Below are positions 1-64,000 of a stretch of 64,000 nucleotides of DNA, in pieces. The translations under genes were made by a program, and so were the position numbers. Every line of letters begins with the position of its first letter. The stretch's first letter is position 1. The stretch is from positions 1-64,000 of the forward strand of contig JABDMU010000078.1 in the NCBI GenBank assembly GCA_013001285.1. Reading direction: 5' to 3'. The notes under the pieces were generated by a model, which was not told the origin of the DNA, made no database searches, and saw only the letters and a list, made by a program, of their open reading frames with translations. This DNA is from Flavobacteriaceae bacterium. GTDB taxonomy: Bacteria; Bacteroidota; Bacteroidia; Flavobacteriales; Flavobacteriaceae.

Positions 1-1178
1 TCCATAAGGTCAATGGCTTTATCTGGAAGGAACCTGTTTGTGATATATCGATTCGACAATTCTACGGCACCAATTATAGCCTCATCCTTTATGCGAACCT
101 TGTGATGTGTTTCATATTTTTCTTTAATACCTCTTAGAATAGAGATGGCACTTTCAGTATCAGGTTCATCAACCACGACTTTTTGAAAACGTCGCTCAAG
201 AGCTTTGTCTTGTTCGAAGTATTTCTGATATTCATCCAATGTGGTTGCACCAATAGCTCTAAGTTCTCCTCTCGCCAAGGCTGGTTTCAAAATATTTGCG
301 GCATCCATCGCACCTTGTCCGCCACCAGCACCAACCAAAGTATGGATCTCGTCAATGAATAACACGATGTCGCCATCACTAGAAGTTACTTCTTTTATGA
401 CAGCCTTCAAGCGTTCTTCAAATTCTCCTTTAAACTTGGCGCCAGCAATAAGTGCGCCCATATCAAGGGCAAATATTTGCTTGTCTTTTAAATTTTCAGG
501 AATATCGCCATCTATTATTCGATGTGCTAGTCCTTCGGCAATGGCAGTTTTACCTGTACCTGGTTCACCAACAAGAATGGGATTGTTTTTTGTTCGTCTT
601 GTTAATATTTGAAGAATACGTCTTATTTCTTCATCACGACCAATCACAGGATCAAGTTTCCCATCTTTGGCCAATTGATTAAGGTTTTTCGCATATTTAT
701 TTAAGGCATTGTAGGTCTCTTCTTGACTTTGTGAGGTCACGCGATCTCCTTTGCGGAGTTCCTGAACTGCAGCCAAAAGCGCTTTTTCTGTAACACCTTG
801 ATCTTTTAAAATTTGTGCGATATTGCTCTTCGATTTAAATATGGCAATGATGAGATGCTCTATGCTCACAAAATCATCTTTCATAGATTTTGCAATATTA
901 GATGCATTGTTCAAGGCTTTCCCAGCTTCTTTAGATAACATGAGATCGCCTCCTGAAACCTTTGGAAAACTTTGCATTTCCTTTTCCAACAGTTGTTTGA
1001 GCAAATCAATATTGACATTTAGTTTTTTCAACAAGAATGGCAATACATTTTCATCGACTTCAAAAATAGCCTTAATTATATGCTCATTTTCGATGTGTTG
1101 ATGTTCGAAGCCTTGAGCAAGTTGTTGTGCTTGCTGAACAGCTTCTTGAGATTTTATGGTATAATTATTAAAATTCAT
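1..1178 (-). CDS. clpB: ATP-dependent chaperone ClpB, 5' part (runs off the left edge)
   Basis: ClpB is a cytosolic AAA+ disaggregase that threads aggregated proteins through a hexameric ring together with DnaK. About 392 N-terminal residues are present. Residues 1 to about 145 form the double Clp-N domain, which begins with the typical helix rich in Gln and Ala. The first AAA+ module follows, with Walker A GEPGTGKT at residues 204-211, Walker B ending FIDEIHTL, the pore-loop segment after [12 protein letters not shown], and the sensor region [15 protein letters not shown] at the cut edge. The start is the ATG at 1178, directly before [13 protein letters not shown]. The middle coiled coil, which would separate ClpB from ClpA or ClpC, lies outside the window. 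The domain spacing matches ClpB. The gene is divergent from the GH16 gene. I see no clear promoter for it, but a 13-base palindrome lies about 100 bases upstream. Confidence 0.93.
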
Positions 1179-1273
1179 TTTTTGTGTTTTTCTTTTTTAG
1201 TTTTAACATAGAGGTCAATAATCTTACCAAGTGGAAAAGCAAGACAAAATGTCGCTAAACTTTTGTAATCGCG

Positions 1274-1286
1274 TGACGATTCGTCA
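1274..1286. promoter_or_regulatory. 13-bp palindrome between clpB and the GH16 gene (candidate operator)
   Basis: TGACGA-T-TCGTCA has perfect six-base arms around one central base. It sits in the 229-base gap between the divergent clpB and GH16 starts. This gap otherwise shows no strong promoter. A weak -7-like TACATTTC lies at 1313-1320, with TTA 21 bases before it. A role as an operator for either gene is inference from position and symmetry only. Confidence 0.35.
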
Positions 1287-1407
1287 GATTTACTTTTTTG
1301 AATTTGAATTTTTACATTTCGTATGGTTTAAGTATAGGTCGTTTATAAGAATTACCTAAAAGTTAATAGTTATTATTGCAACTGTTAAATTGTACGATAT
1401 TCTGGAT

Positions 1408-3021
1408 ATGCGAGTTTTTTCTTTAATGGTTTTTATATGCTTAATTTTTCAAACTTTAAGTGCTCAAACAGTGACCGATGATTTCGAAGGCAACGGTAAC
1501 ATTACAACCTGGTTTGGTGATGATTGTAATATGGATATTAATTTTTCCAACCCGTTTCAGGAAGGCATAAATTTATCTAATACTGTTTTAAAATATGATG
1601 ATACTGGTGGTCAATACGCCAATGTGAGATTTGATGCCAATGCCAACTTTGACCTGTCAACGAATGCCACCTTTAGTTTAATTGTTTATGTGCCATCAAC
1701 TGGAGTTTCTGGGAATCAACCCAACCAAATATCTTTAAAACTTCAAGATGGTACTCTTGGGAGTCCCTGGACAACACAAAGCGAAATTATTAAACCTATT
1801 TTGTTGGATCAATGGCAAGTGGTTGACTTTGACTTTGAATATGATAATTATATAAATTTAGATCCCAATTCTCAGCCTCCAATACAACGATCGGACTTCA
1901 ACAGAGTGGTTCTCCAGTTAAATGGTGAAAATAATAACGATTTGGTCGTCGCCTATATTGACGATTTTTATTTTGACGAAACCATTAATACCGACCCTGT
2001 TTTTGATAATTTAGTTTGGTCTGATGAATTTAATGGCAATGGTGCAATTAACCCAGTTAATTGGTTTCACCAAACTCAGATCCCATCTGGTGGTAGTTGG
2101 TACAATGGTGAAATCCAGCATTATACTAACCGAATTGATAATTCTTATGAGTCTGGTGGATTTTTAAATATTGTTGCCAAGGAAGAAACCTATTCAGATC
2201 AAGGCTATACCAAACAATATACCTCGGCACGACTAAATTCAAAATTTGCATTTACATATGGTAAGGTTGAGATACGCGCAAAATTACCGGTTGGTGTTGG
2301 AACATGGCCAGCTCTTTGGACTCTTGGTCAAAATATTAATGAACCTGGCGCATACTGGGAAACACAGGGATATGGATCTACAGGATGGCCAGCCTGTGGC
2401 GAAATAGATATCATGGAGCATTGGGGTGATAATCAAAACTATGTTCAAAGTGCCTTGCATACGCCATCTAGTTTTGGAAATACAATGAATGTCGGTGGTC
2501 AAACGGTAACAACTGCTTCGACCGATTTCCATGTTTATACTCTGGAATGGTTTGCTGATAAGATGGTATTCAGTGTTGATGGTGTTCATCATTATACTTA
2601 TAATCCAGCCGTAAAAAATGATGATACTTGGCCATTTTATGAGCCTCAGTATCTTTTATTTAATGTCGCTATTTTACCAAATATTGATCCGAATTTTTCA
2701 GCGAGTGCTATGGAAATCGATTATGTTAGGATTTTTCAAGAAAGCACTTTAGGCAACGACGAACAAGAACTTACGGGTCTAATAAAATTATATCCTAATC
2801 CGGTTTCAGAGCAATTAAATATAAAAATGAATCATGGAGTAAGTCGAGCTATTGATTTTAGAATAACAGATTTGAATGGCAGAATTATTTTGGGAAACTC
2901 ATATGATTTAATAAATTCGCATCTCTCCCTAAATGTATCAAATTTAGAACGTGGTTTATATGTTATCGAGCTTATATTTGGAAATGGAGAATCAACTCAA
3001 TTAAAATTTTTGAAAAAATAG
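1408..3021 (+). CDS. Secreted GH16 beta-glucanase (laminarinase-like) with T9SS sorting domain
   Basis: This is a predicted extracellular endo-beta-1,3(4)-glucanase for laminarin-type glucans. The 537-residue protein begins with a signal peptide ending LSAQ. Residues about 20-190 look like a beta-sandwich carbohydrate-binding domain with many Asn and Asp. The GH16 domain begins near LVWSDEF and carries the catalytic ExDxxE motif as EIDIME, residues 332-337, where the first Glu is the nucleophile and the last the acid/base. The final ~80 residues, starting LYPNPVSEQLNI, are a type A T9SS C-terminal domain, so the enzyme probably crosses the outer membrane by the gliding-linked type IX system. 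I chose ATG 1408 over an upstream in-frame TTG at 1390 because the signal peptide then starts normally. The exact substrate (laminarin, lichenan, agar or carrageenan) cannot be fixed. The gene stands alone rather than in a polysaccharide utilization locus. Confidence 0.88.
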   Translation: MRVFSLMVFICLIFQTLSAQTVTDDFEGNGNITTWFGDDCNMDINFSNPFQEGINLSNTVLKYDDTGGQYANVRFDANANFDLSTNATFSLIVYVPSTGVSGNQPNQISLKLQDGTLGSPWTTQSEIIKPILLDQWQVVDFDFEYDNYINLDPNSQPPIQRSDFNRVVLQLNGENNNDLVVAYIDDFYFDETINTDPVFDNLVWSDEFNGNGAINPVNWFHQTQIPSGGSWYNGEIQHYTNRIDNSYESGGFLNIVAKEETYSDQGYTKQYTSARLNSKFAFTYGKVEIRAKLPVGVGTWPALWTLGQNINEPGAYWETQGYGSTGWPACGEIDIMEHWGDNQNYVQSALHTPSSFGNTMNVGGQTVTTASTDFHVYTLEWFADKMVFSVDGVHHYTYNPAVKNDDTWPFYEPQYLLFNVAILPNIDPNFSASAMEIDYVRIFQESTLGNDEQELTGLIKLYPNPVSEQLNIKMNHGVSRAIDFRITDLNGRIILGNSYDLINSHLSLNVSNLERGLYVIELIFGNGESTQLKFLKK

Positions 3022-3059
3022 AAATGTAAGATTTCAATTTTTTTTCGTCTTTTAATATT

Positions 3060-3449
3060 ATGAACTTATTCAGTAAAATATTTGGTAGCGCTTCTGAACC
3101 CAAAGAAGAGAAGCAATTACCATGGATCGCCTTGATAACAATTGATCAGTTGCAAGAGATTAAAACGAAATCGAAGACCAAGCCTCAATTGATCTTCAAG
3201 CATTCAACGCGCTGTGGGATCAGTAAGATGGTGATCAATCAGTTTGCAGAGCAGTATGATCTTTCGGCAGATCAAGCAGATCTCTATTTCTTAGATCTAT
3301 TGAGTTATCGTGAGGTTTCTAACGAAGTAGGCTATGCATTTCAAGTTATACATCAATCCCCTCAATTGCTCGTCATTAAAAATGGCGTCGTAGTGGCTCA
3401 TGCTTCGCATGGTGCTGTTAATGAAATTGACGTATATAGCATGATATAA
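3060..3449 (+). CDS. ytxJ: YtxJ/BrxC-family bacillithiol-system monothiol protein
   Basis: This 129-residue cytosolic thioredoxin-fold protein belongs to the YtxJ (DUF2847) family, known as bacilliredoxin BrxC in Bacillus, which handles proteins modified by bacillithiol. The diagnostic segment FKHSTRCGISKM carries a single candidate redox cysteine at residue 52. The stretch DQADLYFLDLL before a cis-Pro loop (QSPQLLVI) is typical of the fold. There is no second active-site Cys, so a monothiol mechanism is expected. It lies 38 bases after the GH16 gene with no terminator between them, and it ends in a strong stem-loop. The bacillithiol biosynthesis genes are not in the window. The family assignment is firm; the physiological role is inferred from Bacillus. 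Confidence 0.85.
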   Translation: MNLFSKIFGSASEPKEEKQLPWIALITIDQLQEIKTKSKTKPQLIFKHSTRCGISKMVINQFAEQYDLSADQADLYFLDLLSYREVSNEVGYAFQVIHQSPQLLVIKNGVVVAHASHGAVNEIDVYSMI

Positions 3450-3452
3450 AAG

Positions 3453-3482
3453 AAAAAAGAGGCCAATTAGGCCTCTTTTTTT
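3453..3482. terminator. Stem-loop terminator between ytxJ and the convergent lipoprotein gene
   Basis: Arms AAGAGGCC (3457-3464) and GGCCTCTT (3470-3477) pair perfectly around a five-base loop AATTA, flanked by A and T runs. It can act in both directions. The stop codon of the minus-strand lipoprotein gene, at 3481, touches the T run. Confidence 0.85.
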
Positions 3483-4662
3483 ATCCTTTAAATGGATGGG
3501 AATTTAATATATGTTTAAGCTGATGTTTCAGATCTTCTCCTGAATCATACACCATTTCGCTATTTGTTGGAAACGGAAGGCGTTTATTTCTTATTAATTG
3601 TAGATCATTGTCGTTCAATGCACGCTCGTCACCTCGCAAGCGCCCAAACTTATTTTGAAACACAAATTCGGTGTCTATCGGAAAAGCATCCAAAATATTA
3701 TTCGACCTAAGATCAGTAAAGATCACTTTAGCAATGACTTGAGCTGATTTGAATTGTTCAATTTCAAAAATTCGTGCTCTTACGTTAATAATTTTATCAA
3801 CTTTAAGATCATTTCCTAAACTATCCTGAGCGACATTTCCATTTTGATCAAGCACATATTCCCAACCATCAACAATTTGTTTTTCTCTAAGGATTTGACG
3901 TTCACGCCATTGGTCGGAAGATATGTTAATTCGTTTTAATTGCAGTTGCATCGCAAAATCGAATTTTTTGCCTAAACCATCAGTCGTATGGTAAACGGTC
4001 CAAAAATCATTTAAGCCATAGGTGTTAAAGTTTAAAAGCTCATCTTCTAATCGGGCCGGGATGATCTGATGCGTATCATTTTCAATGCTGACGATAACAT
4101 GGTCAGTACCTTTTTGATGCGCTTCTTCCAAAAGCGATCGCACGTCCTCAAAATTTGGATTTATGGTATCGATATATTCGAAAATAACAAAGGCTTCTCT
4201 AGCTTGATATTTATTGCCAGTATCTAATAAACCAAGTCCTTGATCGATTAAATAGTCAGAAACTTTGTAGCGATAGTCAACTAATTCATTCGAGTAATCT
4301 CTAAAATTTAGATTGACGATTTTATTACCTATTTTTAAGGGAAGAAAAGGTTTGATAGCTTCCTGACGCGCATCAAGATTGGCATATATTTCATATATGC
4401 TTCTAAATTGCTCTGGATTGCCATCTTTCTTTAGATGTTCAATGGTTTTTAGGTCACGTGCTACCACTTTACGGTAAGCATCTTCCAACATCACAACAAA
4501 TTGTCGTTTACGCTTTTTGTCTTTGTTGGTCTCAAGTTTCTTCAACGCTTTCGCAATGGCAACATCATAGTTACCAGAATGCAGTTGCTTCTCAATTTGT
4601 TTTCTTCCACCACAAGATACTAGTACTGAAAGAAGGACTGTTAAGAGTAGTAATTTCCTCAT
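3481..4662 (-). CDS. Lipoprotein of unknown function (393 aa)
   Basis: I do not recognise a named family. An SPII signal peptide ends at a lipobox Ser-Cys with the lipid-modified Cys at residue 17, so the protein is probably membrane-anchored in the periplasm or on the outer membrane. Residues about 20-85 are helical and resemble the beginning of a TPR-like repeat (LHSGNYDVAIAKALKKL). The middle mixes helices, and the C-terminal half (VDKIINVRARIFEIEQFK and after) looks like alternating beta strands. No catalytic motif is visible. The product length and helical start are what is often seen in conserved flavobacterial lipoproteins. A -7-like element (TAATTTTG, minus strand) lies at 4721-4714 without a good -33 partner. 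Confidence 0.75.
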   Translation of the reverse strand: MRKLLLLTVLLSVLVSCGGRKQIEKQLHSGNYDVAIAKALKKLETNKDKKRKRQFVVMLEDAYRKVVARDLKTIEHLKKDGNPEQFRSIYEIYANLDARQEAIKPFLPLKIGNKIVNLNFRDYSNELVDYRYKVSDYLIDQGLGLLDTGNKYQAREAFVIFEYIDTINPNFEDVRSLLEEAHQKGTDHVIVSIENDTHQIIPARLEDELLNFNTYGLNDFWTVYHTTDGLGKKFDFAMQLQLKRINISSDQWRERQILREKQIVDGWEYVLDQNGNVAQDSLGNDLKVDKIINVRARIFEIEQFKSAQVIAKVIFTDLRSNNILDAFPIDTEFVFQNKFGRLRGDERALNDNDLQLIRNKRLPFPTNSEMVYDSGEDLKHQLKHILNSHPFKG

Positions 4663-4782
4663 AATCTTGTGTTTTAAAATGATTCATACCATCATAATTT
4701 TCAATTATGATGCCAAAATTATTATATACTAAAAAAATAGGAGGGAATTAATGGATTAAAATATTGATATACAATAAGTTAA

Positions 4783-6075
4783 CTATCGCTTCTTTTTTTG
4801 ATTAAAAACTGGTAAAAGCTCAGTTGATACTTGTCCGAAGCCAATTCGAGTGCCATCATTTTCGCAATAAGCACGCATTATGACTGTGTCGTGATCATTA
4901 ATGAATTTACGCTTAGTACCATCTTTCATTTTAATGGGTTTTTCACCTCGCCAAGTCAATTCCAGCATAGAACCAAAAGAATCTTCCGTTGGTCCAGAAA
5001 TTGTGCCACTACCCATCATATCACCTGAATTTACAGGACATCCATTAACCGTGTGATGAGCCAATTGCTGTACCATATTCCAATACATATACTTGAAATT
5101 TGAGCGCACAACCACTTTTTCTTTCGCACCTTTAGGTTTTATTGCGGCTTCTAAATTGATATCATAGCTTTTTTTGCCTTTATATCGTAAATATGGCAAA
5201 GGTTTCGGGTCTTGTTTTGGACCTTCAGTTCTAAAGGGTTCAAGCGCATCTAACGTTACGATCCAAGGAGATATGGTTGAAGCGAAATTTTTTCCAAGAA
5301 ATGGTCCTAAGGGTACATATTCCCATTTCTGAATATCACGAGCACTCCAATCGTTAAATAAGACTAGTCCGAAGATGTAATCTTCAGCCTCATCAATAGG
5401 AATAGGCTCTCCAAGATCATTTGCATCTGTAGTGATAAAGGCCATTTCCAATTCAAAATCTACTAATTTACTTGGCCCAAATACCGGTGTTTTAGCCTTA
5501 GCAGGCATGGTTTGCCCTTGCGGTCGATGAATAGGAATACCAGAAGGTATAATTGAAGAACTCCTTCCGTGATAACCTACGGGTAAATGCAGCCAATTAG
5601 GCATTAATGCATTCTCTTCTCCTCTAAACATGGTGCCCACATTTGTGGCATGTTCCTTACTGGCATAAAAATCGGTGTAATCGCCAATTTGAACAGGCAA
5701 TTGCATCTCAATTTCGTCTAGTCTGAAGAGTACGATCTCTTTATGTTTGGTGTTGTGTTTTAGCGTTTTATTATTACTATCAAAGATCTCTGCAATACGG
5801 TTTCTTACCAATCGCCATGTTTTTCTACCATCAGCAATAAAATCGTTCAAGGTATCTTGAAGAAAAATATCATCGGTCAATGGGATGTCTTTAAAATAGC
5901 CTAATTGATGCAAAGCGCCAAGATCTATAGCTGTATCACCAATTCGAGTTCCAATGGTTATGATATCATCACGTGTCAAAAAGACCCCAAAAGGAATGTT
6001 CTGGATTGGAAAATCAGAATTCTTATCAACATGTAACCATGAGATTCTATCGGGATTGTTTGCTGATAATGGCAT
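4783..6075 (-). CDS. fahA: Fumarylacetoacetase
   Basis: This enzyme catalyses the last step of tyrosine and phenylalanine catabolism: 4-fumarylacetoacetate plus water gives fumarate and acetoacetate (EC 3.7.1.2). The 430-residue protein has the usual family length. The N-terminal SH3-like domain covers roughly residues 1-120 and the catalytic FAH fold follows. By alignment to known FAH motifs, the metal ligands are D135 (GDYTDFYASKEHATNVG), E208 and E210 (VDFELEM) and D242 (NDWSARDIQKWEY), and the general base is H142. The other tyrosine-degradation genes (hpd, hmgA) are not adjacent. The gene is divergent from glyA, and its 5' leader region contains a large interrupted inverted repeat at 6103-6154 that could be an operator or a leader hairpin. 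Confidence 0.95.
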   Translation of the reverse strand: MPLSANNPDRISWLHVDKNSDFPIQNIPFGVFLTRDDIITIGTRIGDTAIDLGALHQLGYFKDIPLTDDIFLQDTLNDFIADGRKTWRLVRNRIAEIFDSNNKTLKHNTKHKEIVLFRLDEIEMQLPVQIGDYTDFYASKEHATNVGTMFRGEENALMPNWLHLPVGYHGRSSSIIPSGIPIHRPQGQTMPAKAKTPVFGPSKLVDFELEMAFITTDANDLGEPIPIDEAEDYIFGLVLFNDWSARDIQKWEYVPLGPFLGKNFASTISPWIVTLDALEPFRTEGPKQDPKPLPYLRYKGKKSYDINLEAAIKPKGAKEKVVVRSNFKYMYWNMVQQLAHHTVNGCPVNSGDMMGSGTISGPTEDSFGSMLELTWRGEKPIKMKDGTKRKFINDHDTVIMRAYCENDGTRIGFGQVSTELLPVFNQKKKR

Positions 6076-6102
6076 AGGTATTTGGTGATTAAATTATATG
6101 TA

Positions 6103-6154
6103 AACCTACATAACTTTTATTATTTAAGCTAATAAAACTCATAAAATGTAGGTT
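6103..6154. promoter_or_regulatory. Long interrupted inverted repeat in the fahA/glyA intergenic region
   Basis: AACCTACAT (6103-6111) and ATGTAGGTT (6146-6154) are perfect nine-base inverted copies. Inside them, ACTTTTATTA (6113-6122) and TAATAAAACT (6130-6139) are near-complementary around the short centre TTTAAGC. The element starts 28 bases upstream of the fahA ATG. It may be an operator for a dimeric regulator or a leader hairpin in the fahA mRNA. Function is inferred from symmetry and position only. Confidence 0.45.
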
Positions 6155-6203
6155 AATCCTTAGCATTAAAATAGTTAATAAATTACGAGGTAAATATATG
6201 TTT

Positions 6204-6238
6204 TTTGATCAATTAAACTAATGTATTTGTTATTTTTG
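6204..6238 (+). promoter_or_regulatory. Candidate Bacteroidota promoter of glyA
   Basis: The -7 element TATTTTTG at 6231-6238 matches TAnnTTTG, with TTTG at 6204-6207 as -33 element. The spacer is 23 bases, slightly longer than the usual 19-21. The expected start of transcription near 6243 leaves a short leader of about 20 bases before the glyA ATG. Confidence 0.55.
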
Positions 6239-6265
6239 GACTTAATTTAACAATCAAGAACCTCT

Positions 6266-7561
6266 ATGCAACGCGATGAACAAATATTTGAATTAATTCA
6301 AGCTGAAAACGAACGACAACTCCATGGTTTAGAACTTATTGCTTCTGAAAACTTTGTCAGTGAACAAGTTATGGAAGCTGCAGGCTCAGTTTTAACCAAT
6401 AAATATGCCGAGGGCTATCCTGGCAAACGCTATTATGGTGGATGTGAGATTGTAGACGAAGTAGAGCAAATTGCAATTGAGCGTGCAAAAACCTTATTTG
6501 GCGCTGCCTGGGCAAACGTTCAGCCTCATTCGGGAAGCCAAGCCAATACTGCTGTTTTCGCAGCGTGTTTGAATCCTGGAGATACCATTTTAGGATTTGA
6601 TCTCTCTCATGGTGGCCATTTAACTCATGGGTCGCCAGTGAATTTTTCGGGAAAATTATACAAACCAGTTTTTTATGGCGTAAAAAGAGATACAGGCCGA
6701 ATTGATTATGATCATGTAGCCGATATGGCAACGAAAGAAAAACCGAAACTGATTATCGCTGGAGCTTCGGCCTATTCGCGTGACATGGATTTTCAACGTT
6801 TTCGTGAGATCGCCGATAGTGTTGGCGCCTTGCTTATGGGAGATATCTCCCATCCTGCAGGTTTGATCGCTAAAGGGGTATTAAATGATCCGTTGCCTCA
6901 TTGTCATGTTGTGACCACAACCACACATAAAACCTTACGCGGACCAAGAGGAGGGATGATCATGATGGGAGAGGATTTTGATAACCCTTTCGGTAAAAAA
7001 TTAAAAAATGGCAATCTTAGGGCTATGTCCTCATTATTAGATTCTGGAGTGTTTCCTGGAAACCAGGGAGGTCCTTTAGAACATATCATTGCAGCAAAAG
7101 CTATTGCATTTGGTGAAGCCCTTACCGATGAGTTCATGTATTATATCCTTCAGGTTAAAAAGAACGCACAGGCTATGGCTAAAGCACTAGTAGATAAAGA
7201 TTATCATATTATTTCAGATGGTACAGATAATCATATGATGCTTATTGACCTTAGAAATAAGAACATAACCGGAAAAGATGCCGAGCAAGCTTTAGTAAAG
7301 GCAGATATCACCGTAAATAAGAATATGGTCCCATTTGATGATAAAAGTCCGTTTGTGACCTCAGGAATTCGTATTGGGTCGCCTGCAGTGACCACACGAG
7401 GATTAAAAGAAAATGATATGGCACTCATTATTGACCTCATTGATGAGGTCATTAAAAATCATGATAATGAATCTGTTTTAAAGGCAGTTTCTGAAAAAGT
7501 GAATGCACTTATGAGTGGAAGACCTTTATTTCATCAATCTTCAAAAACAATACTTTCATAA
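6266..7561 (+). CDS. glyA: Serine hydroxymethyltransferase
   Basis: GlyA is a cytosolic PLP enzyme that interconverts serine plus tetrahydrofolate with glycine plus 5,10-methylene-tetrahydrofolate, the main source of one-carbon units. The 431-residue protein carries the N-terminal [12 protein letters not shown] and the [15 protein letters not shown] region. GDISHPAG supplies the Asp (D193) for the PLP ring nitrogen. The PLP-binding Lys is K222 in [16 protein letters not shown]. The substrate-carboxylate Arg lies in the C-terminal [13 protein letters not shown] motif. It is transcribed alone, with a candidate promoter at 6204-6238. Its last 28 bases overlap the end of the convergent lipoprotein gene. 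I see no glycine riboswitch upstream. Confidence 0.97.
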
Positions 7562-9114
7562 GCACCAAGATCTGAAGGGTTTCCGCGAGTTGTGTCTAGA
7601 ATATCAGAGTTGAGTATGCCAAACATTATAGCTGCTCCATCAGCTGGAGAACCGTTAGGGATTTGAAGCTTATTATTTAACGGGTCTAAAAATTCAGGAT
7701 CATCGTTAAAAGATACATTTTCGTAAAGGGTTGGATCATTAAAATCATATTCTGGTCCAGTGAAATTATTATTCGAATCTTGAAATCTAATCAAGCAATT
7801 GGTGAACTTAAAATTGAAGGTATCGGCACTATCTCGATCAAGAATTAGTTCAGGATTATCATTTCCATAAATGATACAATTGGTAAAATTGGCTTCTACG
7901 AGAGGATTTGTGAATGTGTTGTTGTTTTCGTCAATAATAAAGTTATTCAGAAATAAGGATGGAAACTGTCTAAAACTGTTGGTCCAATAATTGGCAATTG
8001 TAGAATGCACGAAATTATAGCTTCCGCCGAAGGTCCCAGCAAAGGAAGATTGCCCGCTATTGTTTAAAACAACATTTTCGCCATATATCGAACTCGCACG
8101 GCCTAATATTCCGAAGTTACTAGAATTATAAATTTGAGAGTTAGTAATGACCAATTTTGAGGGATCGTCCTGATTCCCATCACTTAAAATACCAACGGTA
8201 CTGTTTTTTATTGTGGCATGATTAAAACTGTTATTTGTACTTCCATTAAACAACCAAATGGTTTGCCATTGGCCTGGAATATCTTCAAATAAGGGTTCGA
8301 GTCTATCACCTTCAAAGATCACTTCACCTTCTAAAAGCTCCGGATCTAAACTTGGGTTTCCGTTAACATTTATAGAAGCGCCATTTGTAACTAATAGACC
8401 AGAATTCGCATGAAAATGTATGCGAGCACCAGCGTCTATGTCAAGCGTTTCGCCTTCATCAACTGCAGCATAACCATAGATCACATACGGTTTTTCATTA
8501 GTAAAATTGAGTTCATTGGCTTCCAGAAAACGGCCTTGAATGGTCGTTTCATCATCCATACCATCTCCATCTATATCAAAGGTTAAGGTTTCGGTGACAT
8601 ATTCGCCTGTTTGATTATCAATAAAGCGCTGCGGATAAATAAATACAGCATCTTTTACAAGTGTGACCAATTCCACTTTTTGCAAATTGGTACCTGAGTC
8701 AAATTCAATAGCATCAGTATACAAGAACTGTGTGTCTGCGGTCACCAGCGACTGAATATCAATGGTGGTTTCAATAAATATGTACATACTATCCTTCGCC
8801 AATAGTTCAATATTTTCAAATTCCTTTCCAGCAATAGCGCCTTCACCTGTAAGCCCATCTACATTTAATCGGTAATTAGAACTCTGCCCTTGACCTAATC
8901 GCAGTGTAGGAATGACAATATCATTATTACTTCTATTATATACTTTTAAATTGTAAGTGCTTGAACCGATATTGGTAAATACGGTATCGAGATAAACAGT
9001 ATCCTTTGAGAATTCTAAGGTGCCATTGCTTGGAGAAAAATTAAAATCTTTTCTACATGAGCTCCAAAATATTAACATGCTAATGGAAAGAAAAAAGTAT
9101 AGAAAGCGTTTCAT
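7534..9114 (-). CDS. Lipoprotein with right-handed parallel beta-helix region
   Basis: This 526-residue predicted surface or periplasmic lipoprotein has an SPII signal with the lipid Cys at residue 20. Residues about 25-130 form a beta-rich domain ([15 protein letters not shown]), typical of immunoglobulin-like modules in Bacteroidota lipoproteins. From about residue 215 a series of short beta-strand turns with Asn ladders ([27 protein letters not shown]) suggests a right-handed parallel beta-helix, as in pectate-lyase-like proteins. No lyase active-site residues can be identified, so carbohydrate binding or lysis is only possible. The end resembles choice-of-anchor-Q type proteins (SDLGAYE). 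Its 3' end overlaps glyA tail to tail. Confidence 0.8.
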
Positions 9115-9181
9115 GAATTTGTGGTCGTTATGCAGTAAAAATATAACTTTTAGAATTTAAATTTAGTATGACAGGACCTAA

Positions 9182-9571
9182 TTAATTAAATAAGTTGATT
9201 ATTTCAGTTGGAATGCGTGCAGGGCGTTGGGATTGCGCATCTATCAAACAATACTCTGTTTCTGCACGAACCAATAGGTCATTGGATTCATTATTATATA
9301 TTTCAACGACTCGGGTTGAAAGCACACCTTCGGAATGTTTAACAAAGGTCTTTAATTTGAGTTCGTCATTTAAAAAAGCCGGTTTTTTATAATTGATCGT
9401 ATGCTTAACAACCACCCAAAAATGCGAATTTAAAAGTTTTTCTGTGGCCTTGTGAAGCCAATGCTGTTTAGCGATTTCATTAATCCAATGTACATATTGT
9501 ACGTTATTGACATGATTGAGTTCGTCAAGATCTTTGTTTTCAACTGTTAAGGTTGTTTCAAAAAATTCCAT
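9182..9571 (-). CDS. Acyl-CoA thioesterase, hotdog fold (4HBT-like)
   Basis: This small cytosolic hotdog-fold protein of 129 residues probably hydrolyses acyl-CoA thioesters. The catalytic-helix segment DELNHVNNVQYVHWINE matches the 4-hydroxybenzoyl-CoA thioesterase / YbgC / FadM group, with the conserved Asp-x-x-x-His-Val-Asn-Asn arrangement. Strands such as INYKKPAFLNDELKL and RAETEYCLID complete the fold. The stop of the upstream glutaminyl cyclotransferase gene lies beyond 9575, leaving only three bases between the two genes, so they are probably one transcript. Substrate chain length cannot be told from sequence. Confidence 0.85.
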   Translation of the reverse strand: MEFFETTLTVENKDLDELNHVNNVQYVHWINEIAKQHWLHKATEKLLNSHFWVVVKHTINYKKPAFLNDELKLKTFVKHSEGVLSTRVVEIYNNESNDLLVRAETEYCLIDAQSQRPARIPTEIINLFN

Positions 9572-9574
9572 GAT

Positions 9575-10609
9575 TTATTGAAGATCAATTTTCACCTCAA
9601 AAAGTTTATCCCAATTCTTTCCAGTCACAAAGATGGTTTCTGTTTCTGGATTAAAGGCAATACCATTTAGAACATCTAAATCAGGATGTTGTTTTACTTT
9701 TTTCCGAAGTGAAGAAAAATCGATAACTCCTTCAATGGCGCCGTTATTGGGATTGATGATGGCAACTCCATTTTTTTGATAGCGATTGGCATAGATCTTT
9801 CCATCGATCCATTCCAATTCATTCAAGCCAATGATCTTCCCTTTGTTGGTATACGCCTGGATGTTACCTTTTTCTTCAAGAGTGACAGGATCCAATATCC
9901 AGATATTTTCGGTTCCGTCAGATTTATAAAGCATCTGTCCATCATTACAGAGTCCCCAGCCTTCCTTACTCTGATTATATTTAAATGTACTTTTCTTTTC
10001 CAGGGTATTCACATCGTATACAAAACCAACCTTTTGTTGCCATGTCAGCTGATAAATGTTATCGTTTAAAATGCTAAGACCTTCGCCAAAGAAATTAGGG
10101 GAGAGATCAACGTTTTTTAAAACTTCGCCGGTTTTATAATTGACTTTCCTCAGTTTGGATTGACCATATTGTCCCGTGCTTTCATAGAGTTCTCCATTAT
10201 AAAATTCTAAACCTTGTGTATACGATGAAATATCATGAGGATACTCATTGAGCAATGTGAATTGGTAAACCTTTGGAAGAGTTCCATTTAAAATAGAAAT
10301 AGTTTCTGATATATATTGAAATTCGCCATTAAAAAAAACCGTGGCTTGAATGAGATTCTTACCCAGTTTAGCTGATTCTAAAGAATGGGTAGCTTCTATT
10401 TGTTTTCCATTTAAAGAATAGACTACCGAATCAATTGTGTGCCCCTTTTTATTGTTTATTGATAGGATCAACTCCAAACTGTTGTTAATGACCTTTTTTT
10501 GAGCATTAGTTTGCAATGAAAAGTCCTTGCTCTTTTGATCTGAATTACTTCCACAACCAATTAAAAAAACACTTAATAATATGATATTCAAAAACTTAAA
10601 TAAGGTCAT
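9575..10609 (-). CDS. Glutaminyl-peptide cyclotransferase (plant/bacterial type), lipoprotein
   Basis: This enzyme converts N-terminal glutamine of peptides or proteins to pyroglutamate, releasing ammonia. The 344-residue protein begins with an SPII signal whose lipid Cys is residue 19, then a ~90-residue beta-sandwich linker. The glutamine cyclotransferase beta-propeller begins near residue 120 with YPHDISSYTQGLEF and ESTGQYGQSKLR, both family hallmarks. It continues through NELEWIDGKIYANRYQ and NGIAFNPETETIFVTGKNW. T9SS substrates and periplasmic proteins that begin with Gln after signal cleavage, several of which are encoded in this window, are natural candidate targets (inference). It is first in a two-gene unit with the thioesterase. 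Confidence 0.9.
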   Translation of the reverse strand: MTLFKFLNIILLSVFLIGCGSNSDQKSKDFSLQTNAQKKVINNSLELILSINNKKGHTIDSVVYSLNGKQIEATHSLESAKLGKNLIQATVFFNGEFQYISETISILNGTLPKVYQFTLLNEYPHDISSYTQGLEFYNGELYESTGQYGQSKLRKVNYKTGEVLKNVDLSPNFFGEGLSILNDNIYQLTWQQKVGFVYDVNTLEKKSTFKYNQSKEGWGLCNDGQMLYKSDGTENIWILDPVTLEEKGNIQAYTNKGKIIGLNELEWIDGKIYANRYQKNGVAIINPNNGAIEGVIDFSSLRKKVKQHPDLDVLNGIAFNPETETIFVTGKNWDKLFEVKIDLQ

Positions 10610-10662
10610 AAATTGAAAAATTTTACAGCAAGTTATTTATATAAAATCAATTAAAAAAATCA

Positions 10663-10692
10663 TTGTCAAAATATTAAATCGTCGTATCTTTG
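10663..10692 (+). promoter_or_regulatory. Promoter of the SRP RNA gene
   Basis: TTG (10663-10665), a 19-base spacer, then TATCTTTG (10685-10692) match the Bacteroidota housekeeping consensus TTG-N19-21-TAnnTTTG without mismatch. The predicted transcript start near 10698 coincides with the first base of the terminal RNA helix. Confidence 0.85.
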
Positions 10693-10697
10693 CAGCT

Positions 10698-10797
10698 GGC
10701 AAGTCCTACACAACCAGCTCCTGTTGAATCCTCCAGGGCGGGAACGCAGCAAAGGTAGATGGTCGTAGCGGTGTGATGTAGGTAGCTTGCCTTTTTT
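10698..10797 (+). ncRNA. ffs: Small bacterial signal recognition particle RNA (4.5S type)
   Basis: This is the RNA scaffold of the signal recognition particle, which binds Ffh and targets nascent membrane proteins to FtsY. The terminal helix pairs GGCAAG (10698-10703) with CTTGCC (10786-10791). The Ffh-binding domain is recognisable as the strand CCTCCAGGGC, a GGGAAC apical loop region, then GCAGCAAAGGTAG, including the conserved asymmetric and symmetric internal loop bases (CAGG opposite AGCA). The length of about 95 bases fits the short bacterial form without an Alu domain. A T run at 10792-10798 follows the closing helix and acts as terminator. The perfect upstream promoter supports the 5' end. 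Confidence 0.93.
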
Positions 10798-10855
10798 TGT
10801 ACCCTTATTTTAAGTTTAAAATTGTATTTTAGTCTTTCATTTTTTAATCAAAATC

Positions 10856-11659
10856 ATGTCGAAAGTTGTTTTAATTACCGGAGGCTCTTCTGGAATTGGG
10901 AAGTCAATAGGTGAATTTTTATCCAAACTTGATTTTGTTGTAGTTGGCACAAGTCGGAATCCAAATAATTACCAAAATAGTTCCATTCCATTATATGCGC
11001 TTGATGTCACTCAAAATGCATCCATTCTTTCGTGTATTGATCAAGTAAAAAAAGAACACGGAACCATTGATATTCTTATCAACAATGCTGGAGCAGGAAT
11101 AACGGGACCAGTAGAAGAAATTCCGGATGCTGAAATTAGACGAAATTTTGATATTAACTTTTTTGGACCCATTAATGTGATCAAAGGCATATTACCAATA
11201 ATGCGAAGTCAAAATTCTGGATTGATCATTAATATTACGTCCATTGCTGGTTATATGGGATTGCCATATCGTGGCCCGTATAGTGCAAGTAAAAGCGCCT
11301 TGGGCATTATAACTGAAGCTTTCAGAATGGAGATTAAAGACACGGCTATTCAAATGTGTAATCTGGCTCCAGGAGATTTTGCAACCAATATTGCTGCTGG
11401 ACGCTATCATGCTCCTGTGATAAAGGGATCGCCATATGAAACTAAATATTCTGAAGTTTTAAATACTATTAACGACGATGTGAATACTGCAGGAGATCCT
11501 CAATTGGTTGCTAAGGCCATTCTTAAAATTATCAACAGCAAACGCCCTAAAATTCATTATAAGGTAGGGACGTTTATGCAAAAAATTTCTGTACTCTTAA
11601 AGGCAATTCTTCCCGATAAAGCTTATGAAAAATTGCTCTCTAAACATTATAATCTATAG
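10856..11659 (+). CDS. SDR-family oxidoreductase
   Basis: This 267-residue cytosolic classical short-chain dehydrogenase/reductase uses NAD(P)H to reduce or oxidise a carbonyl/alcohol pair. The cofactor motif TGGSSGIG lies at residues 8-15 and NNAGAG at 76-81. The catalytic triad is S129 (ITSIAG), Y142 and K146 (YSASK). The Arg and Asn after the first strand (GTSRNPNN) suggest NADPH preference. The substrate is unknown. The C-terminal tail is basic (KRPKIHYKVGTFMQK), similar to SDRs that act on sterols, lipids or retinoid-like compounds. It stands alone between the SRP RNA and fsa. Confidence 0.9.
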   Translation: MSKVVLITGGSSGIGKSIGEFLSKLDFVVVGTSRNPNNYQNSSIPLYALDVTQNASILSCIDQVKKEHGTIDILINNAGAGITGPVEEIPDAEIRRNFDINFFGPINVIKGILPIMRSQNSGLIINITSIAGYMGLPYRGPYSASKSALGIITEAFRMEIKDTAIQMCNLAPGDFATNIAAGRYHAPVIKGSPYETKYSEVLNTINDDVNTAGDPQLVAKAILKIINSKRPKIHYKVGTFMQKISVLLKAILPDKAYEKLLSKHYNL

Positions 11660-11775
11660 CTTGACGCAATGCAAAGGGTTGTTAATATGTTTTGATTAAT
11701 AAATTGGTTTGATGGGAAGTTATTATCGTAAATTCGCATCGAAAATTTATACACAACTCCTTATAACTTAAAACG

Positions 11776-12429
11776 ATGAAATTTTTTATTGATACTGCCA
11801 ATCTCGATCAAATTAAAGAAGCACAAGATCTTGGAATATTAGATGGTGTAACTACAAACCCTTCTCTTATGGCAAAAGAAGGCATTACGGGAACTAATAA
11901 TATTTTAAAGCATTATGTTGATATCTGTAATATTGTTGATGGCGATGTTTCTGCCGAAGTGATCTCAACAGATTTTGATGGGATGGTAAGAGAAGGGGAA
12001 GCACTTGCAGACCTTCATGATCAAATCGTGATCAAATTACCTATGATCAAAGATGGTGTTAAGGCCTGTAAATATTTCTCATCGAAAGGTATTAAAACAA
12101 ATGTAACATTGGTATTTTCTCCTGGACAAGCCTTATTAGCAGCAAAGGCAGGTGCAACGTATGTTTCTCCATTTATTGGAAGATTAGATGATGTCTCGAC
12201 TGATGGCTTAAATTTAATTGGTGAGATTCGTCATATTTACGATAACTATGCTTTTGAAACTCAAATTTTAGCGGCTTCCATAAGGCATACCATGCATATC
12301 ATTGATTGCGCAAAACTTGGTGCAGATGTTATGACAGGCCCATTGAGTTCGATCCTTGGATTGTTGAAGCATCCACTTACTGATATTGGTCTTGAGAAAT
12401 TTTTGGCTGATTACAACAAAGGAAATTAA
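11776..12429 (+). CDS. fsa: Fructose-6-phosphate aldolase / transaldolase (TalC/FSA type)
   Basis: This is a small single-domain (beta/alpha)8 aldolase of 217 residues. The start [16 protein letters not shown] and the [13 protein letters not shown] segment are diagnostic of the short transaldolase/FSA subfamily. The Schiff-base Lys is K87 in IVIKLPM. Members of this group either run transaldolase (sedoheptulose-7-P + glyceraldehyde-3-P) or cleave fructose-6-phosphate. Sequence alone does not decide, although the residue context in [11 protein letters not shown] is more like transaldolase-type members. A -7-like TAAATTCG at 11729-11736 is a weak promoter candidate. A good stem-loop terminator follows directly. 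Confidence 0.9.
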
Positions 12430-12458
12430 ATCTTTAGTCTTGTTAAAGATTTTCTTTT
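12428..12458 (+). terminator. Stem-loop terminator of fsa
   Basis: AAATCTTTA (12428-12436) and TAAAGATTT (12444-12452) pair perfectly around a seven-base loop and are followed by TCTTTT. The fsa stop codon and the stop codon of the convergent lipoprotein gene both lie inside the hairpin. Confidence 0.75.
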
Positions 12459-13861
12459 GATAGTTCCTTCAATAAACGGTTGAATTCTGTATTGAACATA
12501 TTACCATTTGAAGAAATAATTCGACTATTTTCGTCAACGACGATCACCTTATAGATGTTATAAAGCGCTAATATCTTATTTGCAACTTCAGGGTTTCTTA
12601 GCATATATTCATGTTTCGAATTGAATCTGTTCTTACGCAAATTTCGAGTCCAACTTGATACATCCTGATGATTTACATTTACCGAAATAAAATTGATGTC
12701 CGGATATTTTGCTCTAAGCTCAGCTACTTTTTGATGACTTTCAATAAAATGATTTTTATTCGCCTTGGTCCAAAAGTAGACCACAGTTTTTTTATTGATA
12801 AGACTATTGATCGAAATATTTTGTTTGTTTCTATCAATCAATTCTATTTCAGGAAAACGATTTCCAGGAGCGAGGTTTTTTAGCGTTTTAAAGAAATTGG
12901 TGATATAATCGGTGTGCTCCTTATTAGTGCTTTTTAGCATAAAAGAACTATAGACAGCTTCACTCTCAGGTGGAGAACTCGAATTAGATAAAAAATTTCG
13001 AGTACTATATTTCAATAAGTTGTTTTTAATCGATTTGTTTTTGATCAAGCTATCAATTAACTGTAATTTATTGAGGTTGTAATGAACAGAATATCTATTG
13101 AAAATGGTATCATTGGTTTGATCAACATACTTTCCTAAGGCAAGGTTATTAAAGTGTGGAAATAAGAAATTATAATAGGGATAGAAATCCTTAAGATCTT
13201 CATCATCATAGGAAACTTCCTTTCGGAATGCATAAAAATCTTCCGGGAGCACATCAGGATCTACATAATGTTTTCCGAAATAACGAAATGGATAAATTTC
13301 TTTTTGCGCGAAATAATTGTAATCAATACAGGCATTCGCAACTTTGTTAAATAAAGGAGAGCTGGGATACTTTTCAAGAAAACTATTTAATTTATCTTTC
13401 TTTTCTTGTTTGATAGAATCTAAACGTTTTTGAAAAACTTCGGGTTCTAACTTGCCAAGTTCATACATGGTTGTATTCTCCCTTTCAAGCTTTACAAATA
13501 GACCGAGTAGAAAATTATTCTTTTTCGATCCTTTACCTGTAAAAACCAAAGATTCATCAAAATCATAGGTGTTTATACGAATCATGATGCTATCATTCGG
13601 TTCTAATAAAACCACTTGATATTCGCCGCCATGGACAAAGGAATACAAGCCCGGAGCCAAATTGTCTATGGTTCGGAAAAATCTATTATTCTCGTCAAGA
13701 TATAGGGTGTCAACAGGATTACTCGAATCGTATAATACGAGGTGGTCATTATTTGGGTTGATGATTTCTCCCCCGAAATAGGCTAGGCCACAGCTTGTAT
13801 TTTCTTTCTTACAACTAAGTAATGTTATACCTATAAGCGCTACAACTATTAAATGTTTCAT
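12443..13861 (-). CDS. TlpA-like lipoprotein with a cysteine-less thioredoxin fold
   Basis: This 472-residue protein has an SPII signal with the lipid Cys at residue 17. Residues about 25-115 resemble the N-terminal beta domain (DUF4369-like) that precedes thioredoxin domains in Bacteroidota TlpA proteins (DLYLDENNRFFRT-type strands). A long helical middle follows. The C-terminal ~140 residues are a thioredoxin/AhpC-TSA fold beginning APGNRFPEIELID, with the strand TVVYFW followed by TKANKNHF where active members have WCxxC. No cysteine is present in that active-site loop, so thiol-disulfide chemistry is not expected. A binding or regulatory role is inferred. Neighbours give no pathway hint. 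Confidence 0.8.
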   Translation of the reverse strand: MKHLIVVALIGITLLSCKKENTSCGLAYFGGEIINPNNDHLVLYDSSNPVDTLYLDENNRFFRTIDNLAPGLYSFVHGGEYQVVLLEPNDSIMIRINTYDFDESLVFTGKGSKKNNFLLGLFVKLERENTTMYELGKLEPEVFQKRLDSIKQEKKDKLNSFLEKYPSSPLFNKVANACIDYNYFAQKEIYPFRYFGKHYVDPDVLPEDFYAFRKEVSYDDEDLKDFYPYYNFLFPHFNNLALGKYVDQTNDTIFNRYSVHYNLNKLQLIDSLIKNKSIKNNLLKYSTRNFLSNSSSPPESEAVYSSFMLKSTNKEHTDYITNFFKTLKNLAPGNRFPEIELIDRNKQNISINSLINKKTVVYFWTKANKNHFIESHQKVAELRAKYPDINFISVNVNHQDVSSWTRNLRKNRFNSKHEYMLRNPEVANKILALYNIYKVIVVDENSRIISSNGNMFNTEFNRLLKELSKENL

Positions 13862-13976
13862 AGTAAATTTCGCTCAGAAATTGAGAAATGGGATCAACTC
13901 TGATTCATTACAAAAATATGGCTTGATTTTGAATTGCCTTGTTAAGGCGTTGTTAAAGTTATTATGATAGCTTTTG

Positions 13977-14008
13977 TTTGAAGAATGCTGGGTTTTTTCT
14001 ACTTTTGC
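13977..14008 (+). promoter_or_regulatory. Promoter of the ABC-F gene
   Basis: TTTG (13977-13980), a 20-base spacer and TACTTTTG (14001-14008) match the Bacteroidota consensus exactly. Transcription is expected near 14014, leaving a leader of about 87 bases. A small hairpin GCCTT-GTT-AAGGC lies upstream at 13936-13948. Confidence 0.8.
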
Positions 14009-14094
14009 CGCACACTTTCAAAAGCTAATTCAGTAAGAAAAGAAAATTTTCGGCTTGAAAGTAGATAAACGCCTAATTTGGCAACTTAATATAG

Positions 14095-15726
<1,632 letters not shown>

Positions 15727-15963
15727 TTAAGACGCTTCCATTTCAGCTAAAGTAGTTTGTACTACAGCGACTGCCTTATCCTTTTCATCTTCGTGAACAT
15801 ATAGGTCTATTTCACCTTGATAGTCAGATACGCCTACTGCCGATAATCCTAAATGGCTTTCATCTTTACTAATAGGAGTGATGCCAACATCTTGTAATCG
15901 TGTTATCAGCAATTGTACAACTATAAAATTTCCCGAATATATTTTTTCATAATGTGTTTCCAT
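15727..15963 (-). CDS. DUF2007 domain protein
   Basis: This 78-residue cytosolic protein matches the DUF2007 (putative signal-transducing) pattern: KIYSGNFIVVQLLITRLQDVGITPISKD, then a short variable loop and IDLYVHEDEKDKAVAVVQ. The fold is a small ferredoxin-like or GlnB-like alpha/beta unit. No catalytic residues are visible and the role is unknown. The gene is tail to tail with the ABC-F gene with no spacing and no recognisable terminator between them. Confidence 0.8.
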   Translation of the reverse strand: METHYEKIYSGNFIVVQLLITRLQDVGITPISKDESHLGLSAVGVSDYQGEIDLYVHEDEKDKAVAVVQTTLAEMEAS

Positions 15964-16083
15964 AGTTAGTCTAAATTTCAGTGATATTAAGATACGAAAA
16001 ATCTTTCAAATTTGAACGTCATTTCCTATTAGATATTATGAAATTAATCTAATTTTATAGCATAACCATATCATACATTCATC

Positions 16084-17517
16084 TTGAACGATCTTATTAA
16101 TAAAATAAAGGCATTGCAAAACGTCTCAAAGGCGCTGGAACCTGATCGATCAGAAAGAGATGCCCTCCTTCGTGAAATTAGCAACTATTCAAATGAATTT
16201 ATTGAGGCTTTGCCTGATGAAAAAGCATTTTCAAATGAAAAGGACACCCCAGGAGCTTTTAAGGTCAATGGGAAGACAAAATCCATTGAAGAGATCATAA
16301 CATTGTATAGAGATGAAGTCGCCGCTAAAGGCATTAATCCGGCCTCTGGAGGGCATTTAGGGTATATACCAGGCGGCGGAATATACAGTTCTGCATTGGC
16401 AGACTATTTAGTTGACGTGACCAATGATTATGTTGGTATGCATTTTTCAAGTCCAGGTGGTGTGGCCATAGAACATGAGTTGTTGGATTGGATGAAATCT
16501 ATCTTTGGGTTTCCTAAATCATCGATTGGGAATTTAGCATCAGGTGGCTCTATTGCCAATTTGATCGCTTTAACTGCAGCTCGAGATAAACATCAAATTA
16601 AAAATCAACGAATTACCAAAAGCGTTATTTATGTGAGTCCACAAGTACACCATTGCATTCATAAGGCCATTAGAATTATTGGTTTAGAAGATGTGGTCAT
16701 AAATTATTTGAATCTCGATGATAAATCCCGTATAGATGCTGAGGACCTTCAATTAAAAATTGAAAAGGATAGACAAATAGGATTGAATCCGTTTATGGTG
16801 ATCGCTTCTGCTGGTACTACAGATACAGGAGCCATTGATCCCTTAATGCGTATTTCGGAAATAGCAAAAAAGCATGAGCTATGGTATCATATTGATGCCG
16901 CTTATGGCGGATTTTTTATTCTAACAGATGGAAAAAGAGCGGCGTTTAAAGGCATCGAACAAGCAGATTCCTTGGTGGTCGACCCACACAAAGGATTGTT
17001 TTTACCATATGGATTGGGAGCTGTTCTGGTTAAGGACAAACAATCGGTTTATAAATCACATGTGTATCGTGCTAATTATATGCAAGACGCCGTTGCAGAT
17101 GAATCTCCAGTAAACCCTGCCGATGTTTCTCCCGAACTTACAAAGCATTTTCGAAGCTTAAGATTATGGCTACCTTTACAACTTCATGGTATCGAACCAT
17201 TTGTTGCGTGTTTAGATGAGAAATTATTGCTGACCACCTATTTTAGGAATGAATTAAAAAATATAGGATTCGAGCTCGGTCCAGAACCTGATCTATCAGT
17301 GAGTTATTTTTGGTATCCGATTGAAGATGGCGATGAGAATGAATTCAATGAAAAACTGCTCAAAGAATTACATAAAGATGGCGAAGTGTTTCTGAGTTCG
17401 ACAATAATCGATGAGAAATTTGTGATAAGAATGGCTATCTTGTCATTCAGAACAAAATTAGAGACTATAGACAAGGCCATTGCTATGATAAAAAGAGCAT
17501 TGATCAGGATTAAATGA
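16084..17517 (+). CDS. PLP-dependent group II decarboxylase (aromatic-L-amino-acid decarboxylase-like)
   Basis: This 477-residue cytosolic fold-type I PLP enzyme probably decarboxylates an aromatic or acidic L-amino acid to the amine. The PLP Lys is K303 in VVDPHKGLFLPYG, and D271 with A273 in HIDAAYGG contact the ring. SPGGVAIEHELLDWM and the HH pair (VSPQVHHCIH, the ring-stacking His region) match the AADC/glutamate decarboxylase family. The start must be TTG 16084, because an in-frame stop lies 19 bases upstream and the next Met is about 118 residues later. The stop overlaps the start of the following NTF2-like gene by four bases, so the two are translationally coupled. Substrate cannot be read from the motifs. 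Confidence 0.87.
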   Translation: MNDLINKIKALQNVSKALEPDRSERDALLREISNYSNEFIEALPDEKAFSNEKDTPGAFKVNGKTKSIEEIITLYRDEVAAKGINPASGGHLGYIPGGGIYSSALADYLVDVTNDYVGMHFSSPGGVAIEHELLDWMKSIFGFPKSSIGNLASGGSIANLIALTAARDKHQIKNQRITKSVIYVSPQVHHCIHKAIRIIGLEDVVINYLNLDDKSRIDAEDLQLKIEKDRQIGLNPFMVIASAGTTDTGAIDPLMRISEIAKKHELWYHIDAAYGGFFILTDGKRAAFKGIEQADSLVVDPHKGLFLPYGLGAVLVKDKQSVYKSHVYRANYMQDAVADESPVNPADVSPELTKHFRSLRLWLPLQLHGIEPFVACLDEKLLLTTYFRNELKNIGFELGPEPDLSVSYFWYPIEDGDENEFNEKLLKELHKDGEVFLSSTIIDEKFVIRMAILSFRTKLETIDKAIAMIKRALIRIK

Positions 17518-18281
17518 TAAGCACAGTTATGAAATCATATATTAGAATCAGTACCATGCTTTGTCTATTAAGTTGTCTGACTGTTTCCCATAGTCAAACG
17601 CAAGTCACTGAACTATCACCCAATGAAAAATGGATGCAAGCCATAAATGATAACCCTGAAAGTCTTGAAAGTCTGTATTCTAAAAATGCCATTGTCATAT
17701 CAAATACAGGAGACATTTTAAAAAGTCGAGATGAGATATTAGAGGCTGTATTAAATAGTGATTTCAAAGTACAAGAGGTTTCCACCATAAAGATTATAGA
17801 AGCAAATGCCAACTATGATTATGAAATTGGAAGTTTTAAAAATAAAGATGGTGAATTGATGAAGCACTTTATAATATGGAAAACTTCTGGCGATACTATC
17901 TTGCGCGAGTTAGAATTCTTGGCGGAGGCATCACTAACTGATGTTAATATTGAGGATATAAATACAGCAAGAGCAGCTTGGATGAGCAATTGCAATGCCA
18001 ATGACGCCAATGCATTAATAGAAAATGTGTATTCAGAAAATACGTTGTACTATAATAGAGGAAGGCTGCTCATGGGTAGATCAGATTTGATCACAGAATA
18101 TCAATACATGAATAATCCGAGCTATAAATTGACCCTAAACCCGTTACATGTTGAGGTGGTTAATGATTCTATTGTATTTGAAATTGGCCAATGTAAAGGC
18201 AGTTACAACGGTAAATACATGTTGGTATGGAAAAAAAATAAAGCTGGTAAATGGCAGGTTTTATTTGATTCAAATATTTAA
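17514..18281 (+). CDS. Secreted protein with two NTF2/SnoaL-like domains
   Basis: This 255-residue protein has an N-terminal signal peptide ending near SHSQ, so it is likely periplasmic or secreted. Two similar cone-like halves are visible: residues about 35-140 (KWMQAINDNPESLESLYSKNAI...) and about 145-255 (AAWMSNCNANDANALIENVYSEN...). Each begins with the helix pattern and Leu-Tyr-Ser/Asn-Glu-X-X typical of SnoaL-like/DUF4440 folds and ends in strands such as HFIIWKTSGDTI and YMLVWKKNKAGKW. It overlaps the decarboxylase stop by four bases (ATGA), implying coupled expression. An alternative start at 17529 gives the same mature protein. Its function, perhaps binding or turning over a small molecule, is unknown. 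Confidence 0.72.
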   Translation: MISTVMKSYIRISTMLCLLSCLTVSHSQTQVTELSPNEKWMQAINDNPESLESLYSKNAIVISNTGDILKSRDEILEAVLNSDFKVQEVSTIKIIEANANYDYEIGSFKNKDGELMKHFIIWKTSGDTILRELEFLAEASLTDVNIEDINTARAAWMSNCNANDANALIENVYSENTLYYNRGRLLMGRSDLITEYQYMNNPSYKLTLNPLHVEVVNDSIVFEIGQCKGSYNGKYMLVWKKNKAGKWQVLFDSNI

Positions 18282-18367
18282 AAAAACACCTTCAAGGAGT
18301 TAAAGGTTTTATATTCTAAATATTAAGATCCGTTAAATGATAGTATAGACCTTTTTAAAGTCATTAT

Positions 18368-19096
18368 TTGAAAAATCTTGAGTATATATTTTTAATTTTA
18401 GCATTAATTGCTGAAGTTGTAGGGACAGTTGGTGGTTTCGGTTCTTCAGTCTTTTTTGTGCCAGTAGCCAACTTTTATTTCGACTTTCAAACCGTACTTG
18501 GGATTACAGCACTTTTTCATGTTGCGAGTAATCTGAGCAAGATCGCTATGTTTAAAAAAGGAATTGATAGGAAATTGATTTTATCTATTGGAGTCCCAGC
18601 AGTAATCTTTGTGATTATAGGAGGATTCGTGAGTAAATATCTAAAAAGTTACCTATTGGAAATATTTCTAGGGATCTTTCTAATTGGACTAAGCTTACTT
18701 TTTTTAGTAAAAACAAATTTGATCATAAAACCTGAGAGAAGAGAGGCTATTCTTGGCGGAACGTTGTCGGGTTTTTTTGCGGGAATATTAGGTACGGGTG
18801 GCGCCATCCGCGGCTTAACAATGGCTGCCTTTAATCTAGAAAAAAGTGCCTTTATCGCGACCTCCGCGGTTATTGATTTTTGTGTTGATTTAAGTCGAAG
18901 TGTTGTTTATTTTTTTAATGGTTTTATCACATCAGAAATTTTGATCTATATCCCTTTCTTAGTGATTATTAGTATAATTGGAACCTTTATTGGGAAGCGT
19001 TTACTGTTATTTATAAGTCAGGAGAATTTTAAGAAATTTTCGTTGATCTTAATTTTACTCATTGGAGTTGTAACCTTAGTGAGTGCTCTACAATAA
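18368..19096 (+). CDS. TauE/SafE-family membrane permease
   Basis: This 242-residue inner-membrane protein has about seven or eight hydrophobic segments. The conserved first helix VVGTVGGFGSSVFFVPVANFYF and the second-half repeat GFFAGILGTGGAIRGLTM are the duplicated glycine-rich halves of the TauE/SafE (sulfite exporter-like, DUF81) family. Members move anions such as sulfite, sulfoacetate or other organosulfur ions, and the real substrate here is unknown. The start is taken as TTG 18368, since no ATG or GTG is available close upstream. The gene is convergent with pheT, with the two stop codons almost adjacent. Confidence 0.85.
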   Translation: MKNLEYIFLILALIAEVVGTVGGFGSSVFFVPVANFYFDFQTVLGITALFHVASNLSKIAMFKKGIDRKLILSIGVPAVIFVIIGGFVSKYLKSYLLEIFLGIFLIGLSLLFLVKTNLIIKPERREAILGGTLSGFFAGILGTGGAIRGLTMAAFNLEKSAFIATSAVIDFCVDLSRSVVYFFNGFITSEILIYIPFLVIISIIGTFIGKRLLLFISQENFKKFSLILILLIGVVTLVSALQ

Positions 19097-19097
19097 A

Positions 19098-21524
19098 TTA
19101 TCGCAATTCTGCACCTAATTGCTTTTCAAAGTTAGCTTGTAATTTATTCATGATCTTGTCGATTTGCTTGTCAGTCAAGGTTTTCTTTTCGTCTTGAATT
19201 AAAAAACTTACGGCATAACTTTTCTTCCCTTTCGGAAGGTTTTTTCCTTTGTAAACATCAAATAAGTTAACCGACTTTAATAATTTTTTTTCTGTTTGTT
19301 TCGCGAGGTCATGAATAGCTTCAAAGCTCACATTCTCATCTATTAATAAGGCAAAATCACGTCGTACTTCAGGATATTTAGGAATATCAGTGTACTGAAT
19401 GGATTTATTTTTAGCGAGTTCGATAACATTATCCCAATTAAAATCAGCATAATATACTTCCTGCGAAATATCCATAGATTTTAAGATCGATCTAGTAACT
19501 GTGCCAAATTCAACCAAGGTTGATTTACCATAACTGAGTTTAAGTCCTTCACTGAGGACATCGGTTTTGATAGGTGCCGACTTAACCTTATCTAATCCAA
19601 GCCTTTCAAGAGTAGCCATCACCATTCCTTTGAAGTAAAAGAAATCTCCCAAAACTGATTTAGCACTCCAGCTCTCCTTTTCTTTATTTCCCGTTAGGAA
19701 TAAAGAGAGGTGTTTTTTTTCATCTCGTTGTTGAGCGTAATTATGATAGGTTTTGCCAAATTCGAAAAATTTAAGAGAACTACGTTTTCTATTGACGTTA
19801 TAAGCAATGGCTTCCAAACCGCTAAATAACATACTTTGACGTAAAACACCCAGCTCCTGGCTTAAAGGGTTGAGCATTTCAACATTATGTACCTCCTTTA
19901 ATTGTTTGCTTAATTCAGTATAATTAGCCGTTGTTAACGAATTGGTCATAATTTCGTAGAAGCCTTGTGATACCAATTGATTGCCAATGACATTTTGCAA
20001 TTTATAATCTTCAAATCTTGATGAATTCGAAATAGAGGCGTTTAGTTTTTCGGTGGTTTTGATATTATTATATCCATAAACTCGTAAAACTTCTTCAATG
20101 ATATCTGCTTCACGTTGTACATCATTTCTATAAGCTGGTACAGTTAAACCCAGACCAGTTTCGGTTACGTTATTGATGGTAATATCTAAGGACATCAATA
20201 TTTTTTTAATCACCTCCTTCGGAATTTCTTCTCCAATAAGATTTTTAGCATTTTCAAAACTCATTCTTACTTGAAAATCTTCAATCTTGTTGGGATAGGC
20301 ATCAACAATATCGCTTGTAACTTCACCACCCGCAATTTGAAGGATCAATAACGATGCACGTTTTAAGGCATATTCGGTGATGTTTGGATCTATACCACGT
20401 TCAAATCTAAATGATGCATCCGTATTTAAGACATGGCGCTTTGCGGTTTTTCTAATTGAAATAGGATCAAAATAGGCACTTTCTAAGAAGATACTGGTCG
20501 TGCTTTCAGTAACCCCAGAATGCATCCCGCCAAACACACCGGCAATACACATTGGTTTTTCACCATCACAGATCATCAGGTCCTCTTGGTGCAATTCTCG
20601 TTCTACGCCGTCCAAGGTGATAAATTTTGTGCCAGATTTTAAAGTTTTTACTTCAATTTTATTTTTTGCGATTTTAGCTGCATCAAAAGCATGTAAGGGT
20701 TGACCGAGTTCATGAAGAACATAATTCGTAGCATCAACAATGTTATTGATGGGTGATAAGCCAATGGCTCTCAATCTATTTTGAAGCCACAATGGCGAAT
20801 CTTCAACTTTTAAACCACTGAGGGTGACACCGCAATAACGAGGTGCTCTTTCCTTATCAATAACATCAACATCAATTTTTAAAGAACGATTATCAATATG
20901 GAATGAACTTATTGAAGGCGTGATGAGCTCTATGTTTATCTCTTGCTGTAAAAGACCAGCTTTTAAATCACGTGCAACACCATAATGACTCATGGCATCA
21001 GCACGATTTGGTGTTAAACCGATCTCAAAGACCGCATCATTTTCAATTTCAAAAATTTTGGAGGCTGGCGTTCCAATAACTGCTTTTTTGTCAAGGATCA
21101 TAATGCCGTCATGAGAAGATCCTAGACCTAATTCATCTTCGGCGCATATCATCCCATGGCTTTCTTCACCTCTTATCTTTCCTTTTTTAATAGTCCATGC
21201 TTCACCTTCCGAAGAATAAAGAACAGTACCAATAGTAGCTACGGGAACTTTTTGACCAGCGGCAACATTTGGGGCGCCACAAACTATTTTTACTGGCTCG
21301 TCAAGACCAATATCGACAGTAGTCACTTTCAAGCGATCGGCATTTGGATGCTTGTCACAGGTCAAGACATGACCCACCACAACACCTTCTAATCCACCTT
21401 TTACTGATTGAAAAGGTGTTATACCTTCAATTTCTAAACCCAGATCTGTTAAAAGTTCTCCGGTTTTTTCAGCTTCCCAATCTAAATTGATGAATTGTTT
21501 TAGCCAATTATATGAAATCTTCAT
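19098..21524 (-). CDS. pheT: Phenylalanine--tRNA ligase beta subunit
   Basis: This is the large subunit of the heterotetrameric PheRS, which charges tRNA(Phe). I chose the ATG at 21524 (MKISYNWLKQF), the standard start, over an ORF extension of eight residues. The 808 residues carry an N-terminal EMAP/tRNA-binding OB domain (about 40-150; VVGHVLTCDKHPNADRLKV), the B3/B4 editing domain (DKERAPRYCGVTLSG), B5 domain, the catalytic-like core, and the C-terminal ferredoxin-fold anticodon-binding domain starting near KYPEVRRDFALLID. pheS is not adjacent, so the two subunits are encoded apart. I see no T-box or attenuator upstream, as expected outside Firmicutes. Confidence 0.96.
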   Translation of the reverse strand: MKISYNWLKQFINLDWEAEKTGELLTDLGLEIEGITPFQSVKGGLEGVVVGHVLTCDKHPNADRLKVTTVDIGLDEPVKIVCGAPNVAAGQKVPVATIGTVLYSSEGEAWTIKKGKIRGEESHGMICAEDELGLGSSHDGIMILDKKAVIGTPASKIFEIENDAVFEIGLTPNRADAMSHYGVARDLKAGLLQQEINIELITPSISSFHIDNRSLKIDVDVIDKERAPRYCGVTLSGLKVEDSPLWLQNRLRAIGLSPINNIVDATNYVLHELGQPLHAFDAAKIAKNKIEVKTLKSGTKFITLDGVERELHQEDLMICDGEKPMCIAGVFGGMHSGVTESTTSIFLESAYFDPISIRKTAKRHVLNTDASFRFERGIDPNITEYALKRASLLILQIAGGEVTSDIVDAYPNKIEDFQVRMSFENAKNLIGEEIPKEVIKKILMSLDITINNVTETGLGLTVPAYRNDVQREADIIEEVLRVYGYNNIKTTEKLNASISNSSRFEDYKLQNVIGNQLVSQGFYEIMTNSLTTANYTELSKQLKEVHNVEMLNPLSQELGVLRQSMLFSGLEAIAYNVNRKRSSLKFFEFGKTYHNYAQQRDEKKHLSLFLTGNKEKESWSAKSVLGDFFYFKGMVMATLERLGLDKVKSAPIKTDVLSEGLKLSYGKSTLVEFGTVTRSILKSMDISQEVYYADFNWDNVIELAKNKSIQYTDIPKYPEVRRDFALLIDENVSFEAIHDLAKQTEKKLLKSVNLFDVYKGKNLPKGKKSYAVSFLIQDEKKTLTDKQIDKIMNKLQANFEKQLGAELR

Positions 21525-21738
21525 TCGTGCTACTTTTTCAAGCAGCAAAGATAGAATAATGAACTAAGCATTCAAATTATGAATTACTAAATTGTCAACG
21601 TAAAAAACTATGATTACATCGATAAATATGGATAATCTTAATTTTTCGGTATAAATTGAGATACATTTAATTTCTCAAATTGTAATTGTTATTGTATAAC
21701 TGAGCAATTTGTAAAAAAAATTAATAAAATTTAAAATT

Positions 21739-22101
21739 ATGAAAAGACTCAAATTAATTATGTTGATGTTTTCGCTAATGCTTTTTGGTGGACTTCAAAC
21801 CATGAATGCTCAGGAAGAATCTAAAGAAAAGGCTGAGGTAAAAAAGGAAAATATTAAGAAAGTTGAAGCGAAGGATAAAGCCGATGATAAAAAAATGGCG
21901 GCTTATGAAATGAGCATCAAGGAGAATCGGGAAGCTATTAAATTAGAAAGAGACAAATTATTAAAGATGAAAAAAGAAGGAAAAATTTCAGCTGAAAAAT
22001 TTGCTCATTATAATGCCGATTTGATAAAGAAAGAAGCTGAACTTGACAAAATGAGTGCCAAGCTAAAAAAGAAAAAAGAAGGTGATAAAAAAGATCAATA
22101 G
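21739..22101 (+). CDS. Small secreted Lys/Glu-rich helical protein
   Basis: This 120-residue protein of unknown function has a signal peptide (MKRLKLIMLMFSLMLFGGLQTMNAQ, cleavage after the AQ). The mature ~95 residues are nearly all Lys, Glu, Asp and Ala, with a predicted continuous charged helix or coiled coil (KENREAIKLERDKLLKMKK...). There are no cysteines or catalytic motifs. Such proteins in flavobacteria are usually annotated as hypothetical. The composition could favour binding to nucleic acid or the envelope, but this is not shown. A strong terminator follows, which argues for a real expressed gene. Confidence 0.7.
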   Translation: MKRLKLIMLMFSLMLFGGLQTMNAQEESKEKAEVKKENIKKVEAKDKADDKKMAAYEMSIKENREAIKLERDKLLKMKKEGKISAEKFAHYNADLIKKEAELDKMSAKLKKKKEGDKKDQ

Positions 22102-22130
22102 GAGATCTATTTTAAATTAAATTATAAATC

Positions 22131-22162
22131 AAAAGACGTCTGTTTTAGACGTCTTTTTTTTT
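22131..22162 (+). terminator. Stem-loop terminator of the Lys-rich gene
   Basis: AAAGACGTCT (22132-22141) and AGACGTCTTT (22147-22156) form a perfect ten-base stem around GTTTT, followed by a T run. It separates the Lys-rich gene from the TlpA-like gene. Confidence 0.88.
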
Positions 22163-22209
22163 ATCTAAAATTTTGTTGTTATTTAGGGAACAGATCAAAA
22201 CCTATACAC

Positions 22210-23421
22210 ATGCGAAATCTAATATTTATAGGCCTCTTTATGAGTCTAACTTCGTGTCAGAATGACCTCAAAAATGAATTATCAGAAGGTATTTACAGAG
22301 CAACACTGGAGGTTCAGGATTCGGAAGTGCTTCCTTTTAATTTTGAAGTCCTTGCAGATAAAACTTTAAATATGTTCAATGCCGAAGAAGTTATTAATGT
22401 AGATGAAATTGAATATCGTAATGATTCAATCTTTATTCGTTTCCCAGTCTATGAAGGTTATTTCGCTGCTGTATTTGATGGAAAAGATCTTAGAGGAAAT
22501 TACATAAAAGAAAGTCTTGAACGTGTAGTTCCATTTTATGCTGAATACGGTAATAAAACACGTTTTAGTGATTCTGAACGTCCGTCAGAGGATGCCACAG
22601 GTGTTTGGGAAGCTGTCTTTAGCAAAGGCATAAAAGGAGATGAATATATAGCTAAAGGCATATTCAAGCAAGTTGATGGAAAAGTTACTGGAACTTTTAG
22701 AACCACAACTGGGGATTACAGATATTTGGAAGGTCATATGGATGGGAATAAAATGCGCCTTTCTGCATTTGATGGTGCGCATGCCTTTTTGTTTATTGCT
22801 ACAGTCACAGACTCCATTATGCGAGGCCAGTTTTACTCTGGAAATCATTGGAAAGAACCTTTTGAAGCCATAAGAAACGACGGTTATGAATTGCCTCACG
22901 CAGACAACTTGACCTTTCTTAAAGATGGTTATGATCGCTTCGATTTTTCATTTCCAAATTCCGAAGGTAAAATGATATCACTTGATGATAAACAATTTGA
23001 AGATAAGGTGGTCATCGTTCAAATAATGGGAACATGGTGTCCGAATTGTCTCGACGAAAGTCGGTATTATTCAACCTATGTAAAACAGAATAAAAACAAA
23101 GATCTTGCATTTGTTGCTTTGGCTTTTGAATATGCCAAGACCAAAGAAAAAGCATTTGAAGGTATAGCAAGATTGAAAGAACGATTAAACATACCATATC
23201 CTATTCTTTTAGCCCAAGTTGGCACTTCAAGCAAGACCGAAGCACAAAAAAAATTGCCCATGTTAAATCATGTATTGTCCTATCCAACAACCATTTTTAT
23301 CGACAAGAAAGGCGAAGTACGCAAAATACATACTGGATTTAATGGGCCAGCTACTGGGGAGAAATACATCACATTCCAAAAAGAATTCGATGCCTTTGTT
23401 AAATCGCTTCTTAACGAATAG
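22210..23421 (+). CDS. TlpA-family thiol-disulfide lipoprotein
   Basis: This 403-residue lipoprotein (lipid Cys at residue 16) has an N-terminal beta-rich part to about residue 235 and a C-terminal thioredoxin/AhpC-TSA domain. The active site WCPNC has Cys at 277 and 280, preceded by VVIVQIMGT and followed by a conserved helix. The cis-Pro loop is SYPTTIF. It is therefore a periplasm-facing, membrane-anchored oxidoreductase, probably of the TlpA/ResA type that reduces or oxidises envelope proteins or maturing cytochromes. The N-terminal repeats (YFAAVFDGKDLRG, MRGQFYSGNHW) are like DUF4369-type ligand domains. Compare the cysteine-less relative at 12443-13861. Confidence 0.87.
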   Translation: MRNLIFIGLFMSLTSCQNDLKNELSEGIYRATLEVQDSEVLPFNFEVLADKTLNMFNAEEVINVDEIEYRNDSIFIRFPVYEGYFAAVFDGKDLRGNYIKESLERVVPFYAEYGNKTRFSDSERPSEDATGVWEAVFSKGIKGDEYIAKGIFKQVDGKVTGTFRTTTGDYRYLEGHMDGNKMRLSAFDGAHAFLFIATVTDSIMRGQFYSGNHWKEPFEAIRNDGYELPHADNLTFLKDGYDRFDFSFPNSEGKMISLDDKQFEDKVVIVQIMGTWCPNCLDESRYYSTYVKQNKNKDLAFVALAFEYAKTKEKAFEGIARLKERLNIPYPILLAQVGTSSKTEAQKKLPMLNHVLSYPTTIFIDKKGEVRKIHTGFNGPATGEKYITFQKEFDAFVKSLLNE

Positions 23422-23496
23422 TTAATTAACAGATTTGTAACAATCTGAAATTGATAATGTTGTAATTTGAGGGTACAACTAATTAAATCAATTCCA

Positions 23497-24609
23497 ATGA
23501 AACAATTCAACTCAATGGTGTACTTGGGTACACTCGTCTTGGCATTACTTTGTACTTCGTTAAATGCCAATGCACAATTAGACCTGCCAAGAGGTAGCCA
23601 AAAAGCCTCTGTATCACAAACCGTAGGTATTTCAAAAATTTATATCAGTTATTCAAGACCCAGCGTCAATGGGAGAGAAATCTGGGGGAAACTCGTGCCT
23701 TATGGCATGAACAATCTAGGGTTTGGAACAGCAACAGAATCGCCATGGCGGGCTGGAGCTAATGAAAATACCATTATTAAATTCACAGATGATGTCACTA
23801 TTGAAGGGCAAGCATTAAGTGCGGGAAAATATGGATTGCATATGATCATTAAAGAAAATGGTGGAGCAACGGTCATTTTTTCAAAAAACAGTACAGCTTG
23901 GGGCAGTTTTTTCTATGATCCTGCCGAGGATGCTTTGCGTGTGGATGTGCAAACTAAAGTCATACCGCATGTTGAGCAATTAACTTATAATTTTGTTGAT
24001 GTAACCCCTAATTCAGCTACAGCTGTTTTAAATTGGGAAAAAAAACAAATCCCATTTAAAATTGAAGTTAATGTTCCAGATATCGTTCTTGTAGACATCA
24101 AAAAGAAATTACAGGATCAACCCGGATTTAACAGACAAACTTGGGAACAAGCTGCCGCATTCGCCATGAATAATGGTGGCGATTTAAATGAAGCTTTAAA
24201 ATGGATTGATGATGCTATTACTGGAAAGTTCTTCAGTCAGCAAACATTTAACAATACCAATATTAAAGCCGGTATCCTCAATAAAATGGGTAAACAAGCC
24301 GAAGCCATGGCCTTATATGAAAGTTTTTTGCCTAAAGCTAGCGTTCTGGAGGCCCATCAATTAGGACGACAATTCATTGGCTTCGGGATGAAAGAAAAGG
24401 CATTAGAAATATTTAAAATGAATGCTGAAAAGCATCCAGACACATGGCCAACAGATTATGGACTAGCTAGAGGTTATTCGGCTCTAGGCAATTATCAAAA
24501 GGCCTTAGAACATCTAAAAATAGCATTGAGCAGAGTACCCGATCCAGGAAACAAAGTGGCTATAGAAACAAATATGGCAAAATTAGAAAAAGGAAAAGAT
24601 ATCAATTAA
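23497..24609 (+). CDS. DUF2911 secreted protein with C-terminal TPR-like repeats
   Basis: This 370-residue secreted protein starts at ATG 23497 with a signal peptide ending NANAQ. Residues about 25-190 match DUF2911: SVSQTVGISKIYISYSRPSVNGREIWG, and GAGANENT-like turns with Trp and Gly at conserved points. Residues about 205-370 are TPR-like helical pairs (YESFLPKASVLEAHQLGRQF, YSALGNYQKALEHLKIAL). The family is widespread in Bacteroidota and has no assigned activity. It stands alone after a TlpA-like gene with a gap of 75 bases and no clear promoter. The alternative start is a TTG at 23467, which I rejected because it lies outside the signal peptide. Confidence 0.82.
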   Translation: MKQFNSMVYLGTLVLALLCTSLNANAQLDLPRGSQKASVSQTVGISKIYISYSRPSVNGREIWGKLVPYGMNNLGFGTATESPWRAGANENTIIKFTDDVTIEGQALSAGKYGLHMIIKENGGATVIFSKNSTAWGSFFYDPAEDALRVDVQTKVIPHVEQLTYNFVDVTPNSATAVLNWEKKQIPFKIEVNVPDIVLVDIKKKLQDQPGFNRQTWEQAAAFAMNNGGDLNEALKWIDDAITGKFFSQQTFNNTNIKAGILNKMGKQAEAMALYESFLPKASVLEAHQLGRQFIGFGMKEKALEIFKMNAEKHPDTWPTDYGLARGYSALGNYQKALEHLKIALSRVPDPGNKVAIETNMAKLEKGKDIN

Positions 24610-24665
24610 AACTCGACAATTTAATAGCATTATGAAAAGCCTAGGAAGTACAAAGGGTTTTACAT

Positions 24666-24700
24666 AAAAAAATGCCAGTACAAACGTATTGGCATTTTTA
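24666..24700 (+). terminator. Stem-loop terminator between DUF2911 gene and convergent lipoprotein gene
   Basis: AATGCCAGTAC (24671-24681) and GTATTGGCATT (24686-24696) pair over eleven positions with one G-T pair around the loop AAAC, with an A run before and a T run after. The flanking runs allow use from both sides. Confidence 0.82.
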
Positions 24701-24738
24701 GTAATTATGAAATTAATTAATAGAGTTGCGTAATATTT

Positions 24739-25812
24739 TTATAGTTCACTGGAAGTCATTCCACAAATACCAATATTGATCATTTCTTCTGAGGTGTTTG
24801 AGACATTTATTCCATTACCCGACATTAATTCTAGTCGAGAAGTATAAGTTACATTCAAGTTTAAAAATGAGCCTTCAAATTCGTCATCGTCAATCTCGAT
24901 TGTCCATACAAATGAACCATCGAATAAGCTTGATTTATCTAATATTGCTAGGATTTCTCCTTCGTCAGTACTGAGAGTGAACGTTTCTTCAAAAGCTATG
25001 ACATTTCCACCTGCAGTAATCAGGTCTTGATGTAGATCAAGGTCAATGAATTCTATGCTTAATATGGCATCATCCATTTCTTCTGGTAATCCACCAAAAT
25101 TAAGATCCATAGTTAGGTGTCCTTCTGCTATTGGAGATTCTGGAGTTAACGTTACAACATCAGATGTTGTTCCGGCATGCGGATATCTTCCTGATGTTTC
25201 TTCGCTTAAAGGAATAAAAAACTCAGTATTGTCAAGTCCTACACATGCTTCGGTTTCTACATACCAGGTACCACAGGTTCTAAGGTCGAGTGAGATATAC
25301 GATTCCCAGATATCAGCCCATACATTAGAAGTTTTACCTTCATCATTTGCAATTAAAGCGTGAGAAGCAAAAAATGCTAAGGGATTAAAATCGACTTTTG
25401 AAATTTTATAGGCAAATTCACTTACAGGAGCGCCTCCTTTATGATTTGTTTGATATTCGAAGTCTGAAGCAACTGGAGTACCAACATCTAATATATCAGT
25501 ATAGTTGGTAGATTCTAATATATCTAAACTTGTAGTTGAAAACCTCCAACCTTTATTCAATTGGTAATTTACTTTTACAAAATCTTCTGATACAGTTATA
25601 TAAACCCAACCTAAATAGGCATCAGTTGAAGATACAAGTGGAGAGTACAAGCAAAGTTCTTCCTTTACTCTTGTCTGGTTATGTCCTCGGGTTTCAAGAT
25701 CTGCAGCGTTTGTATCTACAGTTTGGAACATTGTTACATCTGTTAACTCGTCTTTTTGACAACTTACAAATGTCAGGCATAATACTACGATAGCACAAAT
25801 AGAATTTTTCAT
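24739..25812 (-). CDS. Lipoprotein of unknown function (357 aa)
   Basis: I do not recognise a family. An SPII signal with the lipid Cys at residue 18 (LTFVSCQKDELTDV) indicates membrane anchoring. The mature protein is acidic and rich in Thr, Asp and Glu with predicted beta strands throughout. A short segment (ESYISLDLRTCGTWYVETEACVGLDNTEFF) contains two Cys. No catalytic motif or T9SS domain is seen. The composition resembles surface lipoproteins with immunoglobulin-like folds. The following 178 bases upstream (25813-25990) hold no visible gene and no clear promoter. Confidence 0.7.
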   Translation of the reverse strand: MKNSICAIVVLCLTFVSCQKDELTDVTMFQTVDTNAADLETRGHNQTRVKEELCLYSPLVSSTDAYLGWVYITVSEDFVKVNYQLNKGWRFSTTSLDILESTNYTDILDVGTPVASDFEYQTNHKGGAPVSEFAYKISKVDFNPLAFFASHALIANDEGKTSNVWADIWESYISLDLRTCGTWYVETEACVGLDNTEFFIPLSEETSGRYPHAGTTSDVVTLTPESPIAEGHLTMDLNFGGLPEEMDDAILSIEFIDLDLHQDLITAGGNVIAFEETFTLSTDEGEILAILDKSSLFDGSFVWTIEIDDDEFEGSFLNLNVTYTSRLELMSGNGINVSNTSEEMINIGICGMTSSEL

Positions 25813-25990
25813 TTTAGTTAAATTTGGGGAGGGAATTATGGTGTAAATGTATAAGGAGAGTTATTTCTAAATGAATAAAATCGATTAAAAAGAAGTAATA
25901 CTCGTTAAGAGGTGCTGGCAATCGATGAAGTTCATAATATGTCGACAAATATCAATACAAGGCTGTAAATCAGTTGGTTTCAATACTAAT

Positions 25991-28096
25991 TTAGCTGATA
26001 TAGTTCCAAATATTCTTGTATTTGGCCATCTGTTTATAGGTGTTCAGGATATTTTTGTTTTTTATGGCCAGTAAGCCAGGATCTGAACTAAGTATCTTTT
26101 TTGCCATATAGCGTGCTTCGGCTAATATGTCCTTATCTTTTACAATATTTGCTATCCTTAAGTTCAATACTCCGCTTTGTTGCGTACCCATGATATCTCC
26201 AGGACCCCTTAGCTTTAGATCGACTTCAGCAATTTCAAATCCGTCGTTTGAATGTACCATGGTTTCTAGCCGTATTTTACTATCATTGCTTAGTTTATGA
26301 CTTGTCATTAAAATACAATAGCTCTGTTCAGCCCCACGACCTACGCGACCTCTCAACTGATGAAGTTGTGACAGACCGAAGCGTTCTGCACTTTCAATGA
26401 TCATTACAGATGCATTTGGCACATCTACACCAACTTCTATTACGGTTGTAGCTACCATAATCTGTGTTTCCCCCTTAATAAAACGCTGCATTTCGAAATC
26501 TTTGTCTGAAGACTTCATTTTTCCATGAACTATTGAGATCTGATACTCTGGTTTAGGAAATTCACGCTCAATGCTGGCATATCCATCCATTAAATCCTTA
26601 TAATCCATTTTCTCACTTTCCTGAATCAATGGATATACGATATATATTTGACGTCCTTTTGCAATTTCATCTCTGATAAATCGGAATACTTTCAATCTAT
26701 TATTGTCATAGCGATGCACGGTTTTAACAGGTTTCCTTCCAGCTGGTAATTCATCGATAATTGAAATATCCAAGTCGCCATAAACCGACATTGCAAGAGT
26801 TCTTGGAATAGGGGTGGCTGTCATGACCAAAATATGTGGCGGCGTTATATTTTTTCTCCAAAGTTTACTTCTTTGAGCAACTCCAAAACGATGCTGTTCA
26901 TCTATAATAGCGAGTCCCAAATTTTTAAATTTCACCTTATCTTCAAGCAGTGCATGGGTTCCAATTAAGATGTTTAAGTCGCCATTTTCTAATGATTCAT
27001 GAATTTCTTTTCTTTTTGAAGTTTTGGTTGAACCTGTTAATAGCTTTATACTGATATTCAATTTGTTACAATATTCAAGTAATCCATTATAGTGTTGGAC
27101 TGACAAAATTTCAGTCGGTGCCATTAAACAGGTTTGAAAACCGTTGTCAACCCCTATGAGCATTGACATTAGGGCTACTATGGTCTTACCAGATCCAACA
27201 TCGCCTTGTAATAATCGATTCATTTGCGCATTGCTTCCAAGATCGTATCGAATTTCTTTGATGACTCGCTTTTGTGCGTTGGTCAATTCAAATGGTAAAT
27301 GTGAATTATAAAAGGTATTGAACAACGGTCCAACACGTTCAAAATTAAACCCCTTGATCTTGGATTTATGGATGAGATTTTTTAAAATTAATTGTAGTTG
27401 TATGAAAAATAATTCTTCAAATTTGAGTCTAAATTCGGCCTTTGATAAGAGCGCTTGACTTTTAGGAAAATGGATGTTCAACAGCGCGTCACTTTTTGAG
27501 AGCATCTTAAATTTGGAAAGCAACTCTTCCGATAAGGTTTCGCTGAACTTTCCTTTTGTTTCTAGGAACAATTGTTGCATGATCTTGCTCAAAACGCGAT
27601 TGGTAAGCCCTTTATTTGTTAATTTTTCGGTTGAAGGATAAATGGGTTGCATAGCAGATCTTATGTTTTGCTTATGCTCTACCAACAATTCCAGGTCTGG
27701 ATGAGGCATACTAAACGTATTATTAAACCAATTTACCTTCCCGAAAATGACATAATCTGTATTCAATTTCAAGTTTTCTCTGATCCATTTTTGTCCTCTA
27801 AACCAAACCAGTTCCATCTCTCCGGTTGAATCCTTGAATTTAGCAACCAATCGTTTGCCTCGTTTTTGCTGGATTTCTTTAAGACCTATTATTTTTCCAA
27901 CGATCTGAACATCAGATGAATTACGCTGGAGTTCAGCGATTTTGTAATATTTGGTTCTGTCTAAATATCTATTGGGGAAAAGATTTAGAAGGTCCTGATA
28001 GGTTTGAATTCCTAGTTCCTTTCGTAGAAGATCGGCTCTATTTGGGCCAACACCTTTTAGGAAATCAATAGGGGTTTGAAGGAAGCTTGAATTCAT
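25991..28096 (-). CDS. recG: ATP-dependent DNA helicase RecG
   Basis: RecG is a cytosolic superfamily 2 helicase that remodels stalled replication forks and branched DNA in recombinational repair. The 701-residue protein has the N-terminal wedge domain with an OB fold (about 60-140), then RecA-like domain 1 with Walker A GDVGSGKT at 298-305 and the Walker B/motif II DEQHRFG, motif III TATPIPRT, and RecA-like domain 2 with the motif VIEVGVDVPNA and the TRG hairpin region (QLRGRVGRG). Length and motif order match RecG. It stands alone on the minus strand, divergent from the M1 aminopeptidase gene across 76 bases. Confidence 0.96.
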   Translation of the reverse strand: MNSSFLQTPIDFLKGVGPNRADLLRKELGIQTYQDLLNLFPNRYLDRTKYYKIAELQRNSSDVQIVGKIIGLKEIQQKRGKRLVAKFKDSTGEMELVWFRGQKWIRENLKLNTDYVIFGKVNWFNNTFSMPHPDLELLVEHKQNIRSAMQPIYPSTEKLTNKGLTNRVLSKIMQQLFLETKGKFSETLSEELLSKFKMLSKSDALLNIHFPKSQALLSKAEFRLKFEELFFIQLQLILKNLIHKSKIKGFNFERVGPLFNTFYNSHLPFELTNAQKRVIKEIRYDLGSNAQMNRLLQGDVGSGKTIVALMSMLIGVDNGFQTCLMAPTEILSVQHYNGLLEYCNKLNISIKLLTGSTKTSKRKEIHESLENGDLNILIGTHALLEDKVKFKNLGLAIIDEQHRFGVAQRSKLWRKNITPPHILVMTATPIPRTLAMSVYGDLDISIIDELPAGRKPVKTVHRYDNNRLKVFRFIRDEIAKGRQIYIVYPLIQESEKMDYKDLMDGYASIEREFPKPEYQISIVHGKMKSSDKDFEMQRFIKGETQIMVATTVIEVGVDVPNASVMIIESAERFGLSQLHQLRGRVGRGAEQSYCILMTSHKLSNDSKIRLETMVHSNDGFEIAEVDLKLRGPGDIMGTQQSGVLNLRIANIVKDKDILAEARYMAKKILSSDPGLLAIKNKNILNTYKQMAKYKNIWNYIS

Positions 28097-28172
28097 TGAA
28101 CTAAATTAATTCTTTTAGAACTATTCACAAGTATAATTATTAATTTGGCGTGACGTTTGCTATAAGTACCAT

Positions 28173-30125
28173 ATGAAAAATTCGCTATTCATTTTAAGTT
28201 GTTGTTTTTGCTTATCAATTTTAGCACAACAAAGCCACGATGTAGACTTCTTAAAAGCAAAGGTCGACATATTTGGACTTAATTTTGAAGATTCTCAGGT
28301 TGCAGGCCAAATTGAATATGAGTTTTTGATCAAAAACGATGTTGATTCTATCTATTTGGATGCAAAAAACTTCACACATTCCGAAGTGATGCTAAATAAT
28401 GGAGGTACACACGAGCACGAATATAACGGTAAGCATATCATAATTAGGGATGATTTTAAGGCGAATTCTAGTCATAAACTCATGATTAGTTGGATTACTA
28501 CTCCTAAAAAAGCCTTGTATTTTGTTGAACGCCCAAATAAACAGCAGCAAATATGGACCCAGGGACAAGGGAAGTATACAAGTAATTGGATGCCCAGTAT
28601 AGATGATATGAATGAAAAAATTGAATTTGATCTTTCCATCAGCTACAAAAATGGATATGATGTGATTGCCAATGGTCAATTAGTTGAAAAGGAGGTTGGC
28701 AGAAAAAACACCCGATGGGATTTTAATATGAATCAGCCTATGGCTAGTTATTTGTTGGCATTCGTTGTTGGGAAATTTGATAAAAAAATCGAATATTCTA
28801 ATAGTGGTATTCCCCTTGAGATGTACTATTATCCTGAAGACTCCACTAAATTTGAACCAACTTACCGTTATTCTAAAAAGATGTTCGATTTCCTTGAGAA
28901 CCAAATAGGCATACCATATCCATGGCAAAATTATAAACAAGTGCCTGTACACGACTTCCTCTATGCTGGAATGGAGAATACATCACTTACTATTTTTTCT
29001 GATCGTTATGTTGTAGACTCCATAGGTTTTAATGATTTTAATTATGTGAATGTTAATGCTCATGAATTAGCACATCAATGGTTCGGAAATATGGTCACTG
29101 CCACCTCTGGAACACATCATTGGTTGCAGGAAGGATTTGCGACTTATTATGCTTTACTCGTAGAGAAGCAAGCCTTCGGTGTTGATTATTTTTATTGGAA
29201 ACTTTACGAATCAGCTCAACAATTGTATATACAAGAGCAAATGGGTCAAGGCACACGACTTTTAGATCCTAATTCAAGTAGCTTGACCTTCTATCAAAAA
29301 GGAGCATGGACATTATTCATGCTAAATGAATTAATAGGGGAGACCGCATTTAAGGAAGCTATTCAAAATTACTTAAATGCAAATGCCTTTAAAAATGTTA
29401 ATACGTCCCACTTTATTAAAGAGGCAGAGAAGGCTAGTGGGCGCGATCTCTCAGAATTTACAAAAGTATGGTTGGAGACTACAGATTTCCCTATAGATCG
29501 TGCTTTAGATGCTTTAAAGTTAAATTCTGTATTTATTCAAGAATATCTTATGGTAGATTGTGAAGTGGATTCATCAAAATGTGATGATTATCTGCTGTCT
29601 GGTATTTCGGACGAAGCTAAAGTTAAATTGATCGCCCAAAATCCAAAAAAAATAAATGCTGAGGTATTTAAGAGCAGTTATAAAGTGAGACAAGCAATTG
29701 CTGAAAATCTGAGGGAAATCCCTGAAACCTTAAAGCAGGAATATGAAGCCTTATTACTTGATAAATCGTATATAACCATTGAAAACGCATTATTCAATCT
29801 TTGGAATAATTTCCCAAAAGATAGAATGCGTTATTTGTCGCAAACGAAAAGCTTAATTGGATTGAACAATAAGAATATCAGACTGTTGTGGCTATTACTG
29901 GCATCTATTACCACAGAATATGATAAAGATTCTAAGGTTAAGTTTATTGAAGAATTAAGGGGTTACACAGGCCCAAAACATAATTTCGAAATAAGAATGA
30001 CCGCATTCCAATATCTAAAAATGATTGATGAATGCAACTTTCACTGTTTAGAAAATTTAGAGCAAGCAAAAGGTCATTTCAACTGGCAATTATCTAAATT
30101 TGCAAAGAATTTGATTAAAAATTAA
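28173..30125 (+). CDS. M1-family metallo-aminopeptidase, secreted
   Basis: This is a zinc aminopeptidase related to LTA4 hydrolase and aminopeptidase N. The 650-residue protein carries a signal peptide (cleaved near ILAQQ) and is probably periplasmic. Residues about 25-200 are the N-terminal saddle. The catalytic domain holds the exopeptidase motif GMEN (266-269) and HELAHQW with H297, E298, H301, followed 18 residues on by the third ligand E320 (WLQEGFATYY). All zinc ligands and the catalytic Glu are intact. Residues about 480-650 are the C-terminal helical repeat. The patatin gene follows six bases later, suggesting one transcript. Contrast the inactive relative at 46603-49431. Confidence 0.92.
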   Translation: MKNSLFILSCCFCLSILAQQSHDVDFLKAKVDIFGLNFEDSQVAGQIEYEFLIKNDVDSIYLDAKNFTHSEVMLNNGGTHEHEYNGKHIIIRDDFKANSSHKLMISWITTPKKALYFVERPNKQQQIWTQGQGKYTSNWMPSIDDMNEKIEFDLSISYKNGYDVIANGQLVEKEVGRKNTRWDFNMNQPMASYLLAFVVGKFDKKIEYSNSGIPLEMYYYPEDSTKFEPTYRYSKKMFDFLENQIGIPYPWQNYKQVPVHDFLYAGMENTSLTIFSDRYVVDSIGFNDFNYVNVNAHELAHQWFGNMVTATSGTHHWLQEGFATYYALLVEKQAFGVDYFYWKLYESAQQLYIQEQMGQGTRLLDPNSSSLTFYQKGAWTLFMLNELIGETAFKEAIQNYLNANAFKNVNTSHFIKEAEKASGRDLSEFTKVWLETTDFPIDRALDALKLNSVFIQEYLMVDCEVDSSKCDDYLLSGISDEAKVKLIAQNPKKINAEVFKSSYKVRQAIAENLREIPETLKQEYEALLLDKSYITIENALFNLWNNFPKDRMRYLSQTKSLIGLNNKNIRLLWLLLASITTEYDKDSKVKFIEELRGYTGPKHNFEIRMTAFQYLKMIDECNFHCLENLEQAKGHFNWQLSKFAKNLIKN

Positions 30126-30131
30126 AATTAA

Positions 30132-31040
30132 ATGAGAGCTTTAGTTATTTCTGGAGGTGGAAGTAAAGGCGCCTTTGCTGGAGGAGTTGCACAATTTCTG
30201 ATCGAAAATCAAGGTCGACAATATGATATGTTGCTTGGCACCTCGACCGGCAGTTTATTGGTTTCTCATTTAGCACTTAAAAATATCCCAAAAATCTATA
30301 AGATTTTTACTAATGTCAGGCAAAACGATATCTTCAGCGTAAGCCCTTTTGTGCAACGAAAAAGAGGAAATCGTGAATATGTATCTATTGATTTTATGAA
30401 TTCGCTATGGCAATTCATCAAAATGAAACGGACGTTTGGTGAAAGTAAAGCCCTTAAACGTAATATTAGAAAACAATTTACTCGAGCGGAATTCGAAGAA
30501 TTAAGAGCATTAGGAAAGGATGTTGTGGTTACAGTATCCAATTTATCAAAAAATAGGGTTGAGTATAAGTCGATAAAGGAATGCTCATATGAAGAGTTTT
30601 GTGAGTGGATATGGATCTCATGCAATTATATTCCATTTATGTCATTGGCTAAGGTCAATGGCTATGAATATGCCGATGGCGGATTGGGTTGTGTAGTCCC
30701 AATTCGAGAAGCTATAAAACGTGGAGCCACAGAAGTTGACGCTATTGTGCTCGAATCGGAAACTATGGAACAGCAGAAGGTTTTAGGTAAAAACCCGTTT
30801 TCCCTTATGATCAGTCTATTTGGGCATTTATTAGATCAAGTAGAGCGAAATGACATTGTCATTGGAAAGCTTGCTGCAAAGAATAAGGATGTTAAGTTAA
30901 ATTTATTTTACACGCCAACACGATTAACAGAAAACTCACTGATCTTTAGTAAACGGCTTATGGTTAAGTGGTGGCAGGAAGGATTTGATTACGCTAAAGA
31001 AAAGTACGCGAAATCACCTTCAAATGAATTGAAAGAATAA
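30132..31040 (+). CDS. Patatin-like phospholipase
   Basis: This 302-residue serine hydrolase of the patatin family probably deacylates phospholipids or other lipids. The oxyanion-hole motif GGGSKGAFAGG is at residues 8-18. The nucleophile S38 lies in GTSTG. The dyad Asp is D182 in YADGGLG. There is no signal peptide or membrane segment, so it is likely cytosolic or peripheral. It lies six bases after the M1 aminopeptidase and is probably cotranscribed with it, although the two activities have no obvious pathway link. Confidence 0.9.
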   Translation: MRALVISGGGSKGAFAGGVAQFLIENQGRQYDMLLGTSTGSLLVSHLALKNIPKIYKIFTNVRQNDIFSVSPFVQRKRGNREYVSIDFMNSLWQFIKMKRTFGESKALKRNIRKQFTRAEFEELRALGKDVVVTVSNLSKNRVEYKSIKECSYEEFCEWIWISCNYIPFMSLAKVNGYEYADGGLGCVVPIREAIKRGATEVDAIVLESETMEQQKVLGKNPFSLMISLFGHLLDQVERNDIVIGKLAAKNKDVKLNLFYTPTRLTENSLIFSKRLMVKWWQEGFDYAKEKYAKSPSNELKE

Positions 31041-31045
31041 TTAGT

Positions 31046-31567
31046 TTACCAAAGATCACTCACTTCCTTTTTAATAAATGACAATGCCGCATCACTTGGT
31101 GCCCGTTTCTCCATCATTTCGGTTAAAACCACTTCACGAAGCTTATCAGCAGAATTTGTTTTTTCTAATAATCCAGCCTTTCTGATCAATTGAATTGTAG
31201 CATTTTTTGCAGCTGTAATTATATTCCAACACTCGTCAGATAGATAAATTTGCTGAGATAAATTATGTTCAAATTCTTGTTCAATATTTGCTATAAGTAA
31301 TGACTCATAACTATTTTTATCTGAGGATGTTGGATGAACCCTTACAAGTAATTTGGTTGGAGAAATACGCTCTAAAAACAAAGCCATTCGCTCATAGGCT
31401 TGAAGTCGAATTGGTAAGGTATTGACTTGAATATCTTTATGCAACAAAAAACGCCTTCGTCCATCTTCATTTTTTGTATGTTCTTTAAAAAAATAATACG
31501 CAATCAATCCCGTAATTATGGCCGGGACGGCGTAAAGTAAAACCTCAAATAGTTTAACTAAATCCAT
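31046..31567 (-). CDS. Small membrane-anchored protein of unknown function (173 aa)
   Basis: One N-terminal hydrophobic segment (about residues 8-27; LLYAVPAIITGLIAYYFF) anchors a ~140-residue helical cytoplasmic domain, which begins with charged residues KEHTKNEDGRRR. Conserved-looking parts are LPIRLQAYERMALFLERISP and a C-terminal amphipathic stretch ending ALSFIKKEVSDLW. I know this pattern as a Bacteroidota-wide uncharacterised family but cannot state a function. It is the last gene of the minus-strand operon after the FMN-GOGAT-like gene, with an 11-base gap. Confidence 0.75.
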   Translation of the reverse strand: MDLVKLFEVLLYAVPAIITGLIAYYFFKEHTKNEDGRRRFLLHKDIQVNTLPIRLQAYERMALFLERISPTKLLVRVHPTSSDKNSYESLLIANIEQEFEHNLSQQIYLSDECWNIITAAKNATIQLIRKAGLLEKTNSADKLREVVLTEMMEKRAPSDAALSFIKKEVSDLW

Positions 31568-31578
31568 AGTATATGTTG

Positions 31579-33141
31579 TTACGGCGTCAATTTTCCGCCT
31601 AAATATTTACAATCTTTTAATTCTTGCATTGATATGAAAGGTACAGGAGTTTTTTCATAATTATACGTTTTATCTAATTCCTTAGAAAGATTATGATCGT
31701 CTACATTAACTTCAATGTCCCTCATATGAAACTGACACGGATGTTCATAACCTGCAGCATGCGTAATTTCAATTAGCTCTTTTCTAAAGGTTTTAAAATA
31801 TTGTGCTAACCGGGCTGACTTCAAGGGTATATTGATGCCATTTTGTAACCATTTATTCTGGGTGGCCACTCCACTAGGGCAGCGATTGGTATGGCAAATC
31901 TGAGCTTGAATGCAGCCAATGCTCATCATGGCTTCTCGAGCTACATTAATGCAATCAGCGCCCATGGCAAAGGCCATAGCGGCTTTTGCTGGAAATCCGA
32001 GCTTCCCACTACCAATAAACACAATTCGTTTTGACAACCCTTTAGCTTTAAACAGTTTATATAGGTCACTAAACCCATAAACCCATGGCAACGAAACATG
32101 ATCGGCAAAACTTGGTGGAGCTGCACCTGTTCCGCCTTCACCACCATCTACAGCTATAAAATCAGGACCTTTATTTGTTTCCAACATGTAATCAGCTAGT
32201 TCTTCCCATTGCTCAAGTTTTCCTATAGCTGCTTTAACACCAACCGGTAACCCAGTAGCTTCCGCAATTTTTTCGATAAACTCAACAAGCTCAGGAATCG
32301 TAGAAAAGGCTTTGTGATTGGGAGGTGAAAGCACATCTTTTCCAATTGGCACACCACGAATTTCAGCAATTTCTTTTGTTATTTTTTTACCAGGCAATAC
32401 ACCGCCTTTTCCTGGTTTTGCACCTTGAGAGAGTTTAACTTCAATCGCTCTAATAAAAGGATTGTCCTCAACAAGTTTGATCATCTTTTCCATCGAAAAG
32501 CCACCATCATCGGAGCGGACACCAAAATATCCTGTACCAAAATGAAATACAACGTCACCACCATGACAATGGTATGGCGAGAGCCCCCCTTCACCTGTAT
32601 TGTGATATGCCTGTGACATCTTTACCCCCTTGTTCAAGGATTCAACGGCTTTCGCAGATAATGAACCAAAGCTCATTGCCGAAATATTAATGACCGAGGC
32701 AGGACGATATGGCTTTCTACGTTTATTATATGCACCTATAATTCGCGCACAGGGTAAAAAGCTATGATCCAGTGTATTGGGATGGTCTTTGCCTATTTTA
32801 TAAGGAATCATGGCGTTATTAATGAAAATATGCTGATGTGAATAAATATCGCGATCAGTTCCAAACCCTTCATAATTGTTTTCCTTTTTTGCAGATGCAT
32901 AGATCCAGCCACGTTCTATGCGATTGAAGGGTAATTCTTCTCTATTGTTGGCAACAAAATATTGACGCATTTCTGGACCAATACTTTCAAATAAATAGCG
33001 CAAATGCCCTAAAATTGGAAAATTATGACTGATAGTATGAGCTTTTTGAACAAAAACGTCACGAATGGCGATCACGATTAGGATAATAAGGATCCACATC
33101 CACCAGGAGATTTGAGATATAACATCTAAAATCTGATCCAT
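31579..33141 (-). CDS. FMN-binding glutamate-synthase-like protein, membrane-anchored
   Basis: This 520-residue protein resembles the FMN/[3Fe-4S] domain of glutamate synthase GltB. A membrane segment at about residues 11-30 precedes the synthase domain. Recognisable features are the phosphate-binding loops (SFGSLSAKAVESLNKG; AVDGGEGGTGAAPPSFADH), KLSQGAKPGKGGVLPG, and the iron-sulfur signature C-x5-C-x4-C (CIQAQICHTNRC) followed by PSGVATQ. There is no glutaminase domain, so ammonia or another amino donor would be needed, as proposed for archaeal-type proteins. The true substrate is unknown. It lies in an operon with DsrE, an M20 amidohydrolase and a small membrane protein; the gap to the M20 gene is one base. 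Confidence 0.87.
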   Translation of the reverse strand: MDQILDVISQISWWMWILIILIVIAIRDVFVQKAHTISHNFPILGHLRYLFESIGPEMRQYFVANNREELPFNRIERGWIYASAKKENNYEGFGTDRDIYSHQHIFINNAMIPYKIGKDHPNTLDHSFLPCARIIGAYNKRRKPYRPASVINISAMSFGSLSAKAVESLNKGVKMSQAYHNTGEGGLSPYHCHGGDVVFHFGTGYFGVRSDDGGFSMEKMIKLVEDNPFIRAIEVKLSQGAKPGKGGVLPGKKITKEIAEIRGVPIGKDVLSPPNHKAFSTIPELVEFIEKIAEATGLPVGVKAAIGKLEQWEELADYMLETNKGPDFIAVDGGEGGTGAAPPSFADHVSLPWVYGFSDLYKLFKAKGLSKRIVFIGSGKLGFPAKAAMAFAMGADCINVAREAMMSIGCIQAQICHTNRCPSGVATQNKWLQNGINIPLKSARLAQYFKTFRKELIEITHAAGYEHPCQFHMRDIEVNVDDHNLSKELDKTYNYEKTPVPFISMQELKDCKYLGGKLTP

Positions 33142-33142
33142 C

Positions 33143-34417
33143 TTACTCCTTGTTTAAATAATCAAAAGATAATTGAACAAAGGTTTTAACACCAAGTAAT
33201 AAGCCACTTTCATCGATATAGAAATCTGGAGTATGATGTGGGAATACTTCAGTAGCATCTGGCGCTTTTCCACCTAAAAAGAAATATAAGCCAGGAACTT
33301 CTTTTTGAAAAAATGAAAAATCCTCTGCTCCGGTAATTGCTTTTATTTCAAATACTTTGTCCTCACCTGCAGCTGCCTTTAAGGATGGTAACATTTGAGC
33401 GGTCAACGCGGGATCGTTATAGGTTATTGGGTAGCCTTCATCAATGTGTATCGTAGCTTCTGCACGATATGCCTTGGCAATTGCAGGAACCATTTCTCGC
33501 ATACGTTTATGGATCTGAGCCTGCATGTCAGCATCTAGAGTTCTCAGGGTACCGATAATTTGTGCCGATTCTGGAATGATATTACTTCTAACACCACTGG
33601 ATATCTTTCCGATGGAAAGTACGACAGCTTCATTGGTTAATGGCATTTCTCGACTAACAAGCGTTTGAAGTCCATCTATGATCTTAACACTGGCCATGAT
33701 AGGATCAACGCCACCCCATGGCATAGAACCATGTGTTTGTTTTCCTGAAACGTTGATCTCAAAGCTGTTTACAGCCGCCATTATGCCACCTGATTTATAG
33801 GCGATTGTATTCACTTCTTGAGCTGATCCAATATGAAGACCGAAAATGGCATCGACATCTGGATTTTTAAGAACACCTTCTTCCACCATCATTTTGGCAC
33901 CACCTTTTTCACCCGGAGGAGCACCTTCTTCGGCAGGTTGAAAGATAAATTTTATAGTCCCTTTGATCTTATCCTTATTCTTTGCCATGATCTCTGCAAC
34001 GCCCATTAATATTGCAATATGAGTATCATGCCCACAGGCATGCATTACAGGCACTTCTTCACCTCGAAATGTTCCTGTAGCTGTAGATTTAAATGGCAGG
34101 TCTGCACGCTCAGGTACTGGAAGGGCATCAATATCGGCACGTAAGGCTAAAACTTTTCCTGGCTGGTTGCCTTTTAGCAAACCAACAACACCAGTATGTG
34201 CGATCCCAGTTTGTACTTCCATGCCTAAGCTTCTCAAGTGTGCGGCAATTTTTTCAGCTGTCTTAAATTCACGATTCGATAATTCTGGATGCTGATGAAA
34301 ATCACGTCGCCATTCAATGACCTTTGATTCCATTTTTTCAATGTCTTTGTCTAGTCCGTGTTGAGCAAAACCCACACCAATTGAGAACAAAAAGCCAACT
34401 AATACTAAGTATTTCAT
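33143..34417 (-). CDS. M20-family amidohydrolase, secreted
   Basis: This 424-residue zinc amidohydrolase belongs to the M20D/hippurate-hydrolase-like group and probably hydrolyses N-acyl or N-acetyl amino acids or small peptides. The signal peptide ends GVGFAQ, so it acts in the periplasm or beyond. Metal-ligand segments are HACGHDTH (Cys and His of the conserved CxHD/H cluster), QPAEEGAP (catalytic and metal Glu pair), the dimerisation-domain His in KQTHGSMPWGGVDP, and the C-terminal GAEDFSFFQ and PHHTPDF motifs. It is second in a four-gene minus-strand operon after the DsrE gene (nine bases apart). Confidence 0.9.
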   Translation of the reverse strand: MKYLVLVGFLFSIGVGFAQHGLDKDIEKMESKVIEWRRDFHQHPELSNREFKTAEKIAAHLRSLGMEVQTGIAHTGVVGLLKGNQPGKVLALRADIDALPVPERADLPFKSTATGTFRGEEVPVMHACGHDTHIAILMGVAEIMAKNKDKIKGTIKFIFQPAEEGAPPGEKGGAKMMVEEGVLKNPDVDAIFGLHIGSAQEVNTIAYKSGGIMAAVNSFEINVSGKQTHGSMPWGGVDPIMASVKIIDGLQTLVSREMPLTNEAVVLSIGKISSGVRSNIIPESAQIIGTLRTLDADMQAQIHKRMREMVPAIAKAYRAEATIHIDEGYPITYNDPALTAQMLPSLKAAAGEDKVFEIKAITGAEDFSFFQKEVPGLYFFLGGKAPDATEVFPHHTPDFYIDESGLLLGVKTFVQLSFDYLNKE

Positions 34418-34426
34418 AATTTAGTT

Positions 34427-34969
34427 TTAAAATTTAATAAATCTGTAACCCTTATTTTGATATTGTAATAAGGCTGTCATTGCCGACAAGGCCAATTTTA
34501 CATCAGGGATGATATCTTCTTTTTCTATTTTTCTATAAGACGCTGTTTGACCGCATAAAATCACGTCAACACCAGCATTGTTCAAGGCTTTAATTAATTC
34601 CGAATTCGGATTTTTTACGCCATGCAATGCTTCATAAGCGTCATCATTTAAAATATCTTGCCATGCTCCGCCATGTATGGTTAAAGCTACTTTTAATTGT
34701 TCGGCTTCCATTCCAGCATTGGCATGCATGTTTAAAAAGCGGGCGGCAGTTTCAATATATTTATTTATAACTGATTTGTCGTCGGAAGATTGTGAGACAT
34801 CAAAAATTACCTTTAGTTCGGCTGAGGTATCTGTTTCAATATCTGGATTTTCTATGTCGAATGTCGGTCCGAATGCTTCTATGATCTTTCCTTCGCTGCG
34901 TTCATTTTGACCATATGAAACGCATATTACACAAAAAAAGATAAGACTTATTAGTGAAGTTTTTCTCAT
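34427..34969 (-). CDS. Secreted DsrE-family protein
   Basis: This 180-residue protein with a signal peptide (ending VSYGQ) has a DsrE/DsrF-like alpha/beta fold after a short linker. Features include LKVIFDVSQSS, INKYIETAARFLNMHANAG, LKVALTIHGGAW, and the loop VDVILCGQTA, whose Cys is where sulfur-relay members keep a reactive Cys. Being exported separates it from the cytosolic TusBCD and DsrEFH proteins, and a sulfur-carrier role is not established for this group. It is the first gene of the operon with M20 amidohydrolase, FMN-GOGAT-like protein and the small membrane protein. Confidence 0.82.
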   Translation of the reverse strand: MRKTSLISLIFFCVICVSYGQNERSEGKIIEAFGPTFDIENPDIETDTSAELKVIFDVSQSSDDKSVINKYIETAARFLNMHANAGMEAEQLKVALTIHGGAWQDILNDDAYEALHGVKNPNSELIKALNNAGVDVILCGQTASYRKIEKEDIIPDVKLALSAMTALLQYQNKGYRFIKF

Positions 34970-35109
34970 TAAAAGAATCGTATTAAGGCTTAAAGATATT
35001 CAAATTTTTATTAAACTATTCATAGATTTTCAATTGTTTATAAGTTATCAATTATCCATTTAATTATACGAACAACATTGGCTAAATTCACACTTTAAAA
35101 ATTTAATAA

Positions 35110-37428
35110 TTGGAAGCATTTCTTAAGCAATTGAACGAGGCACAATTGGCACCTACTTTACAAAAAGATGGGCCTATGATCGTTATTGCTGGTGCAGGGT
35201 CTGGCAAGACTCGAGTGCTGACCTACAAGATCGCTTATCTTATGAGTCAAGGGGTAGACCCGTTTAATATTTTGGCACTGACTTTTACGAATAAAGCAGC
35301 AAAAGAAATGAAAGGCAGAATTGCTCAAATTGTAGGTGAAAGCGAGGCGAAGAACTTATGGATGGGGACCTTTCATTCGGTTTTTGCTAAAATTTTACGG
35401 TTTGAAGCCGATAAACTCGGCTATCCAAGCAATTTCACCATTTATGACACTCAGGATTCTCAGCGACTGATCTCCTCGATCATCAAAGAGATGAAATTGG
35501 ATAAGGATGTTTATAAATATAAACAGATCTATTCTCGAATTTCATCTTATAAAAACAGTTTGATCACTGTAAAAGCATACTTCCAAAATGCCGACTTGAT
35601 TGAAGCCGATGCCATGGCTCGCCGACCAAAATTAGGTGATATTTACAAAGAATACGTCGATCGCTGTTTTAAAGCAGGCGCAATGGATTTTGATGATCTG
35701 CTCTTAAAAACCAACGAACTTTTAACGCGCTTTCCGGAGGTTCTTGCTAAATATCAAGATCGTTTCAGATACATATTGGTTGATGAGTATCAAGATACCA
35801 ACCATTCACAATACCTTATTGTAAGAGCACTCGCTGATCGTTTTCACAATATCTGCGTTGTTGGTGATGATGCTCAGAGTATTTACGCGTTTCGAGGCGC
35901 TAATATCAATAACATTTTAAATTTTCAAAGGGATTATTCGGATGCGAAATTATTTCGACTAGAGCAAAATTACAGATCCACAAAAAATATTGTTCAGGCT
36001 GCCAATTCGATCATCGATAAGAATACCATGAAATTAGATAAGGTGGTATGGACGGCCAATGAAACAGGACAAAAAATAAAAGTAAATCGATTGCTTACCG
36101 ATGGTGATGAAGGGCGTTATGTTGCGAGTACCATTTTTGAAAATAAAATGAAACTTCAATTGCAGCATAAGGATTTTGCAGTGTTGTATAGAACCAACGC
36201 ACAATCGAGAGCTATTGAAGATGCCTTGAGAAAAAGGGATATTCCATATAGAATTTATGGCGGCTTATCATTTTATCAGAGAAAGGAGATCAAGGATGTA
36301 TTATCCTATTTACGTTTGATCATCAATCCTGCTGATGAAGAGGCGCTCAAACGTATTATAAATTTCCCTGGACGAGGAATAGGTCAAACTACAATTGATA
36401 GATTGATCGTTGCAGCAAGTGGTTATGAGCGCACAATATTTGAGGTCATCAAAGCCATTGATAAACTGGATATTGGTGTTAATTCTGGAACCAAAACAAA
36501 ATTGAAAAACTTCGGGACCATGATCGAAAGTTTTCAGGTCATGAATAAAGCGGTAAATGCCTTTGAACTTGCCGAACATGTAGTGAAGGTAAGTGGCTTG
36601 TTACGAGAATTCAATAAAGATGGAACTCCTGAAGGGGTCACACGTTTGGAAAATATTGAAGAACTTCTTAATGGGATCAAAGATTTTGTTGAAGGACAAA
36701 AAGAATTGGCGGATTCAACAGGATCATTAGCAGAATTTCTGGAAGATGTGGCACTGGCGACAGATCTTGATAATGACGATGGAAATAAAGATCGTGTAGC
36801 ATTGATGACCATTCATTTAGCCAAAGGTTTAGAATTCCCTCATGTGTTTATAGTTGGACTAGAAGAAGATCTATTTCCAAGTGCAATGAGTATGAACACA
36901 AGAAGTGAATTAGAAGAGGAACGACGCTTGTTCTATGTGGCCTTAACGCGTGCCGAAAAACAAGCGTATCTAACTTATGCTTTATCGCGTTACCGCTGGG
37001 GAAAATTAATCGATTCTGAACCAAGTCGATTTATTGAAGAAATCGATGATGAATATTTAGATATTTTAACACCAATTGAAGAACGTCGGTTTAACCCAAT
37101 GCTGGATGCAAGTATCTTTGGAGATGTTCCAGCAAATAAAATTCGGTTTAAAAAACCTGTACAACGCTCAACTCAAAAAACGAAACCAGAAGGTTTTAAA
37201 ATTAGTACACCAAAGAATTTGAAACCGGTTAAGCGGTCAAAGGGCAATACTAATTTATTTGATAGTAAATTAAGTGTAGGTAATATTGTTAACCATCAGC
37301 GATTTGGTAAAGGTGAAGTGCTCAAAATTGAAGGTGTGGGCGCCGATCTTAAAGCTGAGATCAAATTTGAAAAAGGAGGTACAAAAAAATTATTATTGCG
37401 TTTTGCTAAACTTGAAATAATGGGGTGA
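35110..37428 (+). CDS. uvrD: UvrD/PcrA-type DNA helicase
   Basis: This superfamily 1A 3'-5' helicase acts in nucleotide excision repair and fork rescue. The 772-residue protein has the Q motif (LNEAQLAP), Walker A GAGSGKT at 28-34, motif Ia FTNKAAKEM, motif II VDEYQDTN, motif III GDDAQSIYAFRGA, motif IV FRLEQNYRST, motif V TIHLAKGLEFPHV and motif VI YVALTRAE. The final ~55 residues (VGNIVNHQRFGKGEV... to the end) form the small Tudor-like domain that contacts RNA polymerase in PcrA/UvrD. The start is TTG 35110: an in-frame stop lies directly before it. Sua5/YrdC follows after three bases. The name PcrA is equally possible. Confidence 0.94.
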   Translation: MEAFLKQLNEAQLAPTLQKDGPMIVIAGAGSGKTRVLTYKIAYLMSQGVDPFNILALTFTNKAAKEMKGRIAQIVGESEAKNLWMGTFHSVFAKILRFEADKLGYPSNFTIYDTQDSQRLISSIIKEMKLDKDVYKYKQIYSRISSYKNSLITVKAYFQNADLIEADAMARRPKLGDIYKEYVDRCFKAGAMDFDDLLLKTNELLTRFPEVLAKYQDRFRYILVDEYQDTNHSQYLIVRALADRFHNICVVGDDAQSIYAFRGANINNILNFQRDYSDAKLFRLEQNYRSTKNIVQAANSIIDKNTMKLDKVVWTANETGQKIKVNRLLTDGDEGRYVASTIFENKMKLQLQHKDFAVLYRTNAQSRAIEDALRKRDIPYRIYGGLSFYQRKEIKDVLSYLRLIINPADEEALKRIINFPGRGIGQTTIDRLIVAASGYERTIFEVIKAIDKLDIGVNSGTKTKLKNFGTMIESFQVMNKAVNAFELAEHVVKVSGLLREFNKDGTPEGVTRLENIEELLNGIKDFVEGQKELADSTGSLAEFLEDVALATDLDNDDGNKDRVALMTIHLAKGLEFPHVFIVGLEEDLFPSAMSMNTRSELEEERRLFYVALTRAEKQAYLTYALSRYRWGKLIDSEPSRFIEEIDDEYLDILTPIEERRFNPMLDASIFGDVPANKIRFKKPVQRSTQKTKPEGFKISTPKNLKPVKRSKGNTNLFDSKLSVGNIVNHQRFGKGEVLKIEGVGADLKAEIKFEKGGTKKLLLRFAKLEIMG

Positions 37429-37431
37429 TTT

Positions 37432-38052
37432 ATGGCAAAGTTTATTAGAATATATGAGGAAAATCCAAATCCAAAGGAGATTGCTAAAGTCGTTGCTATA
37501 TTAAGATCGGGTGGACTGGTCATTTATCCAACAGATACTGTTTACGGATTGGGTTGTGATATTACAAATACCAAAGCATTGGAGAAAATTGCACGTATCA
37601 AAGATGTGAAACTTGAAAAAGCGAATTTTTCATTTGTTTGTCATGATCTGAGTAACTTGAGTGATTATGTGAAACAAATAAGTACATCAACTTTTAAGCT
37701 ATTAAAACGCGCACTGCCTGGTCCTTATACCTTTATTCTTCCAGGTGCAAAGACCTTACCTTCGGCATTTAAAAAAAAGAAAACGGTAGGGATAAGGATT
37801 CCAAACAATAATATTGCTCTTGAAATAGTAAAAGCCTTGGGAAATCCAATTGTTTCTACGTCAATTCATGATGAAGATGAGATCATAGAATATACTACAG
37901 ATCCAGAACTTATATTGGAAAAATGGGATAAGCGGGTTGATCTGGTCATAAATGGTGGTTATGGCGGAAATGAAGCATCAACTGTGATCGATCTATCTAC
38001 TGATACGCCATTAATTGTTCGTGAAGGGAAAGGCAGTTTGGAAATATTCTAA
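37432..38052 (+). CDS. L-threonylcarbamoyladenylate synthase (Sua5/YrdC/YciO family)
   Basis: This 206-residue cytosolic protein belongs to the family that makes threonylcarbamoyl-AMP from threonine, bicarbonate and ATP for the t6A tRNA modification. The YrdC-fold signature is visible: LRSGGLVIYPTDTVYGLGCDI, KRALPGPYTFILPG, TVGIRIPNN and NPIVSTSIH. The basic patch around KKKKTVGIRIP lines the tRNA/nucleotide cavity. No second Sua5 domain is present. The YciO branch is also possible, as YciO members have similar length. The gene lies three bases after uvrD and ends in a terminator. Confidence 0.87.
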   Translation: MAKFIRIYEENPNPKEIAKVVAILRSGGLVIYPTDTVYGLGCDITNTKALEKIARIKDVKLEKANFSFVCHDLSNLSDYVKQISTSTFKLLKRALPGPYTFILPGAKTLPSAFKKKKTVGIRIPNNNIALEIVKALGNPIVSTSIHDEDEIIEYTTDPELILEKWDKRVDLVINGGYGGNEASTVIDLSTDTPLIVREGKGSLEIF

Positions 38053-38055
38053 AAA

Positions 38056-38084
38056 AAAAGCCCAATCTTAAAGATTGAGCTTTT
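38056..38084. terminator. Stem-loop terminator between Sua5/YrdC and the OmpA-like gene
   Basis: Two stem blocks, AAAAGC/GCTTTT and CAATC/GATTG, are separated by one mismatch and closed by a TTAAA-like loop. The flanking A and T runs allow use in both directions for the convergent genes. Confidence 0.75.
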
Positions 38085-38101
38085 CAACATTTCATTTTAA
38101 A

Positions 38102-38962
38102 TTACTGTCCGCCAGTAGATAAATTCTTCATTTCAGTTTCGATCATTTCATAGAACTCATCAATTTTTGGAAGTACAACAATTCTTGTACGTCTGTTTTT
38201 TGATCTGTTCTCGGCTGTATCATTTGCCACTAATGGAACATGATAACTACGACCGGCTGCAATTAATTGTTGCGGATTTACTTTTAGATCTTCTAAAACA
38301 CGAACTACAGAAGTTGCACGTTTCACACTCAGATCCCAGTTGTCTAATAACACATCCTTTTGATAAGGAACATTGTCGGTATGTGCTTCAACCATAGCTT
38401 CAAAATTTGGTTTACTATTGATTACTTTGGCCACTTTTGCAAGGACTTCTTGCGCACGAGCTGTTACTGTATAACTACCGCTTTTAAATAATAATTTATC
38501 AGCAATAGATATGAACACAACGCCTTTTTCGACATTGACCTCGATGTCAGGATCATTGATCCCAACTTCCTTTTTCAAACTTGTCACTAAGGCTAACATG
38601 ACACTATCTTTTTTAGTTATAGCATCCTGTAATCTTGTGATCTTTAGATCTTTTTCTTTCATGCTTTCTAAGGACTTCTCTACGTTTTCTGCACCTTTGG
38701 CAGTTAACATGGTTAAATCCTTATTGCTCTGAATAAGGTTGTCGTTAGTTTTACGTAAATCTGCAATACGCTCTTCTAAGGCAGTAGCTCGCGACATTGC
38801 CGATGCTCTTTCCTCTAAGCAGGTATTTAATTTGACCGTTGCAGTATTCAATAAATCTTGAGTTTCTTTCTGCTTTGCTTCAAGTGCCGTAAATTCTTTT
38901 TTCGACACACATGACCCAAGTAATAGGGTTGTTGATAGGCACAACAATAATAATTTTTTCAT
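38102..38962 (-). CDS. OmpA-family peptidoglycan-binding lipoprotein with coiled coil
   Basis: This 286-residue lipoprotein (lipid Cys at residue 18) has a long coiled coil at about residues 20-115 (EAKQKETQDLLNTATVKL..., then SNKDLTMLTAKGAENVEKSL) and a C-terminal OmpA/MotB domain at about 150-275. The domain shows VEAHTDNVPYQ and NWDLSVKRATSVVRVLED, with the diaminopimelate-binding Asp and Arg pattern (NRSKNRRTRIVVLP). It probably bridges the outer membrane and peptidoglycan. A -7 box (TACTTTTG, minus strand, 39008-39001) lies upstream without a well-spaced -33 element. Confidence 0.88.
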   Translation of the reverse strand: MKKLLLLCLSTTLLLGSCVSKKEFTALEAKQKETQDLLNTATVKLNTCLEERASAMSRATALEERIADLRKTNDNLIQSNKDLTMLTAKGAENVEKSLESMKEKDLKITRLQDAITKKDSVMLALVTSLKKEVGINDPDIEVNVEKGVVFISIADKLLFKSGSYTVTARAQEVLAKVAKVINSKPNFEAMVEAHTDNVPYQKDVLLDNWDLSVKRATSVVRVLEDLKVNPQQLIAAGRSYHVPLVANDTAENRSKNRRTRIVVLPKIDEFYEMIETEMKNLSTGGQ

Positions 38963-39000
38963 AATGTTAATTAAGATTAATTTTAGTTAAATAATCGTAT

Positions 39001-39008
39001 CAAAAGTA
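39001..39008 (-). promoter_or_regulatory. Candidate -7 promoter element of the OmpA-like gene
   Basis: On the minus strand TACTTTTG matches TAnnTTTG, 39 bases from the start codon. No TTG lies at the usual 19-21 base distance, so the promoter is uncertain. Confidence 0.35.
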
Positions 39009-39059
39009 GATAATATTTGAATGTTAAATATAACATTAACAAAACTTTTACTAACTATT

Positions 39060-40052
39060 TTATAAACGATTGAACACGCTTTTTTTATTGATAAAATAGG
39101 ACCAAACAATAGACTTGGTTTTGTAGTATTTTTCAATTTTAAGCTCCGAATTTCGTGATCGAATACGCCTTATTAATTGCATGTAAAAACTAAAATGAGA
39201 TCTCAAAACAGCGAAAAAATGAATGAATTGAAACCTTAGGATAAAGCGTAATCCTGCAATACCATCCTGAAACAAACGAACGAATAATACGGAAACCAGT
39301 TTATTAGTTGGAAGGTTTTTAACAAGCATGAATAATGAATTTCTAAAATTCAAATAGGTTTTTTGAGGATTTGTATTTGTAAGCGTTGCACCGCCAACAT
39401 GGTAGACTTTTGAATCCGCAACGTATTTTACGTTATACTTCAAGTTTCTGGCTCGCCAACACAGATCGATCTCTTCCATGTGTGCAAAAAAGGAGCCATC
39501 AAAACCATTCAATTCGTCAAACACGTTTTTTCTAATAAACATGCAAGCACCACTCGCCCAGAAAATATCTGCATTGTCATGATACTGACCTTCATCAATT
39601 TCAAGAGTATTAAAAATTCGTCCTCTACAAAATGGAAAACCATATTTATCTATAAAGCCTCCTGCCGCACCAGCATATTCAAAGGTGTCTTTATTATTAA
39701 AATCTAAAATTTTTGGTTGAACTATTGCTGTTGTAGGCTCCTTTTTAAATATATCAAAGATAGGGTCTAACCAATTTGCTGTGACCTCTACATCGTTGTT
39801 CAATAGACAATAAACATCGGCTTCGATATGTTTTAAAGACATGTTATAACCGTTCGCATAGCCTCCATTGGTGGGATTTTCTATTAAATGAATGCGAGGA
39901 AATTGATCTTTTAAATAAGGAATTGAGCCATCGTTTGAAGCGTTATCGGCTACATAAATCTGTGCGGTAGCAGAATGTTCAATAACAGAAGGTAAAAATT
40001 TAGCAAGAAGCTCTTTGCCGTTCCAGTTAAGTATAACTATGGCAAGATTCAC
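39060..40052 (-). CDS. GT2-family glycosyltransferase
   Basis: This 330-residue GT-A fold inverting glycosyltransferase resembles rhamnosyltransferases of the WbbL type. Features are VILNWNGKELL at the N terminus, the nucleotide-sugar metal-binding LLNNDVEVTANWLDPI, the GACMFIRKNVFDELNGFDGSFFAHMEEIDLCWRARN block (GGxxxF and ED-like motif), and a hydrophobic/basic C-terminal tail that may bind membrane. It probably adds a deoxyhexose or other sugar to a cell-surface glycan. It lies in a minus-strand unit: nuclease-like, unknown, then this gene with a one-base gap. No other glycan genes are nearby. Confidence 0.9.
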   Translation of the reverse strand: MNLAIVILNWNGKELLAKFLPSVIEHSATAQIYVADNASNDGSIPYLKDQFPRIHLIENPTNGGYANGYNMSLKHIEADVYCLLNNDVEVTANWLDPIFDIFKKEPTTAIVQPKILDFNNKDTFEYAGAAGGFIDKYGFPFCRGRIFNTLEIDEGQYHDNADIFWASGACMFIRKNVFDELNGFDGSFFAHMEEIDLCWRARNLKYNVKYVADSKVYHVGGATLTNTNPQKTYLNFRNSLFMLVKNLPTNKLVSVLFVRLFQDGIAGLRFILRFQFIHFFAVLRSHFSFYMQLIRRIRSRNSELKIEKYYKTKSIVWSYFINKKSVFNRL

Positions 40053-40053
40053 G

Positions 40054-40467
40054 TTAATCTATTTTTAAGAAATACCTACAATCATTAGCTACCGAATTAG
40101 ATTCTTGCAAAGTCCTTTTAAAACACATTTTAATATTGTTCGAATCTAAAAACTCGATAGAACCGGTATCGCGTTTTAAAATTTCTTTTTTAAGCAAATC
40201 CCGGATAGTGATCGAGATCTTCATCTTAGATCTATCTTTAATGATCTTATAGGTCATTCTCAACATTTCGCCGTCTATATTATAACCAACACCTCCCATA
40301 AGAATTCCATTGGACCTGAATGTAATAAAGCCGCGTTCATCCAAGATCATTTGAACAGGTAGATCTCGATCTTTTGATTCCCAAGTGCCCAAAAGCTTGT
40401 TGTTTTGTGCACTTAATTTCATAGTAGAAACTACTAATAGCAAGAGAATGAGGGATTTTTTAATCAT
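40054..40467 (-). CDS. Small secreted protein of unknown function (137 aa)
   Basis: A signal peptide ending KLSAQ precedes ~118 mature residues. The pattern LLGTWESKDRDLPVQMILDERGFITFRSNG and MLRMTYKI resembles the lipocalin-like beta barrel seen in many small Bacteroidota secreted proteins, but I cannot name the family. There is a Cys pair near the end (MCFKRTL and NDCRYF) that could form a disulfide. It overlaps the upstream nuclease-like gene by four bases and lies one base before the glycosyltransferase gene, so translation is probably coupled. Confidence 0.7.
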   Translation of the reverse strand: MIKKSLILLLLVVSTMKLSAQNNKLLGTWESKDRDLPVQMILDERGFITFRSNGILMGGVGYNIDGEMLRMTYKIIKDRSKMKISITIRDLLKKEILKRDTGSIEFLDSNNIKMCFKRTLQESNSVANDCRYFLKID

Positions 40468-40910
40468 CTGATAAATTTAGGAATTTCTTTTAAAAAGGCG
40501 TAAGATTTTTTCTTAAAATCGATAAAACAACTAAAATGCTCCAAGCCATTCGTGATCATTAAATATTTTGCATTTAAAGCCATATTATATCGCGCAATTT
40601 GATCAAAAGTGTCTTGAGTGATTTTAATTTTGTAAGATTTGCATTCAACGATCAAAAAGATAGAGCCATCCGGATTAAAAATAACGATATCATAGCGTTT
40701 CCTTAGTCCGTTAAGGATTAGCGTTTTTTCTACATTGATCAATGACGTCGGATAGTTTTTTTCCTCGATCAAAAATTTAATGCAATGTTGACGCACCCAT
40801 TCTTCGGGTTGTAGCACCACAAATTTTTTACGAATTTCATCAAAAATAAGAGTATTATTTTCGCTATTTTTGAGTCGAAACGTATAGGATGGAAAATTAA
40901 GTTTTTGCAC
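40464..40910 (-). CDS. Stand-alone HsdR-N-like (PD-(D/E)xK) nuclease domain protein
   Basis: This 148-residue protein matches the N-terminal domain of type I restriction R subunits: VVLQPEEWVRQHCIKFLIEEKNYP then the active site, with D74 (KRYDIVIF), E89 and K91 (IVECKS), spacing D-x14-E-x-K. It contains nothing of the helicase part. Bacteroidota commonly carry this single-domain form, and restriction activity has not been shown for it. The start codon is GTG 40910, with no upstream Met in frame before a strong change of context. It lies back to back with holA across 26 bases and starts the three-gene unit ending in the GT2 gene. Confidence 0.82.
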   Translation of the reverse strand: MQKLNFPSYTFRLKNSENNTLIFDEIRKKFVVLQPEEWVRQHCIKFLIEEKNYPTSLINVEKTLILNGLRKRYDIVIFNPDGSIFLIVECKSYKIKITQDTFDQIARYNMALNAKYLMITNGLEHFSCFIDFKKKSYAFLKEIPKFIR

Positions 40911-40936
40911 CTCACAAATTTGGTGATTTTTTTTTA

Positions 40937-41941
40937 ATGGACGAAGTTAAACAGCTGGTAAAAGATATTCAGAATGGCCAATTAAAGCCAATCTATTTTC
41001 TAATGGGTGAAGAGCCTTATTATATAGATAAACTATCTGAATATATTGAAGATAACGTATTGGATGAATCCGAAAAAGGGTTTAATCAAATGGTGCTGTA
41101 TGGAAGAGATGTGAGTATCGAGGATATTGTTGCTAATGCTAAACGCTACCCGATGATGGCAGAGCGGCAAGTAGTCATTATAAAGGAAGCTCAAGACTTG
41201 TCACGGACAATTGAAAAATTGACGAGTTATGCCGAAAATCCTCAAATGACAACCGTATTAGTAATCAATTATAAGTATAAAAAACTTGACAAACGAAAGG
41301 CTTTATTTAAGGCCATAAATAAGGTCGGTGTTGTCTTTGAAAGTAAAAAGCTTTATGAGAATCAGGTGGGTGAATGGATCAGACGTGTTCTATCTGCCAA
41401 AAAATATTCTATTGCTCCTAAAGCGGCTCAGATGTTAGTTGAATTTCTTGGAACTGATTTGAGCAAAATAAATAACGAATTAGAAAAACTTCAGCTAAAT
41501 ATAAATGAAGGTGGACAGATAACTCCAGAACTGATAGAGGAGAATATCGGAATTTCGAAGGATTTCAATAATTTCGAATTGAGAAAAGCCGTTGGTGAAA
41601 GAAATAAAGTCAAGGCGTTTCAGATCATTAATTATTTCGCTGAAAATCCGAAAGATAATCCCGTGGTGGTTACCGTTGCTTTATTGTATAATTTCTTTGC
41701 CCAATTATTGCATTATCATGGTCTTAATGACAAATCACCTAGAGCGGTGGCCTCCTCCTTACGAATAAATCCATATTTCGTAAGTGAATATGCCAATGCA
41801 GCCAAAAATTTTCCGATGAAAAAGGTCAGTCAGGTGATCTCTACATTAAGAACCTACGATATAAAAAGTAAAGGCGTTGGCGCAAATGCACTACCAAATG
41901 GTGACATATTAAAAGAACTACTTGTTCAAATTTTTGACTAA
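40937..41941 (+). CDS. holA: DNA polymerase III delta subunit
   Basis: HolA is the clamp-loader wrench that opens the beta sliding clamp. The 334-residue protein has the short N-terminal P-loop-like motif GQLKPIYFLMGEEPYYID, the AAA+ remnant AERQVVIIKEAQ, and the C-terminal helical collar domain (about 220-334; NKVKAFQIINYFAENPKDNPVVV). Length and motif order are family-typical. It is monocistronic on the plus strand, back to back with the nuclease-like unit and convergent with doxX. Confidence 0.93.
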   Translation: MDEVKQLVKDIQNGQLKPIYFLMGEEPYYIDKLSEYIEDNVLDESEKGFNQMVLYGRDVSIEDIVANAKRYPMMAERQVVIIKEAQDLSRTIEKLTSYAENPQMTTVLVINYKYKKLDKRKALFKAINKVGVVFESKKLYENQVGEWIRRVLSAKKYSIAPKAAQMLVEFLGTDLSKINNELEKLQLNINEGGQITPELIEENIGISKDFNNFELRKAVGERNKVKAFQIINYFAENPKDNPVVVTVALLYNFFAQLLHYHGLNDKSPRAVASSLRINPYFVSEYANAAKNFPMKKVSQVISTLRTYDIKSKGVGANALPNGDILKELLVQIFD

Positions 41942-41951
41942 TAAGAGTCGA

Positions 41952-42326
41952 TCAATTTTTTTCAATTGCATATTTGCCAGGACCAGCAATCAAAATCACT
42001 AAAAAGGCCAAAGCGTACAGTAGCGCCTTTTCTTTGGTTGCAAAAGGATCACTACTGTGCACTACAAATGCAGCTACCAGCATGGTCATTAGGGCAGGGA
42101 TCGCCGCCAATCGTGTTCTAAATCCAACAAGGATGAATAGAGGAGCAATGACTTCACCAATAAGTGCCAAGGTTAAGGAAGTTGAAGCGCCTACACCTAA
42201 AGGATCAGAAAATTCAATGGTTTCAGCAAAAATTCTTTCAACTTTTGGTAATCCGTGAGACAACATCATAGCTGAAGTTCCTATTCTTAAAATAGCTAAG
42301 CCTACATCTTTATAATTTTTTTTCAT
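41952..42326 (-). CDS. DoxX-family membrane protein
   Basis: This 124-residue inner-membrane protein has four hydrophobic segments and the DoxX patterns ILRIGTSAMMLSHGLPKVER and LIGEVIAPLFILVGFRTRLAA. DoxX proteins act in thiosulfate or quinone-linked oxidation or in redox-stress membrane complexes, and for most of them the substrate is unknown. It overlaps the methyltransferase gene upstream by four bases (start 42326, methyltransferase stop 42323), so the two are probably translated together. Confidence 0.85.
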   Translation of the reverse strand: MKKNYKDVGLAILRIGTSAMMLSHGLPKVERIFAETIEFSDPLGVGASTSLTLALIGEVIAPLFILVGFRTRLAAIPALMTMLVAAFVVHSSDPFATKEKALLYALAFLVILIAGPGKYAIEKN

Positions 42327-43942
42327 TCGTATTGAGTATTTTTTCCTTTTAATAAATTAATACTTACTGTGGCTAAATCTGAATCCGGAAATTTTGTAAA
42401 ATAGCGTTCATCTGGATAAAGTCCAGACCTTTTGGCGACTGAATTAAACACATCGACTTCCAAGATGAATTGATCGGAATAGCCATGGGTTGCATCATAT
42501 GCTGTGACAGCAGTTTTACCGATATTTTGTGCTGCGAGTTTTGGATCGACCGTATGTAATTCAATAATCAAAAGTCCAAATTTTTCAACGTAAGGTTTCC
42601 ATTTGTCTAGATGTTCTAGAAGGGAGTCTTCCACATGGTTGTTACTAATGCGCTGCCCTTGAAAAGCATAGGCTCCTTTGGAGGTGCTATTGATATTTGA
42701 AATAGTTTTTGGAGGATCCCAAATGCGGTTATGATCTAAAAAGGTACGCACATTTAGTAAATCTTCAAGTGCAATACCGTAATCTTCTTTAAGGTCCTTA
42801 GCTAAAAGATCAGGACGACCAATATCTCCCCAGATTACTTTTGCCCAAATATCGGCCTTGATCAAATTTGCTCTGGTCACTTTCAAGGCTGCATTATTGA
42901 AATCTGCTCCAACAAGAAGAAGCGGATGGTCATCAAGTAATTTTCCACGATGGGTTTGTTGTTCGATAACATCAAATATATGTTGAATGAATGCCCCGTT
43001 ACCACATCCCATATCTAAAATTCCTTTGGGTTGTTCATCGATAGGTTTATTGAACAATTCTATAATAATTTCATCAACAACTTTGAAATATGTTGAATGT
43101 GCACCACCACTTCCCCAAACATTCATTTCACGATGCACGTGTTTTTCGGCTTCGTCAGAAGATTCTGTTTTTAAGACTAACGGATCTCCAAATATCAACG
43201 AGTCCAATTCAAGAAAAGTTGGTAAATAAGAAACTGTGACGCCATATGCGCTTGCTCTTTTAGCGAAGAATAAGCCCTTTTCAGTAAATTGATAGGTGCT
43301 ATTTTTACTTTTAAACCAATCTAATTTGGTTAAAAAGTCTAAGATCTTTTTAAAACTTTCAGGATTCTTGTGATATTCTTGAGCTCGAAATGAAGCTTCC
43401 ATAAAATATTTATGAAAAAGACCATTAACACCGAGCATAACTATGATAGGTGCTGCAACAACACCTTCCATATGTTTCAGAATTTGGTATTGAATACCAT
43501 TCTCATTTAAATCGCTTAGCCCATAATTTGAATCGAATTTCTTAAAGATCTTTTCTAAAGCGATAAAAGCATCGGCACCAACACCTTCTTCAGGAAATTT
43601 AACTGAATAGGTCAATAAATTTACGACGTCTTTATAGAGTGGGACAAGTTCAAAAGCTTCCTTACTTTTCTCATTGATTTCGTATTCTATTATATCTGTT
43701 TTATTGTCAATATGCTGAACCAGCCAGCCTTGTGAGCAGAGTATTCGTAATGCCACATTGAGGTAACCTTCATTGGCTTTGAATTTATTTGTAAGTCGTT
43801 CTAGTGTTGATCTTTTTTCGGAGAGCAGATGCTCTAAGACACCCTTTTCATGTAATGCATAGGCGGAAGTTGAGGTGGCAATACCATCTAAATGTCTAAA
43901 GATGGTACTTCTAAATTTGGCGCGTTCAGATTTATTTAGCAT
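42323..43942 (-). CDS. Class I SAM-dependent methyltransferase with two winged-helix-like repeats
   Basis: This 539-residue cytosolic protein has a C-terminal Rossmann-type methyltransferase fold starting near residue 305 with the SAM motif DMGCGNG at 310-316 and LLVGADFNNAALKV as the acidic strand 2. The N-terminal half contains two related winged-helix-like segments, about 15-95 (ALHEKGVLEHLLSEKR...CSQGWLV) and about 170-235 (GLFHKYFMEASF...LDWFKSKNSTYQFTEKG). These look like the dimerisation domains of plant/polyketide O-methyltransferases, here duplicated. The layout is like methyltransferases embedded in polyketide synthases, but no synthase is near. Substrate is unknown. It overlaps doxX by four bases. 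Confidence 0.78.
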   Translation of the reverse strand: MLNKSERAKFRSTIFRHLDGIATSTSAYALHEKGVLEHLLSEKRSTLERLTNKFKANEGYLNVALRILCSQGWLVQHIDNKTDIIEYEINEKSKEAFELVPLYKDVVNLLTYSVKFPEEGVGADAFIALEKIFKKFDSNYGLSDLNENGIQYQILKHMEGVVAAPIIVMLGVNGLFHKYFMEASFRAQEYHKNPESFKKILDFLTKLDWFKSKNSTYQFTEKGLFFAKRASAYGVTVSYLPTFLELDSLIFGDPLVLKTESSDEAEKHVHREMNVWGSGGAHSTYFKVVDEIIIELFNKPIDEQPKGILDMGCGNGAFIQHIFDVIEQQTHRGKLLDDHPLLLVGADFNNAALKVTRANLIKADIWAKVIWGDIGRPDLLAKDLKEDYGIALEDLLNVRTFLDHNRIWDPPKTISNINSTSKGAYAFQGQRISNNHVEDSLLEHLDKWKPYVEKFGLLIIELHTVDPKLAAQNIGKTAVTAYDATHGYSDQFILEVDVFNSVAKRSGLYPDERYFTKFPDSDLATVSINLLKGKNTQYE

Positions 43943-44016
43943 TCAATAAATGTTAGAGATTAAATATAATTAATCTTTAATAAAGGAACGAAAAAAAAGC
44001 GAAATGCTAATTAGTG

Positions 44017-46428
44017 TTAACGAAGTTTGGGATAATCTAATGGCATGGCTTCATGCATTACGTCGTATACAGCTTCGAAAATGTCCTCGGTGGAAGGTTT
44101 GCTGAAATAGTCACCATCTGTGCCATAGGCTGGTCTATGAGGTTTGGCTGTGACAGTCCTTGGTTGACTATCTAAAAATTTAAACGCATTTTGCTCATTA
44201 ATGATCGCATTTAAAATAAATGCAGAAGCACCTCCTGGGACATCTTCATCTATGATCATTAATCGATTTGTTTTTTCAATACTTTTTACAATATTATGAT
44301 CGAGGTCAAATGGTACCAATGTTTGCACATCAATAACTTCAGCATCAATACCAACTTCTAGTAGTTCAATAGCAGCTTGTTCAACAAGTCTTAAAGTAGA
44401 ACCATATGAAACTAATGTAATATCAGATCCAGTTTTAATAGTTTCTACGACTCCAATAGGTGTTTTAAATTTTCCAACATTGGTTGGTAATTTTTCCTTT
44501 AGTCGATAACCATTTAAGCATTCGATGATCAAAGCAGGTTGATCGCCTTCAAGTACTGTATTATAAAATCCAGCAGCTTTGGTCATATTTCTCGGAACTA
44601 GAACATAAACGCCACGCATAAGATTGATCACGCCTCCTAATTGTGAGCCCGAGTGCCAAATACCTTCAAGCCTATGACCACGTGTTCGTATAATCATAGG
44701 AGCTTTTTGTTTACCCTTTGTTCTGTAATGAAGCGTTGCTAAATCGTCACTAATAATCTGCAGTGCATACATCAAATAATCTAAGTATTGGATCTCAGCA
44801 ATTGGGCGTAAGCCACGCATGGCCATACCGATGCCTTGACCTAATATTGTCGCTTCGCGAATCCCTGTATCGGCAACACGAAATTCACCGTACTTCTCTT
44901 GGAGTCCTTCGAGGCCTTGATTAACATCACCAATATTTCCCGAATCTTCACCAAAAACAAGAACATTAGGATATGTGCTAAAAATGGCATCGAAATTATC
45001 TCTTATAATAATGCGTCCGTCAACTTCTTCTTGTGCATCATTATAAGTAGGTTTAACCTCAGCGATATGAATAGGATTGTACTTCGATTCAGAATAGAGA
45101 TGTGAACTGTACTTAGGTTGGATCTCTGCAAAATAGTTATTTAGCCAGGCCTGCAACTGAACTTTGGAATCAGAACTTTCACCTGTGACATATCGAAGCG
45201 CTTTTCTTGCTGTACTTGCAATATCCTTTCTTAATGGCTCATGAATTTCTAAAAGATCGCTTGCCAGTTTTTCAATAAAGGCTTTATTTGCGCTTGAATT
45301 TGAGAGAGATTCTAACAAACTCAATACGGTTTGTCGTTCGCTTAAAATGGGTGAAATAAAGGCATTCCAAGCTGCTTTTTTCCCTTCACGTACTTCTTTT
45401 TTTATTGATTTTTCAAGCTCAGTTAGTTCTTCCTCATTGGCAAAACTATTGGAAATCATCCAAGCTCTCATTTTAGCGATGCAGTCATATTCGGCCTCCC
45501 AATCTAGCCGTTCCTTCGATTTATAACGTTCATGCGATCCAGATGTAGAATGTCCTTGCGGCTGCGTTAATTCTTGTACATGAATAAGTACAGGGACATG
45601 TTCATTTCGAGCTATTTCTGAAGCTTGCTGAAAAGTTTCAATCAATGTTACATAATCCCAGCCTTTCACCCTTAATATTTCATAGCCATTGGCTTCATCA
45701 TCGCGTTGAAAACCTTTTAATATTTCAGATATATTTTCTTTTGTTGTTTGATGTTTGGCGTGTACTGAGATACCATATTCATCATCCCAAATACTAATGA
45801 CCATTGGAACTTGAAGAACACCGGCAGCGTTGATAGTTTCAAAGAACAAACCTTCACTGGTACTTGCGTTACCTATTGTTCCCCAAGCAATTTCATTGCC
45901 ATTATTTGAGAATTTGGTGGTGTCAATTCCCTTGACATGTCTATATATTTTTGAAGCTTGAGCCAAGCCTAATAGTCGCGGCATTTGGCTCGCTGTAGGA
46001 GAGACATCTGCACTTGAATTCTTCTGCTTGGTAAGATCTTTCCATTCATAATCATTGGTAAGACTGTGCGAACCAAAATGACCGCCCATTTGTCGACCCG
46101 CACTCATAGGATCTACTTCTATATCGGTATGGGCATAAAGTCCTGCAAAGAATTGTTCGATGGTTAATTGGCCAATAGCCATCATAAAGGTCTGGTCACG
46201 GTAATAGCCCGACCTAAAGTCGCCGTTTTGAAATGCTTTGGCCCAGGCCAACTGGGGAATCTCTTTGCCGTCTCCAAATATGCCAAATTTAGCCTTGCCA
46301 GTTAACACCTCCCGACGTCCAAGTACACTGCATTCCCGACTGGTGATTGCAATGGCGTAGTCGTTCATGATCTCGCTCTTGAAATCATCAAATGACATGC
46401 TGGTTTTTATATCTGGATTTGTTTGCAT
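44017..46428 (-). CDS. Fused 2-oxoacid (branched-chain-type) dehydrogenase E1 alpha/beta
   Basis: This 803-residue thiamine-diphosphate-dependent E1 oxidatively decarboxylates 2-oxoacids, most likely 2-oxoisovalerate-type, and passes the acyl group to a lipoyl E2. Alpha and beta chains are joined: residues 1 to about 460 (E1 alpha; RDQTFMMAIGQLTIEQF, GHFGSH) and about 470-803 (beta; GVNQGLEGLQEKYGEFRVADTGIREATILGQGIG, then transketolase-C). E2 and E3 are not adjacent. I chose ATG 46428 because a matching promoter lies right upstream, making the longer TTG start at 46452 impossible. The cofactor motif is unusual: GNASTSEG (186-193) in place of GDGAASEG, and DDEYG (215-219) in place of NNGYA. 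Confidence 0.87.
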   Translation of the reverse strand: MQTNPDIKTSMSFDDFKSEIMNDYAIAITSRECSVLGRREVLTGKAKFGIFGDGKEIPQLAWAKAFQNGDFRSGYYRDQTFMMAIGQLTIEQFFAGLYAHTDIEVDPMSAGRQMGGHFGSHSLTNDYEWKDLTKQKNSSADVSPTASQMPRLLGLAQASKIYRHVKGIDTTKFSNNGNEIAWGTIGNASTSEGLFFETINAAGVLQVPMVISIWDDEYGISVHAKHQTTKENISEILKGFQRDDEANGYEILRVKGWDYVTLIETFQQASEIARNEHVPVLIHVQELTQPQGHSTSGSHERYKSKERLDWEAEYDCIAKMRAWMISNSFANEEELTELEKSIKKEVREGKKAAWNAFISPILSERQTVLSLLESLSNSSANKAFIEKLASDLLEIHEPLRKDIASTARKALRYVTGESSDSKVQLQAWLNNYFAEIQPKYSSHLYSESKYNPIHIAEVKPTYNDAQEEVDGRIIIRDNFDAIFSTYPNVLVFGEDSGNIGDVNQGLEGLQEKYGEFRVADTGIREATILGQGIGMAMRGLRPIAEIQYLDYLMYALQIISDDLATLHYRTKGKQKAPMIIRTRGHRLEGIWHSGSQLGGVINLMRGVYVLVPRNMTKAAGFYNTVLEGDQPALIIECLNGYRLKEKLPTNVGKFKTPIGVVETIKTGSDITLVSYGSTLRLVEQAAIELLEVGIDAEVIDVQTLVPFDLDHNIVKSIEKTNRLMIIDEDVPGGASAFILNAIINEQNAFKFLDSQPRTVTAKPHRPAYGTDGDYFSKPSTEDIFEAVYDVMHEAMPLDYPKLR

Positions 46429-46449
46429 TAATAAGACTTTCCTAAAGCA

Positions 46450-46480
46450 CAAATGTAGCTAAAGTTTATGAAAATTACAA
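46450..46480 (-). promoter_or_regulatory. Promoter of the fused E1 gene
   Basis: On the minus strand, TTG (46480-46478), a 20-base spacer and TACATTTG (46457-46450) match the Bacteroidota consensus exactly. Transcription is expected near 46444, about 16 bases before the ATG at 46428. This decides the start codon. Confidence 0.82.
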
Positions 46481-46602
46481 TCTCAAAACACGTTAATAAA
46501 GTGCAGAATTAGTAGTAATTCTGTGGTTTCATTAAAAAATATTCAGTAAATGACACTAATTGGAAAAATTGTTAAGAATAATTCAAAATATTAAAATCCA
46601 TT

Positions 46603-49431
46603 TTAATACCATTTTCGTCTAAAAAGACCGAGTAAAGTTTGTGGGTCCACCGTTAATACAAAGCGTATTTTTTGATCATAATGTGCTTGCGAAATTTCCC
46701 AACCTAAATTGGAATAAACAGGAAAATAAACTTCAAAATAATCGGTGACCAAATTCAAGCGAATTCCCGAGTCATAAACGAATTTCGGATCGTTGTATCT
46801 GTTTTTAACAAAACCAATATCGCCATAGGCTTGAATATAACGCCAGATAGTCGTACTTACATTAGCTGTTGCGATCCATTGATTGGCAAAAGGTGTTTCT
46901 AATTTCGATTTAAATCCGCCTTCTGCGATGATCAATTGCTGACTGTAAATTCCTGAAGCTTCAGAGCGCCCAAGGTAGTTGTAATCAAACAGGTAATCGG
47001 TGGGTCTATCTAGAGCAAAATTAAAATAGTCGAAGCCTTCTGGATTTCGATTATATAAGAATGTTCCTCCAAAGAGTCTAATATTTAATTGTCGATTACT
47101 CTCGAAAAGTTTGCGGTATTCGTAGTTAAATGAAATTTTCCCAAATGTTTTGGCAACTTGAAAATCGGCGAACCATTTTTTGTAATTGATCAAATTATCA
47201 TCTGAATAAACGTAGCGTATATTCATGACATTATAATTTGGGTCATCAACTTCAGAAATGTTATTTACATCTTTATCTCTATTAATATCAAGGTATCTGA
47301 AATTTAAATACTGACGCTTGTTCGATCTCAAATCATCTTTATCTCTAAACGTTAGTGATAATGAAGGTGTTAACTTTCTGAAGAAAAGTCCTTCGGCATA
47401 TGATTGAAAACTATAATGAACCCCATAAGAAAGCCTAAACAGATCCTTATTCTGAACATTGTGCGTATAAAATAATGAAGCCGATCCAGTAAAGGTTTTC
47501 GATTTTGTTGCGTATTGAGGTGAAAACTTATAGCTGAATTGTTTTCTTAATAAGGTTTTATTGTAAACTTTTAATCCAGTGGTTATACCATCATAAATAT
47601 TTTTAAATTCTACTTGAGGCATCAAAAACACCTGACTATAATTAGGATCTTCAAAATCTTTGAACAGTCTAAATTGTAATGGTTTACTATTAAAGAAAAA
47701 ACCTTTTAACGATTTCCAATTGTCTCTTAGGTTATACTCAGGAATGGTCTGATCATAATTAAGAACGAGTTTGTTCGCCTCATTACGTGGTATGGTAATT
47801 GTTTTTTCATCCTTGATATTTGTAACCCAGGTTTTTGAAATTATTGAATCATTATTCAAAGCAAATAATGACACTGGCATATTGTTCTTCTTTTTATTTT
47901 TTATGGTAAGTGTAATGGAATCTTCAGATTTTTCAACTTTTTTTATTTTAAAATCTATTTTCTTTCGTGTATTAATATAATCGTTAAAGAACCAGTTGAT
48001 ATCCTTGTCAGTTTTCGATTTTAAATACAATTCAAAATCCTTCACTTTTACTGGTTTCACTTTGTTTTGGGTCAAAAATTCCTTGACAGATGCCTCTAAT
48101 ATATTGGCATTAACAAAATCATCAAGATATTTCAAGCCCACTCCAGCTTTATATTTATTGGCCAGTCTTTGATTAAATTTGAGTAAAGAGTCTTTTGCCA
48201 TGCCAATGGGTTGATCACGATTTGTGCGCGCCATATGCATATAAACAATCCCATATTGATCATTAAAATTCAAATCTGCAGCGTGAAAAGCACGTACGCC
48301 CCACATATTTGCAAACGACCCAAGAAGCTTCATGTCAGGATAATTTTCTTCAATATATTTTATGAGAAAATAAATCTGAATCCCATCTTTTAACCATTGT
48401 TCTTTGCGTGGGTTAATTAAAAGCGTATTGTCTAAGAAATTTCCAATAGTATTTTTTAAAAGGGTCAATTCATATTTAAAATTCTTTGGAAATGGTCTGA
48501 TGAAATCTGGTAATTGATTCAATCCATATATGGGGTCCTTAGAGGCATCAATTTCTGTAACAAGCAATTTTTCATGCGGATAATCACCGAGATGTTTTTC
48601 AATGTATTGTGTGACCTTATCAGTGATAACAGCCATGTCTGTTGCTTCTAAATCTTTCTCGGTTATATCTGAGATCACTGAAAAATTATCGGTCTGAATG
48701 GTTTTATACTTCGGAAATCTTGATAAAAAGAGTTTTGTGTTAACACGATCCTTTCCTGAAAGAATAAAAGTTTGACTGTTTTCCTTTTGAGTTGTTTCAA
48801 TCAAATCTAACTCAGAGGTTAGTACATAATTCCTTGGAAATTCAAATTGTAAAGTGATATCAGCCTTAGGAACATAAAGGTCATTAAGATCTTTATTACT
48901 AAAATAATGCCATTGTCCGTCAAAAACCGCTGGTGTGATATACCAATATTTTAAATTCAGTTCCTGAAAAGGAGAAATTCCGTAGCCTGTAAATTTATCA
49001 TTAGGCAACTTAATAATGTAGCTTAAATTCAACTTATAGCTTTCACCTGGTTCTAATGTTTCAGATAAAACGACTTTTATGACATCTGGATGTTTTTGAA
49101 GACGCTCATAAGATAACTCTGTTGATTCATTTTGAATAGAGATAATTGCGGTAAATCCGCGATCTTCATTTTTAGCAAAATGAAATTTTGTACTGTATTC
49201 TTCAGCAAAGCGTTTTGCCAAAGGCGTTACTTTCGTCGAAAAACTATTGCTCCAATCACTTAAATAAATGGTGTCAAGTTTTACATTCGATTCATTTTTG
49301 TAGCTAATAAATTGATTGATATTAATACTCGTTTCTTCTAAATCAAAAACAGCATTGATGTCAATTTTATTTTGAGCGAAGACCGTTGAGGACAGTAGGA
49401 AAATCGATATGTAGAGTAGGGCTTTCTTCAA
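46603..49431 (-). CDS. Inactivated M1-peptidase-like domain fused to a C-terminal outer-membrane beta barrel
   Basis: This 942-residue exported protein (signal peptide ending TVFAQ) starts like an M1/gluzincin aminopeptidase, with a saddle domain to about 245 and a helical catalytic-like domain to about 500. The zinc site is lost: aligned on WLKDG (346-350) versus the active WLQEG at 28173-30125, HELAH becomes KNTIG (326-330) and the third ligand Glu is D349. From about residue 600 the sequence changes to alternating aromatic beta strands (KQFSYKFSPQYATK, SLFYTHNV, FFNFALDRPTDYLF) and ends in Tyr after RRKW, as outer-membrane barrels do. The combination is probably a surface or periplasmic binding module on a barrel. 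It directly follows the EEP nuclease gene without a gap. Confidence 0.8.
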   Translation of the reverse strand: MKKALLYISIFLLSSTVFAQNKIDINAVFDLEETSININQFISYKNESNVKLDTIYLSDWSNSFSTKVTPLAKRFAEEYSTKFHFAKNEDRGFTAIISIQNESTELSYERLQKHPDVIKVVLSETLEPGESYKLNLSYIIKLPNDKFTGYGISPFQELNLKYWYITPAVFDGQWHYFSNKDLNDLYVPKADITLQFEFPRNYVLTSELDLIETTQKENSQTFILSGKDRVNTKLFLSRFPKYKTIQTDNFSVISDITEKDLEATDMAVITDKVTQYIEKHLGDYPHEKLLVTEIDASKDPIYGLNQLPDFIRPFPKNFKYELTLLKNTIGNFLDNTLLINPRKEQWLKDGIQIYFLIKYIEENYPDMKLLGSFANMWGVRAFHAADLNFNDQYGIVYMHMARTNRDQPIGMAKDSLLKFNQRLANKYKAGVGLKYLDDFVNANILEASVKEFLTQNKVKPVKVKDFELYLKSKTDKDINWFFNDYINTRKKIDFKIKKVEKSEDSITLTIKNKKKNNMPVSLFALNNDSIISKTWVTNIKDEKTITIPRNEANKLVLNYDQTIPEYNLRDNWKSLKGFFFNSKPLQFRLFKDFEDPNYSQVFLMPQVEFKNIYDGITTGLKVYNKTLLRKQFSYKFSPQYATKSKTFTGSASLFYTHNVQNKDLFRLSYGVHYSFQSYAEGLFFRKLTPSLSLTFRDKDDLRSNKRQYLNFRYLDINRDKDVNNISEVDDPNYNVMNIRYVYSDDNLINYKKWFADFQVAKTFGKISFNYEYRKLFESNRQLNIRLFGGTFLYNRNPEGFDYFNFALDRPTDYLFDYNYLGRSEASGIYSQQLIIAEGGFKSKLETPFANQWIATANVSTTIWRYIQAYGDIGFVKNRYNDPKFVYDSGIRLNLVTDYFEVYFPVYSNLGWEISQAHYDQKIRFVLTVDPQTLLGLFRRKWY

Positions 49432-50697
49432 TTATTTTTTTATAAATTTAATTGGTTGAATGTAATTATTCGATACAACTACGTAATATATGCCTGATGA
49501 CCAATTAGATACATTTATTTTAAATTGGTTTAAATCATTTATTGTCATTGAGGTCATTTTTTGTCCGATTGGATTAAATACAGAAAGGCGTTCGCCAATT
49601 AGGTGAGCAGATGTTGCCTGAAGCCTGAGCCAATCTGAAAGCACATTTGGACCTAATACTTGTAATGAAGCATTTTGAACCAAATCTTCAACACCTAGTA
49701 TCGTTTCAAATGTTTCAAGTTGAACCAGTACTGGTAAATGGTCACTCATTTGATAGAGTTCGTTTCTTATGGTGAGGTCATATTCAGGTCCAGCACAATT
49801 TGAGCTAATAATTTCATCATTATAACAATTGGTATTGGCATTATTGCCATAGACTTTATAGGAGTTTGGAACATAATAAAGATCAGAATTTGTGATCATA
49901 TTTTCGGAGGTCATTATGAAATCGAAGCGATCATCGAAGCCTCCTGTTGCGCCACCCAATCCTGTTTGTGTTCGTGTAGATTGTGTAAAAACATCTACAA
50001 AACTGACGTTATTATGCCAGCTTCCTTGACGGTTGGCCGGGTCAACAAAGGTGATATTATTAGATGTGTCTACCAATTCAATAAACGCATTTTCAGTATG
50101 CGTATAAAGATTAAGATCACCACCTAGTAAAACCAAATCGTCATTTGCAAGATTTGCATCCATGTAGCTTATGAGTTCAGTAACCATCTCAAATCTTATG
50201 GCTTGATTGCTGTCTCCACTTGAAGCTTTTAAATGACAGACAAATAAATTTAGGAAAATTGGATTTGTATTTTGATCAACCGAATTTAATTTAAGCACAT
50301 AATGATTAAAATCACGAACGGTTGTTGGCACTTCATCTTGTGACACCAATATGAATTTTGAGGCATCGTAATACATCATGTTTTGAAGATCGTTTTGATT
50401 GCCTGTAGTATCGTCTGATGTATTTAAAACAAAATTTGCGCCTGCATAATCCGGTTTAACCCCTTGAAGCATATTTAGAATATTATTCGAGCCTTGAACA
50501 TTATTTACTTCACATACCATAAAAATATCGGGCTGAGTATTTGTAATAATAGCTTCCAAATTATCAATTCTCGATGCCGGAGTTTGATCCGGATAATTCA
50601 AGACATTATAAAACATCACATTGAAAGTTTCTTGAGCAAAACCCAGCGAAAGCCCGAAAAGACATAAAAATAAAGCTATTAATTTTTTCTTATTCAT
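49432..50697 (-). CDS. Secreted endonuclease/exonuclease/phosphatase-family protein with T9SS domain
   Basis: This 421-residue EEP-fold protein (DNase I/phosphoesterase family) has a signal peptide ending GFAQ. Metal- and active-site motifs are recognisable: NVMFYNVLNYPDQ (Asn), FMVCEVNN (metal Glu), NLFVCHLKAS (His), LLGGDLNLYT (Asp, Asn) and MSDHLPVLVQLE (final Asp-His). The last ~75 residues (LQVLGPNVLSDWLRLQ to KFIKK) resemble a T9SS sorting domain, so it is probably secreted to the surface or medium. The substrate may be extracellular DNA or a phosphoester. It lies upstream of, and adjoins, the pseudo-M1 barrel gene. Confidence 0.88.
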   Translation of the reverse strand: MNKKKLIALFLCLFGLSLGFAQETFNVMFYNVLNYPDQTPASRIDNLEAIITNTQPDIFMVCEVNNVQGSNNILNMLQGVKPDYAGANFVLNTSDDTTGNQNDLQNMMYYDASKFILVSQDEVPTTVRDFNHYVLKLNSVDQNTNPIFLNLFVCHLKASSGDSNQAIRFEMVTELISYMDANLANDDLVLLGGDLNLYTHTENAFIELVDTSNNITFVDPANRQGSWHNNVSFVDVFTQSTRTQTGLGGATGGFDDRFDFIMTSENMITNSDLYYVPNSYKVYGNNANTNCYNDEIISSNCAGPEYDLTIRNELYQMSDHLPVLVQLETFETILGVEDLVQNASLQVLGPNVLSDWLRLQATSAHLIGERLSVFNPIGQKMTSMTINDLNQFKINVSNWSSGIYYVVVSNNYIQPIKFIKK

Positions 50698-50723
50698 AAA
50701 AAAAGGGATGAATCCTTGAACGC

Positions 50724-51413
50724 TTAAAAATTGGGAGCAAGGTCATTTTGATTATAAAATGTATTCAAGATCTCAATTACTTCCTCTGTCGTATCTACTA
50801 GATGTATTAGATCCAGATCGGTTGCGCTAATATTTGAAAATTTTCCGAGTAAAACCTCCTTTACCCAATCAAATAGACCAGTCCAGAATTCAGTGCCTAC
50901 CATGATGATAGGGAATTTCTCTATTTTATGAGTTTGAATTAATGTGATGGCTTCAAACAGTTCATCTAGTGTTCCAAAACCTCCAGGCATGACCACAAAG
51001 CCCTGTGAATACTTAACGAACATGACCTTTCTAACAAAGAAATAATCGAAATCTAAATTCTTATCAGGGTCTATATATGGGTTATCATGCTGCTCAAAAG
51101 GAAGATCGATATTTAAGCCCACGGAAGTTCCTGAAGCTAAATGGGCACCTTTATTTCCTGCTTCCATAATTCCAGGTCCACCACCAGTAATAACCCCATA
51201 TCCAGCTTCAACAATGCCTTGAGCAACCTCAGATGCCAATTGGTAATATCTATCTTCAGGTTTGGTACGCGCAGATCCAAAAATAGATACACATGGGCCA
51301 ATACGACTCATTTTCTCAAAGCCTTCAACAAATTCTCCCATGATCTTGAATATGGCCCACGAGTCATTTGTTTTTATTTCATTCCAACCTTTTGGATTTT
51401 GTTCTCTTCTCAT
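50724..51413 (-). CDS. LOG-family (YvdD/PpnN-like) nucleotide phosphoribohydrolase
   Basis: This 229-residue Rossmann-fold protein belongs to the LOG family, whose members remove ribose 5-phosphate from nucleoside monophosphates (cytokinin riboside or other nucleotides). Motifs are GGGPGIMEA (77-85) and PGGFGTLDE (143-151), the PGGxGTxxE hallmark. A conserved pair RK (VRKVMFVKYSQGF) precedes it. There is no signal peptide. It lies 27 bases from the EEP gene on the same strand and directly after uvrA, so a shared transcript is possible. In bacteria the usual role is nucleotide salvage. Confidence 0.88.
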   Translation of the reverse strand: MRREQNPKGWNEIKTNDSWAIFKIMGEFVEGFEKMSRIGPCVSIFGSARTKPEDRYYQLASEVAQGIVEAGYGVITGGGPGIMEAGNKGAHLASGTSVGLNIDLPFEQHDNPYIDPDKNLDFDYFFVRKVMFVKYSQGFVVMPGGFGTLDELFEAITLIQTHKIEKFPIIMVGTEFWTGLFDWVKEVLLGKFSNISATDLDLIHLVDTTEEVIEILNTFYNQNDLAPNF

Positions 51414-51432
51414 ATTTGATAATATTAACGTG

Positions 51433-54264
51433 CTAATTTAATTCTTTTTTAAGGAATTCGGCAGTATAACTTGTTTTGTGCTTGGCAACTTGTTCAGGAG
51501 TACCTTCTGCTACAATGGTTCCGCCACCTTTACCGCCGTCATAACCTATATCAATAATATAATCGGTCATTTTTATAACATCCATATTGTGTTCAATAAT
51601 TAATACCGTATTGCCCTTATCGGCTAATTTATTTAAAACGATCATCAGAACGCGGATATCTTCAAAATGTAATCCTGTTGTTGGCTCATCGAGGATATAG
51701 AAGGTGTTTCCAGTATCTTTTTTAGATAATTCAGTGGCCAATTTAATTCGTTGCGCTTCACCACCAGATAATGTGGTGCTTTGTTGGCCTAAGGTTATAT
51801 AACCTAATCCTACATCTTTTATGGTTTTTAATTTGCGATAGATCTTTGGAATGTGTTCGAAGAATTCTACGCCCTCATTGATGGTCATATTTAAGACGTC
51901 ACTAATTGATTTACCCTTATATCTGATTTCAAGCGTTTCACGATTAAATCGCTTTCCTTGGCAGGTTTCACATTCAACATAAACATCTGGGAGAAAATTC
52001 ATTTCAATTACACGTAATCCGCCACCCTTACAGGTTTCGCAACGACCACCAGCGACATTAAAACTAAATCGACCAGGTTTATAACCTCTTATCATGGCCT
52101 CAGGAATTTTTGAAAATAAACTTCTGATCTCACTAAAAACACCTGTATAGGTTGCAGGGTTACTTCTAGGGGTTCGCCCAATGGGTGATTGGTTAATATC
52201 GATCACCTTATCAATATGTTTTAAACCTTCAATCTTTTTATAAGGTTTAGGTGTTTTTACACCATTGAAATAGTAATTGTTTAAAATTGGATATAAGGTC
52301 TCATTGATCAAGGTAGATTTTCCACTGCCCGAAACGCCAGTGACACCAATCATTAATCCTAAGGGAACTTTTAGGGTTACATTTTTTAAATTATTGCCTG
52401 TACAACCACTTAATTTTATGAAGTTTCCGTTGCCCTTACGACGCTCTTGAGGGACTTTAATTTCCTTTGAACCGTTCAAATAATCGGCAGTTAGAGTATG
52501 ATGCGTTAATAATTCCTTTGGACTGCCCTCACTTATGATCTCACCACCATGTTTTCCAGCATTTGGTCCAATATCAATAACATGATCAGCATGCATGATC
52601 ATATCTTTATCATGTTCAACGACTATTACGGAATTGCCTATATTTCTTAAAGACACCAGAGAATTGATCAGTTTTTGATTATCTTTTTGGTGAAGTCCAA
52701 TGCTTGGCTCGTCAAGAATATATAAAACACCAACCAGTTGCGAACCAATTTGTGTAGCTAGCCTTATTCGTTGTGCTTCTCCGCCAGATAATGACTTTGA
52801 ACTTCTATCCAGCGTTAAATAATCGAGGCCTACATCTAGTAGAAATTGAACTCTCGTTCTTATTTCTTTTATTATCTCAGCTGAAATGAGTTTTTGTTTT
52901 TCTGAAAGATGTTTATCTAAATGCTTAAACCACTTCGCAAGATCTATAATGTCAAGTTGAGCGAGTTCGGAAATATTTTTTGAATTGATCTTGAAATAAA
53001 GTGATTCCTTCTTTAATCGCCTGCCTTCACAAACAGGGCATTTTACCTTATCCATATAGGCCTTAGCCCATCGTTTTATTGAGGTAGATTCAGCATTTTT
53101 ATACTGACTTTCAATAAAGTTTGCAATGCCTTCAAAATCGATATTATAGTCGCGCGTCACTCCAAGAGATTTACTCGTTACCGAAAATTTCTCGTTGCCA
53201 CCATATAAGATCATTTCAATAGCTTCTTTTGGTATGGATTTTATGGGATCGCCAAGATCAAATTCGAAACGCTGACTTATTATTTCTAATTGTTTGAATA
53301 TCCAGGTGTTTTTTTGTGGGCCCTGTGGTGCTAAACCACCAGCTCTTATGGATAATTTATCATCAGGGATGATCTTGTCAATATTAACCTGATGCAAAGT
53401 GCCTATACCATTACAATTAGAACAAGCACCCTTCGGCGAATTAAATGAGAAATTGTTCGGTTCTGGATTAGGATACGATATCCCCGAAGTAGGACACATT
53501 AAATTTCTGCTGAAATAACGCAGTTCTTGAGTGTCATTATCAATAACTAACAACACGTTATCACCATGATACATGGCTGTGTTTATACTTTCTGAAAGGC
53601 GATTATCGTTGTCAACTTTATCATCTATTTTAAGCCGATCGATAACAATTTCAATGTCATGCATTTTATAGCGATCCAGCTTCATTCCTTTCACGAGCTC
53701 TCTGATCTCACCATCAGTACGCACCTTGACAAAGCCTTGCTTAGAGATTTGTTCAAATAGTTCTCGATAGTGTCCTTTTCTGGAACGCACTACAGGAGCC
53801 AAAATATTAATGCGGCGGTCTTTAAAATTTTCAACGATCAATTTTTTGATCTGCTCATCGTTGTAACTGATCATTTTTTCACCGCTGTTATAGCTGTAAG
53901 CATCACTAGCTCGAGCATATAACAAACGTAGGAAATCGTAAACTTCTGTAATAGTACCTACGGTTGATCGAGGTGATTTACTTGTCGTTTTTTGTTCTAT
54001 GGCGATCACAGGTGAGAGCCCATCAATTTTATCAACGTCAGGACGTTCTAAACCACCAAGAAATTGTCTTGCATATGCTGAAAACGTTTCAATATATCGA
54101 CGTTGTCCTTCGGCATAAATAGTATCAAAAGCCAATGAAGATTTACCACTTCCCGAAAGTCCGGTAATGACAACAAGTTTTTCTCGCGGAATCGTAACGT
54201 CAATATTCTTGAGATTATGTACACGAGCACCTTTTACTTCAATATGTTCTTCAAATTGGGTCAT
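51433..54264 (-). CDS. uvrA: UvrABC system protein A
   Basis: UvrA is the damage sensor of nucleotide excision repair, a dimeric twin-ABC ATPase. The protein has 943 residues from ATG 54264 ([23 protein letters not shown]); an extension of six residues to 54282 was rejected. ABC1 has Walker A GLSGSGKS and the signature [15 protein letters not shown]2 has GVSGSGKS and a second [12 protein letters not shown]. Zinc-finger CxxC pairs are visible (CPTSGI with [24 protein letters not shown] with CETCQGKR). Length and all motifs fit a functional UvrA. uvrB is not in the window. A -7 box and a palindrome lie just upstream (54280-54306). Confidence 0.97.
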
Positions 54265-54279
54265 TGAAATGCAAAGTTG

Positions 54280-54310
54280 CAAAGGTAGGTTTTTTAGGCT
54301 AAAAAATGAA
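54280..54310 (-). promoter_or_regulatory. Candidate uvrA promoter with overlapping palindrome
   Basis: On the minus strand TACCTTTG (54287-54280) matches the -7 consensus and gives a start about 10 bases before ATG 54264. The -33 position reads TTC instead of TTG with a 20-base spacer. Within the spacer, TTTTTTAG-G-CTAAAAAA (54290-54306) is a perfect palindrome of eight-base arms, a possible repressor site. Confidence 0.45.
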
Positions 54311-54379
54311 GTCTATGCCAATTGCATTTTTAAATTAAATAAACCAATTTATTAACAAAAATCAGTGATGCGGAATGGG

Positions 54380-55096
54380 TTATTTTGTGCCTTTGACTTC
54401 GCCCATATTTAGTGTTAAAAAAGCAATTTTATGCTTTGTTGGGAGCGTGGCACCACTTTCGGAAGTAATCCAACCTTCCCAACTGGCTTTAAGGCCTTGA
54501 ATGGGAATTATAGATGTCCACATCCTAAAACTTGAAGGTTTCCCTGTAGCATCAAATTGCCATAGGTATGAATCACCAGGTGTAGAGCCCCCTTGAGAAT
54601 AGGTTACCAAAAGACCAGTTTTTCCATCTTCAAGCCTGATCAATTGTCGCGAAGTTCCCTTATCAAAAACTTTATAAGGGGCAATTAGCCAAAAGGAATC
54701 GTTATTAAAATATCGAACAGCTTTATCAATAAGTTCGTTTGCCTGTTCATCCTGTACTTCAAAATTGTGAACAAAGGCTCTATTGTTATCCGATGCGTTA
54801 AAATCTAAGATCACTTTGAAATCTTTCCAAATAACCTCGCATTTCCCTTTGTTTTTGTCCCATTTATAATGATTTGTATTTCTAAATGTCCATTCGAGAT
54901 AATTCGTATTTTGATAGGCCTCGTAGTTAAGGGCTTCCAGCATATTATGAGCTAAAGTGTCTGCAGCAACGCCTTGTTCACCAATGGGAAGATCGTCGTT
55001 GTATTTAATATAGAGATAGCCGAAAAAAGACGTTGCTAATATCACCAATAGCAAGACAATTTTTCCGAGTAACTTTGCAATTTTGCTATTTCTCAT
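54380..55096 (-). CDS. Membrane-anchored protein of unknown function (238 aa)
   Basis: One N-terminal membrane segment (about residues 9-28; IVLLLVILATSFFGYLYIKY) anchors a ~205-residue extracytoplasmic beta-rich domain. It contains Trp-rich strands (TFRNTNHYKWDKN, SYLWQFDATGKPSSFRMW, ASWEGWIT). I cannot name the family, though the strands resemble lipid- or cell-envelope-binding lipocalin-like folds. It starts by overlapping the AlkD-like gene stop by four bases and is the last gene of the acpH-ggt-alkD unit. No catalytic motif is seen. Confidence 0.72.
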   Translation of the reverse strand: MRNSKIAKLLGKIVLLLVILATSFFGYLYIKYNDDLPIGEQGVAADTLAHNMLEALNYEAYQNTNYLEWTFRNTNHYKWDKNKGKCEVIWKDFKVILDFNASDNNRAFVHNFEVQDEQANELIDKAVRYFNNDSFWLIAPYKVFDKGTSRQLIRLEDGKTGLLVTYSQGGSTPGDSYLWQFDATGKPSSFRMWTSIIPIQGLKASWEGWITSESGATLPTKHKIAFLTLNMGEVKGTK

Positions 55097-55764
55097 TTTA
55101 CAATATTTCGAATAGCTTCTTTATGGCTCAATGGCTTAAGTAGAGCTGAATTTACAAAATTTAATACAGATTGCGGATTTGTTTTTGCATATTCTCGTAG
55201 TGCCCAACCAATGGCCTTTTGTAAGAAGAACTCATTAGAATCTTTAAATTTCATGCATTGTTGGAACAAAATGTCCTCCTTAGTTTTAGTTTTATAGCCC
55301 AATTGAAAGATTATCGTACTTCTTTGTAGCCACATGTTTTCTGATATTGAAAACCCAGATAAGGTAGGTTTAAGCTGGTCAGGATACATTAAAAGGTAAG
55401 CGCCAAGTATATTTTTCGCGATATAATCAACCGAATCCCACCATGAATTCGTCGCAATTAAAAATTCGATATCTTGAATATCCTGAACCTCATATTTTTT
55501 TCGTTTTTGACGTTCATAAATTTCCATCGCACACATATGAAATTCTCGTTCCGGTAAACTGTAAAGGGATTTTACAATGTCGAAGTAATGCTCTGTTATT
55601 TCTTCCTTGTTTTCATCTAGGGCAATTTTTAATAAATTTCTTCTTGGGCCTGCTTTTATTCCGAAAAACTCGAATTTATTTCGAAAATATGCCGTCATAC
55701 CTTCGGCATTCTCCTTATTTGAGTTATCCTGATATAAACGTGTTAAATCCTTTATAAATTTCAT
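55093..55764 (-). CDS. AlkD-like DNA alkylation repair HEAT-repeat protein
   Basis: This 223-residue all-helical protein matches the DNA alkylation repair family: KFEFFGIKAGPRRNLLKIAL, ATNSWWDSVDYIAKNILG and the C-terminal QKAIGWALREYAKTNPQSVLNFV segment. AlkD removes bulky or cationic N-alkyl purines without flipping the base; the WWDSVD residues (Trp, Asp) lie in the active-site groove. I chose ATG 55764 (MKFIKDL) because the longer reading to 55851 would overlap the upstream ggt gene by about 80 bases and has no conserved residues. It is the third gene of a minus-strand unit. Confidence 0.87.
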   Translation of the reverse strand: MKFIKDLTRLYQDNSNKENAEGMTAYFRNKFEFFGIKAGPRRNLLKIALDENKEEITEHYFDIVKSLYSLPEREFHMCAMEIYERQKRKKYEVQDIQDIEFLIATNSWWDSVDYIAKNILGAYLLMYPDQLKPTLSGFSISENMWLQRSTIIFQLGYKTKTKEDILFQQCMKFKDSNEFFLQKAIGWALREYAKTNPQSVLNFVNSALLKPLSHKEAIRNIVK

Positions 55765-55771
55765 TTCAAGC

Positions 55772-57475
55772 TTAAAATCCCACAGCAGTGTCATCACCGC
55801 GTCCGTCGGCGCCACCTTCGAGAGTTCCATTTGGCAAAGCAAGAATTGCATTTACTTTGCTTGTGATTATATTATCTCTTTCGATGATCTCATATCCAAA
55901 TGTTTTTAGTGATGAAATGAAATCAGGATCAAACTTATTTGGTTCAAACATAACGGCATCTGGCATCCATTGATGATGAAATCGAGGTGCATCAACTGCT
56001 TGTTGTGCCGTCATATTGAATTCGTGTACATTTAATATAGTTTGTAAAACAGAAGTAATGATGGTAGACCCTCCAGGTGTTCCTAAACTCATATAAAACT
56101 CACCATCTTTTTCTATAATAGTGGGTGTCATTGAACTCAGCATACGTTTTTCTGGTAATATGCTATTGGCTTCTGCACCAATGAGTCCAAACATATTTGG
56201 AACCCCTGGTTTACTGCTAAAATCATCCATTTCATTATTTAGAAAAAACCCTAGTTCAGAGTTATAAAGTTTAGAGCCGTAGGCGCCATTTAATGTCACG
56301 GTAACCGAAATTGCATTGCCGTATTGATCTACAATTGAATAATGCGTGGTTTCCATACTTTCTAGTACCATGACTTCTCCATGTTCAATTTCACTTGATT
56401 TAGTAGGACGATTAAATGAAAATGAAGCCATACGGTTTTTTAAATAATCTGGATCCATAAGTTCATCAATAGGATTGTCAACAAAATCTGGATCACCTAA
56501 ATAGAAGCTTCTATCTGCATATGCGCGGCGTTCGGCTTCTGTTAATAATTTGACTGTTTCAAGCGAATTATGACCGTAGTCTGAAAGATCATAAGGTTCA
56601 ATCATTTTCAAAATTTGAGCCAAGCATATACCGCCACTTGAAGGCGGTGACATAGAAGTGATTTTTAGTTCGTCATATTCGAAAGTAATTGGATCACGCC
56701 ATTTGGCTTCATAAATCTCTAAATCCTCCTCAGAAATTATACCTCCATTTTTTTGTATGAACTCAACAAATCGTTTTGCAGTTTCACCTTTATAAAATTC
56801 ATCCCTTCCATTTTCCATTATTCTGGTTAATGTTTCTGCTAAAGCAGGAAATTTAATTGTATCATTTTGTTTCCATGGCTTTTCAAAGACAATTGAATCT
56901 TTATTCGGCTTTGAAAAATAAGGTTGATATTGTGCAATGCGTTCTTCTTGTTTTTTTGTAACAACAACGCCCTTATAAGCCAAATCAATAACTGGTTTAA
57001 TAATGTCCTCAAGCGGTAATGTTCCAAATCTTTCATGAGCTTCAAATAAACCTGCAATACCACCAGGTACACCAACAGCCATCGCTCCAACGGTGCTTAA
57101 TTCAGGGATGACATTACCTTCTTCATCTAAATACATATCTCGCGATGCTCCCAAGGGTGCCTTTTCTCTGTAATCAAGAGCTCCAACTTCGCCCGTATTT
57201 AGGCGATACACCATAAATCCGCCGCCTCCGATGCTTCCAGCATATTGATAGGCAACATTCAGTGCCAATTCTGTAGCCATCATGGCATCAAATACATTTC
57301 CACCTTTCTCTAAGATATCTGAACCTATTTTTGATGCTTCGATTCGTGCAGAAACAACCATGGCCTTATTGGTAATCAGGCCCCTTTGAGATTCGTCTAC
57401 AATTTCTTTTTTAACCGATTGCCTACAAGACACAAAAAGAATAAGTAATAAGGAGAGAAGTGCAAATTTTTTCAT
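55772..57475 (-). CDS. ggt: Gamma-glutamyltransferase, lipoprotein
   Basis: This 567-residue Ntn hydrolase hydrolyses or transfers gamma-glutamyl groups from glutathione and related peptides. It has an SPII signal (lipid Cys 17), so it is membrane-anchored in the envelope. The precursor self-cleaves before the nucleophile T377 in ETTHYSIVDQYGNAIS. Substrate-binding motifs are SGGICLAQIL and LGFFLNNEMDDF, and the glycine loop SSMTPTIIEKDGEFYMSLGTPGGS. It has a full-length large and small subunit. It lies five bases after acpH and eight bases before the AlkD-like start, so the genes form one unit. Confidence 0.94.
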   Translation of the reverse strand: MKKFALLSLLLILFVSCRQSVKKEIVDESQRGLITNKAMVVSARIEASKIGSDILEKGGNVFDAMMATELALNVAYQYAGSIGGGGFMVYRLNTGEVGALDYREKAPLGASRDMYLDEEGNVIPELSTVGAMAVGVPGGIAGLFEAHERFGTLPLEDIIKPVIDLAYKGVVVTKKQEERIAQYQPYFSKPNKDSIVFEKPWKQNDTIKFPALAETLTRIMENGRDEFYKGETAKRFVEFIQKNGGIISEEDLEIYEAKWRDPITFEYDELKITSMSPPSSGGICLAQILKMIEPYDLSDYGHNSLETVKLLTEAERRAYADRSFYLGDPDFVDNPIDELMDPDYLKNRMASFSFNRPTKSSEIEHGEVMVLESMETTHYSIVDQYGNAISVTVTLNGAYGSKLYNSELGFFLNNEMDDFSSKPGVPNMFGLIGAEANSILPEKRMLSSMTPTIIEKDGEFYMSLGTPGGSTIITSVLQTILNVHEFNMTAQQAVDAPRFHHQWMPDAVMFEPNKFDPDFISSLKTFGYEIIERDNIITSKVNAILALPNGTLEGGADGRGDDTAVGF

Positions 57476-57480
57476 TGAAA

Positions 57481-58083
57481 TTAAATTTTAATTTGTGAAG
57501 ATAATGTTTTTAGTTTTTTTTGAGAAAAGGCTATCAACTCGTCAAAGAAAATGGTGAATTCGGCTTCAAATTCTTTATAGAATTCGATGAGTTCATCTAC
57601 CGCCTGATTCATTTTGGATTTGTTTTTAGTTCGACGATTCATGCCTTCCAGAACCTTGGCAATACCTTCAATTGTTGCATAACTAAGTAACCAGTTGCCA
57701 CTGATCATATAGGGAGTCATCCTTTGAATTCTTTCAGGAAGTATCTCGAAATTGTCTTCTAATGAATTGTAAAAATTCTCTACATACTCATCCAGAGGGA
57801 TATTTGAGTATTGATCCCAATTTTTCGCAAGAAAGTGATCATAAAGAATATCCACAATGACTCCAGAATAATGTCCATAATTTTTATGTAGTCGTTTGGT
57901 GCTTTTCCTAACGGTTTTATGGGCATCAGTAAACGTATCGATCTCTCTATGAAGCAAAATGCCAAGTTGAAGATCTATAGGGTATTTCTTATATTTTTTT
58001 CCTTTGATGCCATCGGCCATGAAATTGCCTAAGGTCACCATTTCATTGTCACCGGAAAGGTAAATATGCGCTAAATAATTCAT
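57481..58083 (-). CDS. acpH: Acyl carrier protein phosphodiesterase
   Basis: AcpH removes the 4'-phosphopantetheine group from holo-ACP. This 200-residue cytosolic protein of the HD-domain-like family starts MNYLAHIYLSGDNEMVTLGNFMADGIKG, matching the AcpH hallmark. It continues with GILLHREIDTFTDAHKTVRKS (His, Asp) and DILYDHFLAKNW, which supply the metal ligands. It is the first gene of the acpH-ggt-alkD-unknown unit on the minus strand, divergent from the acyltransferase-3 gene across 40 bases without a clear promoter. Confidence 0.92.
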   Translation of the reverse strand: MNYLAHIYLSGDNEMVTLGNFMADGIKGKKYKKYPIDLQLGILLHREIDTFTDAHKTVRKSTKRLHKNYGHYSGVIVDILYDHFLAKNWDQYSNIPLDEYVENFYNSLEDNFEILPERIQRMTPYMISGNWLLSYATIEGIAKVLEGMNRRTKNKSKMNQAVDELIEFYKEFEAEFTIFFDELIAFSQKKLKTLSSQIKI

Positions 58084-58123
58084 TCCTTAAAAATATGTAT
58101 TTTAGGGCATTAAAAAGAATCTT

Positions 58124-59191
58124 TTGAAGAGATTACCCAACCTAGATGTACTCCGTTTCATTTTAATAGTATATGTGATCCTCATTCACTTATCCCAATT
58201 GAGTCTAAATCAGGGTTTACCCAACATTAACTTTCTTTTTGAAAACCATAAAGGTAATGAGGCTATTGATGTCTTCTTTGCCATGAGTGGTTTTCTAATC
58301 ATTAGAATTATTTATAAAGCTAAAGTGAAGAATCGATTTTCAATTAGAAAATTCTATATGCGGCGAATATTGAAGATATTTCCTTTGTATTATTTAATCG
58401 TGATCTTCGGATTTGTTTTTTACCACGCTTTATTACCTATACTAAAGATTCCTTTTGAAACCAATTATAATCTTGTAGAAGGCATATTGTATTATACATT
58501 TTTTATGGCAAATGTATTTTCAAGAACTTATGATGTGGGAGGCATTTTGGGTATTTTATGGTCGATTGCTATTGAAGAACAATTTTATATCATCATAGCA
58601 CCATTTCTGTTTTTCATAAAGAAAAAACGCATTTTTATTAGTCTTTTTCTTTTGTTTTTAGTCTCGTTTGTAGCCTTTCATATTGAAGCTTTTGCAGTTC
58701 TTAGACAATATAAAATGGAATTTTTCTTCATCTTTTTCGGTGGCTTGATCGCTATCTTGGAAGAAGAGAAGCAGTTAGAATTTTTAAAACGATTTAAAGT
58801 AATTCCTCTTGCCATTACCATCTTGGTAGTCTTATATTTCTTTACGTCTATTTTCGATTTCAAAACGCTATGGGTCTATAATTTATATATAACTGTGCTC
58901 TTTGGATTATTCATTCATGCCATCAGTATCAACAATCATAATGTAGCCATCAGAAACAAAAAAATGATCTATTATGGAGAGATTTCCTATGGTCTTTATT
59001 TATATCATATCATAGTCATTAATCTTATAGTCTTTATTTTTTCCAAACTGCAAGCCAATTTTCAAATGCACGATTGGATTACCATCATATTAATGCATGT
59101 TTTAAGTCTAGGATTAACTATTTTTGTCTCGCACATTTCGTTCAAATATTTTGAAACTTACTTTCTTAACCTAAAAGAGAAATTTAGATAA
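58124..59191 (+). CDS. Acyltransferase family 3 membrane protein
   Basis: This 355-residue membrane protein has about ten hydrophobic helices and the acyltransferase-3 start LPNLDVLRFILIVYVILIHLSQL, with the family His (H22). FFAMSGFLIIRIIYKA and FYMRRILKIFPLYYL are further family motifs. Members O-acetylate or succinylate polysaccharides, peptidoglycan or lipids; which one is unknown here. The start is TTG 58124, as an in-frame stop lies 21 bases upstream. Its stop codon shares one base with the glmM start (TAATG), so the two are translationally coupled. Confidence 0.85.
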   Translation: MKRLPNLDVLRFILIVYVILIHLSQLSLNQGLPNINFLFENHKGNEAIDVFFAMSGFLIIRIIYKAKVKNRFSIRKFYMRRILKIFPLYYLIVIFGFVFYHALLPILKIPFETNYNLVEGILYYTFFMANVFSRTYDVGGILGILWSIAIEEQFYIIIAPFLFFIKKKRIFISLFLLFLVSFVAFHIEAFAVLRQYKMEFFFIFFGGLIAILEEEKQLEFLKRFKVIPLAITILVVLYFFTSIFDFKTLWVYNLYITVLFGLFIHAISINNHNVAIRNKKMIYYGEISYGLYLYHIIVINLIVFIFSKLQANFQMHDWITIILMHVLSLGLTIFVSHISFKYFETYFLNLKEKFR

Positions 59192-60579
59192 TGACATTAA
59201 TTAAATCCATATCAGGAATAAGAGGAACTATTGGAGGACAGGTAGGCGATAATCTAACCCCCATCGACGCCGTTAAATTTGCAGCGGCCTATGGTACCTG
59301 GATCAAGCAACAACGAAATAAAGAACATTATAAAGTAGTGGTTGGAAGAGATGCTCGAATTTCTGGCGAAATGATCCAGAGCTTGGTCATGCAGACCTTA
59401 GTTGGATTGGGCATTCATGTTGTCGATCTTCGCTTATCTACTACGCCAACTGTTGAAGTAGCTGTGCCGATGGAACATGCCGATGGTGGTATTATTTTAA
59501 CGGCTAGTCATAATCCGAAACAATGGAATGCCTTAAAGCTCCTTAATGCCAAAGGCGAATTTTTAGACGCTAATGAAGGTCAAAAGATTTTAGATATAGC
59601 TGAATCAAATACCATGCGTTTTGCCGATGTAGATGAATTGGGAAAGATCACCATTAATGATGCTTACATAGATATGCATATTGACGAAGTTTTAAATCTT
59701 CCTCTGGTAAATACTAAAGCCATAGAACGATCAAATTTTAAAGTTGTGGTTGATGCTGTTAATTCAACAGGAGGAATTGCTATTCCAAGGTTGTTAGACC
59801 GTTTGGGTGTTCATGCTGTTAAATTGTATTGTGATCCTACAGGACATTTTCCACATAACCCCGAGCCACTTAAGGAACACCTCACAGATCTATCCAATCT
59901 AGTCGTTAAGGAAGGTGCAGATTTTGGGATTGTGGTCGACCCAGATGTAGATCGCTTAGCCTTTGTTTGTAATGATGGCGAAATGTTTGGAGAAGAATAC
60001 ACCTTGGTCGCTTGCGCAGATTATGTACTGAGCAAGACCCCTGGACCCACAGTCAGTAATATGAGTTCAACTCGAGCCCTAAGAGATGTGACTGAAAAAC
60101 ACGGACAAACCTACGAAGCGAGTGCAGTAGGAGAGGTGAATGTGGTCGCACTTATGAAAAAGAATAAGGCCGTTATTGGCGGAGAAGGAAACGGTGGGAT
60201 TATTTATCCTGAATTACATTATGGAAGAGATGCCCTTGTTGGTGTTGCCCTTTTTCTAAGTCTGTTAGCAGAAAAAGGTATATCTACCCGAAAACTAAGA
60301 GACAGTTATCCTTCTTATTTTATGAGTAAAAAGAAAATTCAGTTGACACCTCAATTAGATGTTGATGCCATACTTAAGGCTATGGAAGGTCGATATTCTA
60401 ACGAAGAGATCACCACAATAGATGGTGTAAAGATCGATTTTGAAGACTCTTGGGTGCATTTAAGAAAAAGTAATACCGAACCCATTATTCGTATTTATAC
60501 TGAAGCTAAATCCCAGAATATGGCAGATGTCCTGGCTGATAAAATTATAACTGAAATAAAAGAAGTTGCTAATATTTAG
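59191..60579 (+). CDS. glmM: Phosphoglucosamine mutase-like phosphohexomutase
   Basis: This 462-residue cytosolic alpha-D-phosphohexomutase converts hexosamine 6-phosphate to 1-phosphate, probably glucosamine for UDP-GlcNAc synthesis. The phosphoserine is S106 in TASHNPK, the metal loop is DPDVDRLAF with D250, D252 and D254, the sugar-binding loop GEGNGG follows, and the phosphate-binding loop is RKSNTEPIIRIYTE. The size and GlmM-like loop support glmM, but phosphomannomutase or phosphoglucomutase cannot be excluded from motifs. It overlaps the acyltransferase stop by one base and is followed after 26 bases by the class V aminotransferase gene. Confidence 0.88.
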   Translation: MTLIKSISGIRGTIGGQVGDNLTPIDAVKFAAAYGTWIKQQRNKEHYKVVVGRDARISGEMIQSLVMQTLVGLGIHVVDLRLSTTPTVEVAVPMEHADGGIILTASHNPKQWNALKLLNAKGEFLDANEGQKILDIAESNTMRFADVDELGKITINDAYIDMHIDEVLNLPLVNTKAIERSNFKVVVDAVNSTGGIAIPRLLDRLGVHAVKLYCDPTGHFPHNPEPLKEHLTDLSNLVVKEGADFGIVVDPDVDRLAFVCNDGEMFGEEYTLVACADYVLSKTPGPTVSNMSSTRALRDVTEKHGQTYEASAVGEVNVVALMKKNKAVIGGEGNGGIIYPELHYGRDALVGVALFLSLLAEKGISTRKLRDSYPSYFMSKKKIQLTPQLDVDAILKAMEGRYSNEEITTIDGVKIDFEDSWVHLRKSNTEPIIRIYTEAKSQNMADVLADKIITEIKEVANI

Positions 60580-60605
60580 TATTTTTAAAGGGAATATTTA
60601 ATTCT

Positions 60606-62108
60606 ATGATCACAAAAGAAGCAAAAAAAGCAAGACATTCCGAATTGGAAGATTATTTTAAACCTTTCCGACAAAATATTGTTGGTATCGATCAGGAATT
60701 TACTTCGCCTTACGGTGTTAAGAAAATTATTTATACCGATTGGACCGCTTCAGGCCGATTATACCGTCCTATTGAAGAAAAAATATTAAATGAATTTGGT
60801 CCATTTGTAGCCAATACACATACGGAGACCACAGAATCTGGAACAGCCATGACCATGGCTTACCACAAGGCTAAAAAGATCATAAAAGCGCATATAAACT
60901 GTAATGAAGATGATGTGCTTATTGTTGCAGGAAATGGCATGACTGGAGTGGTTAATAAGTTTCAGCGAATTTTAGGCTTAAAAATTCCAGAAAATCTTCA
61001 AAAATATACCCAGGTGCCAGATGAAATGCGTCCTGTGGTTTTTATTACCCACATGGAACATCATAGTAACCAAACATCCTGGTTGGAGACCATGGCTAGG
61101 GTAGAGGTGATCCCTCCGGGTCCTGAAGGCCTTTTTAGTATTGAAAATTTAAGAATACTTTTAGAAAAATATAAAGACTGCACGATTAAAATTGCTTCAA
61201 TTTCAGGAGGATCTAACGTTACTGGAATCGAAGTGCCTTGTCATGATATTGCCAAACTCATGCATCAAAATGGTGGCGTATGTTTTGTTGATTATGCCTG
61301 TTCAGGGCCGTATATCGAAATGAATATGCATCCCGAAGATGAAGAAGCTCATCTTGATGCCGTATTCTTTTCTCCTCATAAATTTTTGGGAGGTCCGGGA
61401 ACAAGTGGTGTGCTCGTCTTTAATAAGAAATTATACAAAAATATGATCCCAGATTGCCCTGGAGGAGGAACTGTAAGTTGGACCAATCCATGGGGCGAAC
61501 ATAAATATATCGACGACATTGAAGATCGTGAGGATGGTGGAACCCCAGGGTTTTTACAAACGATCAAAACAGCTTTGGCAATTAAACTAAAAGAACAAAT
61601 GGGCACTTCAAAAATGCTTGAACGTGAACATGAGATTCTAGAACATATTTTTAATGAATTAGATGATGTGGAAGGCCTGAATATATTGGCACCACAACAT
61701 AAAGACCGATTGGGCGTGATCTCTTTTTATATAGATGATCTACATTATAATTTAGGAGTAAAAATCCTTAATGATCGTTTCGGAATCCAAACACGAGGCG
61801 GTTGCAGTTGTGCAGGAACCTATGGCCATTATTTGTTACATGTTGATTATGATACATCACATGAACTTACCAATGAAATATCAATTGGTGATCTGGTGAG
61901 AAAACCAGGTTGGATAAGACTTTCTATCCATCCTACTACTACTTGTGAAGAGGTTGATATGGTTTGTGACGCCATTAAAGCCCTGACAAAGAATCACCTT
62001 GAATGGTCTAAGGATTATACTTATGATGGCACCACCAATGAGTTTATTCATAAATCTTTCATAACTGACGATAGACATCAAACTATCAACAACTGGTTTG
62101 AACTATGA
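60606..62108 (+). CDS. Class V aminotransferase-fold PLP enzyme (cysteine-desulfurase-like)
   Basis: This 500-residue cytosolic fold-type I PLP protein has K259 in FFSPHKFLGGPGTSG as the Schiff-base Lys and D229 in VCFVDYACSG for the ring nitrogen. A C-terminal loop TRGGCSCAG (Cys 400 and 402) lies where cysteine desulfurases keep their catalytic Cys, so a sulfur-transfer reaction is possible. It is longer than SufS/IscS (about 400), with an extra N-terminal arm (to about residue 40) and a Cys-rich end. The exact substrate is unknown. It is 26 bases after glmM. It overlaps the end of the convergent LpxL-like gene by six bases. Confidence 0.82.
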   Translation: MITKEAKKARHSELEDYFKPFRQNIVGIDQEFTSPYGVKKIIYTDWTASGRLYRPIEEKILNEFGPFVANTHTETTESGTAMTMAYHKAKKIIKAHINCNEDDVLIVAGNGMTGVVNKFQRILGLKIPENLQKYTQVPDEMRPVVFITHMEHHSNQTSWLETMARVEVIPPGPEGLFSIENLRILLEKYKDCTIKIASISGGSNVTGIEVPCHDIAKLMHQNGGVCFVDYACSGPYIEMNMHPEDEEAHLDAVFFSPHKFLGGPGTSGVLVFNKKLYKNMIPDCPGGGTVSWTNPWGEHKYIDDIEDREDGGTPGFLQTIKTALAIKLKEQMGTSKMLEREHEILEHIFNELDDVEGLNILAPQHKDRLGVISFYIDDLHYNLGVKILNDRFGIQTRGGCSCAGTYGHYLLHVDYDTSHELTNEISIGDLVRKPGWIRLSIHPTTTCEEVDMVCDAIKALTKNHLEWSKDYTYDGTTNEFIHKSFITDDRHQTINNWFEL

Positions 62109-62993
62109 TTGATCTTTAGGAGCATTGTCTTTATGCTTCCAACGTTTATGCGTCCATAAATAATATTGTGGAGCCTTGTAGATTTGTTTTTCGAGCTCCT
62201 TGGTGAACTTATCAGTAATATCGTAATCTTTATATTCTGAAGGGTTTTCTGCCAGAGTAACGAATTCCGCTTCATAATGACCACGCTTCACCTTTTCAAT
62301 TTTTAAATAGACGACTGTATGATCGAGCTTTTTTGCTAACATCTCGGCGCCAATAAAACAAGGCACATTGATACCTAAAAATTCCTGCCAGTAATATGCT
62401 CTGCTTAGTTTCGGAGTTTGATCACTTAAAAATGCAGTGATGGACTTTTTGTTTTCTGCCTTAAATTCGGTCATAGTAGCAATCGCTTTCCTTGCAGGTA
62501 TTAATGTAGTACCGAATTTTGATCTAATTCTTTTTATTAAATTATCAAAATACTTGTTGGCTATTGGTTTATATATGCCATAGCCTTTGAATGTGACGTA
62601 GTTTTCTACTGCAAAGGACCATTCATAACTTGCATAATGACCATACATTACGATTATACTTTTATCTAATGCTTCTAAGCGGTTTATTTCTTCGGGGTTT
62701 TTAATAATGAACCGCTTGTTCAATTGAGAGTTAGAAATAGATATAGATTTGATCATTTCTAAGAACATGTCGCACATGTGTTTATAGAATTTCTTTCGAA
62801 TCTCCCGAATAGTTTTTTCATCTTTTTCCGGAAATACCAATTTTAAATTATTCGTGACAACCTTTTTACGATATCCAATGATATAATAAACCAGAACATA
62901 AACAACATCCGAAAAGATATAAAAAACTCTAAATGGAAGGATAGAGATCAGGAATAAAAAAGGGTAAACTAGAATGAAAACCAGTAATTGCAC
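62103..62993 (-). CDS. LpxL/HtrB-like lipid acyltransferase
   Basis: This 296-residue membrane protein of the lysophospholipid/lipid A acyltransferase group probably adds an acyl chain to lipid A or another lipid. It starts with a membrane helix (VQLLVFILVYPFLFLISILPF), the family motif GYRKKVV, and the catalytic H-x4-E motif in YGHYASYEWS. SDQTPKLSRAYYWQEFLG and the IGAEMLAKKLDHTVVY segment are typical of LpxL/LpxM. I set the start at GTG 62993 rather than TTG 63011, because the latter lies inside the -7 promoter box and upstream of the expected transcript start. It is divergent from the rhomboid gene. Confidence 0.87.
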   Translation of the reverse strand: MQLLVFILVYPFLFLISILPFRVFYIFSDVVYVLVYYIIGYRKKVVTNNLKLVFPEKDEKTIREIRKKFYKHMCDMFLEMIKSISISNSQLNKRFIIKNPEEINRLEALDKSIIVMYGHYASYEWSFAVENYVTFKGYGIYKPIANKYFDNLIKRIRSKFGTTLIPARKAIATMTEFKAENKKSITAFLSDQTPKLSRAYYWQEFLGINVPCFIGAEMLAKKLDHTVVYLKIEKVKRGHYEAEFVTLAENPSEYKDYDITDKFTKELEKQIYKAPQYYLWTHKRWKHKDNAPKDQS

Positions 62994-63008
62994 TAAAATA
63001 TTTTTTAG

Positions 63009-63027
63009 CAAATATATGCTATATTTG
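63009..63027. promoter_or_regulatory. Overlapping divergent promoters formed by a perfect palindrome
   Basis: CAAATATA-TGC-TATATTTG has perfect eight-base arms. Read rightward, the right arm (63020-63027) is the -7 box TATATTTG for the rhomboid gene; read leftward, the left arm is the same box for the LpxL-like gene. Well-spaced -33 elements are not evident on either side. The palindrome may also bind a regulator. Confidence 0.6.
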
Positions 63028-63047
63028 ACGTTTTACGTTTATACTTT

Positions 63048-63698
63048 ATGGGCAATTTACATGTCATTACCATAGCCATTATTGCTATTAACATCATCGT
63101 TTCCTTAAAGGGATTCAGCGATTTTTCATTTTTTGAAAAATATAAGTTCAATATTGGCGGAATCAAAAGAGGTGAACAAATACGAATGTTGAGCTCAGCA
63201 TTTTTACATGTTGACCAAATGCATCTGTTCTTCAACATGTTTACATTGTATTTTTTTGCAGATGAGGTTATTTCATATTTAGGTCCAGTACAATTTCTCT
63301 TGGTCTATTTTGGAAGCTTGATTGTTGGGAATTTATTGTCTTTCTATTTTCATAAGGACGAATACCATTATAGCGCTGTAGGAGCCAGTGGTGCGGTGAC
63401 GGGAGTTTTATATTCTGCCATTCTCTTAGAACCAAATATGGGACTGTACTTAATGTTTTTGCCTATTGCGATCCCTGGTTATATCTTCGGAATTGGCTAC
63501 CTTTTATATTCCATTTATGGCATGAAAAATAGAATTGGCAATATTGGTCATGATGCGCATTTTGGTGGTGCTATAGGTGGCTATATCATCACACTAATTA
63601 CAGCAACATGGATCTTTGAAGAGCACTTACAAATGGTAATACTTTTGGCAATTCCTATTGTATTGCTTTATGTTTTGAGACGCCTGGGAAAAATCTAA
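63048..63698 (+). CDS. Rhomboid-family intramembrane serine protease
   Basis: This 216-residue inner-membrane protease has about six hydrophobic helices. The catalytic Ser is S114 in VGASGAVTG (GxSG motif) and the catalytic His is H171 in HDAHFGGAIGG. The oxyanion-region H59 and N63 (MHLFFNM) are present. The short N terminus MGNLHVITI has no extra cytoplasmic domain. Substrates are unknown. It is divergent from the LpxL-like gene and shares its palindromic promoter region, so the two may be coregulated. Confidence 0.91.
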   Translation: MGNLHVITIAIIAINIIVSLKGFSDFSFFEKYKFNIGGIKRGEQIRMLSSAFLHVDQMHLFFNMFTLYFFADEVISYLGPVQFLLVYFGSLIVGNLLSFYFHKDEYHYSAVGASGAVTGVLYSAILLEPNMGLYLMFLPIAIPGYIFGIGYLLYSIYGMKNRIGNIGHDAHFGGAIGGYIITLITATWIFEEHLQMVILLAIPIVLLYVLRRLGKI

Positions 63699-63706
63699 TT
63701 AACAGA

Positions 63707-64000
63707 TCAGTTCAGCATTGAAGCTATCTGATCTTCCAAAGCCTTACCTCTTAATTTTTTGGCAACAATACGTCCTTCTTCATCCAAAATAAAGGTTGAA
63801 GGAATAGAATTTATATTGTACATACGTGCTACAGGATCGTTAAAATACTTAAGATTGGAAACATGATGCCAAGTTAAGTTGTCTTTTTTAATAGCATCAG
63901 TCCATCGCTTTTGTTGATTTGGTTTATCTAATGATACACTTATGATCTCAAGACCTTTATCGTGGTATTTCTGATAAACCTTGACCACATTAGGGTTTTC
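63707..64000 (-). CDS. TlpA/ResA-like thioredoxin-fold protein, 3' part (runs off the right edge)
   Basis: The last ~97 residues of a thioredoxin/AhpC-TSA protein are present. The reading frame stays open through 64000 (ENPNVVKVYQKY), so the apparent GTG start at 63988 is internal. Visible features are LEIISVSLDKPNQQKRW, the YNINSIPSTFILDEEGRIV strand with the cis-Pro loop (SIPST), and a short C-terminal helix. The CxxC region lies beyond the edge, so redox activity cannot be judged. By its DKPNQQKRWTDAIKKDNLTW segment it most resembles TlpA/ResA-like proteins of Bacteroidota, usually membrane-anchored. Confidence 0.8.
   Translation of the reverse strand, partial: ENPNVVKVYQKYHDKGLEIISVSLDKPNQQKRWTDAIKKDNLTWHHVSNLKYFNDPVARMYNINSIPSTFILDEEGRIVAKKLRGKALEDQIASMLN

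Follow-up and report, generated by a model that had tools for sequence, protein, structure and literature searches.

A predicted dead M1 peptidase fold joined to a predicted outer-membrane barrel in Flavobacteriaceae

The stretch of DNA analysed here (the window, 64,000 nucleotides from a Flavobacteriaceae bacterium) carries a gene whose product had been predicted, from the letters alone, to combine a dead M1 peptidase fold with an outer-membrane barrel, and this raises the question of what an enzyme domain devoid of its active site might do at the outer membrane. The open reading frame is intact, begins with a TTG codon located immediately 3' of the TAA of the upstream gene and has its first in-frame Met after this start at residue 266 (features are collected in Table 1). 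The AF2 model of the whole protein (pLDDT 80.7, pTM 0.79) contains a gluzincin fold in the N-terminal half as well as a barrel at the C terminus, and the fold matches of both parts are likewise in agreement with the original prediction. Fusion of a pseudo-M1 fold to an outer-membrane barrel is hence regarded as very probable.

Table 1. Features of the gene and of its surroundings, in positions of the window
Feature	Residues	Positions	Strand	Remarks
Whole gene: signal peptide, M1-like module, predicted outer-membrane barrel	942 aa	46603..49431	-	
TTG start and signal peptide	1-20	49372..49431	-	signal peptide judged by eye
M1 N-terminal (saddle) domain	22-255	48667..49368	-	AF2 strands; VIA-align from model residue 19
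Gluzincin (M1 catalytic) domain without its site	260-487	47971..48654	-	profile and fold searches
HEXXH position, now KNTIG	326-330	48442..48456	-	alignment via HEXXH-bearing relatives
Third zinc ligand Glu position, now Asp	349	48385..48387	-	alignment via HEXXH-bearing relatives
All-beta domain III	490-560	47752..47964	-	DSSP of model
Predicted barrel	593-942	46606..47655	-	16 strands (own count), the last of 4 residues
Long conserved strand 11-12 loop	795-849	46885..47049	-	poorly predicted in both models
Upstream neighbour, EEP nuclease with T9SS type A tail		49432..50697	-	
Downstream neighbour		44017..46452	-	homologue at 72/80 named loci and downstream of HEXXH-bearing L151
Separate intact M1 enzyme, used for comparison in the original prediction		28173..30125	+	PF01433, E 4e-38

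The N-terminal part is predicted to adopt an M1 fold, as the model superimposes on puromycin-sensitive aminopeptidase (VIA-align Z 22.3, rmsd 3.3, 469 aligned), with other M1 enzymes tied, and reaches E 1.3e-17 in the best Foldseek match to M1 structures, while profile A1 matches M1 aminopeptidases of the PDB over positions 262-488 (E 9e-11). Single-sequence searches are far less telling: the Pfam Peptidase_M1 match of the window protein is sub-threshold (14.5 bits vs a cut-off of 27.7, which was passed by 6/6 HEXXH-bearing relatives and 0/2 dead ones among those scanned), phmmer with the full protein found no PDB chain, NCBIfam gave no match and pairwise BLASTP against the intact M1 enzyme of the window found none either (best E 0.29). 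Because of the null BLASTP result and the sub-threshold Pfam match, the alignment of the site was routed through relatives that keep HEXXH. By this route the columns originally named were recovered, with HEVGH opposite KNTIG and the Glu of the (D)EG helix opposite D349. The claim that all three zinc ligands and the catalytic Glu are gone was thus borne out, and the exopeptidase Glu of the GMEY-type (GxMEN-type) motif is replaced as well (N305). At the level of this alignment, the loss of every zinc ligand, of the catalytic Glu and of the exopeptidase Glu is firmly established.

In 26/26 HEXXH-bearing rows of the alignment both the third-ligand Glu and the Glu of the GMEY motif are invariant; the invariance of HEXXH itself in these rows is by construction, as they were chosen for it. 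Across 27 dead rows all five positions (three ligands, catalytic Glu, exopeptidase Glu) drift, and different dead families carry different replacement residues at the ligand, catalytic Glu and exopeptidase Glu positions. Surveying homologues, HEXXH is kept in some relatives of the phylum Bacteroidota and is found in 0/142 distinct proteins of the window's family, selected as full length (at least 850 aa). In the latter, position 326 is K or R in 142/142 and position 349 is D or E in 135/142, and an ion pair between Lys326 and Asp/Glu349 probably replaces the zinc site and stabilises the fold within this family.

In a tree calculated without the site columns, only two changes are seen, one being an ancient loss that covers all 27 dead rows (SH-aLRT 99) and the second being seen once; this tree comprises 54 chosen rows, 21 of them flagged for composition, and comes from a short search without bootstrap, with two f13 proteins (from L086-L088) as the outgroup. 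HEXXH-bearing L151 and L121 are successive sisters to the dead clade, and the downstream neighbour common to L151 and the window locus supports that L151 is the same gene. As judged from these sequences, inactivation is well established as one ancient loss common to several families of the order and not a local decay. HEXXH is also retained in L086-L088 of f13, which can be aligned over their whole length, yet the barrel profile is unmatched in their genomes, and hence kinship of their C-terminal parts is unproven. Among genomes of the phylum the barrel profile matched 66/395 with one match each, of which 64/66 lie in open frames of at least 912 aa. Within the window's family, a match at E <= 1e-5 is present in 291/299 genomes, and 288 of these matches reach E <= 3e-81; by these searches near-universal presence in the sampled genomes is well established. 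Three weak matches among the 291 (G080, G088, G292) could belong to other M1 genes. In 8/299 family genomes, some of them near complete, the gene was not found, six having been searched with a single protein only and two (G022 and G251) also with a more sensitive profile, and it is therefore not strictly essential.

The catalytic loss was followed by a shift of constraint. The ratio of M1 identity to barrel identity has a median of 2.07 among the 325 HEXXH pairs and of 0.65 among the 351 dead ones (2.07 and 0.71 when site and loop are excluded), and it exceeds 1 in 321/325 of the former vs 1/351 of the latter, the pairs not being independent in either set. Across the wider dead clade, the M1 module is the part that diverges most rapidly (24.5% identity in the saddle and 25.8% at the former site), and a conserved peptide cleft there is therefore less likely. 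The strand 11-12 loop (RPTDYLFDYNYLGRSE..SQQ..AEGGFKS, residues 795-849) is 51-66% identical. On these identity comparisons, constraint has clearly moved from the M1 part to the barrel, which now appears as the most conserved part.

The C-terminal part is predicted to be a barrel, as originally proposed, and ends in an aromatic residue (...RRKWY); the model has 16 strands by our own count, with a 55-residue gap between strands 11 and 12. When the barrel alone was submitted to Foldseek, 50/50 among the matches listed were TamA, BamA or Sam50 by title, with low TM-scores (0.33-0.49 of query) and rmsd of 8-14. VIA-align gave Z 13.0-15.4 for Sam50, FhaC and BamA and 12.8-13.9 for TonB receptors and porins, families that it did not list not being counted as absent. 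Both models are poor in the strand 11-12 loop, and the barrel-alone model is poor in the last strands as well. By sequence, the barrel profile found no PDB chain, and the Omp85 Pfam model (PF01103) had no match in the window protein, in eight relatives scanned or through the search of its own genome. Comparison of profiles gave weak similarity with all rows (TamL-like E 5e-4, probability 30%, scoring best among the profiles compared and covering roughly residues 760-875; BamA 1.7e-3, 16%), with HEXXH rows alone (1.6e-4 and 0.011) and with dead rows alone (4.4e-3 and 0.010), where the controls FadL and PorP gave 0.005-0.06 and the true pair BamA/TamL 6e-14. In the row subsets BamA is hence no better than the better controls, and an earlier comparison with 11 BamA rows (E 0.2) was worse than its reversed control.

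Most weight falls on the (V)RGF/Y motif of loop L6, described for BamA proteins (accessible part of PMC12611786). In its strict form this motif occurs in the 780-860 region of 5/197 full-length proteins vs 30/31 BamA (last 250 aa), and the looser R[GA][FYW] in 25/197 vs 31/31 BamA and 15/15 TamL-like proteins. A POTRA domain is absent from the model, in which residues 490-560 are all beta without POTRA-like helices. Owing to the low TM-scores and the absence of both the loop motif and a POTRA domain, the assignment of the protein to Omp85 was dropped, and mainly because of the motif count the estimates for an Omp85 link, for an assembly function, for a periplasmic M1 module and for the reading as a whole were lowered, as was, on account of the same count, that for the bolder version given below. 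True kinship of the barrel to Omp85 is still rated slightly better than even. The available text of the PlpD paper gives at least one POTRA domain as an Omp85 feature (PMC11116518), whereas the 2014 survey, in its accessible part, takes the barrel as defining and recognises POTRA-less subfamilies, among those named in that part an M1 domain not being found (PMC4104836).

As to the orientation in the membrane, the model has inter-strand gaps of 8, 5, 8, 3, 5, 2 and 3 residues on the side of the M1 module and of 3, 4, 2, 14, 3, 55, 5 and 15 residues on the opposite side (DSSP), and the topology argument depends on the three long gaps. The M1 module, being on the side without long loops, is likely to be periplasmic, and the same arrangement is described for PlpD, whose patatin domain, N-terminal to an Omp85 barrel, remains periplasmic (accessible text of PMC11116518). 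No Cys near the signal peptide was seen by eye, and no T9SS tail was matched in the window protein.

Taken together, a tentative reading, plausible although short of probable, is that the protein acts somewhat like Omp85 machines, with the retired M1 module as a periplasmic receiver. The ancestor would have been a periplasmic aminopeptidase tethered to the outer membrane; in the dead line catalysis would have been dropped and the protein would have taken up the assembly or translocation of some client proteins, somewhat as Omp85 proteins do. The barrel and its long loop would carry out the work, whereas the M1 module would occupy the place that POTRA domains have in Omp85 proteins and would receive clients or dock partners. 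The assembly or translocation function, taken alone, is somewhat more doubtful, and the earlier suggestion of a part in an export or assembly machine finds some support in the barrel's nearest fold matches, which are Omp85 proteins. A bolder version is quite unlikely: a new machine, kept by nearly all Flavobacteriaceae, made of a POTRA-less Omp85-like barrel with a retired M1 periplasmic receiver and serving a dedicated class of clients, e.g., surface lipoproteins or certain barrel proteins. Its counterparts with HEXXH, in other parts of the phylum, would then represent a trimming or quality-control form of this machine.

The weak Omp85 link leaves room for another role of the barrel, which could mainly be an anchor, with the retired M1 module serving in the periplasm, along the inner face of the outer membrane, as a scaffold or a receptor for peptides. 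This is consistent with the presence of the module in all 142 distinct family proteins (selected at 850 aa or more), with the former site region being 50% identical vs 42.6% for its domain within the family (12 rows) and with the invariance of N305, L307, P308, F310, K326, R342 and W346 in 53 rows. However, a pure anchor is not expected to be the more constrained part, and given the single dead pair in which M1 identity exceeds that of the barrel, and the conserved loop, this explanation is disfavoured and held rather unlikely. The Omp85 fold matches of the barrel could suggest an accessory role in BAM or in the type IX secretion system, both of them known machines, and Bacteroidota BAM has lineage-variable accessory subunits (accessible part of PMC12611786); but the purified F. 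johnsoniae complex, in the available description, consists of BamA with BamD, G, H, M and P (a transient or conditional partner may be missed in this list), SprA is matched in 8/8 gene-negative family genomes (with six of the eight searched for the gene with a single protein only), and G186 carries the gene with SprA unmatched. An accessory role is thus improbable, and the candidacy as a T9SS component was set aside as co-occurrence with SprA does not support it.

A dead peptidase displayed at the surface and binding peptides or proteins outside the cell, as the original prediction had proposed, draws on the barrel and the signal peptide and on nothing beyond; the module's place on the side without long loops, the PlpD precedent and the lack of a lipoprotein-type Cys or T9SS tail make it very unlikely. 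Of that interpretation the predicted dead peptidase on a barrel has stood and the surface location has not, while the ancient family-wide loss lay beyond its view. Metal binding by Asp349 is conceivable in principle, but a peptidase still active through an unusual site is hardly credible with ligands, catalytic Glu and exopeptidase Glu all replaced, differently among dead families, and a basic residue at the first ligand position throughout the 142 proteins. Although the lost site and the TTG start might suggest a decaying pseudogene, strong matches in 288/299 family genomes, without internal stops among the matches listed, and the strongly conserved barrel leave this a negligible probability.

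Compared with peptidase family M1 (PF01433; ERAP, puromycin-sensitive aminopeptidase, LTA4 hydrolase, Deinococcus M1), the fold of domains I-III is common, but the window protein is without zinc site, catalytic Glu and exopeptidase Glu and has a barrel after domain III. TAF2, a catalytically dead M1-like subunit of TFIID, likewise retained the M1 fold after catalysis was lost, but is eukaryotic, nuclear and without a barrel. PlpD and patatin-like Omp85 proteins, in the accessible parts of PMC11116518 and PMC4104836, also have an enzyme fold N-terminal to the barrel, with the enzyme domain on the periplasmic side, as is likely for the M1 module here; the window protein differs by an M1 instead of a patatin fold, a dead site, no POTRA and a weak Omp85 link. 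The 'Metallo' Omp85 subfamily (PF00149; same part of PMC4104836) similarly has a non-POTRA enzyme domain before the barrel, albeit a different one. A separate 1249-aa frame with a PF01103 match in the same genome (C79) is perhaps of the 'Metallo' kind, which is a guess. Bacteroidota TamL and BamA, as far as PMC12045153 and PMC12611786 are accessible, have POTRA domains and the RGF/Y-type loop motif, both absent from the window protein, and TamL, unlike it, is a lipoprotein. BamM of F. johnsoniae was rejected as an identity, having a PPI fold and a second domain and not an M1 fold (available part of PMC12611786), and so was the gluzincin elastase FP0506 of F. psychrophilum, a different protein according to the part of its description available (a 296-aa predicted lipoprotein). 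In the literature searched, mostly without subscription papers or preprints, no description of an M1-Omp85 or M1-barrel protein was recognised.

The locus thus points to an almost universal, predicted outer-membrane protein of a large bacterial family, apparently undescribed in the literature searched, with an unusually readable history that leads from motif-bearing relatives through one ancient inactivation to the transfer of constraint onto the barrel. It would be a clean case of an enzyme domain converted into a structural or receptor part, and is a candidate factor for the biogenesis of outer-membrane proteins and surface lipoproteins in Bacteroidota.

The preceding gene had been called a T9SS-type EEP nuclease that adjoins directly, and this was indeed observed, the TTG following right after its TAA and its tail scoring above the cut-off of TIGR04183 and just below that of the Pfam tail model. 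A nuclease homologue lies upstream at only 24/80 of the named loci, which are near relatives (47-69% identity, best 80 of 501), and is not a constant neighbour. The product of the downstream gene is presumably a two-subunit 2-oxoacid dehydrogenase E1-like protein.

The gene under study encodes a predicted outer-membrane protein in which an enzyme fold is joined to a barrel and the enzyme is dead. Patatin- and PF00149-type Omp85 proteins likewise combine an enzyme fold with a barrel and are named as subfamilies in the consulted sections of a 2014 Omp85 survey, which name no M1 type (PMC4104836), whereas the window protein carries an M1 fold whose enzyme is dead. A literature search for an M1-Omp85 or M1-barrel protein found no description among the papers listed. 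A single full-length copy is present in the genome from which the window comes, and two further weak matches there represent one other M1 gene. Matches at E <= 1e-5 occur in 291 of the 299 genomes sampled from the family, and 288 of these reach E <= 3e-81. Among the 395 genomes sampled from the phylum, 102 match the full protein, some solely via other M1 proteins, and 66 match the barrel profile, once apiece. Of these 66 barrel matches, 64 have an open frame of >= 912 aa around them, which leaves room for the M1 module; the two in shorter frames are those of genome G544 (445 aa, split) and genome G333 (501 aa, one stop). No stand-alone barrel gene was seen among these 66 genomes.

Coordinates of the gene, its neighbour and other loci mentioned in the text
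Feature	Location	Strand	Remarks
M1-like + barrel gene	46603-49431	-	intact, 942 codons, TTG start
EEP nuclease with T9SS tail	49432-50697	-	stop codon TAA abuts the TTG of the M1-barrel gene
Patatin-like protein	30132-31040	+	GGGSKGAFAGGV, GTSTG; by eye
Intact M1 enzyme	28173-30125
PF01103 match, C79 of the window's own genome	17505-18509		in a 1249-aa frame
Barrel protein, locus L083 (family f4)	3143-5893	-	full length, HAMGC at HEXXH
Relative adjoining it, locus L083	5945-7576	-	543 aa, HEVGH
Two copies of genome G757 (family f60)	L124:1408-4500; L144:1498-4341	+; -	one HEVGH, one dead, full length
Short HEXXH relative, locus L082	3021-4586	+	adjoins a barrel form

The nature of the protein is barely visible from sequence alone. 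Its N terminus resembles a signal peptide, its match to Pfam Peptidase_M1 is sub-threshold, an NCBIfam scan and phmmer against the PDB gave no match, and pairwise comparison with the window's intact M1 enzyme gave no usable alignment. An AlphaFold2 model of the whole protein, run with 53 alignment rows (pLDDT 80.7, pTM 0.79), bears out both halves of the original prediction, with an M1 fold at residues 22 to ~560 (saddle, gluzincin and all-beta third domain) and a C-terminal barrel of 16 strands counted from residue 599 onward, the last of 4 residues. VIA-align places the M1 module on puromycin-sensitive aminopeptidase (Z 22.3, 469 residues, 3.3 A), other M1 structures tying with it, and the family profile matches the same enzymes in the PDB (E 9e-11). 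It is within the poorly predicted 55-residue gap between strands 11 and 12 that the dead proteins, i.e. those lacking the HEXXH zinc motif, are most conserved.

Alignment through motif-keeping relatives assigned the site columns and confirmed the originally noted loss of the zinc ligands, the HEVGH column being K326-N-T-I-G330, the third-ligand column D349, and the GMEY-type Glu column N305. Two Glu positions outside HEXXH are also invariant in 26 rows selected for HEXXH, and these and HEXXH all drift across 27 dead rows. Among 142 proteins of the window's family, position 326 is basic in all and position 349 acidic in 135 (pairs K-D 121, K-E 13, R-D 1, K-G 5, K-S 1, K-N 1). Since the equivalents of both positions ligate one zinc ion in M1 enzymes, an ion pair in place of zinc would be a natural guess for this family. 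The pair is G-N (5) or S-N (2) in all seven full-length f2 proteins (e.g. L061-L064), K-E in f56, N-N in f57, K-K in f65 and mixed in f60 (e.g. L126-L132), with H-R in three f60 copies; each dead family has remodelled the former zinc site in its own way.

A survey of 197 distinct full-length proteins found HEXXH absent in 73/73 proteins of the window's family f1 and 69/69 NCBI-named Flavobacteriaceae. It is also absent in 4/4 relatives with vague or doubtful labels, 7/7 of f2, 8/9 of f60 and 1/1 each of f56, f57 and f65, and is kept in f58, f67, f6 and f7 (1/1 each), f59 and f68 (2/2 each), f64 (6/6), f4 (7/8), f5 (4/4), f9 and f13 (3/3 each) and one of nine f60 proteins. A tree of 54 rows with the site columns removed requires two changes, one below the 27 dead rows (SH-aLRT 99) and one in L083 alone. 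The successive sisters of the dead rows, L151 (f58) and L121 (f67), both have HEXXH, and the downstream neighbour of L151 is homologous to that of the window gene, a shared feature in favour of L151 being the same gene. The loss in the 27 dead rows is thus read from the tree as one ancient event. The f4 protein at L083 is a second, independent loss; its HEVGH neighbour is too short for a barrel, as if function were divided over two adjoining genes. Loci L082, L076, L077 and L085 likewise have HEXXH relatives too short for a barrel (521-536 aa).

A reversal of constraint gives the clearest indication of a change of working part from enzyme to barrel. Across 15 class-level HEXXH rows, pairwise identity averages 51% in the saddle domain and 24.5 to 33% in barrel parts; across the 27 dead rows it averages 24.5% in the saddle domain and 51% in the loop. 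The median M1/barrel identity ratio is 2.07 in 325 HEXXH pairs versus 0.65 in 351 dead pairs, exceeding 1 in 321 and 1 of them, respectively; these distributions hardly overlap, though pairs are not independent. Without site and loop, the medians are 2.07 and 0.71, and 324/325 versus 12/351 pairs exceed 1.

In its predicted shape the barrel is similar to Omp85; no membership is claimed, because the fold matches stand against weak profiles, a rare motif and the absence of PF01103. With the barrel modelled alone (residues 575-942, pLDDT 70.7), all 50 Foldseek matches listed are TamA, BamA or Sam50 by title (best E 1.2e-6; TM-score 0.33-0.49 of the query, rmsd 8-14). VIA-align is less selective (Sam50, FhaC and BamA Z 13.0-15.4 versus TonB receptors and porins 12.8-13.9). 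Profile comparison with all rows tilts weakly toward Omp85 (TamL-like E 5e-4, BamA 1.7e-3, FadL 5e-3, PorP 0.017, reversed at least 0.03; a true BamA/TamL pair gives 6e-14). HEXXH or dead rows alone give BamA 0.010-0.011 versus 0.010-0.012 for the best FadL/PorP controls, and against 11 BamA rows E is 0.2, worse than the reversed control (0.08). The RGF/Y loop motif occurs in 5/197 (strict) or 25/197 (loose) full-length proteins versus 30/31 or 31/31 BamA controls, and loosely in 15/15 TamL-like controls. PF01103 was unmatched in the window protein and eight relatives, and by the window gene in its own genome; the separate PF01103 frame on C79, with one TAA within the match, is perhaps a PF00149-type Omp85.

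Outer-membrane barrels expose their long loops outside. Counted in residues, the strand gaps of the AlphaFold2 model are 3, 4, 2, 14, 3, 55, 5 and 15 opposite the M1 module and 8, 5, 8, 3, 5, 2 and 3 on the module's own side. This arrangement points to a periplasmic M1 module, a placement that depends on three long gaps. The patatin domain N-terminal to the Omp85 barrel of PlpD also stays periplasmic, in the consulted part of its description (PMC11116518), and together these speak against the surface location originally proposed. Binding of peptides by the retired fold was part of the same proposal; the M1 module diverges fast in the wider dead clade, which makes conservation of a peptide cleft there less likely, and the higher identity of the former site region than of its domain within the window's family (50% vs 42.6%, 12 rows) leaves room for a family-specific role. 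The best fit to the site of constraint would be a barrel factor acting somewhat like Omp85 machines, with the retired M1 module as receiver. In the consulted part of its description (PMC12611786), the BAM complex purified from F. johnsoniae has no M1-type protein among its listed members.

The T9SS does not require the M1-barrel gene, since SprA is matched in 8/8 family genomes without a match to the gene and genome G186 has the gene with SprA unmatched. The T9SS-tailed nuclease directly precedes the gene, as had been noted, and has an upstream homologue in 24 of the 80 NCBI-named loci (best 80 of 501 relatives), so it is perhaps an old neighbour, lost often. The upstream LOG-type and uvrA genes and the downstream dehydrogenase have same-strand homologues in the flanking region in 78, 77 and 72 of these best 80 of 501, respectively. 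Elsewhere in the window, the patatin-like gene lies directly behind that of the intact M1 enzyme.
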